A stretch of DNA of 64,000 nucleotides from NCBI GenBank assembly GCA_049969715.1, contig JBMFOH010000002.1:1-64000 (forward strand), read 5' to 3'. The DNA is from JBMFOH01 sp049969715 [NCBI: bacterium] (lineage in GTDB: Bacteria; DUMJ01). A program made the translations under genes and the position numbers. Shown here in pieces: positions 1 to 64,000 of this stretch. How positions within the stretch are numbered: the stretch's first letter is position 1; every line of letters begins with the position of its first letter. The notes under the pieces are model-generated. The model was not told the origin of the DNA, made no database searches, and was given only the letters and a program-made list of their open reading frames with translations.

Positions 1-34
1 ATAAATAAGAATAAAGGGGAAATATCCCTTTTTC

Positions 35-55
35 AAGAGGGGTAATTCCCCTTTT
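35..55 (+). terminator. Terminator-like hairpin before the GntR gene
   Basis: AAGAGGGG and CCCCTTTT form an 8-bp stem (one G-T pair) around the loop TAATT, ending in a T run. A weaker hairpin (AAAGGG/CCCTTT, 13-31) sits just before it. It probably ends a transcript that enters from outside the window. It lies only about 10 bases before the first residues of the regulator's DNA-binding domain. Confidence 0.5.
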
Positions 56-61
56 AAATTC

Positions 62-787
62 CACGCAAAATTTTATAGAGCCCTAAGGGACATTCTTTAT
101 CTTAAGATAAAGAATGGTGAATGGAGAATTGGAGAGCAAATCCCATCAGAGGATGAATTATGTGCCCAGTACAATGTCAGTAAGACTACAGTAAGGCAAG
201 CTATCGGAATCCTTACGAGAGAAGGCTTATTACGTAGGGAACAGGGAAGGGGAACTTTTGTTGCTGAGCCTAAGATTGAACAGGGCCCTTTGAGGTTGAC
301 TAGTTTTACTGACGAGATGCGTTCTAGAGGTCTTACTCCTAGTTCTGTGGTCATTGAGAAGTGTGTTATTAAGTCTCCTCCTGAAGTAACTGAAGCACTA
401 GAACTAGGAAAAGAAGATAAGGTTATATTATTAAAAAGACTAAGACTAGCAAATGAAGAGCCTATGGGAGTCCAAAGCGCATATATACCATATGAATTGT
501 GCCCAGGGCTTTTAGACGAAAAGATAGACCTATCTAAATCATTATACGAGTTATTAGAAGGGGAATTTGGTATATCTCTTGATTGGGCGAAAGAGTATCA
601 TCAAGCTATTTCAATTGAGGAACCAGAGGCTTCTATGTTAAGGGTGCCTCCTCATTCTCCATGCTGGTTAAGTGTAAGAACTACTTATGATGGTAGTGGC
701 CGTCCTATAGAATTTGTTAAGTCAATAATGAGGGGAGATAAGTATATTATCGCTCTATATCTAGTGAAACGGGAAAAGGCTTTATGA
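62..787 (+). CDS. GntR-family (HutC/UTRA) transcriptional regulator, start codon not visible
   Basis: The frame reads a complete GntR winged helix (about 68-270: FYRALRDIL, then PSEDELCAQYNVSKTTVRQ and GLLRREQGRGTFVAEP). A UTRA effector domain follows (from about 290: LTSFTDEMRSRG, ending near IALYLVKR). UTRA regulators usually sense sugar phosphates or small metabolites and control the genes next to them, here the SIS, GH42 and importer genes starting 37 bases later. Oddity: the frame is closed by TAA at 2-4, and no ATG, GTG or TTG lies in any forward frame before the helix-turn-helix. The first ATG in frame is at 290, which would leave only the UTRA domain. The 5' end may be decayed, frameshifted, misassembled or started at a rare codon. 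The coordinate given is where the domain becomes recognisable. Confidence 0.75.
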   Translation, partial: HAKFYRALRDILYLKIKNGEWRIGEQIPSEDELCAQYNVSKTTVRQAIGILTREGLLRREQGRGTFVAEPKIEQGPLRLTSFTDEMRSRGLTPSSVVIEKCVIKSPPEVTEALELGKEDKVILLKRLRLANEEPMGVQSAYIPYELCPGLLDEKIDLSKSLYELLEGEFGISLDWAKEYHQAISIEEPEASMLRVPPHSPCWLSVRTTYDGSGRPIEFVKSIMRGDKYIIALYLVKREKAL

Positions 788-823
788 TAAAATATTCTAT
801 CCTTAAGAAAGGAGTGAGTTTTT

Positions 824-1603
824 GTGAAGTATGCTGAAATTTACTACAAGAAGGAATTGGAGATAATCAAAAATATCTATGAAACTCAGTTAGAAAACAT
901 AGAAAAAGCTGCACATATTATGGCAGAGGCTATAGCCTCTGGTCGTTTAGTTCATATCTTCGGAAGTGCCCATTCAGCAATACCGCTTATGGAAATCTTT
1001 CCAAGATATGGTAGTTATGTTGGAGAAAAAGGTGCATACCACCCCTTACTGAATCCTAGGTTATTATGGTGGAACGTGGTAGGAACAGGCGGAGTTAAAG
1101 ACCTACTCTGGTTAGAAAGACAAAAAGGTTATATTGCTAATTACCTAGATGAGCAAGATCTAAAGCCCGGAGACGTTTTATGGGCCTTTTCTCATGGAGG
1201 TATAAATGCAGCCCCTGTAGAGGCTGCAATTTATGCGAAAGAAAGAGGAATGAAGGTGATTGCTGTTACATCGCTTGATAATCAACGTGTGGTAGGGGAA
1301 AAGTACCCTGAGATTAAAAAACTCTCAGATATAGCTGATATAACCATAGATAACTGCGTCCCCTTAGAAGATGCACTTGTTCCCTTAGAAGGGTATGTGG
1401 AAAGGGTTTCAGCAGGAAGTACGATAGCGGCTATAACAATAGTACAACTTATAAATGCCCAGGTAGCTGGTGAGCTTGTAGAAAAAGGAGTTAATCTCCA
1501 TATTTTCGTTTCTCCAAATGTCACTGAAATTCCTCCAACAACTAATCAAGATGTTTTTAAGAAATATGACGAAATAATAAATACACATAAAAATATCTTA
1601 TAA
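824..1603 (+). CDS. SIS-domain sugar isomerase-like protein (UPF0309-type)
   Basis: This 259-residue protein has a single SIS (sugar isomerase) fold. An N-terminal helical part comes first, then the phosphosugar-binding strand and loop LVHIFGSAHSAI (about 42-53), and FSHGGINAAPVEAA (about 125-138), where the family has its Ser/Gly-rich phosphate loop. SIS proteins isomerise or sense sugar phosphates; this subgroup is poorly characterised. The start is GTG, 9 bases after AAAGGAG. It lies between the regulator and the GH42 gene, so it probably handles a phosphorylated sugar or amino sugar from the imported glycoside. The substrate cannot be read from the sequence. Confidence 0.8.
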   Translation: MKYAEIYYKKELEIIKNIYETQLENIEKAAHIMAEAIASGRLVHIFGSAHSAIPLMEIFPRYGSYVGEKGAYHPLLNPRLLWWNVVGTGGVKDLLWLERQKGYIANYLDEQDLKPGDVLWAFSHGGINAAPVEAAIYAKERGMKVIAVTSLDNQRVVGEKYPEIKKLSDIADITIDNCVPLEDALVPLEGYVERVSAGSTIAAITIVQLINAQVAGELVEKGVNLHIFVSPNVTEIPPTTNQDVFKKYDEIINTHKNIL

Positions 1604-1618
1604 AAGAAGGTGATGTTG

Positions 1619-3772
1619 ATGGAGAGGTTTTTCCCTGTATCGGTATGGTATGGAGCCAAAAAAGCAAGAGCTCCTATGATTCTTCCAATAGAAGAGAAGG
1701 ATATCCTTCAGATAAGGAAAGAATTAAAAGGAATAAAGTCTTTGGGGTTTAATGCCGTTAGATTTTGGTATGACTGGGCTACTGCAGAGCCAGAACCTAA
1801 CAGGTGGAACTTTAAAGAGATCGATATCCTATTGTCTCTTACTGATGAGATAGGTATAAGGTCATTAGTTCAAGTGTATACGGATTCTGCGCCCAATTGG
1901 ATAGAATCAGACTACCCTGACTCTCTCTTTGAAGATAGGGCAGGATTAAAGATCCATTCTCAAGCGTCTCCAGGATACTGTTCAGACCATCCAAAAGTAA
2001 GGGAACATATAACTGAGTATTTAAAGAGACTTGCCCAAGTAGTATCCTCTCATCCTTCTTTTTTTGCCTGGGATATCTGGTCAGAACCTCATATTGTTCA
2101 GTGGTCCTGGATCGATTTTATGTATAATCCATGGTTTTGTTATTGTGAAAATTCTAAGAAAAGATTTATAGAATGGTTAAAGAATAAATACAGAGATATA
2201 GAAGAATTAAATAATGTTTGGTATAGAAGGCATAGAGACTGGGAAGAGATAGTAATTCCAAGGTATACCTCATTATCAAGTTTTTCAGACCTTTTAGACT
2301 GGATTCAATTTAATATAGAAAAGATCGCTGAGGATTTAGAATGGAAAGTGAACTCAATAAAGTCTGTAGATAGAGAGCATATTGTATCTAGCCATGCTGC
2401 TATCTCTTGTATTTATAGCATTCCAGGTATCTCCTATGGATCTTCTGATGACTGGAGATTGGCAGAGAAGGTAGATGTCTGGGGGACATCTTTCTATCCC
2501 AAACATACAGGCCTTTGGATGCCTTTAAAGCCGCATCAAATGGGAATTGCCTTGGACGCAACTCGAAGTTCCTGTGATAGTAAAGGAAAACCATTCTGGA
2601 TAGGGGAGCTTCAAACAGGACATGGAGTTACTGGAATGGACTTTTCTGTCCCTGTAAGTGAGAAAGATGTAGATAGATGGGCGTGGCTTGCCGTTTCTAG
2701 AGGAGCAACTGGGATTAATTATTATGCATGGTTTCCTATGAGCTGTGGCTATGAGGTATCAGGGTTTGGATTGACAAGACCTGATGGATCATATGAAGAA
2801 AGAACCTACTCTGCAGGGAAAGTGTCTAAGGTAATAACAGAAAATATGAATACATTTTTAGGAGTAAAGCCATTACCCGCTCAAGTCGCTATTCTTTATA
2901 ATATAGAAGCATATAAACTTCTTGCTTGCTTAAGAGTTCAGGGGGCAGAATTAATAAGAAAGGATATGTTTGGTATATATAGAGCCCTAATGAAGAGAAA
3001 TATACCTGTAGATTTCATTCATCTTTCCGACCTAAATTCAGAGAATCTAAAAAAGTATAAGGTAGTATTTGCTCCTTTTGCTATAAGTCTTCCAGAGGTG
3101 GTAAGTAATTCGCTAGAGGAATATATAAAAACCGGGGGAATCTTAGTTGCCGATGGAAGAATTGCCTGGACTAATGAAAAAGGACAGCTTATGGACAGAA
3201 TTCCAGGTTTTTCCTTAAGCGAAGTCTTTGGATGTATTGAAGATTATATGACAGAAATAAAGGAACCTGTTGATATCGAAATAAAGAACTTCGGGAGGAT
3301 AAAAGGGGGCAACTACCTTTCTGCTTATACTGTAACTTCAGGAGAGATAAAGGGAAAATATAGGGATATCCTAGTAGTAGTTGAAAATAACTATCTTAAA
3401 GGGAAAGCTATAATGGTAGGAACTCTATTAGGAATCCCTATTGAGTTAGGATACTTAGAGAATATAGATTTCATTCTAGAAATCGTAAGAGACGCTCAAG
3501 TATATCCCTACTTTGAAGTAAGGTGTAAATCATCAGATGTTGAGGTACGATGTAGTAGGAATGAGAGGGAGGGTATATTTTTTATATTTAATCATTCTAA
3601 CACCTATCAAGGGTTAGAGATTAAATTCAAAAAAGAACTATTCTCATTTATCCCTAATAAAATTATTAGTCTAAAAGATAAAGAGATGCTTAATTTATCC
3701 ATTGAAGGGGAGGAATTTACCATTCTCTGTGAAGTCTCTCCAGAGGAGACCAAGATTTTGAAGTTAGAGTAA
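1619..3772 (+). CDS. Glycoside hydrolase family 42-type beta-galactosidase
   Basis: A 717-residue cytoplasmic protein (no signal peptide). The N-terminal TIM barrel has the acid/base Glu in FFAWDIWSEPH (about residue 156) and the nucleophile Glu in FWIGELQTGHG (about 330). A Rossmann-like trimerisation domain (about 430-610, starting AQVAILYN) and a small C-terminal beta domain follow, the normal GH42 order and length. It should cleave beta-galactosides or related glycosides brought in by the importer downstream. ATG 1619 is preferred over the earlier GTG/ATG at 1610/1613 because it lies 8 bases after AAGAAGG, while the others overlap or touch that site. The exact sugar is uncertain; GH42 includes beta-galactosidases and arabinosidase-like enzymes. 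Confidence 0.85.
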   Translation: MERFFPVSVWYGAKKARAPMILPIEEKDILQIRKELKGIKSLGFNAVRFWYDWATAEPEPNRWNFKEIDILLSLTDEIGIRSLVQVYTDSAPNWIESDYPDSLFEDRAGLKIHSQASPGYCSDHPKVREHITEYLKRLAQVVSSHPSFFAWDIWSEPHIVQWSWIDFMYNPWFCYCENSKKRFIEWLKNKYRDIEELNNVWYRRHRDWEEIVIPRYTSLSSFSDLLDWIQFNIEKIAEDLEWKVNSIKSVDREHIVSSHAAISCIYSIPGISYGSSDDWRLAEKVDVWGTSFYPKHTGLWMPLKPHQMGIALDATRSSCDSKGKPFWIGELQTGHGVTGMDFSVPVSEKDVDRWAWLAVSRGATGINYYAWFPMSCGYEVSGFGLTRPDGSYEERTYSAGKVSKVITENMNTFLGVKPLPAQVAILYNIEAYKLLACLRVQGAELIRKDMFGIYRALMKRNIPVDFIHLSDLNSENLKKYKVVFAPFAISLPEVVSNSLEEYIKTGGILVADGRIAWTNEKGQLMDRIPGFSLSEVFGCIEDYMTEIKEPVDIEIKNFGRIKGGNYLSAYTVTSGEIKGKYRDILVVVENNYLKGKAIMVGTLLGIPIELGYLENIDFILEIVRDAQVYPYFEVRCKSSDVEVRCSRNEREGIFFIFNHSNTYQGLEIKFKKELFSFIPNKIISLKDKEMLNLSIEGEEFTILCEVSPEETKILKLE

Positions 3773-3958
3773 AAATATACTTACTCTATTGAAGGGAGAT
3801 GAGAGAGGAAAAACAAAGGCATTTATGAAAACTTAAGTGTTCAGTCAAGTTAACCTGAAAGGTAGCTTAGTGATAATGCTATTAGGTGTACTTTGAGAAG
3901 TTAGTACAGGAGTAGGGACTCCTAAAAATCTCTAAAAATCTAAAAAGGAGGAATTTTT
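3773..3958 (+). promoter_or_regulatory. Leader region of the ABC importer: promoter candidate, hairpin and direct repeat
   Basis: This 186-base gap holds a candidate promoter, TTAACC (3850-3855), 16 bases, then GATAAT (3872-3877). A perfect 6-bp hairpin AGGAGT/ACTCCT with loop AGGG lies at 3908-3923. Two tandem copies of CTAAAAATCT (3922-3941) follow, then a strong AAGGAGG before the binding-protein ATG. The layout suggests the binding protein can be made independently of the GH42 gene. The function of hairpin and repeat is not known. Confidence 0.4.
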
Positions 3959-5248
3959 ATGAAGAGGTTTTTTATATCCATTTTGATTGTTTTTCTGCTA
4001 CTTACCTCTATGGGTTTTGGTAGCACAAAACTTGTTTTTACAGTGCATTGGGCAGACTATCAGTTAGAGGGGATAAAGGATAAAGATGGGAATATAGTAG
4101 TTAAGGGATTGAAGCAGTATGTAGAAGAGTATATGAAGAGCCATCCTGATGTGGAAATTGAAGTAAGGTCTGTCGCCTTTGATGAATTATTAAAAAAGAT
4201 AATCATAGACCATACTGGAGGTCTTCCAAGTGATATTTATGGTCTCTATTCTTTATGGGGGGTAGAATTAGTAAAGTCTGGAATATTAGACGAGCCACCA
4301 AAAGATATCCAAAATGCAGTCAGAATCCTCTTTGTAAAGCCAGCGGTAGATGGAGCGACCATTAACGGAAAAATCTGGGGGGTGCCTACAGAGATAGACA
4401 ATTATGCTCTAGTTTATAACAAGAAACTATTGACAGAAGCAGGATTTAAAAAGTCACCTCAGAAGTGGGTAGACCTAGTAAATATGGCGCCAAAACTCAC
4501 AAAAAAGAATCCTGATGGTTCTATAGCTCAATATGGTTTTGCATTTCTTGCCGGATGGGATTCTGCTGTAGTTCACCCATATCTAGCCTTACTATATAGT
4601 AATGGTGGAGAATTCCTCTCTAAAGACTTCAGAGAATGCCTATTAGATAGGAAAGAAGCCATAGAAGCCCTAGATGCGGAACTAGAGTTATTCAGAAAGG
4701 GTGCAACTAATACTGCCGCAAGTGTGTATAATTTTCCAAATGGGACTGTTGCGATGATGATTATGGCTCCATGGTACGAGACAGACTTGAAGCTCGGATT
4801 TAAGGATAAATATCAGGAAACAGTAGGCGTAGCACCAATCCCCTATCTTAAGAAGCCTGCTACCTGTGGATATACATGGTTTATTGGTGTAGATAGTGCC
4901 TCAAAGAATAAGAAACAGGCATGGGACTTTATCAGATGGATGACCATCCAAACTATGTCAAATGGTGCCACAAGAATGGGAGAACTTATGGCGAAAAATA
5001 TCGGAGCTATTCCTCCAAGTAGAGTTAATCTTGATAAATTTCCTAATGAGCTTAACGATTTGTATACTCAAACCTTCGTACGAGAATTAGTTCATACTAT
5101 TCAGGAACCAAATGTAGCTCAAGGACAGGAAATAAAGACCGCTTTAATGAGAGAAATAGTAGAAGCTTGGAATGGAAGAAAAACTGCAGAACAGGCATTA
5201 AAGGATGCAAAGAAGAAGATAGATGAAATACTTATGGAGAATTATTAA
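3959..5248 (+). CDS. ABC sugar importer, extracellular substrate-binding protein
   Basis: A 429-residue protein. Its first ~22 residues are a Sec signal peptide (KR, then a hydrophobic stretch ending near GFGS) with no lipobox Cys, so it should be a soluble periplasmic protein. The body is type-1 solute-binding protein (family of MalE/UgpB): VHWADYQLEG at the start, the GKIWGVPTEIDNYALVYNK strand-loop (about 140-158) and a C-terminal helical region. ATG is 7 bases after AGGAGG. It delivers a sugar or oligosaccharide to the two permeases just downstream. The GH42 gene upstream suggests a beta-glycoside, but specificity is inferred. Confidence 0.88.
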   Translation: MKRFFISILIVFLLLTSMGFGSTKLVFTVHWADYQLEGIKDKDGNIVVKGLKQYVEEYMKSHPDVEIEVRSVAFDELLKKIIIDHTGGLPSDIYGLYSLWGVELVKSGILDEPPKDIQNAVRILFVKPAVDGATINGKIWGVPTEIDNYALVYNKKLLTEAGFKKSPQKWVDLVNMAPKLTKKNPDGSIAQYGFAFLAGWDSAVVHPYLALLYSNGGEFLSKDFRECLLDRKEAIEALDAELELFRKGATNTAASVYNFPNGTVAMMIMAPWYETDLKLGFKDKYQETVGVAPIPYLKKPATCGYTWFIGVDSASKNKKQAWDFIRWMTIQTMSNGATRMGELMAKNIGAIPPSRVNLDKFPNELNDLYTQTFVRELVHTIQEPNVAQGQEIKTALMREIVEAWNGRKTAEQALKDAKKKIDEILMENY

Positions 5249-5259
5249 GGTGGTAGAGT

Positions 5260-6150
5260 ATGCGAAAGAGTTTAGAGAATAGAGCTGGGGCGGGGTACTT
5301 TTTCCTCGCCCCAGCTATAATATTTTATCTAGTGTTCTTTCTGTTTCCTGTAGCTTTTTCTTTACTAACCTCCTTTAAAAGATGGAATATGTTAACTCCT
5401 TTTATAAATGCTCCTTTTATAGGCTTTAAAAATTTCTTAGATCTTTTAAGAGATGATTTATTTATTATGGCTCTAAGAAACACTCTTTTTTATGCTATTT
5501 TAACTGTAAGTATTACTCTTATATTGGCACTTTTCTATGCAGTAATAATAAATAAAGCGAGATTTTCAGTCCTTTGGAGATTTATATATTTTGCTCCCGT
5601 AGTAACTCCTCAAGTAGCAATAGCTACTATATGGGGCTATTTATATAATCCAAATAGTGGTTTATTAAATGCAATATTAAGAGCCATAGGATTAAAGGGG
5701 TTTAATTGGCTAACAGATCCTAATGTTGCTTTATTTTCTGTGATTCTTACCGCTGTTTGGGCAGGATTAGGCGGATCTATGTTAATCTTTACTGCAAGTC
5801 TAAACAATATTCCTCAAGAATATTATGATGCAGCAAATCTTGATGGGGCTACTGGATTTAAGGAGTTTTGGAATATTACTCTTCCCCTATTAAAGCCTAC
5901 TTTTCTATTTTTAAGCGCCACCGGATTAATTTCTGCCTGGCAGATCTTTGATCTTCCTTATATACTTGGAAGAAATGCTCCTGCAAAGAGTGTAATAACT
6001 GTCTCCTGGTATACTTATGAGATAGCCTTTCAAGACCTAAAGATGGGGAAAGCCTCTGCAGGTGCATTTCTATTATTTATCGCCATCTTTATGATAACCC
6101 TCGTAATCCTTAGGCTTTTTGGAAAGGAAGGAATAGAAGGATATGAATAG
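5260..6150 (+). CDS. ABC sugar importer permease (MalF/UgpA type)
   Basis: A 296-residue inner-membrane protein with six predicted helices. The EAA loop that docks the ATPase is seen in EYYDAANLDGATGFKEFW (about 187-204), followed by NITLPLLKP. The N-terminal segment AGYFFLAPAIIFYLVFFLFP is typical of the family. It begins 11 bases after the binding protein, behind AAGGTGG, and overlaps the next permease by 8 bases (ATGAATAG), so the two are translationally coupled. No ATPase gene lies in the cluster, so the pair probably uses a shared MsmX/UgpC-like ATPase from elsewhere. Confidence 0.92.
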   Translation: MRKSLENRAGAGYFFLAPAIIFYLVFFLFPVAFSLLTSFKRWNMLTPFINAPFIGFKNFLDLLRDDLFIMALRNTLFYAILTVSITLILALFYAVIINKARFSVLWRFIYFAPVVTPQVAIATIWGYLYNPNSGLLNAILRAIGLKGFNWLTDPNVALFSVILTAVWAGLGGSMLIFTASLNNIPQEYYDAANLDGATGFKEFWNITLPLLKPTFLFLSATGLISAWQIFDLPYILGRNAPAKSVITVSWYTYEIAFQDLKMGKASAGAFLLFIAIFMITLVILRLFGKEGIEGYE

Positions 6151-6988
6151 GGACAGGAAAAAATTATTTTGGGAAACTTCTAGATATGCTGTAATAATAT
6201 TTGGAGCTATCTGGATGATCTTACCTTTCTTTTGGCTTTTCTCTGCCTCCCTTATGACTCCTCAAGAACTTTTAGCTTTCCCTCCTAAAATTCTCCCCTT
6301 TCATCCTCAATGGCAAAATTATAAGGAGGTAGTAAAGAGAATACCTATATTACTGCATTATAAAAATAGTCTCATCGTTTCTCTCTCTGTAACTATAAGC
6401 GTTCTTCTGACATCATCCTTAGCAGGTTATTCATTTGCAAAACTAAAATTTCCAGGGAGAGAAGCCTTTTTTAGGTTTGTTCTCTCTACTATGATGTTTC
6501 CTGTATTTATCTTCCTTATTCCAGTTTACTATCTTATGAGATTATTTGGATGGCTTAATAATTATCTTTCCTTAATTACTCCGTTTATAGTAAGCGGTTA
6601 TGGGATATTTCTTATAAGACAATTCATCTTAACAATCCCAGATGAACTCCTAGACTCAGCAAGAATCGATGGAGCAAGTGAGATTATAATATACTTTAGA
6701 ATAATCGTTCCATTGCTAAAGCCTGCATTAGCAACATTGGCAATCCTTACTTTTATAGGACAATGGAATTCCTTTTTATGGCCTCTTATAATTACTACCT
6801 CTGCTCCTCAACTAACAACTCTCCCTGTAGGAATATCAAGACTCTCTCTGGCGTTTGCTACTACAGAGACTCAGCATCTGATTTTAGCGGCATTAGTTTT
6901 ACAAGTCATCCCTACTGCAGCACTTTTCCTTTTCTTACAGCGATACTATATTAAGGGTTTTGTCCTTTCAGGATTTAGTGAATTATAA
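6143..6988 (+). CDS. ABC sugar importer permease (MalG/UgpE type)
   Basis: A 281-residue inner-membrane protein with six predicted helices. Its EAA loop is ELLDSARIDGASEIIIYFR (about 172-190), followed by IIVPLLKPALATL, the MalG-side signature. It starts inside the end of the first permease (8-base overlap) and forms the heterodimeric channel with it. The stop codon is one base before the start of the ROK gene, so expression of the kinase-like protein is probably coupled to it. Confidence 0.92.
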   Translation: MNRDRKKLFWETSRYAVIIFGAIWMILPFFWLFSASLMTPQELLAFPPKILPFHPQWQNYKEVVKRIPILLHYKNSLIVSLSVTISVLLTSSLAGYSFAKLKFPGREAFFRFVLSTMMFPVFIFLIPVYYLMRLFGWLNNYLSLITPFIVSGYGIFLIRQFILTIPDELLDSARIDGASEIIIYFRIIVPLLKPALATLAILTFIGQWNSFLWPLIITTSAPQLTTLPVGISRLSLAFATTETQHLILAALVLQVIPTAALFLFLQRYYIKGFVLSGFSEL

Positions 6989-6989
6989 A

Positions 6990-7874
6990 ATGAATTTATT
7001 TGTAGTGGATATCGGTGGAACAAACCTGAGAATTGCGGTCGTAAACAGTGAAGGAGACATTATAAGAAAGGAAAGATATGAAACTCCAAAGGATTTTATA
7101 GAGATATCTAAAATTATTGAGGAAAGATATATAAGTCTAAAGGAGGATTATCTTCTAAAAGAACTTATTGGTATTTCTATAGCAGGAGCAATAATAAAGG
7201 ATAAAGTCTGGCTTCCAAATATCTCTAAAGATGGTTTCCCTCTGGGAACCCTTCTTTTTAATAGACTTAAAATCCCTATAAAAATATTGGACGATAGAAT
7301 CTCAGGGGTTCTTGGAGAGTATTGGAAAGGGAAGGGAAGAGATAGAAATATAATATTATACTTTATTATTGGAACAGGTGTAGGATTAGGGATTTTAATA
7401 GACGGAAAGGTCGTTTATGGAAGAAATGGAGTCTCTGGCTCTCTAGGTTGGATTCCTCTTGGAAAAAGAAATTCCTATTCTTCAGAGATTGGAACTTTAG
7501 AATCCCAAATTGCGGGACCTGCTATCTTAAGAGAATATAATAGAATTTCAGATAAAAAATTAGCCAACACAGAAGAGGTTTTTGAATTATTTGAAAAGAA
7601 AGATGAAAATGCTATAAAGGTAATATCAAGAGTTGGAAGAATATTGGGAAAGACCCTTTCTTCTCTTTTAAATCTCTTTGACCCAGACATTATTATCTTA
7701 TCAGGAAGTATTGGCCTTAGATGGCACACTTTTAAGTCCTGGGCTTATCCTGTAATAAATCTCTATATCTCACCTCTTATAAAAGATAATTTAGAGATTA
7801 CTATTTCGGACCTAAAAGAAGACGCTCAGATCCTTGGAGTAACTTATATCCTCTTGGGAGAGAGAATGCCATAA
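6990..7874 (+). CDS. ROK-family sugar kinase-like protein with altered active-site motifs
   Basis: A 294-residue ROK/ASKHA protein. The N-terminal phosphate loop VVDIGGTNLR (residues 5-14) and the second loop IGTGVGLGI (127-135) are intact, and the Asp that should act as catalytic base is kept in ILDDRISGVLGE (D102). The usual E-x-GH motif reads SGSLGWIPLG (E to S, H to W; 149-158), and the following C-x-C-G-x2-G-C zinc site is absent. The domain is still complete, about the normal kinase length (290-310), and no helix-turn-helix is present, so it is not a NagC/XylR-type repressor. It may phosphorylate the freed sugar with changed specificity, or may be inactive. ATG 6990 is chosen because it gives the normal short ROK N-terminus; an upstream TTG at 6960 lies inside the permease gene. 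Confidence 0.8.
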   Translation: MNLFVVDIGGTNLRIAVVNSEGDIIRKERYETPKDFIEISKIIEERYISLKEDYLLKELIGISIAGAIIKDKVWLPNISKDGFPLGTLLFNRLKIPIKILDDRISGVLGEYWKGKGRDRNIILYFIIGTGVGLGILIDGKVVYGRNGVSGSLGWIPLGKRNSYSSEIGTLESQIAGPAILREYNRISDKKLANTEEVFELFEKKDENAIKVISRVGRILGKTLSSLLNLFDPDIIILSGSIGLRWHTFKSWAYPVINLYISPLIKDNLEITISDLKEDAQILGVTYILLGERMP

Positions 7875-8114
7875 GCAATATCCTAAAAAAAGGTGACGAG
7901 GGTGTAGGATTAGACTATTGAATATTTAAATCCTAAACGAAAGTAAAAAGGTCATTTTAATTGCAAAAGACTTCTTTAGTATGATTCTAGAAGTAAGCAA
8001 GAAAATCTGATAGTACTTACGGTTGTAGGTGTTTAACGGTGATTATAGACCAGGAGTCATAGGATTGTTGCAAAACTCATCTCCTACTGATATAATATCT
8101 TTATGAAAGAGAAT
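7875..8114 (+). other. Intergenic region before tRNA-Val
   Basis: These 240 bases hold no convincing gene: the only ATG-started frames are a few codons long. A weak imperfect hairpin (ACTTC...GAAGT) lies near 7970-8000. The 3' part contains the promoter of the tRNA gene listed next. Nothing else is recognised. Confidence 0.5.
8068..8096 (+). promoter_or_regulatory. Promoter of tRNA-Val
   Basis: TTGCAA (8068-8073), a 17-base spacer and a perfect TATAAT (8091-8096) lie 18 bases before the mature 5' end of the tRNA. This is a standard housekeeping sigma-70/SigA-type promoter. Confidence 0.8.
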
Positions 8115-8190
8115 GGGCGAATAGCTCAGCGGTTAGAGCACCTGCTTCACACGCAGGGGGTCACAGGTTCAAGTCCTGTTTCGCCCACCA
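8115..8190 (+). tRNA. tRNA-Val (anticodon CAC)
   Basis: A 76-base cloverleaf. The acceptor GGGCGAA pairs with TTCGCCC, the D arm contains AGCTCAGCGG, the anticodon stem is CCTGC/GCAGG with loop TTCACAC (anticodon CAC, reading GUG), and the T arm contains GGTTCAAGTCC. The discriminator is A and the 3' CCA is encoded in the DNA. Confidence 0.97.
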
Positions 8191-8219
8191 TAAATAAAAT
8201 AAAGTGAAAGGAAAATATA

Positions 8220-8243
8220 AAGCTACGCTATAGTGCGTAGCTT
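8220..8243 (+). terminator. Perfect 9-bp hairpin between tRNA-Val and glpK
   Basis: AAGCTACGC and GCGTAGCTT pair perfectly around loop TATAGT. Only a short T-containing tract (CTATTGT) follows, so it could be a weak terminator of the tRNA transcript or a leader structure of the glycerol operon that starts 23 bases later. Confidence 0.5.
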
Positions 8244-8266
8244 CTATTGTAAATAGGAGAGAGATT

Positions 8267-9751
8267 ATGGGATACATATTGGTAATCGATCAAGGGACTA
8301 CGAATAGTAGAGCCATCATTTATAATGAAGTGGGTGAACAGGTAGGAAGTGGAAAGAGAGAGCTTCCTCAGATATTTCCTAAGCCTGGGTGGGTAGAGCA
8401 AGATCCAGATGAGATATGGTACACTACTCAAGAAGCTACTCTAGATGCGATAAAGGTATCTCAAATAGACCCTAAAGAGATCTTAGGAGTAGGAATTACA
8501 AATCAGAGGGAAACCACTATATTATGGGATAGAATTACAGGAAAACCTCTCTATAATGCCATAGTATGGCAGTGCAGAAGAAGTGCTGATATCTGTGGAG
8601 AATTAAAGGAGAAAGGATTCGAACCTGTGATAAGAAAAAAAACAGGACTCCTCTGTGATGCCTATTTCTCTAGCACTAAGATTACCTGGCTATTGAGAAA
8701 TGTACCTCAGATAAAAGATGCAATTGATAATAACAGGGTATGTTTTGGAACAGTAGATAGCTGGATCCTTTGGAATCTTACTGGAGGGAAGATCCATGCT
8801 ACTGATATTACTAATGCCTCTAGGACTATGCTCTTTAATATAAACACAAGTTTATGGGATGAAGAGCTCTTAGAGATATTTTCTATCCCTAAAGGTATTC
8901 TTCCTGAAGTAGTAGATTCCTCGGGAATAGTGGGCTATACTGAAAGTTTTCCCGAAAAGAACATTCCTATAGCAGGGATAGTTGGAGATCAACAGTCCGC
9001 TCTGATAGGGCAGTGTTGCTTTTCTTCAAATACACTAAAGGTTACCTATGGCACAGGCTGTTTCCTGTTAGACCCAGTAGACAATTTCTTACTTTCAGAC
9101 AAAGGTATGCTTTCTACGGTAGCCTGGAGTATAGATAGAAAGACAAAATATGCAATAGAAGGAAGTGTATTTACTGGAGGGGCAGTAATACAATGGCTTA
9201 GAGATAATCTAGGGGTCATCCCTGACGCTGCAAGCTCTGAAGCCTTTGCTAGGGCAGTAGATGATACTGGGGGTATATACTTTGTTCCTGCATTATCTGG
9301 CTTAGGAGCTCCTTATTGGGACATGTATGCAAGGGGAATAATAATAGGAATTACAAGGGCAACTAGAAGAGAACATATAGTTAGAGCAGCTCTTGAGGGA
9401 ATAGCTTATCAGATAAAGGACCTAGTTATTGCTATGGAAGAAACTACAAGAGAAAAGATAACAGAATTAAGGGTTGATGGAGGAGCAGCCAATAATAATT
9501 TTCTCTTGCAATTTCAGAGTGACCTTTTAGGCATCCCTGTAGTTAGGCCTAAAAATATAGAAACTACCTCCCTTGGGGCATTTATACTTACTTCTATAGG
9601 GATAGGAAATTTTAAAGACTTAGAAGAAGCCAAAATTGTTTGGAAGGTAGACAGGATTTTTAATCCAGAAGTGGATAGAGAAAAGATGGACTCTTTTTAT
9701 AATAATTGGAAGGAGGCAGTAAATCGTAGTTTAAAATGGCTGAAGAGCTAG
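8267..9751 (+). CDS. glpK: Glycerol kinase
   Basis: A 494-residue FGGY-family kinase, full family length. The first ATPase loop is in VIDQGTTNSRA (about 6-16), with the family segments GITNQRETTILWDR (about 81-94) and WQCRRSADI, TYGTGCFLL and the C-terminal LRVDGGAANNNFLLQFQSD. It makes sn-glycerol 3-phosphate from glycerol and ATP in the cytoplasm. ATG follows AGGAGAG. It overlaps the next gene by 16 bases and heads a four-gene glycerol operon. No glycerol facilitator gene is in the window. Confidence 0.97.
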   Translation: MGYILVIDQGTTNSRAIIYNEVGEQVGSGKRELPQIFPKPGWVEQDPDEIWYTTQEATLDAIKVSQIDPKEILGVGITNQRETTILWDRITGKPLYNAIVWQCRRSADICGELKEKGFEPVIRKKTGLLCDAYFSSTKITWLLRNVPQIKDAIDNNRVCFGTVDSWILWNLTGGKIHATDITNASRTMLFNINTSLWDEELLEIFSIPKGILPEVVDSSGIVGYTESFPEKNIPIAGIVGDQQSALIGQCCFSSNTLKVTYGTGCFLLDPVDNFLLSDKGMLSTVAWSIDRKTKYAIEGSVFTGGAVIQWLRDNLGVIPDAASSEAFARAVDDTGGIYFVPALSGLGAPYWDMYARGIIIGITRATRREHIVRAALEGIAYQIKDLVIAMEETTREKITELRVDGGAANNNFLLQFQSDLLGIPVVRPKNIETTSLGAFILTSIGIGNFKDLEEAKIVWKVDRIFNPEVDREKMDSFYNNWKEAVNRSLKWLKS

Positions 9752-11175
9752 ATATTATTATTATCGGTGGGGGAATTATAGGTACAGCTATAGCTAGAGA
9801 ACTTTCTCAATATAAACTCGCTATAGCCCTTATAGAGAAAGAATCTGACGTAGGATGGGGAACTACAAAAGCAAATAGTGCCATTGTACATACAGGATAT
9901 GATCCAAAACCAGGTAGCCTAATGGCTAAACTGAATGTTGAAGGAGCAAGGTTATTTCCATCTATCTGTGAAGAATTAGATGTGCCTTATAAAAAGATAG
10001 GATCATTAGTACTTACCCCTGATGAAGAAGGGTTTAAGAAACTAGAAGAATTAAAGGAAAGAGGTAAAATAAATGGTGTTACCAATCTTGAGATAATTAC
10101 TCAAGAAAGACTCTTCGACCTAGAGCCTAACCTCTCAAAATATATAAAGGGAGCACTATGGATAAAAGATACTGCCATCACATCCCCAGTTGAACTTGCC
10201 ATAGCGTTTAGGGAGAATGCTGAAAAAAATGGCGTAAAATTTATCTTTGACACCGAGGTAACTGGTTTCAAAGTAGAAGATAATAAGATAATAGAAGTGA
10301 AATCAGATGGGACGTCATTTAGAGCAAGATGGATAATAAATGCTGCTGGGGTATTCTCTGATAGAATAGCAGAGCTTGTCAATGACTATTCCTTTACTAT
10401 TACTCCAGTAAAGGGAGAATATGCATTGTTTGACAAGGAGGTAGGAGACCTAGTAAATCGTATAATCTTTCCTCTCCCTACAGAAACAACAAAAGGCATA
10501 CTTCTTACTCCTACTGTAGACGGGAATCTTTTGGTTGGCCCTAACGAACATATAACAAGTAAAGAGAACACTGAAGTTACTGAGGAAGGACTAGACGAAG
10601 TGCTTAGTTTTGCTAAAAAGGAGTGTCCAGCCTTGCCATTAGATATGGTCATTACTACCTTCGCTGGTTTAAGAGCTAAGGCTTTAGAAAGGGGAGACTT
10701 TGTGATAGAGTCATCTCAAGTAGTAAAAAATCTAATAAACGTAGGAGGAATCCAGTCTCCAGGACTAAGTTCAGCTCCAGCTATAGCTAGATATGTAGGA
10801 GAGATACTGAAAGAAGAGGGGCTAGAACTTTTCCCCAGATCAGATTTCAATCCTGAAAGGAAATCTATCCCAAGGTTTGCTAATCTTTCATGGGAAGAAA
10901 GAGAAGTCCTCATTAGTAAAGATCCAAATTATGGAGAACTCATCTGTAGATGTGAGCATGTAACATTGGGAGAAGTGATAGAAGCCATAAAACGGGGGGC
11001 AAATACTTTAGATGGAATAAAATTCAGGGTAAGAGCAGGTTCCGGTAGATGTCAAGGCGGATTTTGCGGACCTAGACTGATTCCATTATTAGCTCAGTTA
11101 CTTGAGGTTCCAGTGGAGGAAATCACTAAAAAAGGTAAAGATTCACACTTAGTTGTAGGAGAGACGAAAGAATGA
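9736..11175 (+). CDS. Glycerol-3-phosphate dehydrogenase, GlpA-like, with C-terminal Fe-S (BFD-like) domain
   Basis: A 479-residue protein. The N-terminal DAO fold has the FAD dinucleotide motif IIGGGIIGTAIARELS (about 8-23) and TTKANSAIVHTGYD near 48-61. A C-terminal BFD-like [2Fe-2S] domain (about 385-470) has Cys residues in CRCEHVTLGE and GSGRCQGGFCGP. It oxidises glycerol 3-phosphate to dihydroxyacetone phosphate and passes electrons to the FAD protein and DUF1667 protein encoded next. The ATG lies inside glpK, and the next gene overlaps by 4 bases (ATGA). The same gene order is known from Thermotoga and many Firmicutes. Confidence 0.9.
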   Translation: MAEELDIIIIGGGIIGTAIARELSQYKLAIALIEKESDVGWGTTKANSAIVHTGYDPKPGSLMAKLNVEGARLFPSICEELDVPYKKIGSLVLTPDEEGFKKLEELKERGKINGVTNLEIITQERLFDLEPNLSKYIKGALWIKDTAITSPVELAIAFRENAEKNGVKFIFDTEVTGFKVEDNKIIEVKSDGTSFRARWIINAAGVFSDRIAELVNDYSFTITPVKGEYALFDKEVGDLVNRIIFPLPTETTKGILLTPTVDGNLLVGPNEHITSKENTEVTEEGLDEVLSFAKKECPALPLDMVITTFAGLRAKALERGDFVIESSQVVKNLINVGGIQSPGLSSAPAIARYVGEILKEEGLELFPRSDFNPERKSIPRFANLSWEEREVLISKDPNYGELICRCEHVTLGEVIEAIKRGANTLDGIKFRVRAGSGRCQGGFCGPRLIPLLAQLLEVPVEEITKKGKDSHLVVGETKE

Positions 11176-12410
11176 AGACTATTAGTACTGATATAGCAGT
11201 GATCGGAGGAGGACCAGCAGGATTAGCAGCAGCTATAAGGTCAGGAGAATTAGGGGCAAATGTCATTCTAGTAGAAAGGGATTTTGAGCTTGGAGGAATA
11301 TTAAATCAATGTATACATACTGGCTTTGGATTAAGTTTACTTGGTGTAGAACTGACAGGTCCAGAATATGCAGAGAGATTTATTGAAAAAATTTACTCAT
11401 TAAGCAATATAAAGGTCATGCTTTCAACAATGGTAATAGATGTCCAAGATAAAACCATCTATGGAGTAAATAGATATGATGGAGCCATAAGTATAAATGC
11501 CAAGGCAATAATACTATCTATGGGATGTAGAGAGAGAACAAGGGGAGCATTAAGAATTCCTGGAGAGAGACCTGCTGGAATCTATACCGCAGGCTCGGCA
11601 CAGAGACTTATAAATATAGAAGGACTTATGCCAGGGAGAAGAGTTATTGTACTTGGCTCAGGAGACATAGGAATGATAATGGCAAGGAGGTTTGTTTTAG
11701 AAGGAGCAGAGGTTCTTGGTGTCTTAGAAAAACTACCTTATCCTGGAGGACTTACCAGGAATGTAGTGCAATGTCTAGAAGACTTTAATATACCTCTATT
11801 CCTTAATCATACTATAACAGAGATAAAAGGAAGATATAGGGTAGAGGGGATAGTAGCTATAGATCTCATAAACAAAAAGAAATTCTTTCTTGATGTAGAT
11901 ACTATTCTTCTTTCTGTTGGGCTTATTCCAGAGAATGAACTCTCTAGAAAAATGGGAATATTACTAGATCCAAGAACAGGAGGCCCTTCAGTTACTCAGG
12001 ATCGAGAAACAAATCTTCCAGGTGTATTTGCCTGTGGTAATGTGCTACAAGTCCATGATTTGGTAGATGAGGTTACTAGAGAAAGTTATATAGCTGCTGA
12101 AGGAGCGATAAAGTATATATCTAGCGAAATGAGAGAAGGAAGAGCTATAGAGATAAAACCTGGGGAAAATGTAAGGTATGTAGTTCCACAAAAGGTTACG
12201 CTTCCTTTAGATAAACCCCCATATATATACTTCCGTCCCATAGAACCTATTGCAGATTGCGAGATAGTAGGGGAAAGTGACGGTAAGATATACTCCCTTG
12301 GAAAGATTGAATATGCCAGACCTGGAGAAATGGTAAAGCTTAGATTGAAGAAGGAAATACTAGACGGTGATTCTGATATAAAGATAAGTTTAGAAGGTGA
12401 AAGACTGTGA
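11172..12410 (+). CDS. FAD/NAD(P)-dependent oxidoreductase of the glycerol-3-phosphate operon
   Basis: A 412-residue protein with two nucleotide-binding folds: AVIGGGPAGLAAAIRSGELG for FAD (about 9-28) and VIVLGSGDIGMIMARRFVLEG for the second dinucleotide (about 153-173). The closing motif GVFACGNVLQ (about 276-285) is typical of pyridine nucleotide-disulphide oxidoreductase folds. The upstream GlpA-like protein suggests a multi-subunit dehydrogenase in which this subunit transfers electrons to or from NAD(H) or another carrier. It starts with ATGA overlap and ends with GTGA overlap, so the module is translated as a unit. Confidence 0.88.
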   Translation: MKTISTDIAVIGGGPAGLAAAIRSGELGANVILVERDFELGGILNQCIHTGFGLSLLGVELTGPEYAERFIEKIYSLSNIKVMLSTMVIDVQDKTIYGVNRYDGAISINAKAIILSMGCRERTRGALRIPGERPAGIYTAGSAQRLINIEGLMPGRRVIVLGSGDIGMIMARRFVLEGAEVLGVLEKLPYPGGLTRNVVQCLEDFNIPLFLNHTITEIKGRYRVEGIVAIDLINKKKFFLDVDTILLSVGLIPENELSRKMGILLDPRTGGPSVTQDRETNLPGVFACGNVLQVHDLVDEVTRESYIAAEGAIKYISSEMREGRAIEIKPGENVRYVVPQKVTLPLDKPPYIYFRPIEPIADCEIVGESDGKIYSLGKIEYARPGEMVKLRLKKEILDGDSDIKISLEGERL

Positions 12411-12754
12411 AGATTCTTACCTGTATAGTATGCCCTGTAGGCTGTAAGATAAAAATAGATGAAAACGGGAATATCAACGGAGCAAGATGCGAGAGAGGAA
12501 TAAACTTTGTAAAGAGAGAGTTACTAAGTCCACAGAGGATACTTACTACTACTGTGAAGATAGAAAACGGAATAGTAAAGGTATTGCCTGTAAAATCTTC
12601 AATCCCTATTTCTAAAGAGAGATTAAAAGAAATAGTAAAAGAAGTCTCAAGGGTCTCTGTAAAAGCACCAATACGTATAGGAGATACCATCTATGAAATA
12701 GACGGTATTAAGATTATAGCTACAAGGAGTGTTGAGAAGAAAAATATCAACTAA
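12407..12754 (+). CDS. DUF1667 protein, small partner of the glycerol-3-phosphate oxidoreductase
   Basis: A 115-residue DUF1667 protein. The N-terminal CIVCPVGCKIKI motif (residues 5-16) plus Cys near GARCERG (about 28) could bind a Fe-S cluster, as in the first domain of molybdopterin oxidoreductases, which this family resembles. It is the usual third partner next to GlpA-like and FAD subunits. Start is GTG in a GTGA overlap with the previous gene. Its biochemical role is not established. Confidence 0.85.
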   Translation: MKILTCIVCPVGCKIKIDENGNINGARCERGINFVKRELLSPQRILTTTVKIENGIVKVLPVKSSIPISKERLKEIVKEVSRVSVKAPIRIGDTIYEIDGIKIIATRSVEKKNIN

Positions 12755-12760
12755 ACTCTT

Positions 12761-12815
12761 AGGTCCTTAGGTAATTAAAAGCTGTTTCTATCAAATATAT
12801 AATACCTAAGGACCT
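12761..12815. terminator. Bidirectional terminator between converging genes
   Basis: AGGTCCTTAGGTA (12761-12773) and TACCTAAGGACCT (12803-12815) are a perfect 13-bp inverted repeat with a 29-base AT-rich loop. On the + strand it is followed by TTTT. It separates the glycerol operon from the opposing BFN gene. The loop is unusually long for an intrinsic terminator. Confidence 0.65.
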
Positions 12816-12835
12816 TTTCAATTTAACTAATATTC

Positions 12836-13321
12836 CTATAGATACTTGTCTAGGTCATCTAACTTAAGATTATCGAGAAATTGGCGGAACTCTTGATCTT
12901 CTTCGCTATTTTCTTGGACATTCTGGCTAGGGATAAATGCCTCTTGAGCCACTTTCTCCTCTACAAAGATAGGAGAATTAGTTCTTACAGCTAGAGCAAT
13001 GGCATCACTAGGTCTAGCATCTATATTATATACCTTACCATCATTGAGTAACTCTATATTAGCATAGTACACGCCATCATGTAGATCTACTATAGACACA
13101 TTTTTTATACTAATATTCAGCTCTTTTAAGATGCTTACCATAAGGTCATGTGTAAGTGGCCTAGGAGCAATAGTCTGTTGTATCTGCATCGCTATTGACT
13201 GTGCCTCGGGAAGTCCTATATAGATTGGCATAAAATTCTCTTCCTTTGCATCTGTTAAGATAATCACAGGGGACATAGAATTTATATCCATCCCAACTGC
13301 CTTTATCTTTACTTCTATCAT
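12836..13321 (-). CDS. BFN/DUF151 (bifunctional nuclease) domain protein
   Basis: A 161-residue protein. The DUF151 domain covers about residues 1-130, with the segments PIYIGLPEAQSIA and YNIDARPSDAIALAVR that mark the family. An acidic tail follows (NSEEDQEF to the end) of the UVR-like helical type. Structures exist for the family (for example TM0160) and nuclease activity has been reported for plant members, but the bacterial role is unclear. Start: ATG 13321 lies 6 bases after AGAGGTG; the GTG nine bases upstream is part of that ribosome site. It has its own promoter with an operator-like palindrome. Confidence 0.85.
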   Translation of the reverse strand: MIEVKIKAVGMDINSMSPVIILTDAKEENFMPIYIGLPEAQSIAMQIQQTIAPRPLTHDLMVSILKELNISIKNVSIVDLHDGVYYANIELLNDGKVYNIDARPSDAIALAVRTNSPIFVEEKVAQEAFIPSQNVQENSEEDQEFRQFLDNLKLDDLDKYL

Positions 13322-13340
13322 ACAAATCACCTCTACTCTA

Positions 13341-13380
13341 TTACACTACATAGTGTAACAGAAAAATTTCAAAATATCAA
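13341..13380 (-). promoter_or_regulatory. Promoter of the BFN gene with an overlapping 18-bp palindrome
   Basis: On the minus strand, TTGATA (13380-13375), a 17-base spacer and TACACT (13357-13352) form a promoter. The -10 box lies inside the palindrome TTACACTACATAGTGTAA (plus strand, 13341-13358), two perfect 8-bp arms around CA. A protein dimer bound there would block the promoter. The -35 box overlaps the stop codon of melA. Confidence 0.5.
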
Positions 13381-14666
13381 ATCTTTATGTCTACCCACTC
13401 CTTTTCTGCCCGGAATAGTTCATCAACCATCTTCTGTATATCTCTAGGCTCTAGAATACTCGCTGTTAATGGATCAAGCATTACTGCTTGAGCTGCTTTA
13501 TGAGCATCCTTCTCTAGTGCAGCTATTACAGTTAATTCCTGTAAGTTTATATTGGTCCTATTTAACCCTGCACACTGAGGAGGTAGATCCCCCACAAAGC
13601 AAGGATGTATTCCAGTTTTATCTACTAGGCATGGAACTTCTACACAACAATCTTTAGGAAGGTTCGTGATAAGATTATCATTATTTACATTCCCATTTAT
13701 TCTGCAAGGTATACCCGTTTCCATAGAGTATATAATGTTTGAAGCATACTCATGAGACCTCTCTATTATTATGGATTCTTCTCCAGATATTTCTCTCTTT
13801 ATCTTCTCATAATGTGGCTGCCATCCATTCTTGCATATCTCAAGATAATCCCATCTCTGGGGTATAAGTTCTTTTACTCTCTGAGTATTTCTCCTAAAGT
13901 ATGGGACATATTCAGACATATGGTGGGTAGATTCTGTAACAAAATAATCAAAGTGCTTCATAATTTCAAATCTTACAGCATCCTTCATATAGATTTCAGG
14001 ATCTTCCATAGCCTTCCATAATCTTGGGTATAAGTCTTCTCCATCTAGAGAAAATTCTAGAAACCATGCCATATGATTTATCCCTGCTACCCAATAAGAG
14101 ACCTTTTCTGGATCAACGCCAACATAGCTTGCCAATTGCGTAGCTGTCCCTTGGACACTATGACATAGTCCAACATTTTTGATCTTTGTTGCCTTATTCA
14201 TTGCCCAACAGTTTATAGCCATAGGGTTACTATAATTTATGAATAACGCATTAGGACATAATTCACTCATATCCTTGGCTATATCCAGAACAACGGGGAT
14301 GGTCCTTAATCCTCTAAAAACTCCACCAGGGCCTATCGTATCTCCTACTGTCTGGTCTATCCCATACCTTCTTGGAATTTCGCAATCTTTATCAAACATT
14401 TCTAGCCCACCAACCTGAATCATATTTATAACATAATCTGCTCCATCGAGGGCTTCTCTCCTATCCAAGGTGGCAGTAACCTTTGCATTACAGTTCATCT
14501 TCTCTATTAACTTCTTAGTCAAAGCATAAATAAGATCTAGCCTCTCTCTGTTTATGTCCATAAGAGCTATCTCACTATTACTTAGTTCTGGATAGGACAA
14601 TATATCCATTATGAGCCTTTTAGCAAAAACTACACTCCCTGCACCAATAAAAATAATCTTAGCCAT
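13377..14666 (-). CDS. melA: Glycoside hydrolase family 4 alpha-galactosidase
   Basis: A 429-residue protein that aligns by eye along its whole length with MelA. The NAD-binding loop IFIGAGSVVFAKRL is at residues 5-18, then DTIGPGGVFRGLRTIP (109-124), NYSNPMAINCWA (144-155), and the metal ligands Cys168 in LCHSVQG and His198 in GINHMAW. GH4 enzymes need NAD+ and Mn2+ and cleave by a redox mechanism; the MelA branch acts on alpha-galactosides such as melibiose. It lies 3 bases after the UroD-like gene, so both are one operon. Other GH4 specificities cannot be excluded, but the GLCHSVQG and CCVEVPCLVD segments favour alpha-galactosidase. Confidence 0.88.
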   Translation of the reverse strand: MAKIIFIGAGSVVFAKRLIMDILSYPELSNSEIALMDINRERLDLIYALTKKLIEKMNCNAKVTATLDRREALDGADYVINMIQVGGLEMFDKDCEIPRRYGIDQTVGDTIGPGGVFRGLRTIPVVLDIAKDMSELCPNALFINYSNPMAINCWAMNKATKIKNVGLCHSVQGTATQLASYVGVDPEKVSYWVAGINHMAWFLEFSLDGEDLYPRLWKAMEDPEIYMKDAVRFEIMKHFDYFVTESTHHMSEYVPYFRRNTQRVKELIPQRWDYLEICKNGWQPHYEKIKREISGEESIIIERSHEYASNIIYSMETGIPCRINGNVNNDNLITNLPKDCCVEVPCLVDKTGIHPCFVGDLPPQCAGLNRTNINLQELTVIAALEKDAHKAAQAVMLDPLTASILEPRDIQKMVDELFRAEKEWVDIKI

Positions 14667-14669
14667 ACC

Positions 14670-15734
14670 TTAGGACCTCCTTATTAATCTAATAAAATCT
14701 CTTGCCTCTGGTTCACTACTAAACCACGCAGAAATAAGTAATCCTTTATTTGGTATCTCTTCTAGGATCTTAGAAACATCTCTCTTATCATCAAAAGATT
14801 GTAAGACTAACAGTTTGTTATGTGAAAGGATCTTCTTATACATAGGAAACCATTTTGGAGAATCACACTGTGGATTACCTTCTCCAGGAACCCACTGGAT
14901 TCCATCTAGTTCAGGAATATCTAAGAGTATATCAAGATGGGGGATCTCACCTGGTCCATCTAAATGATAGATACTGTAATCTAGCCCATTACACTGTTTT
15001 TCTAATTGAGGAGCTACAAATTTTTCAAACATCCTAGGAGATATCATATAGGAAAAGTCACACTGTAATGGATACCATCTCCTAGGACACCAAATACCCA
15101 TCCAAGCTGAAGTCCCTTCTTGTGTGTCTTTTATAATATTATAAAGCTCATCATAAACTTTAAACCATGCATTTAAAATCTTATCATTCATATACAATAC
15201 CTTCTCTGGCTCTTCTAACAAATCTAAAAGGAGATTTTGGGCCCCTCTAAAAGAGGCTAAGACATCAAGGACTCCTCCAATATCGGTATGACCTATAATA
15301 AACTTATTCTTTCCCTTTTCTACAGATAATTTAGCTATATACTTTGTATATTGCCACCATTCGTTATTCTCTTTAAACTCAAGTCTTTCTACCTCTTCCC
15401 ATGGGAGAGGATATTCAAACCAGGCAGTATCAGTATTCCCATCAAACTTCAGGAATCCTGTAAAATAAGAAGCTAAAGAGCCTGGACCTAAATTTAGCCA
15501 GAGATTTGGAAATGCCTCTCCTCCAAAATATATCTCTTTACATCTTTCTTCGAAGAGCTCTATATATCTTTCTGGACAGCATTTGTATCTAAGAAATCCC
15601 CACCCATCGATTCCTTCAAAATTCTTTATATCTTCTTTAGGGCTTCCTACTTGAAGCAAAGGATAATCTAGTGATTTATCCCACCAAGCTTTATATATCT
15701 CTTTTACCCTATCCCAATCTTCTCTATATAACAC
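14670..15734 (-). CDS. Uroporphyrinogen decarboxylase-like superfamily protein
   Basis: A 354-residue protein with the alpha/beta-barrel pattern of the UroD/cobalamin-independent methyltransferase superfamily, for example YSIYHLDGPGEIPHLDILLDI (about 255-275) and LDGIQWVPGEG. No His-x-Cys...Cys zinc site of methionine synthase type is seen, and no other haem-pathway gene is near. Relatives are often found beside sugar-use genes in anaerobes, with unknown function. It starts with GTG behind GGAGG and is the first gene of the operon with melA. It is not a haem enzyme on this evidence. Confidence 0.6.
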   Translation of the reverse strand: MLYREDWDRVKEIYKAWWDKSLDYPLLQVGSPKEDIKNFEGIDGWGFLRYKCCPERYIELFEERCKEIYFGGEAFPNLWLNLGPGSLASYFTGFLKFDGNTDTAWFEYPLPWEEVERLEFKENNEWWQYTKYIAKLSVEKGKNKFIIGHTDIGGVLDVLASFRGAQNLLLDLLEEPEKVLYMNDKILNAWFKVYDELYNIIKDTQEGTSAWMGIWCPRRWYPLQCDFSYMISPRMFEKFVAPQLEKQCNGLDYSIYHLDGPGEIPHLDILLDIPELDGIQWVPGEGNPQCDSPKWFPMYKKILSHNKLLVLQSFDDKRDVSKILEEIPNKGLLISAWFSSEPEARDFIRLIRRS

Positions 15735-15820
15735 CTATACCTCCAATTCATCTTGTATGATAAAATTAGACTAAGGTTCTATTATTTTAATTATAAATAT
15801 TTTTAGAGGTGATTACAATA

Positions 15821-16621
15821 ATGACTAAAATAAAACTCATTGCCTTTGATTTTGACGGAACAATACTTGAAGAAGGGTTAGTTATACCAGAAGAGACAAG
15901 GATACTATTAGAAGAGATAGTTGATCTTGGAATAAAAATCTCTACTGCTAGTGGAAGAAAGTTAGAGGAACAATATATGATCCTACAGAAGAATAGTATG
16001 GGAGATTCAAAAGGATGGCCACATTTCCTCGTTGTAGATGAATCGAAGATATACATTCTAAATAACGGAGGTTATGAACCGTTTAGTGTTTGGAATGAAT
16101 TTGTTCATCAGGGATGGATAAAGGTATATCCAGAAGCAAGGGCTATAGCGATAGAAGAATTTGAAAGGTTAAAGAGGGATGGAATTAATGCTAAGTTACA
16201 TATAATAGATCAAGAGGCGATAGAAAGAAATCTAGTAGGAATAAGATTCGACGAGGTGGAATATGCCAGAGCATTTGAAGAGTATCTAGCAAGAAAACTT
16301 CAAAATAATAAGCACGGTCTATGGTGTAATAGAAATTATAGACTAGTACAAATATTACCTAAGAGTGCAGGGAAGGGAATAACTATTTATGGTTTATCGA
16401 GATACCTTGACATACATCCAGAAGAGGTCCTTGTTATTGGAGATGCTGGGAATGACCTAGATATGCTTAATGGCAGGTTTGGCTTTTATTCTGCTGCAGT
16501 ATCAAACGCAGAACCTAGGGTAATAGACGTTGTAAGAGGAAATAGAGGATATATAGCTTCACAGCCAATAAGTAAAGGTGTAACGGAGATAATAAGAAAT
16601 ATAATCTGGGATAAAATATAA
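15821..16621 (+). CDS. Cof/HAD-IIB family phosphatase
   Basis: A 266-residue HAD hydrolase. Motif I is AFDFDGTI (about 7-14), motif II TASGRK (about 43-48), motif III lies in LPKSAGKGITIYGL (Lys), and motif IV is VIGDAGNDLDM (about 206-216). The middle region is a type C2B cap. It probably dephosphorylates a sugar phosphate, possibly linked to the divergently transcribed melA operon. ATG 15821 is preferred over the GTG 12 bases upstream because that GTG is part of the AGAGGTG ribosome site. Confidence 0.85.
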   Translation: MTKIKLIAFDFDGTILEEGLVIPEETRILLEEIVDLGIKISTASGRKLEEQYMILQKNSMGDSKGWPHFLVVDESKIYILNNGGYEPFSVWNEFVHQGWIKVYPEARAIAIEEFERLKRDGINAKLHIIDQEAIERNLVGIRFDEVEYARAFEEYLARKLQNNKHGLWCNRNYRLVQILPKSAGKGITIYGLSRYLDIHPEEVLVIGDAGNDLDMLNGRFGFYSAAVSNAEPRVIDVVRGNRGYIASQPISKGVTEIIRNIIWDKI

Positions 16622-16635
16622 AGCTCAGCAAAGTA

Positions 16636-16663
16636 TTGACTAATTTATAAAATAGTTTATAAT
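16636..16663 (+). promoter_or_regulatory. Promoter of tRNA-Asn
   Basis: TTGACT (16636-16641), a 16-base spacer and TATAAT (16658-16663) lie 11 bases before the mature tRNA 5' end, a strong housekeeping promoter. Confidence 0.85.
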
Positions 16664-16674
16664 AATTACTGTGT

Positions 16675-16750
16675 TCCTCGGTAGCTCAACAGGCAGAGCG
16701 GCCGGCTGTTAACCGGTTGGTTGTAGGTTCGAGTCCTACCCGGGGAGCCA
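16675..16750 (+). tRNA. tRNA-Asn (anticodon GTT)
   Basis: A 76-base cloverleaf. The acceptor TCCTCGG pairs with CCGGGGA, the D arm is GTAGCTCAACAGGCAGAGC, the anticodon stem GCCGG/CCGGT carries loop CTGTTAA (anticodon GTT), and the T arm is GTAGGTTCGAGTCCTAC. The discriminator is G and CCA is encoded. It is followed directly by a T6 run that may end transcription. Confidence 0.97.
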
Positions 16751-16854
16751 TTTTTTATGGTTGTTTCAAAAATATCCTTAGAGCTAAAAAGTCTAATAAA
16801 GGTTTGAAAAAATTTTACTTTACATAAGATACATTATCCGACGTTAAACATCTT

Positions 16855-18225
16855 TCATCTTAACTCAAACTTTATATCAATAGGACCAGCAGTATAAACA
16901 TCTTTATTACTCTTAACTACCACCAAGGTGCTTCCTACCTTTGAATATAACACCTTAATTCTTACAGCAAGATTCAGTATAGTCTCATATGAGACATTTC
17001 CCACAGAACCAGTAATAGGGTTTGGCAACATACCTCTTCTTATTGCTTCTTTCCTTACCTGGTCTACGAGAAGGTTTATTTCATCTATAACCTTATCCCT
17101 AGGAAGCTTTGATGATATAAATCTGAAGGCTATTACTTCATTTCTATGGAATATCAATTTACTTCTCATAGACTCTATAACAACTCTTACCTCTTCTCCA
17201 GTCAAGGTGTTATCGGCTATTCTTATTCTAATCAATCTCTGTGAATCATTTAATAATGACCTCACAGCCACTTCTACATCCTTAGGATTATAAATGACTA
17301 AAGAATCAACCTTAGGAAGAAGTTCATTAATCTGGTCATACCTTGATTTTATAATCTCTTCCGATTTTTTGATAAGGTCTTGAATAACCTCTTTAGCATC
17401 TTCCTCATTTTTAGGACCATTTATAGTCTCAGATACCACTACCTCACCACCTTGGAATAATATACGCTGACGTCTAAGGAGTGCTAATTTATCCTCTTTA
17501 TCCTTAATATCCTTCCTTAGTTTTTCTTCCTGGTTTCTATAAGAGTTTATCTGTTCTTTATATCCTTCTAGTTCTTCTCTGCTTTCGTCTAACTGTTGTG
17601 ATAAAAGTTTTCTCTGAACATCTAATCTTTCTATCTCTTTCTCGTCATTTTCTAATCTTAACTTTAGGTCTCTCATCTCTTTCTCTAAGGATGACCTTTC
17701 CTCGTTAAGTTTAGATATCTTGGACTCTAACTCATTTCTCTGAGTTTCTAATTCTTTTAACTTTTCTTCACTCTTTTTGAACGCTAATTCTCTATCATTT
17801 AATTGCTTCTCCAAAAAGTTCCTTTGCTTTTCCAATTGAGTTACCTTATTACTCTGAGTCTTGATAGTTTCTTTAAGCTTATCTTGATATGCTAATGCAG
17901 CTGCTAATTCACTGGCTCTAATATTAAGCTCAGATTTGGTAGAATTCAACTGCTCAGTTAGAATATTAATCGACTGTTGTAGCTCAGCTTTATTCTCCAA
18001 AACCCCTCTCATTTCTCTAGATACACTCACTAGCACAAAGATTGTAACAGTAGTGATAACCATCCCTGTTATAATGGTAATAATCATAGAGGTATAATAA
18101 GGTCTTATTCCTATAATTGATACCCTTTTCTTCCCTACTCTTCTTCCAACATAGTTTCCAATAAATGCAATAGCTCCACTTATAATAATTAAAAAACCTA
18201 TAAGTCTCCAATCAAGACTATTCAT
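16855..18225 (-). CDS. DUF3084 membrane-anchored coiled-coil protein
   Basis: A 456-residue protein. Two N-terminal membrane helices (about 7-27 and 45-67), then a long coiled coil (about 75-255, rich in EKQ heptads such as LEKQLNDRELAFKKSEEKL), then a globular C-terminal domain (about 280-455, including EEVRVVIESMRSKLIFHRNEVIAFRF... on separate strands). The family is DUF3084, known from cyanobacteria and other diderms, with no assigned role. It is the last gene of the outer-membrane cluster and overlaps the LpxB-like gene by 4 bases, suggesting a cell-envelope function. Confidence 0.8.
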   Translation of the reverse strand: MNSLDWRLIGFLIIISGAIAFIGNYVGRRVGKKRVSIIGIRPYYTSMIITIITGMVITTVTIFVLVSVSREMRGVLENKAELQQSINILTEQLNSTKSELNIRASELAAALAYQDKLKETIKTQSNKVTQLEKQRNFLEKQLNDRELAFKKSEEKLKELETQRNELESKISKLNEERSSLEKEMRDLKLRLENDEKEIERLDVQRKLLSQQLDESREELEGYKEQINSYRNQEEKLRKDIKDKEDKLALLRRQRILFQGGEVVVSETINGPKNEEDAKEVIQDLIKKSEEIIKSRYDQINELLPKVDSLVIYNPKDVEVAVRSLLNDSQRLIRIRIADNTLTGEEVRVVIESMRSKLIFHRNEVIAFRFISSKLPRDKVIDEINLLVDQVRKEAIRRGMLPNPITGSVGNVSYETILNLAVRIKVLYSKVGSTLVVVKSNKDVYTAGPIDIKFELR

Positions 18226-19355
18226 AGGAGTTCCTTCCCTATAAGATTAGCTATCTTTTCACTTGCTCCCCGATGAAACTCTATTTTTTGCAATTTCTCT
18301 CTCATATAAGATAGTCTCTTTCTATCTGTTATTAAACCTAAGATTGCTTGAGCTATTATCTCTGGACTTAATTCTCCTATTAATTCCTCGGTAATCTTCT
18401 CTCTTGAGATTATATTGGGAAGAGCTATAAACTTAATCCGAGAAATAACCTTATATACTAAACCTCGTTTTATTTCCCTTCCTATTATGGGGATTCTGCC
18501 TATCCATTCTATAATTCCTTCTAAAGGTACATATCCTGCCCACTGCAGAGGAAAGAGAGTAAGCTGAGGGATTCTTAACATAGCCAATTGGAGCGTGTTT
18601 GTCCCGGGTATATTTACAGCCAATTGGACACTCTCTGCCCATTTCCAATTTTCTCCATCCTCTAGATAGAATATGTGGCCAGAGCCAGAGATAATTCTGT
18701 CTTTCATTATTTCATAATAAGTAGGAGCACATTCTTTTAATTCATCTATAGAAATAAATGGAGATATTATGAATTTAATGATACTATTAGTAAAATTACT
18801 TAATATGTCAGCCGTCTCTAGCATTAAAGGAAATATTACCTCTAATATGTTAGGCCTACTCCCAGGTAAAAATGCAATATCTGAACCTTCCCCTCCTTCT
18901 AAGGTCTCAGAAGGTATACTATCTGCCACTAAATTCCCTACATATATAACCTTAGCTTCTTTTCTAAGATAGACATTCTCATTACCCAAAAGGACTCTAT
19001 CTACCCATTTATTTATATGAACCATACCATCTGAATATATAAAGAGTTTAGAATTTAATCTAATTTTCAATAGAGTTCCCCAATAAGGGTCTCCTCCTAA
19101 TTGAAGAATAAGTCTTCTTTTATCCTCTATAAGGGGATTTAAGAAAAATTTTAATATCTCTTTCCTATCTATTACCATTGAAAACAATCCTGTCTCTTTT
19201 AATACCCTAGATTCTGTTCCACTTGCATATTGACAAGGAAGGAGTACCGCAATAAGGTCTATCTCTGGATAAAGTTTCCTTATATTTCTAGCTAAAGGAA
19301 TAAACCATCCTCCCACTTCTCCTGGACTATTAGTAAGCATTATTAGCTTACTCAA
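18222..19355 (-). CDS. LpxB-related glycosyltransferase (lipid-A-disaccharide synthase paralogue)
   Basis: A 377-residue GT-B-like protein. The start LIMLTNSPGEVGGWF corresponds to the GE-SGD loop of LpxB. LPGSRPNILEVIFPLMLE (about 165-182), then VNIPGTNTLQLAML (about 247-260), match the LpxB nucleotide-sugar site. It resembles the 'lipid-A-disaccharide synthase-related' family of cyanobacteria rather than true LpxB, which is encoded immediately upstream. Start is TTG with AAGGAG 10 bases before it; the next ATG would delete the first beta strand. It overlaps lpxB by 8 bases. The substrate is unknown. Confidence 0.75.
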   Translation of the reverse strand: MSKLIMLTNSPGEVGGWFIPLARNIRKLYPEIDLIAVLLPCQYASGTESRVLKETGLFSMVIDRKEILKFFLNPLIEDKRRLILQLGGDPYWGTLLKIRLNSKLFIYSDGMVHINKWVDRVLLGNENVYLRKEAKVIYVGNLVADSIPSETLEGGEGSDIAFLPGSRPNILEVIFPLMLETADILSNFTNSIIKFIISPFISIDELKECAPTYYEIMKDRIISGSGHIFYLEDGENWKWAESVQLAVNIPGTNTLQLAMLRIPQLTLFPLQWAGYVPLEGIIEWIGRIPIIGREIKRGLVYKVISRIKFIALPNIISREKITEELIGELSPEIIAQAILGLITDRKRLSYMREKLQKIEFHRGASEKIANLIGKELL

Positions 19356-20490
19356 TGCAATCCAGCTCCTTGAGGATATAATCTACTGCTCTCTTAGTAG
19401 CCCCTTTCTCTCCTAGAACTTCCCTTATAGAAGCTAACTCTTCTTTAATCTTTCTCCTCTCCTCTTGATTCTCAATTAAGGTTCTGATAGCTCCTCTCAA
19501 TTTTTCTGGCTTTGCATCATTTTGAATGAGCTCCTTTATTACTGGTCTACCTAATAAGATATTTGGCATAGTAGCATATGGATAATGAATAATCCTCTTT
19601 GCTATCATCCAAGAAAGCCAAGAAAGTTTATAGAGGGCTATAGAAGGAACCTCCAAGATAGCAGCCTCTAAAACAGCTGTCCCAGAAGCCATTACTAAGA
19701 GACTAGAAGCATTCATGTAATCATATCTATTATCCCTTATTATAGGGATATATAGATGATATCTCTCTAGGATCTTCATAATCCATTTATAAGTAAAATC
19801 AGAGGCACTAGCTACATAAAAATAGGCTTCCTTATTAATCATAGGTAAGATTGCCTCAAGCATAATAGGCAGTAAAACTCGAACCTCTTGGTATCTACTT
19901 CCAGGGAATAAACCTATTAACGGTAAATCGTCTTTAATTCCCAAGTTTTTTCTTATCTTCTCAGGTGTCATAGAAGGAGCTACTACATCCAAAATAGGGT
20001 GGCCAACAAAATACACATCTACACCACTCTGACGGTATACATCTAATTCTTTAAGAAATACGGCTATAACCTTTATACCTAATTTCTTTACATCTTCTGC
20101 TATCTTCTTACCCCATAACCATACCTGAGGGGAAAAATAATAGAACATAGGGATATTAAGTCCTTTCTTCTTTATAAACCTCGCCACTTCCATATTGAAT
20201 CCCTGATTATCAATGAAGATAATGCCATCAAATTGTTCTTTTGTTAAGATATCTTTTACCTTCCTATAAAGAGAAAACCATCTGGGCAGAAATCTTAATG
20301 GTTCTAGAAATCCCACTGAACCATACCTTGTAGATTCACCCCACAGCTTAACTCCTTTTCTCTTCATATACTCTCCCCCTATTCCATATAAGGAGACACC
20401 AACCTTATATCTATTATTTAAGAGTTCAGATGCTAATGATGCCCCTTGAACATCTCCTGAAACCTCTCCTGCCAAGATGACAAGTTTCAC
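19348..20490 (-). CDS. lpxB: Lipid-A-disaccharide synthase
   Basis: A 380-residue GT19 enzyme that joins UDP-2,3-diacylglucosamine and lipid X to make the lipid A disaccharide at the inner membrane. Seen: LAGEVSGDVQGA near the N-terminus, FIDNQGFNMEVARF, FYYFSPQVWLWG, GHPILDVV, GLFPGSRYQEV (about 199-209) and MASGTAVLEAAIL. The GTG start at 20490 forms a GTGA overlap with the lpxA stop, which gives the usual short N-terminus (KLVILAGE). An upstream ATG at 20520 would add 10 residues inside lpxA and cannot be fully excluded. Confidence 0.93.
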   Translation of the reverse strand: MKLVILAGEVSGDVQGASLASELLNNRYKVGVSLYGIGGEYMKRKGVKLWGESTRYGSVGFLEPLRFLPRWFSLYRKVKDILTKEQFDGIIFIDNQGFNMEVARFIKKKGLNIPMFYYFSPQVWLWGKKIAEDVKKLGIKVIAVFLKELDVYRQSGVDVYFVGHPILDVVAPSMTPEKIRKNLGIKDDLPLIGLFPGSRYQEVRVLLPIMLEAILPMINKEAYFYVASASDFTYKWIMKILERYHLYIPIIRDNRYDYMNASSLLVMASGTAVLEAAILEVPSIALYKLSWLSWMIAKRIIHYPYATMPNILLGRPVIKELIQNDAKPEKLRGAIRTLIENQEERRKIKEELASIREVLGEKGATKRAVDYILKELDCIE

Positions 20491-21311
20491 ATATTTTCTA
20501 GGAAGGTTTGAACGTCCCATTGAAGAGCCTCTCTAGCTGCCTTCATTATTCCTCTCTTGCTACTTTTTATAAATTGGACGACCTCTTCTATCTCAGGAAT
20601 ATCACTAAGCTCTTCCTCTAAAATAGTGAGAGCTTTTTGCCTATTGGGATGCGAAAAGTATAATAATCTAAACGCCCTCTGAATAAGATTTCTGACCTCA
20701 GGGGGATACCCTGCTCTTCTTAGACCAACTATATTTATTCCATAAGCCCTAGCAGGATGACCATCGACTAATGAAAAAGGAATAGCATCTTGCACTACCT
20801 TTGAGCAGGCTCCTATCATTGCTAGCCTACCTATTCTTACAAACTGATGAACTCCTACTAAACCGCCTATAACTGCCTTATCTAGAACCTCTACATATCC
20901 AGCAAGATTAGTAGAATTAGCCAAAGTGATACCGTTACCAATCTTACAGTTATGAGCTATATGTGAGTAAGCCATAAAAAAATTATTATCTCCTATTATG
21001 GTAGCCTTATCCTTTCCCGTTGCTCTATGGACCGTTACATTCTCTCTAAATATATTATTACTCCCTATTATAACAAAACTTCTCTCTCCCCCATATCTAA
21101 TATCCTGAGGTGGGGCTCCTATAGAGCAACCACTATATAACTCACATTTACCTCCTATAGTAACCCAAGGACCTATTACACAGTTAGCATCTATCTTTGT
21201 ATTATTTCCAATTACTGTACTGTGTTTTATAACTACGTAAGGGCCTATTTCTACATCATTACCTAGTTTTACTGATTCATCTATTATTGCCGTCGGATGT
21301 ATGTAAGTCAC
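20487..21311 (-). CDS. lpxA: UDP-N-acetylglucosamine acyltransferase
   Basis: A 274-residue left-handed beta-helix enzyme with hexapeptide repeats (IHPTAIIDESVKLG, VEIGPYVVI and so on). It has the catalytic His region YSHIAHNCKIG (about 121-131) and GGLVGVHQFVRIG (about 150-162), followed by a C-terminal helical domain. It carries out the first step of lipid A synthesis. GTG 21311 is chosen because AAGGAGG lies 9 bases before it; TTG 21317 would be only 3 bases away. The start lies inside the end of fabZ (35-base overlap). Confidence 0.94.
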   Translation of the reverse strand: MTYIHPTAIIDESVKLGNDVEIGPYVVIKHSTVIGNNTKIDANCVIGPWVTIGGKCELYSGCSIGAPPQDIRYGGERSFVIIGSNNIFRENVTVHRATGKDKATIIGDNNFFMAYSHIAHNCKIGNGITLANSTNLAGYVEVLDKAVIGGLVGVHQFVRIGRLAMIGACSKVVQDAIPFSLVDGHPARAYGINIVGLRRAGYPPEVRNLIQRAFRLLYFSHPNRQKALTILEEELSDIPEIEEVVQFIKSSKRGIMKAAREALQWDVQTFLENM

Positions 21312-21768
21312 GGACAAATTCCTCCTTATAAAGGCCTATAAGTAATTCTCCTTCTGCTATAAGCTGACTCTCTACATATGTATTACATCTCAACCTACAG
21401 AAATTAGCCTTCTTCTGTATCAATTCTGCCTCTATAACCATCTGATCTCCTGGTTTTACCATTCTCCTAAATCTCACTTTATCTACTCCTATCAGTATCG
21501 CAATCTCATTTTTATCCCTTGCATCTTCAAGTAATATAATTCCTCCTACTTGAGCCATAGCCTCAATGATTATTACTCCTGGCACAATGGGAAGTTCAGG
21601 AAAATGGCCTACAAAATAAGGTTCATTAAAGGTCACATTTTTTATTCCTTTTACCCTTTTTCCACTTTCATATTCTACTATTTTATCTACCAAAAGGAAC
21701 GGATAACGATGGGGGAGTATCTTTAGAAGATTATATATATTCAATTCAGATAATTCTTTCTTTACCAT
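21277..21768 (-). CDS. fabZ: 3-hydroxyacyl-ACP dehydratase
   Basis: A 163-residue hot-dog fold enzyme. Family signature ILPHRYPFLLVDKI (about 17-30) holds the active-site His, and FVGHFPELPIVPGVIIIEAMAQ (split over 52-73) holds the second catalytic region. It dehydrates hydroxyacyl-ACP in fatty acid elongation and competes with LpxA for hydroxymyristoyl-type acyl chains, which explains the common lpxC-fabZ-lpxA order. The last ~12 residues are coded in the overlap with lpxA, and the start overlaps lpxC by 23 bases. Confidence 0.95.
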   Translation of the reverse strand: MVKKELSELNIYNLLKILPHRYPFLLVDKIVEYESGKRVKGIKNVTFNEPYFVGHFPELPIVPGVIIIEAMAQVGGIILLEDARDKNEIAILIGVDKVRFRRMVKPGDQMVIEAELIQKKANFCRLRCNTYVESQLIAEGELLIGLYKEEFVRDLHTSDGNNR

Positions 21769-22573
21769 TTACCACCTCTTTAATTCTTTTTACCAACTCT
21801 ATATGGAGATTATGTCCACCCTTCACTGCTATTACTGTAGCATTAATTCTTGCTCCTAAGAGGTAAAGGTCTCCTATAAGGTCAAGTAGTTTATGCCTTA
21901 CCAACTCATTATGATATCGCAATGGGACAGAGTATCCATTGCTTCCTATTACTATAGAATTATCAGAGCTACCTCCTTTAGCTAAACCTGAAGCGAGTAA
22001 TACTTCTATTTCCTCTTCAAAACCAAAGGTTCTAGCGGGAGCGATCTCATTTTTGTAAGCAGTGCTACTATGCTTATAGAGAAACCACTGCTTACCTATA
22101 TAGGGAAACTCCACAGTATAATAAATAGAAAGAGTAGAATTAGGAATAGCTATAATGCCCTTTTCACCGTTCAATATCCATATGGGTTCAGGGAGATCTA
22201 TAGTCTTCCTTTCTCTATCTAGATATTCTATTCCGGCTTCCTCTATCTTTTCTACAAAAACCTTAGCACTCCCATCGCAAGAAGGAATTTCTTGCCCTTC
22301 TACTAATATCTCTGCATTATCTATTTCCATTCCGTTAAGGGTAGAAAGGATATGTTCTACTGTATAAATAGAATGCCCATTAGAACCAAGTATAGTGCCC
22401 CTATTAGTGGAAGTAACCAACTCTACTCGAGCCTTTATAACCTCCTTATTTTTAAAGTTAAATACAATTCCACTATCAGCATCAGCAGGAGAGATTGTAA
22501 TCTCACTTTCCTTACCTGTATGAAGACCTATACCCGTAATCCTTACAGCCCTTTTAAGGGTTGTCTGCCTCAT
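21746..22573 (-). CDS. lpxC: UDP-3-O-acyl-N-acetylglucosamine deacetylase
   Basis: A 275-residue zinc enzyme, the committed step of lipid A synthesis. The N-terminal IGLHTGKES loop is at about 15-23. Zinc ligands are His in YTVEHILSTL (about 73) and His/Asp in VRHKLLDLIGDL (about 231-235), and the catalytic His is in KGGHNLHIEL (about 258). Length is slightly below the usual ~300. It overlaps lpxD by 20 bases upstream and fabZ downstream. Confidence 0.95.
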   Translation of the reverse strand: MRQTTLKRAVRITGIGLHTGKESEITISPADADSGIVFNFKNKEVIKARVELVTSTNRGTILGSNGHSIYTVEHILSTLNGMEIDNAEILVEGQEIPSCDGSAKVFVEKIEEAGIEYLDRERKTIDLPEPIWILNGEKGIIAIPNSTLSIYYTVEFPYIGKQWFLYKHSSTAYKNEIAPARTFGFEEEIEVLLASGLAKGGSSDNSIVIGSNGYSVPLRYHNELVRHKLLDLIGDLYLLGARINATVIAVKGGHNLHIELVKRIKEVVNGKERII

Positions 22574-23555
22574 CTTTTTTTAATCTCCTTATTAACTCTG
22601 GAAGTCTCAATAAAGCTGACTGCGCTTTCAGCCACTCTCTATGCGGTCTAGCAGGAGTCCCAGATATTATAGACCTTGGGGGGATATCCCCTATTATCCC
22701 TGTTTGAGCCATAGCAATAGTTTCTTCTCCAACTTTTATATGGTCAGCTATCCCAACCTGCCCTCCAAACATACATCTATCCTCTATTTCAACGCTTCCA
22801 GCTATTCCTGTCTGACCAGCTATTGCTACATCTTCTCCTATCGTTACATTATGGGCTATAAGAACCAAGCTATCAATCTTTGTTCCCCTTTTTATAATAG
22901 TAGACCCTAGAGTAGCTTTATCTACTACACTGTTAGCACCAATTTCTACATCATCCTCTATAACAACATTTCCAAGATGTGGAATACGAATATAATGATT
23001 CCCATCCTTGTAAAATCCAAAACCCTCCTTACCTATTACTGAACCAGCATGAATTTTTACCCTCTTACCTATAGTAGTATTGTCTTCTATTATTACATTA
23101 TAACCTATTAAAGATTTCTCTCCAATAACTACATTATCTCCAATCTTCGACCCAGCCATAATTACTACTTCTTCACTCAGGATCACATTATTTCCTATTA
23201 CTACGTATGGGCCCACGTAGCAACTAAAAGGGATAGAAGTATTCTCTCCTACTATAGCGGTTTTATGTACACCTTTATACTCCTTTTTCTTTTCAAACAA
23301 CCCAAGTAATCTTGGCATTGCTGCCCTAGGGTCTTTTACCCAAATATATGGTTTCCCTGTAGTTAATCCTTCCTTTAGAACGATAGCACAGGCATCTCCC
23401 TTTTCTGCTATCTCTAAAAAATCTTCTGTAAGTATTATACATATATCTGTCTTTTTTGCCAGATTAGGAGTATTGACTCCCAATACTTCAAGATCTGGAG
23501 GACCAAAGAGTTGCCCATTTATCTCTTTAGCTATATCTTCTAAACTATATCTCAT
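22554..23555 (-). CDS. lpxD: UDP-3-O-(3-hydroxyacyl)glucosamine N-acyltransferase
   Basis: A 333-residue acyltransferase. An N-terminal uridine-binding domain (about 1-100) precedes a left-handed beta-helix of hexapeptides. The catalytic His region is DSLVLIAHNVTIGEDVAIAG (about 225-244), with GIADHIKVGEE nearby, and a short C-terminal helix follows. It adds the N-linked acyl chain in lipid A synthesis. It overlaps ompH by 4 bases. Confidence 0.95.
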   Translation of the reverse strand: MRYSLEDIAKEINGQLFGPPDLEVLGVNTPNLAKKTDICIILTEDFLEIAEKGDACAIVLKEGLTTGKPYIWVKDPRAAMPRLLGLFEKKKEYKGVHKTAIVGENTSIPFSCYVGPYVVIGNNVILSEEVVIMAGSKIGDNVVIGEKSLIGYNVIIEDNTTIGKRVKIHAGSVIGKEGFGFYKDGNHYIRIPHLGNVVIEDDVEIGANSVVDKATLGSTIIKRGTKIDSLVLIAHNVTIGEDVAIAGQTGIAGSVEIEDRCMFGGQVGIADHIKVGEETIAMAQTGIIGDIPPRSIISGTPARPHREWLKAQSALLRLPELIRRLKKDEADNP

Positions 23556-24019
23556 TTCCTGATAGCCTTTATTACATCGTCAGTAATATCAATTCCTCCA
23601 TAAATGATAGAATCCTTCTTTAACACTATGTCAATACCTTTAGCCTTAGCAATATTCTTTGTTGCCTGTTCAATATCATTAAGCATGGGAGAAAGAAGGT
23701 CCTGCCATTTCTTTGCTACAGCAGCGTTCAACTTCGCCTCATAATCAGCTTTAATTTGCTGTGCCTCATTAGCGCTTTTATCCTTTATTGCTGCATCTAA
23801 CTGTTTCTGATAATCGTCTTTGGTTTTTAAAGCAAAACTATTAAGCGCACTCCTAGCTTTATCTATGTCAGGATGTGCCTCTAAAGCCTTATTTATATCC
23901 ACATATCCTATCTTAAATGTATCTAAAGCAAATCCACTTCTAGGTAAATTTAATATCCAAAAAGAGATACCTAAAACACCAATAACTGAAATCAAAATTA
24001 TTATAGATTTTATCTTCAT
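23552..24019 (-). CDS. OmpH/Skp-family periplasmic chaperone
   Basis: A 155-residue protein. Residues ~5-25 are a hydrophobic signal or anchor segment, followed by KIGYVDINKALEAHP, the start of the Skp fold, and a helical coiled-coil body (about 55-125) ending in GIDITDDVIKAIRK. It is expected to hold unfolded outer-membrane proteins on their way to the BamA-like protein encoded 21 bases upstream. No lipobox is seen. Confidence 0.85.
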   Translation of the reverse strand: MKIKSIIILISVIGVLGISFWILNLPRSGFALDTFKIGYVDINKALEAHPDIDKARSALNSFALKTKDDYQKQLDAAIKDKSANEAQQIKADYEAKLNAAVAKKWQDLLSPMLNDIEQATKNIAKAKGIDIVLKKDSIIYGGIDITDDVIKAIRK

Positions 24020-24040
24020 CTAACAATCTCACTCCTATCT

Positions 24041-25951
24041 CTAGAATTTTTCTCCTATACTAAAATAGAATCTTCCTTGCCAATCTGTACTACCCCAACC
24101 ATAATCCATTCTTATAACCCCCATAGGAGGAACCATTACTCTTAGCCCTAATCCTATTCCCATTTTAAGGTCAGCAGGAGCTACTGTTTCATTATTATCC
24201 CATCCATTTCCTAAATCCCAAAATATAACCCCAGTCAGATTCTGATCATATTTCCATCTATATTCAAAGCTTATCAACTCCGTAATATCAGCCTTTTTCC
24301 AATTTTCAGGTAATCCCCTTATAGAATTAAAACCTCCCACGGTATACTTTTCTATATAGGGAATACTTCCTAGTCCTACCCCCCACATATAATTTACTGC
24401 CAAAATTTCATCCTTGGATATAGGTTCATACCAACGCAAATCTGCATTTAATTTGGTGAAGTTAAAGTTACCTCCTAAAACACCTCCACCTTCTTCTATA
24501 CTAACAGTGTGATAGACTCCATTCTGTGGGCTAAAGATAATGTCTCTAGTATCTTTAGATGCACCTAAGGTCACTGAATTTGATTCTCCTGAGCTTATGA
24601 AATCCGGTAGGATATATCCCTCTTTGGGTTGATATTGAAAGTTATTGAAAGAAATTCCCACTATCCCATACAGATTATTTCCTACCAACTTATTGATGTT
24701 TACCTCAAAGCTTTTCACATCCTCATTATAACTTACCGACTCATCATTTATTGTCTCAGTATAACTTCCCTTCTTCCATACAATATTACTATTTAATGTG
24801 GTATTAGTATTAGCTAAATAGGGTTCTGTATAGCTTAATGAGAGACCTTCTGTAGATAGGCTTAAACCAAGATTTAGAGATAACCCAAGTTTTCTCCCAG
24901 TTCCTAGAAGGTTGGAGTCACTTAATCCAAATGATATAGAAAACCCTTCAGAAGTAGAATAAGTAAGAGAACCACTAAGTTGGCCCGTAGGCTGTTCAAC
25001 TACATTTACTACTAATATCACCTCTCCAGGAATTTCGGCATTTTTAAGACTTACACTGAGGTCAGAAAAATAACCCAGGTTATATATCTTCTGGAGGTCT
25101 TTTTGTAGTGCATTTACATTCAATACGTCTCCAGGCTTTATGTTCATTTCTCTTAAAATGACATAATCCTTTGTCTTTTGGTTACCCTTTACCTCTATAC
25201 TAGCAATCTTTCCTTCTCCTATCTCAAAAGTTAGAACCCCTTTACTATCTACTGACGCGTTGAGAACTATAGCTGCCACATAACCCTTTTCTTTGTAGAT
25301 ATCTTGAATCTTTATGGCGATCTCTTTTAAAAGATTAGTAGAAACGACCCTACCTTTATATATATCTAATTCTTGACTAAGAATCGATGAGTTTATTACT
25401 GAGTTTCCAATAAAGTTAAATCCTGAAACTACAGGACCCTCTGTGATAATTATGGTCAATACTCCATCGCTAGACATATTAAATTGGAAATTAGCTGCTG
25501 CATATCCTCTTTCTCTGTACAGCCTTGCTATATTCTCTATGTCCTTCTTTAAGGTATTAAGATTTAGAACCTCCCCCTCCTTTAATGTTATTAGATTTCT
25601 TATTTCGTCCAGTTTTACCTCTTTATTACCAGTTAACTCTATTGATTTTATTACCGGATTTTCCTTTACATTTACTATTAATATATACTTATTCTCTTCT
25701 ACTTTGACATTTCCATCTACGTTAGAAAACCATCCGGTATCTAAAAGTCTCTGTAGACCAGCCTTTAGAGCATCTTTATCTATCTCATCACCAACATTTA
25801 AGATCTTAAGAATCTCGTCCTTACTTATATTCACATTCCCTAGAATATCGATCTTAGTAATATGAACCTTATCCTGTGATAGTGCTAATGGCACAACCAT
25901 AAAGATCAACATTACTATCCCTATACCTATTACTAGTGACTTCTTAAGCAA
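24041..25951 (-). CDS. bamA: BamA-family outer-membrane assembly protein with four POTRA domains
   Basis: A 636-residue Omp85 protein. The signal peptide (LLKKSLVIGIG to ALSQ) is followed by four POTRA repeats of 70-75 residues each (starting near HITKIDILGN, IKSIELTGNK, VSGFNFIGNS, IASIEVKGNQ). A 16-strand barrel follows (from about 325), with the conserved strand GGFNSIRGLPEN and a C-terminal Phe in GRFYFSIGEKF. E. coli BamA has five POTRAs. The start is TTG 25951, 6 bases after AGGAGG; the upstream ATG would add 13 charged residues before the signal peptide. It inserts barrel proteins into the outer membrane. Confidence 0.93.
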   Translation of the reverse strand: MLKKSLVIGIGIVMLIFMVVPLALSQDKVHITKIDILGNVNISKDEILKILNVGDEIDKDALKAGLQRLLDTGWFSNVDGNVKVEENKYILIVNVKENPVIKSIELTGNKEVKLDEIRNLITLKEGEVLNLNTLKKDIENIARLYRERGYAAANFQFNMSSDGVLTIIITEGPVVSGFNFIGNSVINSSILSQELDIYKGRVVSTNLLKEIAIKIQDIYKEKGYVAAIVLNASVDSKGVLTFEIGEGKIASIEVKGNQKTKDYVILREMNIKPGDVLNVNALQKDLQKIYNLGYFSDLSVSLKNAEIPGEVILVVNVVEQPTGQLSGSLTYSTSEGFSISFGLSDSNLLGTGRKLGLSLNLGLSLSTEGLSLSYTEPYLANTNTTLNSNIVWKKGSYTETINDESVSYNEDVKSFEVNINKLVGNNLYGIVGISFNNFQYQPKEGYILPDFISSGESNSVTLGASKDTRDIIFSPQNGVYHTVSIEEGGGVLGGNFNFTKLNADLRWYEPISKDEILAVNYMWGVGLGSIPYIEKYTVGGFNSIRGLPENWKKADITELISFEYRWKYDQNLTGVIFWDLGNGWDNNETVAPADLKMGIGLGLRVMVPPMGVIRMDYGWGSTDWQGRFYFSIGEKF

Positions 25952-25999
25952 GTTACACCTCCTACTACGTTTTGTAATGAGTATATGCAATTTCTATTC

Positions 26000-27247
26000 C
26001 TAAGGTTCGAAGAAAATCTTAGCCCCTATAGCTGTAAGCTTCCTATCAATACACTCGTATCCACGTTCTATATGTTCTATCCCGGATATCTCTGTAACCC
26101 CCTCTGCATTAAGCCCTGCCAAGATAAGAGCAGCACCAGCCCTTAGGTCGCCTGCTATAACACTAGCCCCAGAATATTTTTTGATTCCTACTATAACTAG
26201 AGTATTACCTTGTACCTTCATATTTCCACCCATCCTAATTAACTCGTCAACAAATCCAAACCGACGATCGAATATAGTCTCTGTTATTACACTTGTTCCC
26301 CTTGCCACTCCTAATAGGCTAGCAAAAAGAGCCTGCATATCAGTAGGAAAACCAGGATAAGGAGCGGTAGTAATATCACAGGCTTTACATATCCCTTTAG
26401 ATATAATTGTTATATTATCCCCTTCTATCTCTATTTTATGTCCCATCTCCTCCAATTTTCCAATAACTGCTCCAAGGTGTTCCCTTTTAGCCTTCTTAAT
26501 AGTAACCTCACCACCAGAGATCGCACCAACTGCTAAAAACGTACCCGCTTCTATCCTATCTGGGATAATAGTGTACTCTACAGGAGAGAGAGAGTCTACC
26601 CCTTCTATCTCTATTTTATCTGTTCCAGCCCCCCTTATCTTTGCGCCCATTATATTTAACATATCTGCTAGATCTACAACCTCTGGTTCTTTCGCTGCAT
26701 TAATAATCTCAGTCTTGCCTTTAGCTAATACTGATGCCATTATTATATTTTCAGTCCCAGTAACCGTTGGTAGATCTAGATATATAGAGGCACCCTTTAG
26801 GTTCCTACATTCTAGCTCCACATATCCATGTTCGGTAGACACCTTCGCTCCAAGAGCCTGAAAGCCCTTTAAATGTAAGTCGACAGGCCTTGAACCTATC
26901 TGGCATCCTCCAGGTAATGGAATTCTTACCTTTCCTAGTCTGGCAAGAAGAGGTCCAGCAACAAGAAAAGATGCCCGCATCTGCTTTACCTGTTCTTCAG
27001 GTGGATCTACTGGTAACAAGTTCTTTATAGTGATTTGGAGAGTAGCGTCTCTAAATTCTATCTTTGCTCCAAGGCTTTCCAACATACTCATCATAGTATG
27101 GACATCCTTCAAGTTTGGAATATTATGAATTGTATTAGTTCCATCTGTAAGTAGCGTTGCTGCCATTATAGGTAAAGCAGCATTTTTAGCTCCAGTGATC
27201 TCTACTTCTCCTTTTAATTTGATTCCACCCTCTATCTTTAATCTCAT
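26000..27247 (-). CDS. murA: UDP-N-acetylglucosamine 1-carboxyvinyltransferase
   Basis: A 415-residue enolpyruvyl transferase, first committed step of peptidoglycan synthesis. It has ITGAKNAALPIMAATLL near the N-terminus (Lys/Asn of the UDP-sugar site). The active-site loop is PLPGGCQIGSRPVDLHLKG, whose Cys (about 116) is the residue targeted by fosfomycin in the family. ATG 27247 follows AAGGAGA; an extra in-frame GTG is three bases upstream. It joins the ATP synthase operon to the outer-membrane cluster without a gap. Confidence 0.96.
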   Translation of the reverse strand: MRLKIEGGIKLKGEVEITGAKNAALPIMAATLLTDGTNTIHNIPNLKDVHTMMSMLESLGAKIEFRDATLQITIKNLLPVDPPEEQVKQMRASFLVAGPLLARLGKVRIPLPGGCQIGSRPVDLHLKGFQALGAKVSTEHGYVELECRNLKGASIYLDLPTVTGTENIIMASVLAKGKTEIINAAKEPEVVDLADMLNIMGAKIRGAGTDKIEIEGVDSLSPVEYTIIPDRIEAGTFLAVGAISGGEVTIKKAKREHLGAVIGKLEEMGHKIEIEGDNITIISKGICKACDITTAPYPGFPTDMQALFASLLGVARGTSVITETIFDRRFGFVDELIRMGGNMKVQGNTLVIVGIKKYSGASVIAGDLRAGAALILAGLNAEGVTEISGIEHIERGYECIDRKLTAIGAKIFFEP

Positions 27248-27249
27248 CA

Positions 27250-29048
<1,799 letters not shown>

Positions 29049-29918
29049 TTATTCTTCCCTTTCTATCGCTGCCTTACTTGAAGATACCTCTATAATCTCT
29101 GTGGTTATAGAGGATTGTCTCAACCTCTGATAAGTCTTATATAGTGATTCTAGTAATTCTTTTCCATTTTCATATGCTTGATGCATAGCAACCCTTCTTG
29201 CTGCATACTCACTTGTTATAGCCTCTAAGAATACCCTATAGAGAGTTACGCCAATAAAAAGCGAAAGTAATTCTCTCAAGATATCCTCTATAGAGGGTTC
29301 AAATATATAATTTTCAAATCTACCTACCTTTTCTGTCTCTCTAAATTGAATTGGCATTAAAGTAAAGTCAACTGGCATATACACAAAGGCATTCCTAAAT
29401 AGAGTATAAATCACAGAGACCTCTTTATATCTACCAGTTACAAAATCATCCTGGATCTTATTTGAAATGTTATAGACGGTATCAAAACTTACTATAGGAC
29501 TTATAGAATTCGCTTCTATTATATTATATCCTTTATTATATAGGGTCTTACCTACTCTTGACCCATACACAATAATCTCTGTCTCCTGCGAAGCCCTTAT
29601 ATATTCTTGGACCTTTCTCACTACATTCCCTAAGTAACCACCACATAAACCTCTTTCTCCACCTACCACTATCAGTAGATTTCTCTTAGCTTCAGCTGGA
29701 ACTTGCAATAGAGGAAAGGATTGTCTATCTTCTTTACTAACACCGGCAACAAGGTCTTTTAATAGATTCATAAGGAGATCACTATAAGGAGTAATAGTCT
29801 TAAGTCTGGCTTGACTTCTCCTTAATCGAGAAGCAGCTATAAGCTCAGTAGAACGTATTATCTCAGAAATATGATTTATATTATTTATATGTTTCTTAAG
29901 CCTCTGCTGAGATTGCAT
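29049..29918 (-). CDS. atpG: ATP synthase F1 gamma subunit
   Basis: A 289-residue rotor shaft. The N-terminal helix (RLKKHINNINHISEIIRSTELIAASRLRR in pieces, residues 6-34), the Rossmann-like middle with VGGERGLCGGYLGNVV (about 85-100), and the C-terminal helix with SEYAARRVAMHQAYENG (about 238-254) are all intact. It starts with a TAATG one-base overlap with the fused delta-alpha gene. Confidence 0.96.
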   Translation of the reverse strand: MQSQQRLKKHINNINHISEIIRSTELIAASRLRRSQARLKTITPYSDLLMNLLKDLVAGVSKEDRQSFPLLQVPAEAKRNLLIVVGGERGLCGGYLGNVVRKVQEYIRASQETEIIVYGSRVGKTLYNKGYNIIEANSISPIVSFDTVYNISNKIQDDFVTGRYKEVSVIYTLFRNAFVYMPVDFTLMPIQFRETEKVGRFENYIFEPSIEDILRELLSLFIGVTLYRVFLEAITSEYAARRVAMHQAYENGKELLESLYKTYQRLRQSSITTEIIEVSSSKAAIEREE

Positions 29919-31972
29919 TACTCGCTAGAAAATGTCCTCTTAAATTCAAATATTATATTAGACAAACTCTTACTGTTCTCATCTGTAAGCCCTTTATCTT
30001 TTATATCCTTCTTTAAATTTTCATAATTTTGATTTATAAACTTGATAAGTTCATCCTGGAAGTGAGGTATCTCCTCTAGAGCTATTTCATCCATATAACC
30101 TCTAGTCACAGTAAAAAGTATAATTACTTGATCTATAACCTCCATAGGGCTATATTGAGGTTGCTTTAAGACTTCCCTAATTCTAATCCCTCTTTCTATT
30201 TGATTTTTTGTAGCTGAATCTATATCAGTGGATACCTGGGCAAAGGTTTCTACCTCTCTATATTGTGCCAAGTCTAATCTTAATCTTCCAGATATCTCCC
30301 TCATAGCTTTTATTTGAGCACTTCCTCCAACTCTAGAGACAGAAAGGCCGACGTCTACAGCTGGTCTTATTCCTTCATAAAAGAGTGATGAGTCTAGATA
30401 TATCTGTCCATCAGTTATAGAAATAAGGTTGGTAGGAATATAAGCAGATATATCACCTAATTGAGTTTCTACAATAGGAAGTGCAGTAAGAGATCCTCCC
30501 CCTAGATGACTATTCAACTTTGCAGATCTCTCTAGAAGCCTGGAATGGAGATAGAATATGTCTCCTGGATAAGCCTCTCTTCCGGGAGGACGTCTCAAAA
30601 GGAGGGAAATCTCTCTATATGCTTTGGCATGTTTAGAAAGGTCATCATATATTATGAGTACATCTTTCCCCTGATACATAAACTCTTCACCTATAGCGCA
30701 TCCTGAATAAGGGGCTATATAGAGCAAAGAAGCAGGCTCATTTGCAGTAGCAGAGATAACAATAGTATAATCTAAAGCCTCTCTTTCCTTTAGTACTCTA
30801 ACAATATCTACTACGGTAGTTGCCTTTTGTCCTATTGCTACATATATACATATAACATTTTCATCCTTCTGATTAATAATAGTATCAATTGCTATTGCAG
30901 TCTTACCTGTCTGCCTATCTCCTATAATAAGTTCCCTTTGGCCTCTTCCTATAGGAATAAGTGCATCTATTACCTTTAAACCTGTCTGTAAGGGAGTATT
31001 TACCGGTTCTCTCTCTACTACATTCGGAGCTAAGGCTTCTATCTTCCTATATCTATTTGTTGTAATAGGAGGTCCTCCATCAAGAGGCCTCCCCAAAGGA
31101 TCAATCACTCTACCTTTCAATTCTTCTCCTACAGGTACAGTTAACATCCTCTGAGTGCTTCTGATTATATCCCCCTCTGGAATCTCATCCGGAGAACCTA
31201 AGAGTATTATTCCAGTTTCCTCTTCCTCTAAGCTCATTACCATCCCAGGGATATTATTTGAGAATAAAACCATTTCTCCATATTGGCTATTTTTTAAGCC
31301 AGAGGCAACGACTACACAGTCCCTTATACTCTTTACCCTTCCTGTAGAAAGCCTCAGCGGTTTCGGAAGGAACCCTTCAACCTTATCTTTTAAATCCTTT
31401 ATTACTCCTTGAAAAGAATCCTTAGCCTCCACAAGGGATAACTCGTCTCGAATGAGATCTAACTGGGCCTTTAGGGAGACATCTATAGTTTCATCTTGAA
31501 GCTCTATCCTTACCCCATTTATTATATTTGGGTCTACTTCAGTAAGAATCACTACCTTTCTATTTAGAACTTCTGAAAGATAACTTCCTATCTCTTTTAT
31601 CTTCTCATCTGAAACATTAAAAGGTAACTTTACTCTGACTTTTAAAGGCAGACTTGTCTCTACCAGATCAATAAATCTCGTATATACCTGTTCTATAAGC
31701 TCTTCCTCTCCATCTTCGATTATCTTAGAGATGTAACCTAGGACTTTAGAAGGTAATATACCAGTAAATCTTTCTCTAATGGTTCGTTTCTTTACTTCAG
31801 GGGTTAGACTTTTATCAAAGAAAGCCTTATTCAAATCGTAATTGTGAGTAATATCTTCTATAAAGATCCTTAAAGACTCTCTATATACATCTATAGCCTC
31901 ATCCTCTAAAGCTAATTGCAACAGCTCATTGCTAAGGATATCTACACTGTCAGAAATTAATACCTCACTCAT
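29918..31972 (-). CDS. atpA: Fused ATP synthase delta (OSCP) and alpha subunit
   Basis: A single 684-codon frame. Residues ~1-178 are a delta/OSCP subunit: an N-terminal six-helix domain, then INGVRIELQDETIDVSLKAQL, the usual end of delta. Residues ~185-684 are a complete alpha subunit: SIRDCVVVASGLKNSQYGEM, the P-loop IGDRQTGKTAIAIDTI (about 347-362), GSLTALPIVETQLGDISAYIPTN and the C-terminal helical domain. No stop and no ATG lies near the junction. A GTG (V in SLVEAK) exists there but without a Shine-Dalgarno. No separate atpH is present in the operon. Delta normally occurs once per F1 and alpha three times, so the fusion is unexpected. It overlaps atpF by 8 bases (ATGAGTGA). Confidence 0.93.
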   Translation of the reverse strand: MSEVLISDSVDILSNELLQLALEDEAIDVYRESLRIFIEDITHNYDLNKAFFDKSLTPEVKKRTIRERFTGILPSKVLGYISKIIEDGEEELIEQVYTRFIDLVETSLPLKVRVKLPFNVSDEKIKEIGSYLSEVLNRKVVILTEVDPNIINGVRIELQDETIDVSLKAQLDLIRDELSLVEAKDSFQGVIKDLKDKVEGFLPKPLRLSTGRVKSIRDCVVVASGLKNSQYGEMVLFSNNIPGMVMSLEEEETGIILLGSPDEIPEGDIIRSTQRMLTVPVGEELKGRVIDPLGRPLDGGPPITTNRYRKIEALAPNVVEREPVNTPLQTGLKVIDALIPIGRGQRELIIGDRQTGKTAIAIDTIINQKDENVICIYVAIGQKATTVVDIVRVLKEREALDYTIVISATANEPASLLYIAPYSGCAIGEEFMYQGKDVLIIYDDLSKHAKAYREISLLLRRPPGREAYPGDIFYLHSRLLERSAKLNSHLGGGSLTALPIVETQLGDISAYIPTNLISITDGQIYLDSSLFYEGIRPAVDVGLSVSRVGGSAQIKAMREISGRLRLDLAQYREVETFAQVSTDIDSATKNQIERGIRIREVLKQPQYSPMEVIDQVIILFTVTRGYMDEIALEEIPHFQDELIKFINQNYENLKKDIKDKGLTDENSKSLSNIIFEFKRTFSSE

Positions 31973-32462
31973 TAATAGTACTCACATCCTTAAGATACTT
32001 TTCAAGAACCTTTTCTTTTAAGTCTTCCTGGCTTAAGATTTCGTCCTTAACTAGCTTAGTTGTGGCATCTAGAATGATCTCTACTATCTCCTCTTTAAAC
32101 TTTTCTATAGTATGTTTTCTCTCTAATACTATCTCATTTTGAGCCTTTTCTAGAAGAGACTGGGCTTCTCTATGTGCCGAATCTAAGATCCTACTCCTCT
32201 CTACTTCAGCCTGTTGCTTCGCCTTCTCTATAATCTCTTCAGCCTGGGACCGAGCTTCTTTCAACTGTTCCTCATACTGAGCCTTAAGAGATTCTAGATT
32301 AGCCCTCTCCTTTTCAATCTCTTCTAGACCGCTTTGAATCTTTTTTTGCCTCTTATCTATATAGGAAGCCAAGGGCTTATAGGCAAACCTATATATAAGA
32401 TATAATGTGACAACAAAGTTTATAATCTGAAATATAAAAGTAGGAAAGGTAAACTTTATCAC
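31965..32462 (-). CDS. atpF: ATP synthase Fo b subunit
   Basis: A 165-residue stator stalk. One N-terminal membrane helix (about 5-27, FPTFIFQIINFVVTLYLIYRF), then a long charged helix (about 40-160) for the peripheral stalk. Its C-terminal end should bind the delta domain, which here is part of the next gene's product. It overlaps that gene by 8 bases and atpE by one. Confidence 0.95.
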   Translation of the reverse strand: MIKFTFPTFIFQIINFVVTLYLIYRFAYKPLASYIDKRQKKIQSGLEEIEKERANLESLKAQYEEQLKEARSQAEEIIEKAKQQAEVERSRILDSAHREAQSLLEKAQNEIVLERKHTIEKFKEEIVEIILDATTKLVKDEILSQEDLKEKVLEKYLKDVSTINE

Positions 32463-32728
32463 TACTGTACCATCCCCACAAATGGATTAACAAACAAAAG
32501 GACTAAGGCTACTACAAGCATAAATATAACTAACGATTCTATAAATGCAAGCCCCAAAAGTAAGATAGTCATAATTGACCCTTGTGCCTCTGGTTGTCTC
32601 CCCAAAGATTCCATAGCCTTAGAGACTGCATTACCTTCTCCCAATGCTCCTCCCAATACTGCTATACCCATACCCCAACCTGCAGCAAGTACAGAAGCCA
32701 TAATTACTAATGCCTTACTAGTTAACAC
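32462..32728 (-). CDS. atpE: ATP synthase Fo c subunit with Na+-type binding site
   Basis: An 88-residue hairpin of two membrane helices. The polar loop is [11 protein letters not shown] (about 40-50). The ion-binding carboxylate is E64 in [10 protein letters not shown], followed by S65. In helix 1, E31 in GALGEGNAV occupies the place where Na+-type rings have Gln32 and the Fusobacterium ring has Glu32. This E...E-S pattern suggests a two-carboxylate Na+ site. The gene lies between atpB and atpF in the normal order. Confidence 0.95.
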
Positions 32729-32750
32729 AAATAATCACCTCCAATGGTCT

Positions 32751-33404
32751 TTATTCTTCCTCTATAGCACCTGCTATGTATAGAAGAGTAAGGAGAGAAA
32801 ATATAAATGCCTGGATAAGACCAGTAAAGAGCCCTAATAACATCATAGGGATAGGAAGTATAAGTGGAACTAGCATCACTAAAAGGGCTATCACAATCTC
32901 CTCTCCTATTATATTCCCAAAAAGACGGAACGATAAAGACACGGGCCTTACCAATTCCTCAAGAATATTTAAAGGTAAAAGGATAGGATTAGGTTCTATA
33001 TATTTTTTGAAAAAACGCCAACCCTTTTCTCTTATCCCTGCCACATAAGTAGAAGCTACCGCTACTATAGCTAAAGCTACAGTAGTACTTAGGTCTCTAG
33101 TAGGAGCATTAAACCCAGGGATAATCTCTATCCAATTGGAAAGGAGAATAAATATGCCTATAGAAAGAGCTAACGGAACGAATTGTTTACCTTTCTCCCC
33201 CATTACCTGCACTGCTATATTATCATAAAACTCTATAAGGGTCTCGAATAGAGACTGAATCTTACTCGGATATTCAGAAAGACTTCGAGCAAGGATCCAA
33301 CTAAATACAAATATTATCCCCATCACTACCCAAGTAGTAGTGACAGAGTCTGTTACAGGTATTCCTAATACCCAAAAAACTATCCTTGGTGCTATCTCTT
33401 GCAT
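32751..33404 (-). CDS. atpB: ATP synthase Fo a subunit
   Basis: A 217-residue membrane protein, on the short side for the family. The essential Arg lies in ELVRPVSLSFRLFGNIIGEE (about 150-169), and the last helix LIQAFIFSLLTLLYIAGAIEE carries the conserved Gln. It forms the ion half-channels beside the c ring. It overlaps atpI by 13 bases. Confidence 0.95.
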   Translation of the reverse strand: MQEIAPRIVFWVLGIPVTDSVTTTWVVMGIIFVFSWILARSLSEYPSKIQSLFETLIEFYDNIAVQVMGEKGKQFVPLALSIGIFILLSNWIEIIPGFNAPTRDLSTTVALAIVAVASTYVAGIREKGWRFFKKYIEPNPILLPLNILEELVRPVSLSFRLFGNIIGEEIVIALLVMLVPLILPIPMMLLGLFTGLIQAFIFSLLTLLYIAGAIEEE

Positions 33405-33748
33405 CTTAAGATTCTTAAGCCTCCTATTAAAAGTGTCAGAGGATATATAACTAATCCTATCAGTAAGCCTAATATACCTAACCTATTTATTATACCACAA
33501 AATAGGAATATAGATACCACTCCAATGATGATTACTACTCTAATAAGTGTACCCACACCAAACTTAATATGATCTAAAGGGGGTTCTCTATCCTTTAATA
33601 GTGTAAAGATAAGAGTCAAATCTAATATCCCAATAAAAATACCTATAAAGTATCCTAAAAGATATTCCTTCTTTATAAGGAAAAGAACTCCCAAAGGCAA
33701 AGCTGAAATAAAATAGGTTTTAAGTAATGTCAAGAATGTCTTATTCAT
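33392..33748 (-). CDS. atpI: AtpI-like ATP synthase assembly protein
   Basis: A 118-residue protein with four predicted membrane helices (about 8-25, 29-50, 66-86, 90-112), in the place where AtpI is found before atpB. AtpI-type proteins help c-ring assembly or ion homeostasis but are not part of the final enzyme. The start overlaps the previous stop (ATGA). Identification rests mainly on position and topology. Confidence 0.75.
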   Translation of the reverse strand: MNKTFLTLLKTYFISALPLGVLFLIKKEYLLGYFIGIFIGILDLTLIFTLLKDREPPLDHIKFGVGTLIRVVIIIGVVSIFLFCGIINRLGILGLLIGLVIYPLTLLIGGLRILRCKR

Positions 33749-33940
33749 TTTTTAAGTTGGTCATATATGCTCTTTAACCCTACATAAGCTCCCAAGAACA
33801 TAAAGAGGAGTCTAAATGAGTATCCAGTAAACAGTCTCTCATCAATAAATTTTCCCAAATATAACCCAACTAAAATAGAAGAGACTATTGTAAATCCTAT
33901 AGAGAAGGCGATTCCTATATACCACCATGTTTTATTCCTT

Positions 33941-33957
<17 letters not shown>
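33745..33957 (-). CDS. AtpZ/AtpI-family small membrane protein
   Basis: A 70-residue protein with two membrane helices (about 10-32 and 42-60) and the family-like segments GLYLGKFIDERL and GAYVGLKSIYDQLKK, typical of the small AtpZ/F0F1-I protein at the head of ATP synthase operons. The ATG at 33957 has GGAG about 9 bases upstream and lies inside the end of wecB; an earlier in-frame start would add 13 residues not seen in the family. Confidence 0.8.
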
Positions 33958-36191
<2,234 letters not shown>

Positions 36192-36199
<8 letters not shown>

Positions 36200-37019
36200 T
36201 TTCTAACCTCCCTATTCTAAGTATATGACAATTTATATTTATTGCCACAGGTAATCCTGCTATATGAGTTGGAAAGGTTTTTACCTTTAAATATAAGCCA
36301 GTTATATCCCCACCTAATCCTGCTGGACCTATTCTGAGACTATTTACACTATCCAGAAGAGACTGCTCCCACTCATCCATAGGTTCTAATGATAGAAGTG
36401 CCTCTTTTGAAATCTGAAGGGCATAATCTGCTGTTCCTCCTATACCTATCCCAATAAAAAGTGGTGGGCAAGCATTTACTCCCTTTTCTTTTATCGTAGA
36501 GAGGAGGAAATCTTCTATATCCTTTCTGTCAATAGTAGGAGGAAACATCCTTAAAGCAGTAGCGTTCTCACTACCAAATCCCTTTATCATCACCGAGATA
36601 CTTATCTTCTCTCCAGAGGTAATCCTGGTATGAATAATACTAGGAGTATTATCCAAGGTATTAATCCTCTTCCCAATAGGGTCTTTTACTATAGAATTCC
36701 TAAAGAATGAAGATGTATATGCCCTCCTTACCCCAAGGTTGACTGCATCTTCCAAAGGAAGTCCCTTCAAAAAAACTCCTTGGCCTATATCTATAAATAC
36801 TATTGCAATACCTGTGTCTTGACAGAGAGGAATCCTCTTCTCTCTAGAGATATTGGCATTTGCAATAATCTGAGAAAAGACCTTTCTTCCTAAGATAGAA
36901 GTCTCTTTCGTTGAAGAGTTCTCTATAAGAGCTAGTACCATGGGATCGATATTATAGTTAATTTCTCTACAAAGGTACTCTATCCTTTCAGCAATCTCTA
37001 AAGTATCCACTATTTTCAT
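36192..37019 (-). CDS. Class I fumarate hydratase-type hydro-lyase, alpha subunit
   Basis: A 275-residue [4Fe-4S] subunit. The three cluster Cys are in PLCQDTGIAI (about 66), GVNACPPLFIG (about 183) and ININCHILR (about 266), with GIGIGGTADYAL after the second. It adds water to fumarate to give malate, or the equivalent for a related substrate. The oxygen-sensitive cluster fits an anaerobe. It follows the PASTA gene by 5 bases. Confidence 0.9.
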
Positions 37020-37024
37020 TTTCT

Positions 37025-38515
37025 CTAAGGAGTAGTAGGCACCTCCTCGGGAACAGTCTGAGAAGGAGATTGAGGGATTGTTCCACTTGTACCGGATTCA
37101 GGTTGTGTAGGAGCTGGTATTACCTGTGGTGCCTTTTGAGGGATACCAACAGTTAACTCTATGGAAGGTATCTCTTGAATAATGGGTGTATTAGGGGATG
37201 GATTCTGAGAAAGTATAATCCCTGGAGTATCACTTTCCGTCTCCCTTATTGTTAGTTTAAATGGTCCTAGAGAGTCCAATATCTTCTGGGCATCATCTAG
37301 AGTTTTTCCGATAAAATTAGGCATAGTATTTTGTATATGCCTGGTTATTTCTAATGCTACCAAGGCATTCCTATTAGTAATACTTCCATACTTTGGATTT
37401 TGTGATACTACTATACCATCCGGAGAGGTTCTACTGTAACTCTCTTGAATATCTCCAATCCTTAACCCTGCTGTTTCTAGAATCTTCCTAGCATTTCCAA
37501 GATCTTGGCCTATAACATTAGGGACACTAATAAGTTCTATCCCCTTACTTATTACTACAGAAATACTCCTTCCTGCTTTTACCTTTACTCCACTAGATGG
37601 ATCTTGAGATATTATATTACACGCAGGGACAGCATTATTGTATTCTATACCTTTGATATTCATGTTAAGACCTGTATCTCTTAAAATATTATAAGCCTCA
37701 TTAATAGGTTTATTAGTTATATCTGGTACTATCACTTCTGGAACTGCTCCTTCGGGAAAGATGTATCTTTCCCCGATAGTATAAACTAGTACCACGCTCA
37801 ATATAGCTATCGATAAAAGAACTACTATTGCTATAATCCATGGGCTTGTTTTTCTTCTTTCCTTTTTTATATCAGGTTTTTCGCTCACTGCCGTTGGTTT
37901 TATATTCATCCGTTCCTCCTGAAGGATAAGGGTATTCAACATATTCACAAAGGCATCTACATTGTCAAGCTTAGAAATAATATTCCTCTCTAAAAGGGCT
38001 TCTACTGATTCCTTCAGTCTTGGAGGAGCAAAAGAGGTAACAAAAACTGCTAAAAGATTCAACAGTTCCTTTCTATCTAGAACCTTATCCCAATTTGAAA
38101 AATCTACTAACATTATAGGAGAGACTAGATAGTTTCCATTTTCGTCGATATAAACCTCTGATATGGGAGGAATCTTTGCTCTTAATCCTAAGTTACTAAT
38201 AAGCTCTAGACTACTTCCTATATAGTGGATCAACTTTAATAAACTATCTAGATTACCTATATCTACCTTTTCTTGTGGTGGTATCTCTTCAATTGTATAG
38301 ATGCTACCATCTTCTAAGACATCATATCCTAATACCCTTAAGAACTTACCGTCTATTCTAGTAAGATGATCAAGTAGTGGTATAATTTTATTTACCCCTA
38401 ATGAAGACCTTATCTGTCTCAAGACAACAAATTTAGCTAGTAACTTATCATACGCCCTTACTTTATCGTTACGAAAGGCATCTAGTAGGATAAATCTTTC
38501 ACCTAGTTCCCTCAT
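37025..38515 (-). CDS. PASTA-domain membrane protein with degenerate Ser/Thr kinase domain
   Basis: A 496-residue protein in the place of PrkC/Stk kinases (after rsmB-rlmN). Residues ~5-195 look like a PknB kinase domain without catalytic residues. The N-lobe NDKVRAYDKLLAKFVVLRQIR lacks the Gly loop and has Arg or Gln where VAIK has Lys. The HRDxKPxN segment reads LRAKIPPISEVYIDENGN (about 111-128), and DFG is SPI (132-134). A membrane helix follows (about 225-247), then three extracytoplasmic PASTA domains (about 258-331, 332-400, 402-465) and a Pro-rich tail. It may sense peptidoglycan without signalling by phosphorylation. It overlaps rlmN by 17 bases. Confidence 0.82.
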   Translation of the reverse strand: MRELGERFILLDAFRNDKVRAYDKLLAKFVVLRQIRSSLGVNKIIPLLDHLTRIDGKFLRVLGYDVLEDGSIYTIEEIPPQEKVDIGNLDSLLKLIHYIGSSLELISNLGLRAKIPPISEVYIDENGNYLVSPIMLVDFSNWDKVLDRKELLNLLAVFVTSFAPPRLKESVEALLERNIISKLDNVDAFVNMLNTLILQEERMNIKPTAVSEKPDIKKERRKTSPWIIAIVVLLSIAILSVVLVYTIGERYIFPEGAVPEVIVPDITNKPINEAYNILRDTGLNMNIKGIEYNNAVPACNIISQDPSSGVKVKAGRSISVVISKGIELISVPNVIGQDLGNARKILETAGLRIGDIQESYSRTSPDGIVVSQNPKYGSITNRNALVALEITRHIQNTMPNFIGKTLDDAQKILDSLGPFKLTIRETESDTPGIILSQNPSPNTPIIQEIPSIELTVGIPQKAPQVIPAPTQPESGTSGTIPQSPSQTVPEEVPTTP

Positions 38516-39518
38516 AAGCTCCTCTTAACTGTCCACATGCAGCTGATATCTTTGCCCCCTTACTAGATCTCAAATGGACCTCCTTCTTAAACCTCTCTAG
38601 CACAGAAATAAACCTCATTACATCTTCTATATCAGGGACAAATTCCTTTGTCATATTGTCTTTAGGATTATAGGGGATAATGTTGAAAAATACAGGAAGC
38701 CCCTTAAAAAGTTTTACCAGTTTATATGCATCATCAAGGGAATCGTTTATACCTTTAATAATAGTATACTCAATAGATATCCTATTATGAGTAATTTCTA
38801 TATACTCTTTTATACTTTTTATAATCTCTTCTAAATGATATACTCTACCAGTAGGAACTAATTCTTTTCTTACTTCAGGATCAGCCGACCACAGAGAAAA
38901 TGCAAGTTTTACCCTAGGGAAATTCCTAGCCAAGGCGACAATCCCTTGAGGGATTCCAGAAGTAGAGATAGTGATATGTCTAGGAGAGATAGTAAAATCA
39001 CTTATAAATTTACTAATAGCCTTATAAAGTTCTTTCTCATTTAAGAGGGGCTCCCCCATTCCCATAAATACTATGCCTGAGATTCGCCTTTTGACAATAC
39101 TTTGAGCAAAGATATACTCCCCTATAATTTCTTCGGAATTTAAATTTCTACTGAAAGATTCCCCAGTAGCACAGAATCTACATCCTACTGGACAGCCTAT
39201 TTGTGTAGAAACACAAAGGGTAACCCTATCTGGATGTGTAATTACTACTGACTCAAATCTTAGATTATCTGAAGTATTGAATAAAAACTTAGTTGTTTCA
39301 TCGTCATCTAATCTCTTGACAAGCTGAAAAGGAACGATAGAAAATACCTTAGACAATTCCTCTCGAAGAGATTTTGGAATTGAGCTCATCTGTTCAAAAT
39401 CTAATACTACCTTATCGTATATCCATTCTAACACCTGTCTAGCTCTATATGGCTCATACCCAGCCTCTACTATAAAGTCTTCTATCTCTTTGAGAGTTAA
39501 CTCTAAAATACTACGCAT
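38499..39518 (-). CDS. rlmN: 23S rRNA (A2503-C2) methyltransferase, radical SAM
   Basis: A 339-residue enzyme. The radical-SAM cluster motif is IGCPVGCRFCATG (about 107-119), GEPLLNEKEL follows, and the mechanism-critical C-terminal Cys lies in ISAACGQL (about 329). It methylates A2503 of 23S rRNA and some tRNAs. It overlaps rsmB by 8 bases in the conserved rsmB-rlmN-PASTA order. Confidence 0.96.
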   Translation of the reverse strand: MRSILELTLKEIEDFIVEAGYEPYRARQVLEWIYDKVVLDFEQMSSIPKSLREELSKVFSIVPFQLVKRLDDDETTKFLFNTSDNLRFESVVITHPDRVTLCVSTQIGCPVGCRFCATGESFSRNLNSEEIIGEYIFAQSIVKRRISGIVFMGMGEPLLNEKELYKAISKFISDFTISPRHITISTSGIPQGIVALARNFPRVKLAFSLWSADPEVRKELVPTGRVYHLEEIIKSIKEYIEITHNRISIEYTIIKGINDSLDDAYKLVKLFKGLPVFFNIIPYNPKDNMTKEFVPDIEDVMRFISVLERFKKEVHLRSSKGAKISAACGQLRGAYEGTR

Positions 39519-40773
39519 CCTTTCTCTCTAACTTTGCCATATAAAAACCTTCGGTATTATCTATGTGAGGCAAAATTTGTCTCTCCTCTCTCAGGATAAA
39601 TTCTTTATTTTCTTCTAGAAACGACTTTATTATATCATAAGTTTCATCCTTAGAGATGGTACAAGCGCTATATACCAATATGCCTCCTGGTTTTACAAAA
39701 TTTTTCCCAGATTTAAGTATATTCCTTTGGATTAATACGAGTTTTTCTATGGAACTAGGATTAATACGCCATTTTATCTCTGGTTTTCTTGAAAGTGTTC
39801 CCAGTCCTGAGCAAGGCACATCCAACAGAACCCTATCCGCCTCTCCTATAACATCCAATGAAAGTCTTTCTATAGGAGACTCTATACAGTTAATTATAGT
39901 GATCCCCCGTTTTAAAGCTTCATTCTCCAGTATACTTAGCTTACTGGCTAATCTATCTACTGCAATGATTGTTCCTTTATTTTTCATCAGTTCTGCTATA
40001 TAGGTAGTCTTTCCTCCATACCCTGCGCATCCATCAATTACTTTCATCCCTGGTTTACAGTCTATTGTCTCTACTACTACCATTGATGATTCTGACTGTA
40101 TATAAACCTTCCCCTCCTCTTCTAGAGAAATAACAGGATTTATGTCTCCTTCTTTTAGGACAAGACAATTTCTACTTAACCTACCTCTTTCTAATCTTAT
40201 TCCTTTATTATTTAACGTATCCTCTATCTTTTCTAAAGTAGTTTTGAGTTGATTTACTCTAAAGCTTGTAGGCATAGGTTGATTATTTCTTCTACATAGA
40301 AGAATAGTTTCTTCTTTCCCCAGCTCTCTACTCCATTTTTCTATAAGCCATTCCGGATGAGAATAAATAACAGAAAGTGTATCAGGCTGTGAATTGGTAA
40401 CAGCTATCTTTCTAAGTACTGCATTTACAAGCCCTCCTGATTTCCTTGAACTAAGAATCTTCGCCATTTCTACTGCTTCATTTACAACAAGAGGCTTAGG
40501 TATCCTATGGTATAGGAGTTGGTATGTAGCTATCCTTAATATAATCTTTAACTCTAGAGGAAGTCTATCTATATCTACATAATGAGAGACGTACCAATCT
40601 AAAGTATTCTGACGTCGCAAGGTGCCATATACCAGCTCTGTGGTAGAAGAATGAACCTCTAAAGGAAGGGAAGAAAGCCTACTTCTAAGCAATATATGAG
40701 CAAATGCCCTTCTCCTCTCTACTGCCTTGATAATGTCAAAAGCAACGAACTTTGCCTCTAAGATATTACTCAT
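39511..40773 (-). CDS. rsmB: 16S rRNA (cytosine-967 C5) methyltransferase
   Basis: A ~420-residue protein: an N-terminal NusB-like RNA-binding domain (about 5-125) and a SAM-dependent methyltransferase domain (about 150-420) with VIDGCAGYGGKTTYIAEL (about 244-261), the motif-IV Cys in LDVPCSGLGTLSRKPE and the catalytic Cys in LVYSACTISKDE. The ATG at 40773 forms an 8-base ATGAGTAA overlap with the DUF6391 gene and gives the normal N-terminus; an upstream in-frame start lies deeper in that gene. Confidence 0.95.
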   Translation of the reverse strand: MSNILEAKFVAFDIIKAVERRRAFAHILLRSRLSSLPLEVHSSTTELVYGTLRRQNTLDWYVSHYVDIDRLPLELKIILRIATYQLLYHRIPKPLVVNEAVEMAKILSSRKSGGLVNAVLRKIAVTNSQPDTLSVIYSHPEWLIEKWSRELGKEETILLCRRNNQPMPTSFRVNQLKTTLEKIEDTLNNKGIRLERGRLSRNCLVLKEGDINPVISLEEEGKVYIQSESSMVVVETIDCKPGMKVIDGCAGYGGKTTYIAELMKNKGTIIAVDRLASKLSILENEALKRGITIINCIESPIERLSLDVIGEADRVLLDVPCSGLGTLSRKPEIKWRINPSSIEKLVLIQRNILKSGKNFVKPGGILVYSACTISKDETYDIIKSFLEENKEFILREERQILPHIDNTEGFYMAKLERKDA

Positions 40774-41377
40774 ATACCTTTGTGTATACCAGTACCCCTG
40801 GGGTCTTAAATATACCACCCCCAGGCATATATCTTGGTTCTATACCAAGTATATCTACTTTTCCTACATCAGCATCGGTAGTAAGGTACCTCTGAATCAA
40901 GATACCAATAGGATTTCCTAGAAGGATACCTAAAAATATAGGGAATATCAGAGTAAATAGATTAAGACCCCACAGGATAAGGAAAGTAATAAAAAATATT
41001 ACTGCTACAATATTTGTTCCTAGGACCATTGTACCACACCGTTTATGTATCGCAAGCTCTTTATGCCCTTCACTAAGAAGATATCGGCCTTCTTTTACAG
41101 CAGCTAATACATACATAGGGTCATACGGCCAAGACACATAGAAACCATCCTCTACTGCAAGTCCACTTAGATTCTTAATGCCATATTTTTCCTCTAGAAC
41201 ATTAATAGTAGCATGCTCTAACGCATGATTTCTTTTAAGTGTTTTACTCGAAAAGATCTTCCATAGCTGGACAGGTGTAGAAAAAAGTATAGAAATATAG
41301 TAAAGGAAAAGTTGGAGAGGTAAGAAAAATATCCAGAAACCAAAAAGTATCAAGAAAAATAAAAAAAGAAATATCAA
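40766..41377 (-). CDS. DUF6391 membrane protein with an NHALEHA motif
   Basis: A 203-residue protein. A strongly hydrophobic N-terminus (about 1-33), then RNHALEHATINVLEE (about 49-63) typical of DUF6391, a soluble stretch to ~115, and membrane helices at about 118-160. HALEH has the HxxEH spacing of inverted zinc-protease motifs, but that may be chance. In several Firmicutes a membrane zinc peptidase or DUF116 gene occupies this place between fmt and rsmB. The role is not known. Confidence 0.65.
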   Translation of the reverse strand: MIFLFLFFLILFGFWIFFLPLQLFLYYISILFSTPVQLWKIFSSKTLKRNHALEHATINVLEEKYGIKNLSGLAVEDGFYVSWPYDPMYVLAAVKEGRYLLSEGHKELAIHKRCGTMVLGTNIVAVIFFITFLILWGLNLFTLIFPIFLGILLGNPIGILIQRYLTTDADVGKVDILGIEPRYMPGGGIFKTPGVLVYTKVYE

Positions 41378-41378
41378 T

Positions 41379-42290
41379 CTACTTTAATACTCCTCCAATC
41401 TCTATTCTATATCCATTTGAAAAATCTATGCCTCTCATAACCTTTCTACTCTCAGGTTGGACCATTTTAAGCCATAAACTTCCCTTCCCCGTAGCCACTA
41501 ATATACCCTTCTCATTGTCTAATTTTATTATTTTCCCTGGGGTATCATCTTCTTTAGAAGGTTCTGATTCTAAGATGTTGACTCTTATATTATTCATATA
41601 AAAATATGCCTTGGGCCAAATTTTCAGTGCTCTTATCTTATTAAAGATATTTATAGCATTTTCATTCCAATCTATTCTTCCCATTTCAGGTGTAATCTTA
41701 GGAGCGTAGGATGGCTCACCTAAGAGGGCTTGTGGAGTGCATTCTATCCTACCATTTTCTTCTAGAATTCTCAACACATTCTTTAAAGCCTCTGCTCCCA
41801 GGATACTTAACTTATAAGATAAGACTTCAGCATCATCCTGAGATGATATTTCTAATTTCTTTTGAAGTATCACATCTCCAGCATCCAATTCTTCGGTAAG
41901 GTAGATTATACTTACTCCGGTTTCCTTCTCTCCATTTAGAAGTGCCCACTGAATAGGGGCAGCTCCCCTATATTTCGGCAAAAGAGATGGGTGTAGGTTT
42001 ATTATTCCATATCTAAATAATTCCCTTACAGACTTAGGAATAAACAATCCATAAGCCACCAATACTCCAAGGTCAAAACCCTTTAGCTTATCCTTTATAT
42101 CAACCACCCTCTCAGGAGAGACAACAGAAAGACCAAGTTCTCTAGCTTTCCCCTTAACTGGGGATGGATTAGGTTTTAATCCTCTCCCACAAGGTTTATC
42201 TGGCTTTGTGACCACTAGCTCTATCTTTTCTTTCAACTTCTCTAGAGAAGAAAGGGCAAAATCCGATGTCCCAAAAAATACTATTCTGAT
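41379..42290 (-). CDS. fmt: Methionyl-tRNA formyltransferase, apparently starting at AUC
   Basis: A 303-residue enzyme that formylates initiator Met-tRNA. The N-terminal strand and loop IRIVFFGTSDFALSSLEKL, essential for folate binding, are read only from ATC at 42290. The catalytic region is GIINLHPSLLPKYRGAAPIQWAL (in segments, about 101-123) and LTEELDAGDVILQ (about 138-150). The frame is closed by TGA two codons before, and the first canonical start (TTG 42242) would delete 16 conserved residues. AAGGAGG lies 8 bases before the ATC. It overlaps def by 10 bases. A sequencing error at the start is the main alternative. Confidence 0.92.
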   Translation of the reverse strand: MRIVFFGTSDFALSSLEKLKEKIELVVTKPDKPCGRGLKPNPSPVKGKARELGLSVVSPERVVDIKDKLKGFDLGVLVAYGLFIPKSVRELFRYGIINLHPSLLPKYRGAAPIQWALLNGEKETGVSIIYLTEELDAGDVILQKKLEISSQDDAEVLSYKLSILGAEALKNVLRILEENGRIECTPQALLGEPSYAPKITPEMGRIDWNENAINIFNKIRALKIWPKAYFYMNNIRVNILESEPSKEDDTPGKIIKLDNEKGILVATGKGSLWLKMVQPESRKVMRGIDFSNGYRIEIGGVLK

Positions 42291-42742
42291 TTCTCAACCC
42301 TCCTTACACTCACAGCCCTATCTATAAACAATATTCCATCTAAATGATCTATCTCATGCTGGAATGCTCTTGCAGCTAGGTCTGTAGCTTCCAATTCTAT
42401 CTCTTTACCAGTTATATCTATCCCCCTTACTCTAACTTTTGAGGCTCTTGTTACCTCACCTACAATATTCGGTATACTTAGACATCCTTCTTCTTCTAAT
42501 ACTTCCCCATCCATATATGTAATAACAGGATTTACTAATATAATAGAATCCTTCATCTTTACTATAATAAGTCTTTCGCTTACTCCTACTTGAGGAGCAG
42601 CAAGTCCTACCCCGTTAGCTTTTTCCATTGCCTCTTCCATATATCTAGCTAACCTCTTTATCCTTCTATCTATCTCTTTAATAGGAGTAGCCTTTTGTCT
42701 TAAGACAGGGTCTCCATATATTCTTATTGCCAAATGACTCAT
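42281..42742 (-). CDS. def: Peptide deformylase
   Basis: A 153-residue metalloenzyme removing the N-formyl group from new proteins. All three motifs are seen: GVGLAAPQVG (about 43-52), EEGCLSIPN (about 86-94, Cys ligand) and QHEIDHLDG (about 130-138, His ligands and catalytic Glu). It is paired with fmt as usual and follows priA by 19 bases. Confidence 0.96.
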   Translation of the reverse strand: MSHLAIRIYGDPVLRQKATPIKEIDRRIKRLARYMEEAMEKANGVGLAAPQVGVSERLIIVKMKDSIILVNPVITYMDGEVLEEEGCLSIPNIVGEVTRASKVRVRGIDITGKEIELEATDLAARAFQHEIDHLDGILFIDRAVSVRRVEKSE

Positions 42743-42761
42743 AAAATAAATCCTCCTAAAA

Positions 42762-44690
42762 TCACAATGTAGACACAGGGTCTATATCAACAGTAACACT
42801 TATATCTTTATAATTATACGATTCTACTAATTCTTTTACAACCCTGCATATCTCGCTATCAATCTCTTTGAGCTTTAATACGATATGCCATCTAAATATT
42901 CCTTTTATGTTATAGATAGGAGCCTTTGCCGGTCCGGAATATTCTACAGCTAATTTACGTTCTAAATCTTTAGCTACAGACTCTGCTACAATCTTTGCCT
43001 TTTCTTCCTCTCTAGATTGAATTAGTATTCTTATTAATCTTGTCCAAGGAGGATACCCCAATGGCTTTCTTACCCGAGATTCATATCTATAAAAATCCTT
43101 GAAATCTAATCTTACAGCATATTTTATTGCATAATAATCTGGAATTATAGTCTGCACGACAGCTCTTTTATCTTTATTGCATCTTTCTGATATCTTATAT
43201 ATCAGTCTAAATACTCTTTCACTAATCCTAAAATCAGGTAGATATAATCCTGTTTCAGCAGAGACCATACCAATCAAAGTTACATCAGGAAGATAGAGTC
43301 CTTTGAGAATCATCTGTGTTCCAACCAGAATATCTATCCTTTTCTCCAAAAAATCCTTCCATATTCTATTGGCTTCTCTCTCAGGGATATCTGAATCTAT
43401 TCTAGAAATTCTAACATTGGAGAATATTTTCTTTAGAACATCCTCTATTCTCTCCGTTCCATACCCTAAAAGAGACATTTTTTGTCCACACTTTGGGCAT
43501 ACAGAAACTGTATTCTGTCTATATCCACAGTAATGACATATAAGTCCTTCATCTTTGTGATAAACCAAAGGCACACCACAATATGGACACTTAGAGAGAT
43601 AACCACATTCCTTACACATCTGGAAGGTAAAATATCCCTTTCTATTTATCAAAATAAGGGTTTGTTTTTTTCTGGCTAGGTTCACCTTGCAACTATGGAT
43701 TAACTCACTACTAAGTATCCCTCTTTTAGACCTCATATTTATAAGTTTTACCTTTGGAAGCTCATCTACCTTTTCTTCTATAAGCTTGATAGAGCCATCT
43801 AATGCCTTACTATACCTCTCTAAACTAGGAACACTTCCACCCCAGATAAGTTGACATCCAGTTATTTCTCTCAACTTAACTGCTACTTCTCTTGCATCAT
43901 AGAATGGTCTATGCTCATCCTTGTAACTTTCATCTTCTTCTTCATCTATAATAATCTTACTTAAGTTTCTTACTGGAGCAAATATTGAGGCTCTATTACC
44001 AATGGCTATAATAGCCTCTCCATTCCTTATCTTCCACCATTCTCTATTTTTGTAAGCAGGTTTCTGTGTGCTATATAATACCGCTACCTTATCGCTAAAC
44101 AACTTTCTAAAGAGGCTCTCTAAAGAAAGGACTATATCTAGCTCAGGAAATAAAATAATCACCCCTCTATTACTATTAATATCTTCCTCTATCATCTTTA
44201 GATATGTAACAATCCTCTTTTCTATAGGAAATCTTAAAAGCACATCCCTATCAGAAGGACATTGGATAGGCTCTTGGTCAAGAGAAAATTTGTAATCAAA
44301 GTAAAAGACATTCTTCCTACTCTTTCTCTCCTTAGGAATATTTATTTGGAGTTTCTCTTCTCTATAAGATACCTTTATGTCTCTTACCTCAGAAGGGATA
44401 ATAATAGATAGTGACTGACTTAGATTACTTATATAATATTCTGAAAACCAGATTGAAAGGTCCATCAAATGAGGAGGAACCAAAGGGGTATCAAATATCC
44501 TACCAAGGACCTTCTGAACTTTCGAAGATATCAAGGAACTATCTCTTTCTATTACATAACCTTTAGTAATATGACCTTTTAATAAGACTGCAACATAATC
44601 TCCTATAGCTAATTCTTCTTCAGAGGAATAAGTAAAAGATAAATCTTTAGGGGCATCTCTATCTATCAGTATCTTCCAGGTTGAAGGCAT
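42762..44690 (-). CDS. priA: PriA-family primosomal protein with degenerate helicase motifs
   Basis: A 642-residue protein with the PriA architecture: N-terminal 3'-end-binding domain (about 1-105), helicase lobes, and a zinc region with eight Cys ([15 protein letters not shown], then ICHYCGYRQ and VCPKCGQ; about 365-407). The Walker A segment reads [13 protein letters not shown] (about 152-164) instead of GVTGSGKTEVYL. DEEH is DEEE (about 249-252). Motif V is [14 protein letters not shown], and the motif VI segment QxxGRxGR is KISERCNK. It can probably bind forks and recruit replication proteins but not hydrolyse ATP, as proposed for actinobacterial PriA. It overlaps metK by 32 bases and precedes def-fmt as in Firmicutes. 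Confidence 0.9.
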
Positions 44691-45852
44691 TCCTTAACTC
44701 TTTTACCTTATCAAGCCTCTCCCAAGGTAAATTCACATCAATTCTTCCAAAATGACCATAGGATGCTGTCTTTCTATATATAGGTCTTCTAAGATCAAGA
44801 TATTCTATTATACTTCCAGGTCTGAAATCAAAAATCTCCTTTACTATTCTGATCAACTTATCTAGATCTACCTTTTCTGTATTAAACGTCTCTATATTTA
44901 GAGAGATTGGCTCACTTACCCCTATTACATAGGCTACCTGGATCTCGCACTTATCTGCTAATCCGCTTGCCACTATATTCTTTGCTGCATATCTTGCCAT
45001 ATAAGAGGCTGAACGATCTACCTTTGTAGGGTCTTTCCCAGAGAAACAGCCTCCCCCATGTCTAGCCATCCCTCCATAAGTATCCACTATAATCTTCCTT
45101 CCTGTAAGTCCAGCATCTCCTGCAGGACCCCCGATAACGAATCTACCAGTGGCATTAATATAATATTTTGTCTCTTCATCAATCCATTCATTAGGTATCA
45201 CATACCTGATAACATACTCTATAATCTCTTCCCTTAATCTATCCACAGAGACATCAGGATTATGTTGGGCAGCTATCACTACTCTATCTACTTTGATAGG
45301 CCTATCCTTTTCATACACTACTGTTACCTGAGTCTTCCCATCCGGGCGTAAGTATGGGAGTATACCCTTTTTCCTTACTTCAGCCAATCTATAGGCTAGC
45401 CTATGGGCTAATATAATTGGAGTTGGCATAAATTCAGCATCTTTCATAATACCCATAGCCTCATTAGTAGCATAGCCAAACATCAATCCCTGATCTCCAG
45501 CTCCTATTTCCTTATTATCCCTTATAACACCTATAGCAATATCTGGAGATTGCTCCTTAAGAGAGACAAGAATTCCACAACTTTCTGCATCAAATCCGTA
45601 TGAGGCATCTGTATATCCTATTTCTCTTATGGTATTCCTAACAACCCTACTTATATCTACATTTGCCTTACTAGAAATTTCACCAGTAATATGAACAAGA
45701 CCAAGGGTAGTTAAGGTCTCACATGCCACCCTAGCTTCTGCATCTTTTTCTAGATAACTATCAAGTATAGCATCAGATATCTGATCTGCCACCTTATCGG
45801 GATGTCCTTCTGTTACTGACTCTGCATTAAAATATTTAATATTCTTATTCAC
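44659..45852 (-). CDS. metK: S-adenosylmethionine synthetase
   Basis: A 397-residue enzyme of normal length. Seen: [18 protein letters not shown] (about 14-31), [12 protein letters not shown] (about 117-128, ATP site), [19 protein letters not shown] (about 241-259) and [17 protein letters not shown] (about 268-284). It makes SAM from methionine and ATP. It follows livG by 14 bases, with no room for a SAM riboswitch, so it appears to be transcribed with the amino-acid importer. Confidence 0.97.
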
Positions 45853-45866
45853 CTATACACCTCCAG

Positions 45867-46637
45867 TTATCCTATGGTTGCACTTCCTAGATAAGCTTCT
45901 AATACCTCAGGTTTAGTTTTAATCTCATCAGGAGTACCTTCCGCTATAATCTCTCCATAATTTAGTACCACTATTCTTTCGCAGATGTTCATCACTACGT
46001 GCATATCATGTTCTATAAGAAATATAGTCAGTCCAAGGTCATTTCTTAATATCCTAATTATACCCATAAGCTCCTCTGTTTCTCTAGGGTTCATTCCTGC
46101 TGCAGGCTCGTCAAGAAGGACCAAAATGGGTTCGGTAGCTATTGCTCTTGCTATCTCTAATTTACGTTGTTCTCCATATGGAAGGTTTTTAGAGATTTCA
46201 TCCTTCAATTTAGCAAGACCTACTATCTCTAAAGCCTTCATCGCCCTTTTCTCTATAGCGTTCTCCTTTCTATAGAAATAGGATGTCCTTAAAAGAGAAT
46301 GGATATAGGATGGATAACTATGAATCTGTGAAGCTATCATTACGTTCTCTAGGACAGTAAGATTAGAAAATAACCTTATGTTCTGAAAGGTTCTAGAAAT
46401 ACCTAACTTTGCTATATAATTAGGAGGTTTACTAGTAATATCCCTTCCAGTGAAAGTTACTTTGCCTGAGATAGGAATATGGTAACCTGTTATCACATTA
46501 AATACAGTTGTCTTTCCTGCCCCATTAGGACCTATAAGTCCTACAAGCTCTCTATCTTCCATAGAGAAGGTAAATTCAGAGACCGCTAGTAATCCTCCAA
46601 AAGCGACAGAAATCTTATCTAATGTTAATAAACTCAT
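45867..46637 (-). CDS. livG: Branched-chain amino-acid ABC importer ATPase
   Basis: A 256-residue ABC ATPase of the LivG type: Walker A GPNGAGKTTVFNVITGY (about 36-52), the LivG-type KLGISRTFQNIRLFSNLTVLEN region, the signature region LPYGEQRKLEIARAIA (about 153-168; the LSxGQ motif reads LPYGEQ) and Walker B PILVLLDEPAAGMN (about 172-185). It powers the permease pair encoded upstream. The usual second ATPase gene (livF) is not downstream; metK is there instead. It overlaps livM by 4 bases. Confidence 0.94.
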   Translation of the reverse strand: MSLLTLDKISVAFGGLLAVSEFTFSMEDRELVGLIGPNGAGKTTVFNVITGYHIPISGKVTFTGRDITSKPPNYIAKLGISRTFQNIRLFSNLTVLENVMIASQIHSYPSYIHSLLRTSYFYRKENAIEKRAMKALEIVGLAKLKDEISKNLPYGEQRKLEIARAIATEPILVLLDEPAAGMNPRETEELMGIIRILRNDLGLTIFLIEHDMHVVMNICERIVVLNYGEIIAEGTPDEIKTKPEVLEAYLGSATIG

Positions 46638-47569
46638 TGATCTCTAACCTTTCTTCTATACCCTCCTATAAGCCCTTGAGGTCTCAATAACATTGTCAAA
46701 ATAAGTAACAATGAATATATCACCATTCTAGGGTCGACGGTAGTGTTAAATATTACCTTTATATACCTTAACGCCTCAGGAAGAAATGTTAAGAATACAG
46801 CAGACACAGCTGAGCCTCCTATACTTCCTAAACCTCCAAGCACTATCATGACTAATATCTCTACAGACTTCATAAAAGTAAACGAACTAGGATGTAGGAA
46901 CTGAAGATAGTGTGCCCACAATCCCCCTGCTACTCCAGCCCAAAAAGAACCAAAAACAAAGGCGAATATCTTAAATTTAGTAGTATCTACGCCCATAGCT
47001 TCAGCTGCTATCTCATCCTCTCTTACGGAAAGGATAGCTCTTCCCTCCGGACTTTTCAGTAGGTTGTAAGAGCTTAAAAGAACGAGCAAAACTATCAGAT
47101 ATACCCAAAAGAAGTTTGTATACTTAGGTATACCAGGGAAACCTCTAGCCCCACCTACAATATCAAGGTTAAAAAGAACTACCCTTATAATCTCCCCCAT
47201 ACCTAAGGTAGCAATTGCTAGATAATCTCCTCTCAGTCTTAGGGTTGGGATTCCTACGCCAACTCCTATTATCCCAGAAGCCAACCCTCCAACGATAAGA
47301 GCTACAGGGAAAGGTATCCTATAGTAGTATGTTAGAAAAGCAGAAAAATAGGCTCCCACCGCCATAAACCCTGCATGTCCTAAAGAAAACTGTCCACATA
47401 AACCATTTATCACATTGAGACTTACAGCCAAGATTATATTTATCCCTGAGAATATTATTATCTGTAAATAGTATGGATTTATATGGGGAGAGAGAAGATT
47501 TATTCCATATATAAAACCTATACAGATTACCAGAAATGGATATTGAAAGCTTCCTAGTCTATCTAACAT
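46634..47569 (-). CDS. livM: Branched-chain amino-acid ABC importer permease
   Basis: A 311-residue inner-membrane protein with 8-9 predicted helices and the LivM signatures NGLCGQFSLGHAGFMAVGAY (about 54-73) and LRLRGDYLAIATLGMGEIIR (about 111-130), then GRAILSVREDEIAAEAMGVD (about 174-193), the loop that meets the ATPase. It pairs with LivH to make the channel. It lies 2 bases after livH. Confidence 0.94.
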   Translation of the reverse strand: MLDRLGSFQYPFLVICIGFIYGINLLSPHINPYYLQIIIFSGINIILAVSLNVINGLCGQFSLGHAGFMAVGAYFSAFLTYYYRIPFPVALIVGGLASGIIGVGVGIPTLRLRGDYLAIATLGMGEIIRVVLFNLDIVGGARGFPGIPKYTNFFWVYLIVLLVLLSSYNLLKSPEGRAILSVREDEIAAEAMGVDTTKFKIFAFVFGSFWAGVAGGLWAHYLQFLHPSSFTFMKSVEILVMIVLGGLGSIGGSAVSAVFLTFLPEALRYIKVIFNTTVDPRMVIYSLLLILTMLLRPQGLIGGYRRKVRDQ

Positions 47570-47571
47570 CT

Positions 47572-48465
47572 CTATACTTTCTCTCTAGTTAGAGTTCCAA
47601 AAATTCCAGACGGCTTAACTAAGAGAATTACAATAAGAATAGCAAAAGCTATTGCGTCACGATAAGTAGATGCAATAAAAGCAGATACCAATATCTCAGC
47701 TATACCCAAGATGAAACCTCCTACCATTGCACCAGGAATACTTCCTATTCCTCCTAATACAGCAGCGACAAATGCTTTTACTCCAGGCATAACACCCATA
47801 AGGGGGTCTATCCTATTAAAATAAATTCCCACTAGTACTCCCCCTGCTGCCGCCAACATCGAACCTATAGCAAATGTAAAAGATATTACATGATCTATGT
47901 TAACTCCCATCATCCAGGCGGTTTCTCTATCAAAAGAAACAGCCCTCATTGCCATACCTATCTTTGTTTTATTTACTATAAATTGCAGTAGAATCATAAG
48001 CCCAACGGATACTGAAAGGATTACAAGCTGCCTATTGTTCACTATTACTCCAAATCTCTGATAGATACCTTCATATATCTTTAAAGACAACACTTGGGGA
48101 AAGGCTCTAGGAGTTGGGCTCCAAATAATAACGCCAAGATTTTCTAATAGAAAGGAAACCCCAATTGCAGTAGTCAATGCAGCAATACGAGGAGCAGTTC
48201 TTAAAGGCTTATAGGCAAACCTTTCGATAGAAACTCCTAAGATTGCACAGACTACCATAGCAAAAAGAAAAGCAGGCATAATCCCCCAATGAAAAGATGT
48301 AACAGCAAAATATCCGGCAAAAGCGCCTACCATGTAAACATCACCATGGGCAAAGTTTATGAGCTTTAATATTCCATACACCATAGTATAACCTAATGCT
48401 ATAAGAGCGTATATACTTCCTAAGGCTATTCCGTTTATAAGCTGTTGTAAGATCTCTGATATCAT
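47572..48465 (-). CDS. livH: Branched-chain amino-acid ABC importer permease
   Basis: A 297-residue inner-membrane protein with about eight helices. LivH signatures: GIALGSIYALIALGYTMVYGILKLINFAHGD (in parts, about 12-42) and MRAVSFDRETAWMMGVNID (about 172-190), the ATPase-docking loop. It forms the channel with LivM. A hairpin separates it from the binding-protein gene. Confidence 0.94.
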   Translation of the reverse strand: MISEILQQLINGIALGSIYALIALGYTMVYGILKLINFAHGDVYMVGAFAGYFAVTSFHWGIMPAFLFAMVVCAILGVSIERFAYKPLRTAPRIAALTTAIGVSFLLENLGVIIWSPTPRAFPQVLSLKIYEGIYQRFGVIVNNRQLVILSVSVGLMILLQFIVNKTKIGMAMRAVSFDRETAWMMGVNIDHVISFTFAIGSMLAAAGGVLVGIYFNRIDPLMGVMPGVKAFVAAVLGGIGSIPGAMVGGFILGIAEILVSAFIASTYRDAIAFAILIVILLVKPSGIFGTLTREKV

Positions 48466-48493
48466 TTCTCTTCTGTCTTTTCCTATTTTTAGG

Positions 48494-48522
48494 AGGATAG
48501 AGAGATTAAACTCTTCTACCCT
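48494..48522 (-). promoter_or_regulatory. Hairpin between the binding-protein gene and livH
   Basis: On the minus strand AGGGTAGAAGAG pairs with CTCTCTATCCT (11 bp, one bulge, one G-T) around TTTAAT. No T run follows. Such hairpins after binding-protein genes can slow RNA decay or end part of the transcripts, giving more binding protein than permease. This role is inferred. Confidence 0.4.
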
Positions 48523-48533
48523 CCCCTTTTATA

Positions 48534-49682
48534 TTACTTCTTAGGTGGATTTACAGTAGTCTTATATACCTGATTTCCATTACTATCAAATCCAATTATC
48601 ACTGCACTCTTTATAGGATTTCGGTTCTCATCAAGGGTAATGGTTCCTGTTACAAGCTTCAATCCTTTTGTAGCTGCTAGGGCATCTCTTATAGCCTCTC
48701 TATCTATTTTACCTGCTCTCTTTATAGCATCGACGAGCATATATACTGCATCATAACCTAATGCCCCTAACATATCAGGAACTGCGTTATATCTCTTCTT
48801 ATAGTTAGCAACAAATCTCTTTACCTCAGGAGCAGATGAACCAGAGAAGAAGTGTCCACTAAAATAGCAATCCTTTAGATTCTCCTTTCCAGCCAACTCA
48901 GCTAATTGAGGAGAATCAAACCCATCACCACCAAGAATAGGCACTGTAATACCTAACTCTCGCGCCTGTTTTATTATAAGACCTGCAGTATCATAGTATG
49001 ATGGAACATAAAGAACATCAGGATTTTTAGCTTTTATCTTTGTAAGTTGTGCACTAAAATCTTGATCCCCACTGCTGAATGACTCTTCTGCTACTATCTT
49101 TCCTCCAAGGTTCTGAAAACTCTCTTTAAAATATTTGGCAAGACCAATACTATAATCACTTGTCTTTTCATAAAGAATAGCTGCTGTATTTGCCCTCTTA
49201 GAAAGACCACTTCTTGCAAATCTTGCCATTACTGTTCCTTGGAAATCATCTATAAAGCAAGCCCTAAAGATATAATTTCCTACCTGAGTAATCCTCGGAT
49301 TAGTCCCAGTAGGGGTAATAAGTGGTACCTTACTCTGCTGAGCAATGGGAGCAACGGCTAGAACATTGCTAGAAATTACAGGACCTATAATAGCTACCAC
49401 CTTATTTTGTTCTATAAATTTACGTGCTATATTTGCTGATTCATCTGGTTTTCCCTGATTATCTTCTACTATCAGTTCTATCTTTGCACCTAGTACTCCA
49501 CCCTTGGCATTGATCTCATCTACTGCCATTCTTACAGCTTTGTCAACTGACTGACCGAATGTAGCAATATTCCCAGTAAGAGGTGTAATAAGCCCTACCT
49601 TTATTGTCTCTGCCCCATATACTGGGAGCATACTAGTTAAAAGTAAACCTGCAGCCACTACAAGAGAAACTAATCTCTTCAA
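48534..49682 (-). CDS. Branched-chain amino-acid ABC importer, periplasmic binding protein
   Basis: A ~382-residue type I periplasmic binding protein (LivJ/LivK family). Signal peptide KRLVSLVVAAGLLLTSMLPVYGA, then TIKVGLITPLTGNIATFGQ at the start of the mature protein and VVAIIGPVISSNVLAVAPIA (about 90-110). No lipobox Cys is present. The start is TTG 49682, about 6 bases after GGAGGTG; the GTG at 49697 lies in the ribosome site. It should bind leucine, isoleucine, valine or a related amino acid. Confidence 0.9.
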   Translation of the reverse strand: MKRLVSLVVAAGLLLTSMLPVYGAETIKVGLITPLTGNIATFGQSVDKAVRMAVDEINAKGGVLGAKIELIVEDNQGKPDESANIARKFIEQNKVVAIIGPVISSNVLAVAPIAQQSKVPLITPTGTNPRITQVGNYIFRACFIDDFQGTVMARFARSGLSKRANTAAILYEKTSDYSIGLAKYFKESFQNLGGKIVAEESFSSGDQDFSAQLTKIKAKNPDVLYVPSYYDTAGLIIKQARELGITVPILGGDGFDSPQLAELAGKENLKDCYFSGHFFSGSSAPEVKRFVANYKKRYNAVPDMLGALGYDAVYMLVDAIKRAGKIDREAIRDALAATKGLKLVTGTITLDENRNPIKSAVIIGFDSNGNQVYKTTVNPPKK

Positions 49683-49734
49683 AAATATCACCTCCACATT
49701 TTTAATTTTGTCCTATATTCTACAGGAGAATTCT

Positions 49735-50133
49735 CTATTTGTCAACAGTAGAATCCTCTTCCTTCATAGGAATTTCTGCTACCTCTTCATCAGTTATCTT
49801 TTCTTCCTCTTGAATCTTCTTGATTTCAGCATTTCTTTTTGATATCTCTTCCTCTTTACCTAGTATCTGAGTTATAACTTCGGTCAAACTTTTAAGGGTG
49901 TCAGGAGTGAGATTATTCTCTTTATAGAGGGCAAGTATTTTTTCCCCTAGGATTTCAATCTTACTTCTTCTTTCGTTTTGGAGTTTAAAAATCTCTGCCT
50001 TTAGAGATGCTATCCTAGCAAGTTTTTCTGTCTCTTTACCTAATTTCTGGGCAAACTGTCCTAAACTTTCTCCAAACTTTTGAGCAGCAGAACTTACTGC
50101 TTGAGAAAACTTATCAAACGGCTTATTTTCCAT
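49735..50133 (-). CDS. Small coiled-coil protein, unknown
   Basis: A 132-residue hydrophilic protein with no signal or membrane segment. The N-terminal part (about 8-35) is an amphipathic helix, then a coiled coil (about 40-65 and 85-115) and an acidic tail. I do not recognise a family. ATG follows AGGAGGG. It lies at the head of the minus-strand run, 37 bases before the branched-chain binding-protein gene, and diverges from radC. Its codon use resembles its neighbours, so it is likely a real gene. Confidence 0.6.
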   Translation of the reverse strand: MENKPFDKFSQAVSSAAQKFGESLGQFAQKLGKETEKLARIASLKAEIFKLQNERRSKIEILGEKILALYKENNLTPDTLKSLTEVITQILGKEEEISKRNAEIKKIQEEEKITDEEVAEIPMKEEDSTVDK

Positions 50134-50198
50134 AATTCCCTCCTATTATAATCTTTGGATTCTTAGGCTTTATTTTATCATAGAATTCTTCTTTATGC

Positions 50199-50204
50199 TA
50201 TAAT
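50199..50204 (+). promoter_or_regulatory. Extended -10 box immediately upstream of radC
   Basis: TGCTATAAT (TATAAT at 50199-50204) ends only 10 bases before the radC ATG, with a weak TTATCA 18 bases further upstream. Transcription would begin about 3-4 bases before the start codon, and no Shine-Dalgarno is seen, so the mRNA may be leaderless. Confidence 0.5.
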
Positions 50205-50214
50205 AAAAGACAGT

Positions 50215-51126
50215 ATGGAAAGAGAAGAGATGATCGAATATTTTGTTGCTAATAGAATATATCCTATGTGTAGCAAGAAAGGGAAAGTCTTTCTGTCAAA
50301 AAGGTCTTCTCTTCATTTATCAAAAGAGGAAGAACAAAAGTTTATATTCGAACTAGGACTAAAAGATTCTAAAAGTTGTAAGGAGCTAAGAGATATCATA
50401 CGGGCAAGACTAAAACAGAAAAAGGGAAATAAACCTATAAAAGAATGGATAGAGGAAGAAAGACCAAGAGAGATGTTACTGAAATATGGAGCGGATAAAC
50501 TTTCTCTTTCAAAACTATTGGCTATAATCCTAAGGATTGGAAATGATTCTTTAAGTGCTGAAGAATTAGGAAGATTGATTATAAATAAATTCAAAACACT
50601 AAGAGCTTTAGATAGAGCTAGTATAGAAGAACTATGCTCTATCTCTGGGATAGGTATGGCTAAGGCTGCTCAGATAAAGGCGGCATTCGAACTTGGGAAA
50701 AGACTCTATAAAGAAGATGCAGAACGGATGACTAAGATAAGAAATCCTCAAGATGTAATAAATTATGTAATGGAATATTATTCCCCTTACCTTAGAGACT
50801 TAAATAAAGAGGTATTTAACATCATATTATTAGATAATAGGAATAAGGTGATAGAAAATATAGAGATGAGTAAGGGTAATCTTACTTCAAGTATAGTAGA
50901 TGTAAAAGATATAGTAAGAGAAGCTACACTTAGGTCTGCATCATCGATAATTCTCGTTCACAATCATCCATCTGGAGAACCAGAACCATCCAAGGAAGAT
51001 ATCAACACCACTAAGCTTGTGATAGAAGCATGTAAACTGATAGGGATAAAGGTCCTAGATCATATAATCATAGGCAAAAATCACAATAACTATGCAAGTT
51101 TTTATCAGCTTGGATTAATTAGCTAA
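50215..51126 (+). CDS. radC: RadC-like JAB-domain protein with N-terminal extension
   Basis: A 303-residue protein. Residues ~1-75 are an extension of unknown nature. The normal RadC begins at about KEWIEEERPREMLLKYGADKLS, then the helix-hairpin-helix SISGIGMAKAAQIKAAFELG (about 142-161) and the MPN/JAB metal motif LVHNHPSGEPEPSKEDI (about 242-258) with its upstream Glu. Zinc-dependent peptidase-like activity is expected, but the cellular role of RadC is unsettled. Typical RadC is about 225 residues. Confidence 0.88.
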   Translation: MEREEMIEYFVANRIYPMCSKKGKVFLSKRSSLHLSKEEEQKFIFELGLKDSKSCKELRDIIRARLKQKKGNKPIKEWIEEERPREMLLKYGADKLSLSKLLAIILRIGNDSLSAEELGRLIINKFKTLRALDRASIEELCSISGIGMAKAAQIKAAFELGKRLYKEDAERMTKIRNPQDVINYVMEYYSPYLRDLNKEVFNIILLDNRNKVIENIEMSKGNLTSSIVDVKDIVREATLRSASSIILVHNHPSGEPEPSKEDINTTKLVIEACKLIGIKVLDHIIIGKNHNNYASFYQLGLIS

Positions 51127-51150
51127 GGGACGTAAGAATTTATGTCCTTT
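51125..51150. terminator. Bidirectional terminator between radC and secG
   Basis: AAGGGACGTAA and TTATGTCCTTT form an 11-bp stem (two G-T pairs) with loop GAAT. It starts within the radC stop and ends at the secG stop on the other strand. A-rich and T-rich ends suit termination in both directions. Confidence 0.65.
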
Positions 51151-51384
51151 CTATTTCAATGTCCAAGCTAATACTCCAGCCAGTATAAAAAAGACCCCTC
51201 CTATTATTCCTATAATCCTATCTAATTTACGTTCCTTCTCCTTACCAACATGGAAGAGTCTTGCTGTTCCTCCTATAGCTCCTAGACCTTCTCCTCTAGG
51301 AGGTTCCAAAAGGATAATTACGCATAGTCCTAAAGCCACTATAAGCTGAATAATCATCAAAGTATTCTTCATTATTTCCTCCAC
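51151..51384 (-). CDS. secG: Sec translocon subunit SecG
   Basis: A 77-residue protein with two membrane helices (about 7-25 and 55-75) and the family loop LLEPPRGEGLGAIGGTARLFH (in parts, about 25-45). It joins SecYE in protein export. It follows tpiA by one base, as in many bacteria where secG ends the glycolytic operon. Confidence 0.92.
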   Translation of the reverse strand: MEEIMKNTLMIIQLIVALGLCVIILLEPPRGEGLGAIGGTARLFHVGKEKERKLDRIIGIIGGVFFILAGVLAWTLK

Positions 51385-51385
51385 T

Positions 51386-52135
51386 TTATTTTAGATACTT
51401 TACAATCCGAGCAAAGCTCTCAGCATTTAAGCTAGCTCCTCCAACAAGTGCACCATCTATCTCTTCTTCTTTCATAAAATCGTCTATATTGGAGGGACTT
51501 ACACTTCCACCATAGAGGACTCGTAGCGACTTTTCTCTATCTTCCCCAAACTTCTTCTTGTACCATTCCTTTATAAGAGAAATTACTTCTACTGCATCAG
51601 AAGGATACGCAGGCTTTCCCGTTCCTATAGCCCATACAGGTTCGTATGCTATGACTAGGCTATTAGGCTCAGTTATTAACGAGAGGCTCCCCTCAAGTTG
51701 AGAAGTAATAACCTCTTCTGTTTTATTGGCTTCTTTATCTTCTAACCGTTCTCCCACGCATAGTATAGGAGTTATACTATTATCTATAGCAGACTTAACC
51801 TTTTTTGCTATTACCTCATCGGTTTCTTTTATAATCCAACGTCTCTCAGAATGTCCAAGAATTACAAATGTGCAATGGAACTCTTTTAGCATTAATGGAG
51901 ATATTTCTCCGGTAAATGCTCCTTTTACCTCCCAGAACATGTCTTGAGCCCCAAGATAGATTCTAGAATCTACTATCATTCTTGAAACAGCATCAAGTAT
52001 AGTAAAGGGAGGGCATATAGCTATATCCCTATCCTGGACATCAGAAACTAACACCTTAAGGCGCTGTACCAGAGGGATTGCCTCTGATACAGTACCATTC
52101 ATCTTCCAGTTACCAGCAATAAGTCTTCTCTTCAT
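51386..52135 (-). CDS. tpiA: Triosephosphate isomerase
   Basis: A 249-residue TIM barrel. GNWKMNGT (about 7-14), the catalytic His in ILGHSERRW (about 92-100), the catalytic Glu in [14 protein letters not shown] (about 160-173) and [10 protein letters not shown] (about 208-217) are all present. It interconverts dihydroxyacetone phosphate, the product of the glycerol pathway, and glyceraldehyde 3-phosphate. It overlaps pgk by 4 bases. Confidence 0.97.
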
Positions 52136-53331
52136 TTAAGTTTCCTCTTTATACTCTCACTATCATCCAATATAGCTACTCCTGGCAGTACCTTACCTTC
52201 TAAAAACTCCAAGCTTGCTCCTCCTCCAGTAGAAACATGGGTCATTCTACTAGCTAATCCAAACTTCTCTACTGCTTCTGCCGTTTCTCCTCCACCTACT
52301 ACCTTTAGTGCACTAGTATTAGCTATAGCCTCTCCTACTCTCCTTGTACCATTACTAAATACCTCCATTTCAAATACTCCCAAAGGACCATTCCATACGA
52401 TAGTCTTTGCCTTCGATATCTTTTGAGAGAATATTTCTATTGTTTCTGGCCCTATATCTAATCCTTCCCAATCAGGCGGAATCTGTGCTATTGAGACTAC
52501 TTTAGTATTGGCATCTGGAGCAAACCTATCTGCAATAACTACATCTACAGGGAGGATAAAATCTACATTCTTCTCCTTTGCCAAATCTATTAACTCTTTA
52601 GCTAGAGAAAGTCTGTCCTCTTCGCATATAGATTTTCCAACCTCATAACCTAATGCTTTCAAAAATGTATACGCCATTCCCCCTCCTATAAGAAGACAGT
52701 CTACTTTACTAAGAAGATTCTTTATTACTCCAATCTTATCAGAGACCTTGGCTCCTCCTAATACTGCCATAAACGGTCTTTCTGGATTCTCTAAGACCTT
52801 AGAGAAAAAACTTATCTCTTTCTCCATAAGAAATCCGGCAACAGCAGGAAGCAGTTTGGCTACACCTTCAGTAGAGGCATGAGCTCTATGAGCAGTTCCA
52901 AATGCATCATTCACATATATATCTGCTAAACCTGCTAATGCCTCTGCAAAACGAGGATCATTCTTCTCTTCTTCAGGATAGAATCTGACATTCTCCAGAA
53001 GAACTACCTCACCTTCTTTCATACTGTTTACTACTGACTTTACACTATCTCCTATGCAATCATTAAGTTTCTTTACAGGAATACCTAACTCTTCGAGTCT
53101 CTTAGCCACAGGGTCAAGCCTTAGATTCTCAGTAATACCCTTAGGCCTACCTAAATGAGTTATAAGAATTACCTTACCACCTTTTTCTCTAAGATAATTA
53201 ATAGTAGGTAAGGCTGCCTTTATACGAGTATCATCAGCAACCTTTCCATCTTCTAAAGGTACATTAAAATCTACTCTTACAAGTACTCTCTTATTTTTTA
53301 ACTCTATATCTTTTATAGTAAGCTTATTCAT
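52132..53331 (-). CDS. pgk: Phosphoglycerate kinase
   Basis: A 399-residue two-lobe kinase of normal length. [17 protein letters not shown] (about 14-30), [28 protein letters not shown] (about 192-206) and [15 protein letters not shown] (about 353-367) match the family. The upper-glycolysis genes are not here, but gap, pgk and tpiA form the usual lower-glycolysis operon. Confidence 0.98.
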
Positions 53332-53343
53332 AAGAATAAACCT

Positions 53344-55263
<1,920 letters not shown>

Positions 55264-55289
<26 letters not shown>

Positions 55290-56094
55290 TAGCTAATCTC
55301 TCTAGTCTTTTCATATAATAAGAGACCGTACTTTTAGTAACAGGAGGCTGAGTTAATTGAGCAAGTTCTTCTAACGTAGCCTGAGGATATTGAAGTCGGA
55401 GGGTAGCCATCTTCATATAATTCTCTGATAGTTTACCCATTTCTATAAGCTTGTTTATAGCCTTTATCTCTCTATCTGCAGCATTTAAAGTCCTCTCTAT
55501 ATTGGATTGCTGAAAATTTATTTTCCTATTTGTATCTTCATTTGCAAGTTTAGAAGCCCTTACCTCTTCCACCTTTATAAGTCCATCCTTCACTCCTATC
55601 GAATTTAAAAACTTCTCTACCCCAGCAAGGCCTGATATTATTACTCTTTTATTGTATACCTTATATCCTATCTTTAAAAGACTTAGAGCCTCTCCAATCT
55701 TTCTAGGAAAGGACTTATGTATCGGAATAAGCTCTATTCTATAATATTTCTCTGGATTTGAAATAAATCCACAAGAAATAAAAACACCCCTTAAAAAAGA
55801 CCTGGGAAAATCTCCATTCCACTGCAGCAATTTATGATAGTTATTATCTATTATAAAGTAAAACCTAGGATGGTCTTTATATCTCTTTATTTCCACATTG
55901 ATAGAACTTTTAAAAACTCTTTTCCACAGAACAGTTATCCTATTTGTTACATTCATCCTATCTATATAGATTGATTCTTTATCTTCTGAAAGTCTAGCCC
56001 CAATAATACCTTGTAACTCAGTAAATGCATCCTGAAGGTTCGAAGGGGTCTTCTTACAGAGTTCAAATATCAGAAGTTTAGAGTATTCTTCCAT
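55264..56094 (-). CDS. whiA: WhiA-family DNA-binding protein
   Basis: A 276-residue protein: an N-terminal LAGLIDADG-like homing-endonuclease fold (about 1-170, with FLRGVFISCGFISNPEKYYRIE at ~98-119) without nuclease residues, and a C-terminal helix-turn-helix (about 230-268, LRLQYPQATLEELAQL then STVSYYMKRLERL). In Firmicutes and Actinobacteria WhiA acts in cell division and development. It sits directly after rapZ as in Firmicutes, but the yvcK gene normally between them is missing. Confidence 0.9.
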
Positions 56095-56096
56095 CT

Positions 56097-56966
56097 CTAC
56101 TCTGCTTCTATATCCCTATGATGTGTTACTACTTTATATCCTTTCTTTTCTAATTTTTCCTTAATTACTTCTACTATAGCTGGAGAACGATGCCTTCCAC
56201 CAGTACACCCTATCGCTATAGTAATCTGAAACTTCCCTAACTTCATATACTGTGGGATGAGGAAATTTATAAAATCTTCCAATTTTTCTATAAACTCTAT
56301 AGCGGCCAAATCTCTCATTACAAAATCTTTAACCTCTCTATCTAGTCCTGTCTTAAGCCTCAAATCAGGTTCATAGAAGGGGTTTGGTAAAAATCTTACA
56401 TCTAATAACAGATCAGCATCTATAGGAAGACCAAATTTATACCCAAAAGATTCCAGATTAAATAGAATATTGTCTTTTCCACCAAATAGAGAGAGTTTCT
56501 GTAGTTCTTCCTTTAGTAAAGAGGGATTTGTCCTAGAAGTATCTATAACATAATCAGCTATCTCCCTTATTGGCTCTAATATCCTACGCTCCTCCTTTAT
56601 GCTCTCTAAGAGAGAACCAAAACCAGCCAAAGGATGAGGTCTCCGCGTCTCTTTGAACCTTCTTACTAAAGTCTCATCTGTAGCCTCTAAGAAGACTATC
56701 TTCTCTCTTATTCCCATCTTATGAAGGCTCTCCAATGAGTTCTTAAGAGAATCAAAGAATTCCTTACCCCTTATATCAATTACTATAGCTACGTTTCTGA
56801 TCTTACCTTCAGATTGAATACATAATTCGGCAAGCTTAGGCAAAAGGGTAATGGGTAAATTATCTATACAAAAATATCCCATATCCTCATAGCACCTTAT
56901 AGCTAAGGACTTGCCTGCACCTGAAAATCCAGTAATAATTATAAGATTTAAGAGTGATTCCTCCAT
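56097..56966 (-). CDS. rapZ: RapZ/YvcJ nucleotide-binding protein
   Basis: A 289-residue protein. P-loop ITGFSGAGKSLAI (about 11-23), CIDNLPITLLPKL (about 33-45), and the C-terminal RapZ signature FQITIAIGCTGGRHRSPAIVE (in parts, about 246-266). In E. coli it controls small RNAs for glucosamine-6-phosphate synthase; in Bacillus YvcJ affects competence. Residues for nucleotide binding are intact. It overlaps the upstream HAD gene by 19 bases. Confidence 0.94.
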   Translation of the reverse strand: MEESLLNLIIITGFSGAGKSLAIRCYEDMGYFCIDNLPITLLPKLAELCIQSEGKIRNVAIVIDIRGKEFFDSLKNSLESLHKMGIREKIVFLEATDETLVRRFKETRRPHPLAGFGSLLESIKEERRILEPIREIADYVIDTSRTNPSLLKEELQKLSLFGGKDNILFNLESFGYKFGLPIDADLLLDVRFLPNPFYEPDLRLKTGLDREVKDFVMRDLAAIEFIEKLEDFINFLIPQYMKLGKFQITIAIGCTGGRHRSPAIVEVIKEKLEKKGYKVVTHHRDIEAE

Positions 56967-57745
56967 ATTATATAATCCACCACCTCTTCGAATCCGGATG
57001 GACTCTCCTTACTAGTTATATAATTGGCTGCCGCTTTCACCTCTTCTGGAGCATTTCCAAATGTAATACCAACTCCTACCTCTTTTAAAAGTTCTATATC
57101 ATTAAAACTATCCCCTACTCCTGCAACCTCTAACAGAGGTATTCCTAACATTCCTGCCAAATATCTGACTGCATTCCCTTTTGAAACATCTTTCTTCATA
57201 ATCTCCAGATAGGTAGGACTACTAGTAGTTATATATAATGCCCCATCAAATCTAGCCTTTATAGGGGTAATTATTTCTTTTACCTTTTCTCCATCGCCTA
57301 TTCCTAATACCTTTGTGGTAGGAAGCTCTGGTAAATCTTCTAAATCCTCTACAAATAATGCGTCAACCTTGTTCTGTTTAGGGTAGTTCTCTCCATACTC
57401 ACTCTTCCCTACTATATAAAGAGCATCATTGAAATAAAGATTTATCTGTAAATCCCTTTCTCTCAGATAAATTGCTATCTCCTTCCACATAGGGTATGGA
57501 ATTGGAGAGTGATAAAGTATTCTAAAATCTGAGGTTCCTATCATAGCTCCATTATAAGCAATAATAGGAGAGGAAAGCCCTAATAACTTCTGATAATATA
57601 ATATAGAGTGAAACATCCTCCCACTTGCTATAACAATATTAATATCCTCTTTTAAAAGTCTCTCTATACCTTCTATTACTATGTCAGGAAATCTATCATT
57701 AAACAAGATAGTTCCGTCTAGATCTGTCACAAACAGCTTAATCAT
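56948..57745 (-). CDS. Cof-like HAD phosphatase
   Basis: A 265-residue HAD-IIB hydrolase. Motif I VTDLDGTI (about 6-13), motif II IASGRMF (about 38-44), motif III Lys in KDVSKGNAVRYL (about 192), motif IV GVGDSFNDIELL (about 216-227). A type C2 cap lies between. It probably removes phosphate from sugar phosphates, flavin nucleotides or similar small molecules. A -10 box directly upstream and lack of a ribosome site suggest a leaderless mRNA. Confidence 0.87.
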   Translation of the reverse strand: MIKLFVTDLDGTILFNDRFPDIVIEGIERLLKEDINIVIASGRMFHSILYYQKLLGLSSPIIAYNGAMIGTSDFRILYHSPIPYPMWKEIAIYLRERDLQINLYFNDALYIVGKSEYGENYPKQNKVDALFVEDLEDLPELPTTKVLGIGDGEKVKEIITPIKARFDGALYITTSSPTYLEIMKKDVSKGNAVRYLAGMLGIPLLEVAGVGDSFNDIELLKEVGVGITFGNAPEEVKAAANYITSKESPSGFEEVVDYIIWRNHS

Positions 57746-57754
57746 AGTTATTTT

Positions 57755-57760
57755 ATTATA
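57755..57760 (-). promoter_or_regulatory. Extended -10 box immediately upstream of the HAD gene
   Basis: On the minus strand TGTTATAAT ends 9 bases before the HAD ATG. No Shine-Dalgarno is present in the gap (AAAATAACT). The transcript would start about 2 bases before the start codon. No good -35 is seen, which the extended -10 (TGn) would compensate. Confidence 0.5.
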
Positions 57761-57766
57761 ACATAA

Positions 57767-58972
57767 TTATTTATTTTTTCTATAGAGAGGCCTAGCAAAG
57801 ACCTTATTATAGGATGAAACATCTTGCTTCGATTCTTCTAAAAAGATAATAGCTATAATAGTAGCAAATAATGCTATAATCATAAGAAACAAAAACATCT
57901 TAGAAATCCCCACCATATCTGCAAAGTACCCAGCCAAAAAGGGACCAAAGGCTGAAGAGAATGCAGTAGTCATATTAAGCATACCCTGAGCTGTCCCTCT
58001 CTCTTCTTGAGAAACTAAATCATTAATATATACTATGGGTATTACTGCTATGATAGCAAAAGTAACACTATGCATAGTCTGAATCCCTATAATAGCAAGA
58101 GGGGATCTCGCAAGACTATAGAGTAACATACGGATTGGCAAAGCCAGAGATGCAATAAAAAGAAGGGGTCTTCTTCCTATTTTATCTGATATAATTCCCA
58201 TAATAAGCATAAATGGTATTTCTACTCCAGAACTAGCTGTATAGGAGAAACTAATCATTCGATTCGTCCCTCCCAAAGATTTTACTAACAGATTTACATT
58301 CGATGAGGCTGCAGTAAGGGCAGTATAGTAGAAGAAATAAAAAAGGAGCACCTTTAATATATTACTATTACTTATAAGCCTTTTAATATTCCCAATCTGT
58401 GGGGTCAAAACACTTGTCTTTATATTAGGCTCCTCTATAAGAAAAACAAATATACTAGAAATGATGAAAGCCATCCCTATAAGAGGAAACATATATCTAG
58501 GCTCTGTTAATATTGGGAATACTCCAGTCACTGAAATACAGACCAAAAAGCCAATACTTCCCCACATCCTAGTGGAAGCATAATCTCTACCAACCTGTCC
58601 AGAGAAGCTTAAGTCTATAACAAGAACACTAGCGATAGTCAGGATAGTATAGATACAAAGTCCTATAACTGAGTATAAGAGGATGAAATCTCCATAATCG
58701 CTTATTTTAGGAAAGATAAAGAGATATATAATAGCTCCTAACAAAAGGCCTACGATGATAAATGGCTTCCTTCTTCTTAATCTATCTGATAGATGGCCAA
58801 CAGAAAGCTGAATGAGTGCACCTACTAAAGCTGACGTACCAGTAAGAAAACCAATCTCTCCTACAGAAAAACCTCTGTTTCTTAAATATACTGGGATAAA
58901 AGAAAACATAAAGGTCCATGCCACATAATAGAAAAAGAAGAAAGCCCTTATAAAGAGACTATTTCTTTTCAT
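57767..58972 (-). CDS. Major facilitator superfamily transporter
   Basis: A 401-residue inner-membrane protein with 12 predicted helices. The loop 2-3 signature is GHLSDRLRRRKPFIIVG (about 59-75), and its second-half repeat is GIISDKIGRRPLLFI (about 259-273). The substrate is not predictable; the fold resembles sugar and drug transporters of the set with NTV/LacY-like loops. It lies 4 bases after the LUD-domain gene. Confidence 0.88.
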   Translation of the reverse strand: MKRNSLFIRAFFFFYYVAWTFMFSFIPVYLRNRGFSVGEIGFLTGTSALVGALIQLSVGHLSDRLRRRKPFIIVGLLLGAIIYLFIFPKISDYGDFILLYSVIGLCIYTILTIASVLVIDLSFSGQVGRDYASTRMWGSIGFLVCISVTGVFPILTEPRYMFPLIGMAFIISSIFVFLIEEPNIKTSVLTPQIGNIKRLISNSNILKVLLFYFFYYTALTAASSNVNLLVKSLGGTNRMISFSYTASSGVEIPFMLIMGIISDKIGRRPLLFIASLALPIRMLLYSLARSPLAIIGIQTMHSVTFAIIAVIPIVYINDLVSQEERGTAQGMLNMTTAFSSAFGPFLAGYFADMVGISKMFLFLMIIALFATIIAIIFLEESKQDVSSYNKVFARPLYRKNK

Positions 58973-58975
58973 TTA

Positions 58976-59617
58976 CTAATATCCCAATTCTTCACTGACA
59001 AGTAAAACTGTAAAATTTGTCTTTGAAGGTTTTCTCTCTATAATAGTTGTTACCCTACATATATTATTGATCCCAGTACAGTTAGAACAGTATCCAGTCT
59101 TTGCACAAGGGGTATTAAGTCCCAATCTATGAGCATTAATAGGAGCGGCGACATTTTTTATCCTCCACAGAGCCTCTTCTATATCTTTTACTATCTTATT
59201 TATACCTACAACTACTATTACCATTTTAGGGCCAAAGATCATTCCAGCTACTCTATTCCCTACCCCATCAGTATTTACTAGTATCCCATCCATAGTAATA
59301 GCATTACTACTCACTAGAAATACGTCTGTTAGCAGTTCCTCTCTTCTGGTATAGAAATCTGCTTCTGGGTCTAACTCCGCCTTCCAATGATGTATAACAA
59401 TATTTCCTCTTGCAACTAAGTCTTCTATAACTTTTAATTCCCTAATAGATATTGAACCACCTACTCCTACCCTTGCATCTTTAGGAATAAGGTTAAGAAT
59501 CTTATCTCTTGCGTCCTCTTTACTCCTAAACCAAAAAGCGTCAAAATCTCTAGATTTCAGATTTTCTACTATTCTATTTAGTAACTGTTCTTTATACCAT
59601 TCTCTATTTGCTTCCAT
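58976..59617 (-). CDS. LUD-domain (LutC/DUF162) protein with C-terminal Cys cluster
   Basis: A 213-residue LUD-domain protein. GVGGSISIRELKVIEDL (about 51-67), DVFLVSSNAITMDGILVNTDGVGNRVAGMIFGPK (in parts, about 97-130) are the core of the family. A C-terminal Cys cluster CAKTGYCSNCTGINNIC (about 172-188; spacing C-x5-C-x2-C-x6-C) could bind metal. LutC-like proteins take part in lactate oxidation, but no lutA/lutB genes are near, so the role here is unclear. Confidence 0.82.
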   Translation of the reverse strand: MEANREWYKEQLLNRIVENLKSRDFDAFWFRSKEDARDKILNLIPKDARVGVGGSISIRELKVIEDLVARGNIVIHHWKAELDPEADFYTRREELLTDVFLVSSNAITMDGILVNTDGVGNRVAGMIFGPKMVIVVVGINKIVKDIEEALWRIKNVAAPINAHRLGLNTPCAKTGYCSNCTGINNICRVTTIIERKPSKTNFTVLLVSEELGY

Positions 59618-59627
59618 ATTAGTCTCC

Positions 59628-60185
59628 TTAAAGCCCTAATTCACTGTGAATCTCTTGCATTGCAGAGAGAGAAAGGGTAATAAAATCTTCTAGAATAAAT
59701 CCTAGCCTCTCGCATAACCTTATCTCCTCTCTATCTGCTCCTCTAGCAAATGCTTTTTCTCTGAATCTCTTCATAATAAATTTGGTGTCTATAGCTGATA
59801 GACTCTTCTCCGGCTTTATAAGAGCACTAGCAGTGATAAGGCCGTTTACTGCATCGGCAGCGCATAACGCTATATGCATAAGGTTATCATCTACTTCAAC
59901 ACCCTTCTTATGAGCCCTTACTGCATCTACTATCTCAGATGGATACCCCTTCTCTTTAAGGATCTCTGCCCCTAAAACTCCATGTTTTTCTGCATTTTCA
60001 TTGCAGAGTTCATAATCTATGTCGTGGAGAAGTCCCGCTATCCCCCACATCTCCTCGTCCTGACCAAACCTCCTAGCTAGAGACCTCATTATAGCCTCTG
60101 TCGCAAGCATATGCTTTATCAGATTTTCTCCTTTCACATATTCTGAAAGTAGAGACACTGCATAATCTCTATCCAAAATAGTCAT
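59628..60185 (-). CDS. HD-domain phosphohydrolase-like protein
   Basis: A 185-residue HD-domain protein: HMLATEAIMRSLARRFG at the start (His), then GIAGLLHDIDYELC (about 48-61, the HD pair) and HIALCAADAVNGLI (about 104-117, Asp). These are the metal ligands of HD hydrolases, often acting on nucleotides. The substrate is unknown. ATG 60185 is chosen because the gene's promoter -10 box (60211-60216) lies downstream of the earlier ATG at 60224, which therefore would not be in the mRNA. A TTG at 60176, 9 bases after AAGGAG, is an alternative. Confidence 0.8.
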   Translation of the reverse strand: MTILDRDYAVSLLSEYVKGENLIKHMLATEAIMRSLARRFGQDEEMWGIAGLLHDIDYELCNENAEKHGVLGAEILKEKGYPSEIVDAVRAHKKGVEVDDNLMHIALCAADAVNGLITASALIKPEKSLSAIDTKFIMKRFREKAFARGADREEIRLCERLGFILEDFITLSLSAMQEIHSELGL

Positions 60186-60210
60186 CTCCTTCCTAAAGAA
60201 ATTAGTATAA

Positions 60211-60239
60211 ATTATAAGACTCATTTAATGATAACGCAA
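60211..60239 (-). promoter_or_regulatory. Promoter of the HD-domain gene
   Basis: On the minus strand TTGCGT (60239-60234), a 17-base spacer and TATAAT (60216-60211). Transcription would start near 60204, giving a short leader containing AGGAAGGAG before the start at 60185. Confidence 0.65.
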
Positions 60240-60285
60240 GATAGATAATATGATATTATATTTAAAATAGGAGGTGAAACTAATT

Positions 60286-61326
60286 ATGAAGGCAGTAGTA
60301 AAGTATGATAATAAAGACGGGGCAACAAAATTAATTGAAGTGCCAGTTCCGGAGATAGGTCCTGAAGATGTATTGGTAAAGGTAGCTTATGCAGGTATAT
60401 GTGGAAGTGACCCCCATATACATCATAATAGAGTAAGTTATAAGATAAACGTACCTGTCATCTTAGGACATGAGTTCTCAGGAGTTATAGAAAAGGTAGG
60501 AGAAGATGTAATTGGTTTTAAGGTGGGAGATAGGGTTACAGCAGAGACGCATGCGGATTACTGTGGAAGATGTGAGTTATGTAGGACTAATAACTACCAT
60601 CTCTGTAGGGAGAGAAAAGGATATGGATTTCATGTGGATGGGGCATTTACTCAATATATAAAGGTGCCTACAAGAATACTCCATAAACTTCCAGAGAATG
60701 TAGGACTTAGGGAAGCAGCCTTAACAGAACCATTCTGCGTTGCATATAGTTCTCTAGTAAAACACTCCGATATAAAGCCAGGAGACCTGGTAGTAATAGT
60801 AGGACCTGGTCCTATAGGAATCCTCTGTACCAAAATGGCAAGTATCATGGGAGCAGGTAAAATTATAGTTATTGGAACTAAAGGGGATGAAAAAAGGCTT
60901 GAGATAGCAAAGGAATTTGGAGCAGATCTAACCTTAGATAGTTCAAAAGAGAATGTAAGAGAAATAGTGATGAGCATTAGAGATGGCTATGGAGCCGACT
61001 TAGTAATAGATACTGCAGGAGTCTCTGAAGCATTCAAGTTGGCGATAGATATAGTAAGACCTAATGGTCAGATTAATAAAATAGGTTGGGGACCGGAGTC
61101 ATTTGGTTATTCTCTTGATCCTCTAATATCAAAAGCTGTTACTGTAAACTTCACATTCAGTCATAATTGGGATGTATGGGAAAAGTGTCTAGCTCTTATG
61201 GATAAAAAACTGGTAAACCTAGAAAGATTAATAACTCATGAGCTTCCCATAGATAAATGGCAGGAAGGCTTTGAACTTATTGAAACTAAAATAGGACTCA
61301 AGGTTGTCCTAACTCCTATAGGGTAA
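60286..61326 (+). CDS. Zinc-dependent medium-chain alcohol/polyol dehydrogenase
   Basis: A 346-residue MDR enzyme. Catalytic zinc ligands in AGICGSDPHIHH (Cys, about 38) and LGHEFSGVIE (His-Glu, about 62-63), structural zinc Cys in CGRCELCRTNNYHLC (about 91-105), and the NAD fold VVIVGPGPIGILCTKMA (about 166-182). It resembles sorbitol/threonine dehydrogenases. The AGGAGG site is 11 bases before ATG 60286; GTG 60274 overlaps that site. It is co-transcribed with a second MDR gene 11 bases later. The substrate is probably a polyol or sugar alcohol. Confidence 0.88.
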   Translation: MKAVVKYDNKDGATKLIEVPVPEIGPEDVLVKVAYAGICGSDPHIHHNRVSYKINVPVILGHEFSGVIEKVGEDVIGFKVGDRVTAETHADYCGRCELCRTNNYHLCRERKGYGFHVDGAFTQYIKVPTRILHKLPENVGLREAALTEPFCVAYSSLVKHSDIKPGDLVVIVGPGPIGILCTKMASIMGAGKIIVIGTKGDEKRLEIAKEFGADLTLDSSKENVREIVMSIRDGYGADLVIDTAGVSEAFKLAIDIVRPNGQINKIGWGPESFGYSLDPLISKAVTVNFTFSHNWDVWEKCLALMDKKLVNLERLITHELPIDKWQEGFELIETKIGLKVVLTPIG

Positions 61327-61336
61327 AGATTTAAGA

Positions 61337-62350
61337 ATGAAGGCATTAGTTTATTATGGGCCTAAAGACCTAAGAGTTACTGAGATAGAAGACCCTAAAA
61401 TCTCTAAAGATGAGGTATTTATAAAGGTTAGGGCTTGTGGGATCTGTGGATCAGATGTTCATGGTTATCTCGGTGTTACAGGAAGACGTATCCCTCCTAT
61501 GATAATGGGGCATGAGTTCTCAGGAGAGATAATAGAAAGAGGAGAGGCGGTAAAAAACTTATCTATAGGAGATAGGGTTACTGTGTATCCTGTAAGATTC
61601 TGTGAGGTATGTAGTGCTTGTAAAAAAGGACTTACTAACCTTTGTGAAAATAAAAGCTTTTTAGGAGTAATGAATGTAAATGGAGCGATGGCAGAATATA
61701 TATCTGTCCCTAGTTATATGGTAGTTAGACTCCCAGACTCTCTGAATTATCTACAAGGAGCCATGATAGAGCCATTAGCGGTAGCTTATAGAGCGGTTAA
61801 AAACTCACCTAACCTCTTGAATAAGAATGTTCTCATAGTAGGAGCTGGGACAATAGGGCTGTTAGTTCTTATCTTACTTAGGCCCTTTGGAGTCGAAAGT
61901 ATTACGGTAGTAGACGTAAATAGCCATAGATTAAAAACAGCAAAGGAACTAGGAGCAGATTTTACTATAAATCCGAATAAGGACGAACCTAAAAATGGAT
62001 TCTTACCTGATATAGATCTCGCATTTGAAGCAGTAGGAAGTACATCTAGCGTAACTCAGGCTATGAATAGGCTTAAGCCAGGAGGAGCATGTATATGGAT
62101 AGGAAACTCAGCAAAGAATATCGAACTAGATATGCAAAATATAGTTACAAGAGAGTTAAAAGTATTTGGTACCTACATATATACCTACGAAGAATTTGTT
62201 CAATCTATAGGCTTAATCTCTAAACTCAGTGATAAACTAGATAAGATTATAAGCAAAATTATATCTTTAGAGGAAGCCCCTGAAATCTTTAACAAGCTAA
62301 TTGAGAAGGATACTAACTTGATAAAGGTGATAATCAGATTGAGTTCTTAG
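61337..62350 (+). CDS. Zinc-dependent medium-chain alcohol/polyol dehydrogenase
   Basis: A 337-residue MDR enzyme. Catalytic zinc ligands in ACGICGSDVHGYL (Cys, about 37) and MGHEFSGEII (His-Glu), structural Cys in FCEVCSACKKGLTNLC (about 94-109), and LIVGAGTIGLLVLILLRP for the NAD fold (about 157-174). It resembles galactitol-1-phosphate and sorbitol dehydrogenases, and differs clearly from its neighbour, so the pair may act in two steps on sugar alcohols. Specificity is not determined. Confidence 0.88.
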   Translation: MKALVYYGPKDLRVTEIEDPKISKDEVFIKVRACGICGSDVHGYLGVTGRRIPPMIMGHEFSGEIIERGEAVKNLSIGDRVTVYPVRFCEVCSACKKGLTNLCENKSFLGVMNVNGAMAEYISVPSYMVVRLPDSLNYLQGAMIEPLAVAYRAVKNSPNLLNKNVLIVGAGTIGLLVLILLRPFGVESITVVDVNSHRLKTAKELGADFTINPNKDEPKNGFLPDIDLAFEAVGSTSSVTQAMNRLKPGGACIWIGNSAKNIELDMQNIVTRELKVFGTYIYTYEEFVQSIGLISKLSDKLDKIISKIISLEEAPEIFNKLIEKDTNLIKVIIRLSS

Positions 62351-62357
62351 CAGACAG

Positions 62358-62387
62358 TTGACTTTATTCAGCATAGAATGCTATCAT
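62358..62387 (+). promoter_or_regulatory. Promoter of the small beta-rich protein gene
   Basis: TTGACT (62358-62363), an 18-base spacer and TATCAT (62382-62387) lie 34 bases before the ATG, leaving a short leader with AAGGAGG. Confidence 0.65.
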
Positions 62388-62421
62388 AAGGGATAAGAAA
62401 ACGATAGAAGGAGGTAAGACT

Positions 62422-62700
62422 ATGGCTGAGATCAAAAGTTTTGAGATAACGCCGACCTCTGGGAGACAGGGGGATATAGTTACAGTAACAGTCCATGCCA
62501 CTTCGGATACAAAGTCTGTTTATGGAAGGATTCCAGAGTATGGATATCTTGTCCAATTTCAGAAGGATGGTGAGATATTCAAATTAACTATGCAAGTTCC
62601 TTATGGAGCACCTCCAGGGACGTACTCTGTTTCTATATATCCTATAGATAATGAAGGAAATAGAGGGGAAGAGAAGAGATTTAACTTCCAGGTATTATAG
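62422..62700 (+). CDS. Small Ig-like/beta-sandwich protein, unknown function
   Basis: A 92-residue protein made of alternating beta strands (IKSFEITPTSGRQGDIVTV in parts; TYSVSIYPIDNEGNRGEEKRFNF), with the PTSG-x2-G-D and PPGTYSV turns seen in IPT/TIG- or Ig-like domains. There is no signal peptide or membrane segment, so this single domain seems to stay in the cytoplasm. It has its own promoter and AAGGAGG site, so it is very likely expressed. I do not recognise a specific family. Confidence 0.7.
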   Translation: MAEIKSFEITPTSGRQGDIVTVTVHATSDTKSVYGRIPEYGYLVQFQKDGEIFKLTMQVPYGAPPGTYSVSIYPIDNEGNRGEEKRFNFQVL

Positions 62701-62716
62701 AAAGATATAAACTAAC

Positions 62717-63436
62717 TTAGAGTATTCCTAACTTAATTAATTCTTCTAGGATGTCTCTATGTCTCTCCTCTTTAAGACATAGCTCTATTTCTTTATTTAT
62801 CCTGGCACTACTTACCGTAGAAAGGACTCCTAAACTTATGGCTTCCTCTATAAGTTTTTGAGTATGAGGTTCTATCTTAAAGTTAAGCCTTACTTTAAAT
62901 CTTATTGCTCTAAATATACGGGTAGGATCATCTATAAAGCTCCTATTATGTAGAACTCTGATTAACTTAGACTTTAAGTCTTTTAAACCCTGAAGTGGGT
63001 CGATTATCTCTTCTATCCGACCACTTAAAGAAAGGGGAGAGGCCAAGGCATTGATAGTAAAGTCCCTCCTTGAGAGGTCTTCTTGGATATTACCTGGACT
63101 TACTTTAGGTAACATTCCTGGTTTTGGATATATTTCTTTTCTTGCCATAGCTATATCTATATGAGTTACCCCATTATCTGGTAGGTCTATCTTGTAGGTA
63201 TAAAATCTCTTTAAAAGTCTTCCTCTAATATTTAAACTAGAAGTATATCTAATAAATTCTTCTGGAAGAGCCTCAAGAACAATATCTATATCTTTTATTT
63301 CGAATCCAAGAAATATATCTCTAAGCGTTCCTCCCACTATGTAGATAGGAAGACCGTATTCATAAGCTCTATCTATACAGAGTCTAATCTCAGGAATAGA
63401 TAGAATAGATAAGTGGTGACCTATCAATTCTGTCAT
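62717..63436 (-). CDS. Short CCA/poly(A)-polymerase-type nucleotidyltransferase
   Basis: A 239-residue class II nucleotidyltransferase with all head and neck motifs: YIVGGTLRDIFLG (about 32-44), KDIDIVLEAL (DxD metal site, about 48-57), LSRRDFTINALA (about 118-129), DPLQGLKDLKSKLIRVLH and DDPTRIFRAIRF (about 164-175). It stops after the neck and lacks the body and tail of usual 400-480 residue enzymes. Both tRNAs here encode their CCA, so a repair role is possible, as is another RNA substrate. It overlaps the nucleoside phosphorylase gene by 47 bases. Confidence 0.85.
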   Translation of the reverse strand: MTELIGHHLSILSIPEIRLCIDRAYEYGLPIYIVGGTLRDIFLGFEIKDIDIVLEALPEEFIRYTSSLNIRGRLLKRFYTYKIDLPDNGVTHIDIAMARKEIYPKPGMLPKVSPGNIQEDLSRRDFTINALASPLSLSGRIEEIIDPLQGLKDLKSKLIRVLHNRSFIDDPTRIFRAIRFKVRLNFKIEPHTQKLIEEAISLGVLSTVSSARINKEIELCLKEERHRDILEELIKLGIL

Positions 63437-64000
63437 CGCTTATAGAGATAGCTTTTTCCACAAACGGGATACAAAGCTTCAACCTTTCTTCATCATTATA
63501 GTAAACCTCTAGGATAGTCTCCTCTTTCTCTACACAGTCACTTATCTTCTTTTTGAGAAGAAATCCCACATTAGCATCTATCCTATCTTCTTTCTTTAAT
63601 CTTCCTGCTCCTAAAATTCTAGCCCCCTCTCCAAGTAAAAAGGCGTCCATACGATTTATATATCCTTTAGTCTTGGCTCTAAACTCATATCTTTTACTAT
63701 TCAAGGAAACCATCTCTATGTCTCCTCCCTGTGCCTTTACCATCTCTTTAAATTTTCTAAATGCCTGTTCACTAGAGATAGCATTTCTAACAGTTTTTTC
63801 ATCACTCACTAATTTACATATTTCTATAGCTAATGTTTCTACGTCCCTTGGACCGTTCCCTTTTAGGGTATCCATAGCTTCTTTCACTTCAAGAATATTT
63901 CCGATAGCATATCCCAATGGTTCATTCATATTTGATATCACTATGTTTATCTTTCTTCCAAATGATTCTCCTATCTCCTTTAGCCATCGAGCTAAAGTTT
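63390..64000 (-). CDS. pdp: Pyrimidine-nucleoside phosphorylase, C-terminal part (runs off the window)
   Basis: At least 203 codons, open to the window edge. From the edge it reads LARWLKEIGESFGRKINIVIS, then NMNEPLGYAIGNILEVKEAMDTLKGNGP, in segments, which match the region after the phosphate site in Pdp/DeoA. KAQGGDIEMV and GEGARILGAGRLKKEDRID follow in the C-terminal domain. Full-length enzymes are about 430 residues, so roughly half is missing beyond 64000. It cleaves uridine or thymidine with phosphate, feeding pyrimidine salvage together with upp. The internal GTG at 63941 is not the real start. Confidence 0.88.
   Translation of the reverse strand, partial: TLARWLKEIGESFGRKINIVISNMNEPLGYAIGNILEVKEAMDTLKGNGPRDVETLAIEICKLVSDEKTVRNAISSEQAFRKFKEMVKAQGGDIEMVSLNSKRYEFRAKTKGYINRMDAFLLGEGARILGAGRLKKEDRIDANVGFLLKKKISDCVEKEETILEVYYNDEERLKLCIPFVEKAISISDDRIDRSPLIYSIYS

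What the first reader, a model, noticed from the sequence alone, without database searches (positions are those of the whole stretch)
29918..31972. Delta and alpha subunits of ATP synthase fused in one gene
One continuous 684-codon frame holds a full delta/OSCP domain and a complete alpha subunit, and no separate atpH is in the otherwise normal operon. F1 has three alpha but only one delta, so the fusion would give three delta domains per enzyme unless two are idle, removed by a protease, or a separate alpha is made by internal initiation. Delta binds the alpha N-termini on top of F1, so the join is structurally plausible. I do not know of a described example; the mycobacterial b-delta fusion is different.
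Basis: partly seen in the sequence, partly recalled or inferred. Interest (0 to 1): 0.85.

Follow-up and report, generated by a model that had tools for sequence, protein, structure and literature searches.

The report
Natural delta-alpha fused ATP synthase
In this little-known bacterial lineage two parts of the ATP-making rotary enzyme, the anchor (delta) and a ring subunit present three times (alpha), are one protein, so each enzyme should carry three anchors and could be held by several stalks, like an engineered ATP synthase that makes ATP from weaker membrane gradients.

Summary
One 684-codon minus-strand frame (31972-29918) encodes a full delta/OSCP subunit joined through a short loop to a full alpha subunit, in an otherwise ordinary atp operon. 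It is not an assembly error: the three genomes held of the nearest phylum-level group carry the same fusion (68-70% identical), with no second delta found, and no in-frame start codon near the junction is shared by all four. Natural delta-alpha fusions are already in print: Ueno et al. [quoted passage not shown] The window's version differs: it keeps the domain, predicted folded and under purifying selection, yet changed where alpha normally docks (Tyr13 to Leu, hydrophobic 83 to Lys). Position 83 is polar in all three lineages found with full-length fusions, against 2 of 115 separate deltas. Best reading: the domain no longer caps F1 in the classical one-per-enzyme way, and more than one stalk can form. 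This is inferred and untested. Along the way I found a whole clade with b-delta-alpha triple fusions.

The parts
29918..31972 (-). fused delta-alpha subunit gene (atpHA), 684 aa
   Evidence: ORF; Pfam; NCBIfam; AlphaFold2 model mean pLDDT 88.3
31652..31972 (-). delta N-terminal domain, residues 1-107, six-helix bundle
   Evidence: AF2 helices 2-24 (8-24 in the delta-alone model), 27-43, 45-52, 58-69, 75-86, 90-107, block pLDDT mostly 92-97; Foldseek to E. coli delta NTD 1abv TMt 0.76, rmsd 2.9, E 0.0034
31436..31645 (-). delta C-terminal domain, residues 110-179
   Evidence: OSCP match to 178; AF2 strands and helices; Foldseek to engineered fusion chain 9jc1_I over 69 columns, rmsd 2.3, E 0.0094
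31415..31435 (-). junction loop, residues 180-186, pLDDT under 50 at 182-184
   Evidence: AF2; no gap in the four-sequence alignment here; dN/dS of residues 179-206 is 0.09-0.16 within the G001/G005/G006 trio
31376..31414 (-). alpha N-terminal helix, residues 187-199
   Evidence: AF2 H187-199
29921..31357 (-). alpha body, residues 206-684 (beta-barrel, nucleotide-binding and C-terminal domains)
   Evidence: Pfam; VIA-align Z up to 59.2 to solved alpha chains
31965..32462 (-). atpF (subunit b), overlaps the fusion start by 8 bases
32462..32728 (-). atpE (subunit c)
32751..33404 (-). atpB (subunit a)
33392..33748 (-). putative atpI-position protein (no Pfam match), syntenic in relatives
33745..33996 (-). 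atpZ-like (Pfam ATPase_gene1)
29049..29918 (-). atpG (gamma)
27654..29045 (-). atpD (beta)
27250..27657 (-). atpC (epsilon)

Best explanation
The gene makes a true delta-alpha fused subunit, so each F1 (alpha3beta3) carries three delta domains. The delta C-terminal domain of each chain keeps the classical site for the b2 dimer. The delta N-terminal domain, which in ordinary enzymes sits once on the three-fold axis bound to alpha N-terminal helices and limits the enzyme to one stalk, keeps its fold but has lost groove residues that hold the alpha helix, so it no longer enforces one-stalk asymmetry. [quoted passage not shown] Shown here: the fusion, its conservation, no second delta found in the relatives, no shared internal start, the predicted fold, the residue changes and the selection. 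Inferred: three intact copies per enzyme, the kept b2 site, the loss of docking, the multi-stalk assembly and the energetic effect.
For: Fusion in 3 of 3 genomes held of the phylum-level group of G001, plus the window. PF00213 search of G001, G005, G006: one match each at E<=0.1, the fused one. No start codon shared by the 4 sequences at residues 160-243. The N-terminal domain is folded in the prediction and under purifying selection (dN/dS 0.08-0.19 within the G001/G005/G006 trio). In each of the 4 clade members it keeps 6 of 18 family-conserved residues; 0 of 63 separate deltas is that low (L188 set aside), while the C-terminal domain keeps 8 (window) or 10 (relatives) of 15. Residue 83 (aligned to E. 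coli Val79) is hydrophobic in 113 of 115 separate deltas and polar in all 6 full-length fusions of three lineages (K, T, Q); Tyr13 is lost in two of the three lineages; 0 of 115 separate deltas lost both (L188 set aside). Helices 1 and 5 are where OSCP binds alpha, largely by hydrophobic contacts (PMC4057687, passage). An engineered delta-alpha fusion without this domain forms up to three stalks and three a-subunits (PMC12229609). Natural b-delta-alpha chains with a separate b-like frame beside them suggest that per-alpha anchoring recurs.
Against: Ueno et al. attribute the one-stalk limit to this very domain, and the window keeps it, predicted folded and constrained. The altered groove could have co-evolved with an altered alpha helix and still dock. 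In the other two full-length-fusion lineages overall N-terminal retention is ordinary (G002 12 of 18, G330 11 of 18; 21 and 16 of the 64 rows are as low), so only position 83, and Tyr13 in G002, points the same way there; G330 keeps the Tyr and both keep Ala16. Position 83 was singled out because of a recalled E. coli residue, among the 46 positions asked for. The window's C-terminal domain also departs from consensus (8 of 15; 1 of 64 rows as low), and its contrast between domains is not extreme (12 of 64 rows show as much), though that of each of the three relatives is (1 of 64). Nothing here measures stoichiometry. The separate deltas are rich in Bacillota and related to each other, so the comparison is not a probability.
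Confidence: 0.5

Rival explanations
1. Three fused chains but one stalk: one delta N-terminal domain still docks on the axis in a re-evolved way, the stalk attaches to that chain, and the other two delta domains are idle or structural.
For: The N-terminal domain is kept, predicted folded and under purifying selection. Ueno et al. conclude that this domain restricts stalks to one. In G002 and G330 the domain is overall as well conserved as in many separate deltas.
Against: The groove position 83 is polar in all three full-length-fusion lineages and most N-terminal consensus residues are lost in the window clade. The other two delta C-terminal domains would still be able to bind b2, as in the engineered enzyme.
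Confidence: 0.3
2. The chain is cut, or alpha is made separately, so that free alpha and delta assemble in the usual 3:1 ratio.
For: The junction loop (residues 180-186) is predicted flexible, pLDDT under 50 at 182-184. Each sequence has some in-frame GTG or TTG in the region, at differing places.
Against: No start codon shared by the four sequences near the junction; residues 179-206 are only 36% identical between window and relatives, with a shared DSF after the loop. No stop or frame change in four genomes. Cleavage itself was not tested.
Confidence: 0.14
3. Assembly or sequencing error that removed a stop codon.
For: None found.
Against: The same frame and gene order in G001, G005 and G006 at about 69% identity.
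Confidence: 0.01

Closest known systems
Engineered Bacillus PS3 deltaDeltaN-alpha fused FoF1 (Ueno et al. 2025, PMC12229609; PDB chain 9jc1_I)
   Same: Delta C-terminal domain fused to the N-terminus of alpha in one chain; phmmer aligns window residues 120-681 to 9jc1_I.
   Different: The engineered chain lacks delta residues 2-104; the window keeps an N-terminal domain, predicted folded. Multiple stalks are shown only for the engineered one.
Natural delta-alpha fusions lacking the delta N-terminal domain (Acidaminococcus fermentans, UniProt G4Q3K6, A0A1I2C5T3; named in PMC12229609)
   Same: Natural delta-alpha gene fusion in an atp operon.
   Different: N-terminal domain missing there according to the paper, present here. 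I did not fetch those records; 18 similar frames of other genomes were found.
Mycobacterial b-delta subunit (e.g. 7jg5_d, 9vkp_d)
   Same: Delta fused to another stator subunit; weak matches to the window delta domain (E 0.01-0.02).
   Different: Partner is b, not alpha; one b-delta per enzyme (recalled).
Ordinary separate delta (atpH) and alpha (atpA), e.g. PS3 6n2y_I and E. coli 5t4o_L / 6oqr_W
   Same: Both domains homologous over nearly their full length.
   Different: Two genes; the conserved Tyr and hydrophobic groove residue are replaced in the window clade.

Membership tests
F-type ATP synthase alpha subunit (TIGR00962) | Score above curated cut-off over the full model | tested here: met
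   724.5 bits against 484.45, model 10-502 of 503
ATP synthase delta/OSCP (PF00213) | Score above gathering cut-off over N- and C-terminal domains | tested here: met
   69.2 bits against 22.3, profile 9-172 of 172; Foldseek to full-length E. coli delta 6oqr_W E 6.9e-11, rmsd 8.3 over 171 columns, TM about 0.5
Ordinary delta subunit | Encoded as a separate polypeptide | tested here: not met
   Single frame with alpha in four genomes; later cleavage of the protein not testable here
Ordinary delta subunit | Conserved residues of the alpha-binding helices 1 and 5 of the N-terminal domain | tested here: not met
   Tyr13 to Leu, Ala16 to Glu, hydrophobic 83 to Lys, Arg89 to Glu/Leu in the 4 clade members; that these very residues touch alpha is recalled for E. 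coli 11 and 79 only
deltaDeltaN-alpha multi-stalk class of Ueno et al. 2025 | Delta C-terminal domain and alpha in one chain | tested here: met
deltaDeltaN-alpha multi-stalk class of Ueno et al. 2025 | Delta N-terminal domain absent | tested here: not met
   Six-helix N-terminal domain present and predicted folded
deltaDeltaN-alpha multi-stalk class of Ueno et al. 2025 | More than one peripheral stalk and a-subunit per enzyme | not testable with these tools
   Needs the purified enzyme
Mycobacterial b-delta fusion | b and delta in one chain | tested here: not met
   atpF is a separate 165-aa gene at 31965-32462

The most novel reading that the evidence does not exclude
A natural multi-stalk ATP synthase in which three retained delta N-terminal domains, freed from their classical docking, pack as a new three-fold cap or pack outward on F1, so that every alpha holds its own b2 stalk and a-subunit and the ion/ATP ratio is two to three times the usual. 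Together with NTD-less and b-delta-alpha fusions this would be a recurrent natural route to high ion/ATP ratios.
Probability: 0.3. Interest if true: 0.88.

Novelty: new variant of a known kind. Interest (0 to 1): 0.68.

Why it matters
F-type ATP synthases are taken to have one peripheral stalk and one a-subunit, with c-ring size setting the ion/ATP ratio. Ueno et al. showed by engineering that fusing delta to alpha can break this and proposed that nature does it too. The window and its relatives are natural fusions that keep the domain thought to enforce one stalk. They therefore make it testable whether the domain itself or its docking surface is what matters, and whether fusion can come before loss of the domain. 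The b-delta-alpha clade seen alongside makes several stalks hard to avoid unless chains are cut.

Tried and rejected
Internal start for a separate alpha: looked for in-frame ATG/GTG/TTG at residues 160-245 in four sequences; none between 160 and 243 is shared by all. In the window GTG181 is the only one listed before ATG234, and by eye no strong Shine-Dalgarno-like run stands before it.

A second atpH or atpA: PF00213 in G001, G005, G006, G002 and G330 rang over the cut-off only on the fused genes; G330 had two further matches at about 13 bits. The fusion protein used as query in G001 found, besides the fusion, five places of 25-31% identity, ATPase relatives such as beta. The window's own genome is not held, so this is shown for relatives only.

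Other long frames among the 59 genomes: G015, G047, G056 and G058 were suspected from the open-frame column, fetched, and do not appear among the frames with more than 60 residues before alpha. G389 was suspected the same way and is separate.

Taxonomic name: a recalled GTDB phylum name (JACIXR01) was searched in papers (one review listed, not read) and is not confirmed; the group is described only as the phylum-level group of G001 with three held genomes. A search for the MAG project gave none.

Shared ancestry of fused alphas: a FastTree tree put the window clade among NTD-less and b-delta-alpha fusions with weak support (0.5, and 0.787 for the next node). A careful IQ-TREE tree left its place unresolved and nested only L008 firmly among separate alphas. 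Starred branches force at least two changes of the full-length-fusion label, most simply two or more origins; gains and losses cannot be told apart by that count.

Whole-model fold search was filled by alpha chains, so the delta part was predicted and searched alone.

Frequency in Bacillota: 299 genomes were searched, 244 had a match, and the table of matches was cut; among the rows listed that reach into delta, only G002 has no stop through delta and alpha over the full length, and G250 and G448 show NTD-less frames.

Literature. Of the papers listed I opened four: PMC12229609 (abstract, all of Results, Discussion, passages) and PMC6131620, PMC5214741 and PMC4057687 (passages only). Only PMC12229609 was seen to describe delta-alpha fusions; I saw no description of a full-length delta-alpha or b-delta-alpha fusion. 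The library holds open-licence papers only. A JBC paper on the F1-binding surface of delta (recalled, Weber et al. 2003) is not held under the DOI I tried; the role of E. coli Tyr11 and Val79 is therefore recalled.

Full report
What is there. The minus-strand frame 31972-29918 has 684 codons and no internal stop. Residues 17-178 match OSCP/delta over nearly its whole profile, and the three alpha/beta domains match between 211 and 677; the alpha part passes TIGR00962 by a wide margin. Its ATG overlaps the end of atpF by eight bases, and the genes around it form an otherwise complete operon with no other delta gene seen. phmmer aligns the delta part to PS3 delta 6n2y_I from residue 15 to 178 and to E. 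coli delta 5t4o_L from 19 to 178.

It is not an error. Of 80 loci returned from genome contigs, L001 (MAG-58) carries the same fusion along its full length (69%). In a search of 59 genomes, G001 (that of L001) and relatives of it, G005 and G006 also carry it (68-70%, no stop inside). These three are all the genomes held for that phylum-level group. The gene order fumA-fumB-upp-wecB-atpZ-(atpI)-atpB-atpE-atpF-fusion-atpG-atpD-atpC-murA is the same in the window, G001 and G006; the G005 contig ends inside atpG. The names fumA, fumB, upp, wecB and murA are my labels from memory, not searched. That the window belongs to the same group is inferred from this. The PF00213 profile finds one delta in each of G001, G005 and G006, the fused one. 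Between residues 160 and 243 no ATG, GTG or TTG codon is common to the four sequences.

Structure. AlphaFold2 gives mean pLDDT 88.3: a six-helix N-terminal domain (block pLDDT mostly 92-97), a delta C-terminal domain, a low-confidence loop near 180-186, the alpha N-terminal helix 187-199 and the alpha body. The delta part alone (mean pLDDT 89.8) hits whole bacterial deltas (E. coli 6oqr_W, E 6.9e-11, but rmsd 8.3 and TM about 0.5), the E. coli delta N-terminal domain 1abv (TMt 0.76) and the delta part of the engineered fusion 9jc1_I (69 columns, rmsd 2.3, E 0.0094).

What is special in the N-terminal domain. Against a consensus of 64 non-redundant 'separate' deltas, the window and its three relatives each keep 6 of 18 conserved N-terminal residues; none of the 64 is that low (mean 0.75, minimum 0.39). 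The C-terminal domain keeps 8 of 15 (window) and 10 of 15 (relatives). One of the 64, L188, is really a cut-off fused frame of G260, so n is 63. Results against a simple story, from the same call: the window's C-terminal value is itself low (1 of 64 rows as low); its contrast between the domains is shared by 12 of 64 rows, whereas that of each relative is shared by 1; and in the two other full-length-fusion lineages N-terminal retention is ordinary (G002 12 of 18, G330 11 of 18; 21 and 16 of 64 rows as low). Core hydrophobic positions of helices 1, 5 and 6 are kept (17, 18, 20, 81, 84, 85, 93, 96, 100), but in the window clade Tyr13 is Leu, Ala16 is Glu, Arg89 is Glu/Leu and position 83 is Lys. 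In 115 separate deltas position 13 is Tyr in 112, and position 83 is non-hydrophobic in 2 (L154 Thr, L036 Gly); none has lost both. L008/G002 and L175/G330 carry Thr and Gln at 83; L008 also has Leu at 13, while G330 keeps Tyr. By alignment, window 13 and 83 correspond to E. coli delta 11 and 79 (13 lies just outside the aligned stretch). That these two contact alpha is recalled, and is why I singled out 83 among the 46 positions asked for. That helices 1 and 5 of OSCP bind the alpha N-terminus largely by hydrophobic contacts is in PMC4057687 (passage). The domain is nevertheless maintained: Nei-Gojobori dN/dS 0.08-0.19 within G001/G005/G006, against 0.09-0.12 for the C-terminal domain (dS is near or above 1 in several of these pairs and high or saturated in pairs with the window).

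Prior art. Ueno et al. 2025 (PMC12229609; Results and Discussion read) argued that the delta N-terminal domain, on the pseudo-three-fold axis, limits the enzyme to one stalk. They removed it, fused the delta C-terminal domain to alpha in Bacillus PS3, and saw 0, 1, 2 and 3 stalks in 15, 51, 26 and 8% of particles, about two stalks by gel, and an H+/ATP ratio of 5.8. They point to Acidaminococcus fermentans and two UniProt entries as natural fusions lacking that domain. The fusion as such is therefore known; one that keeps the domain is not described in the parts I read, and I saw none in the listings.

How common, and in what forms. Fused frames in fetched loci fall into three forms. Form I is full delta-alpha: the window, G001, G005, G006, G002 (and G260, whose contig ends after the junction) and G330. 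Form II is NTD-less delta-alpha: 18 distinct frames. Form III is b-delta(NTD-less)-alpha: of the 99 genomes searched around G003, G003 included, 35 have a place that matches the L026 query from residue 9 or earlier with no stop inside (my count from the table). Of these, 22 were fetched and seen as single frames of 737-790 aa. Pfam shows ATP-synt_B, OSCP 102-170 and alpha in L026, the only one so scanned. All 22 distinct loci have a separate b-like frame, matched with L026's own (23 ids, L115 repeating L026). In a careful tree of 65 alphas, L008 is nested among separate alphas on starred branches; starred branches force at least two changes of the form I label, most simply two or more origins; the place of the window clade and of G330 is unresolved. 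A FastTree tree placed the window clade with forms II and III with weak support.

Reading. Three fused chains per F1 follow from alpha3beta3 unless chains are cut; this is inference from established stoichiometry. [quoted passage not shown] Against this stands that nature has kept and constrained the domain, that the paper blames the domain itself for the one-stalk limit, and that two of the three lineages have an N-terminal domain that is ordinary overall. I put several stalks at about one half, one stalk with idle copies at about 0.3, and processing at about 0.14.

Noticed in passing
L026:3886-6138 and L116-L134, L189, L190: b, delta C-terminal domain and alpha fused in one chain of 737-790 aa, next to a separate b-like frame; 35 of the 99 genomes searched around G003 (G003 included) have such an unbroken match (my count), 22 seen as single frames. 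This would put a b on every alpha.
   Followed up: partly
L073, L136, L137, L139, L147, L153, L176-L179, L181-L187, L191: NTD-less delta-alpha fusions in several lineages, 18 distinct frames, like those named by Ueno et al.
   Followed up: partly
G263 (L191 on C13, and C19:2829-4313): One genome with an NTD-less fused alpha and also an alpha match of ordinary frame length (514 aa).
   Followed up: no
window 32462-32728: Subunit c has Glu in helix 1 (GEGNAV) as well as Glu-Ser in helix 2 (FIESLVIF), a two-carboxylate pattern that I recall from Na+-driven Fusobacterium c-rings.
   Followed up: no
G001:C37:22269-24603: Two adjacent frames (461 and 598 aa) at about 28-31% identity to the alpha query, by length a V/A-type ATPase B and A pair, in addition to the fused F-type.
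   Followed up: no
window 22554-25990: LpxD and an Omp85/POTRA (BamA-like) gene next to the gene I label murA: an outer-membrane lineage, although the loci listed with separate alphas are mostly from Firmicutes.
   Followed up: no
window, residues about 213-226 of the fusion: The alpha beta-barrel motif that reads GDGIARVYGL in an ordinary alpha part (L008) is IRDCVVVASGL here and similar in the three relatives.
   Followed up: no
window 33392-33748: Protein of 118 aa in the atpI position with no Pfam match, syntenic in the relatives.
   Followed up: no
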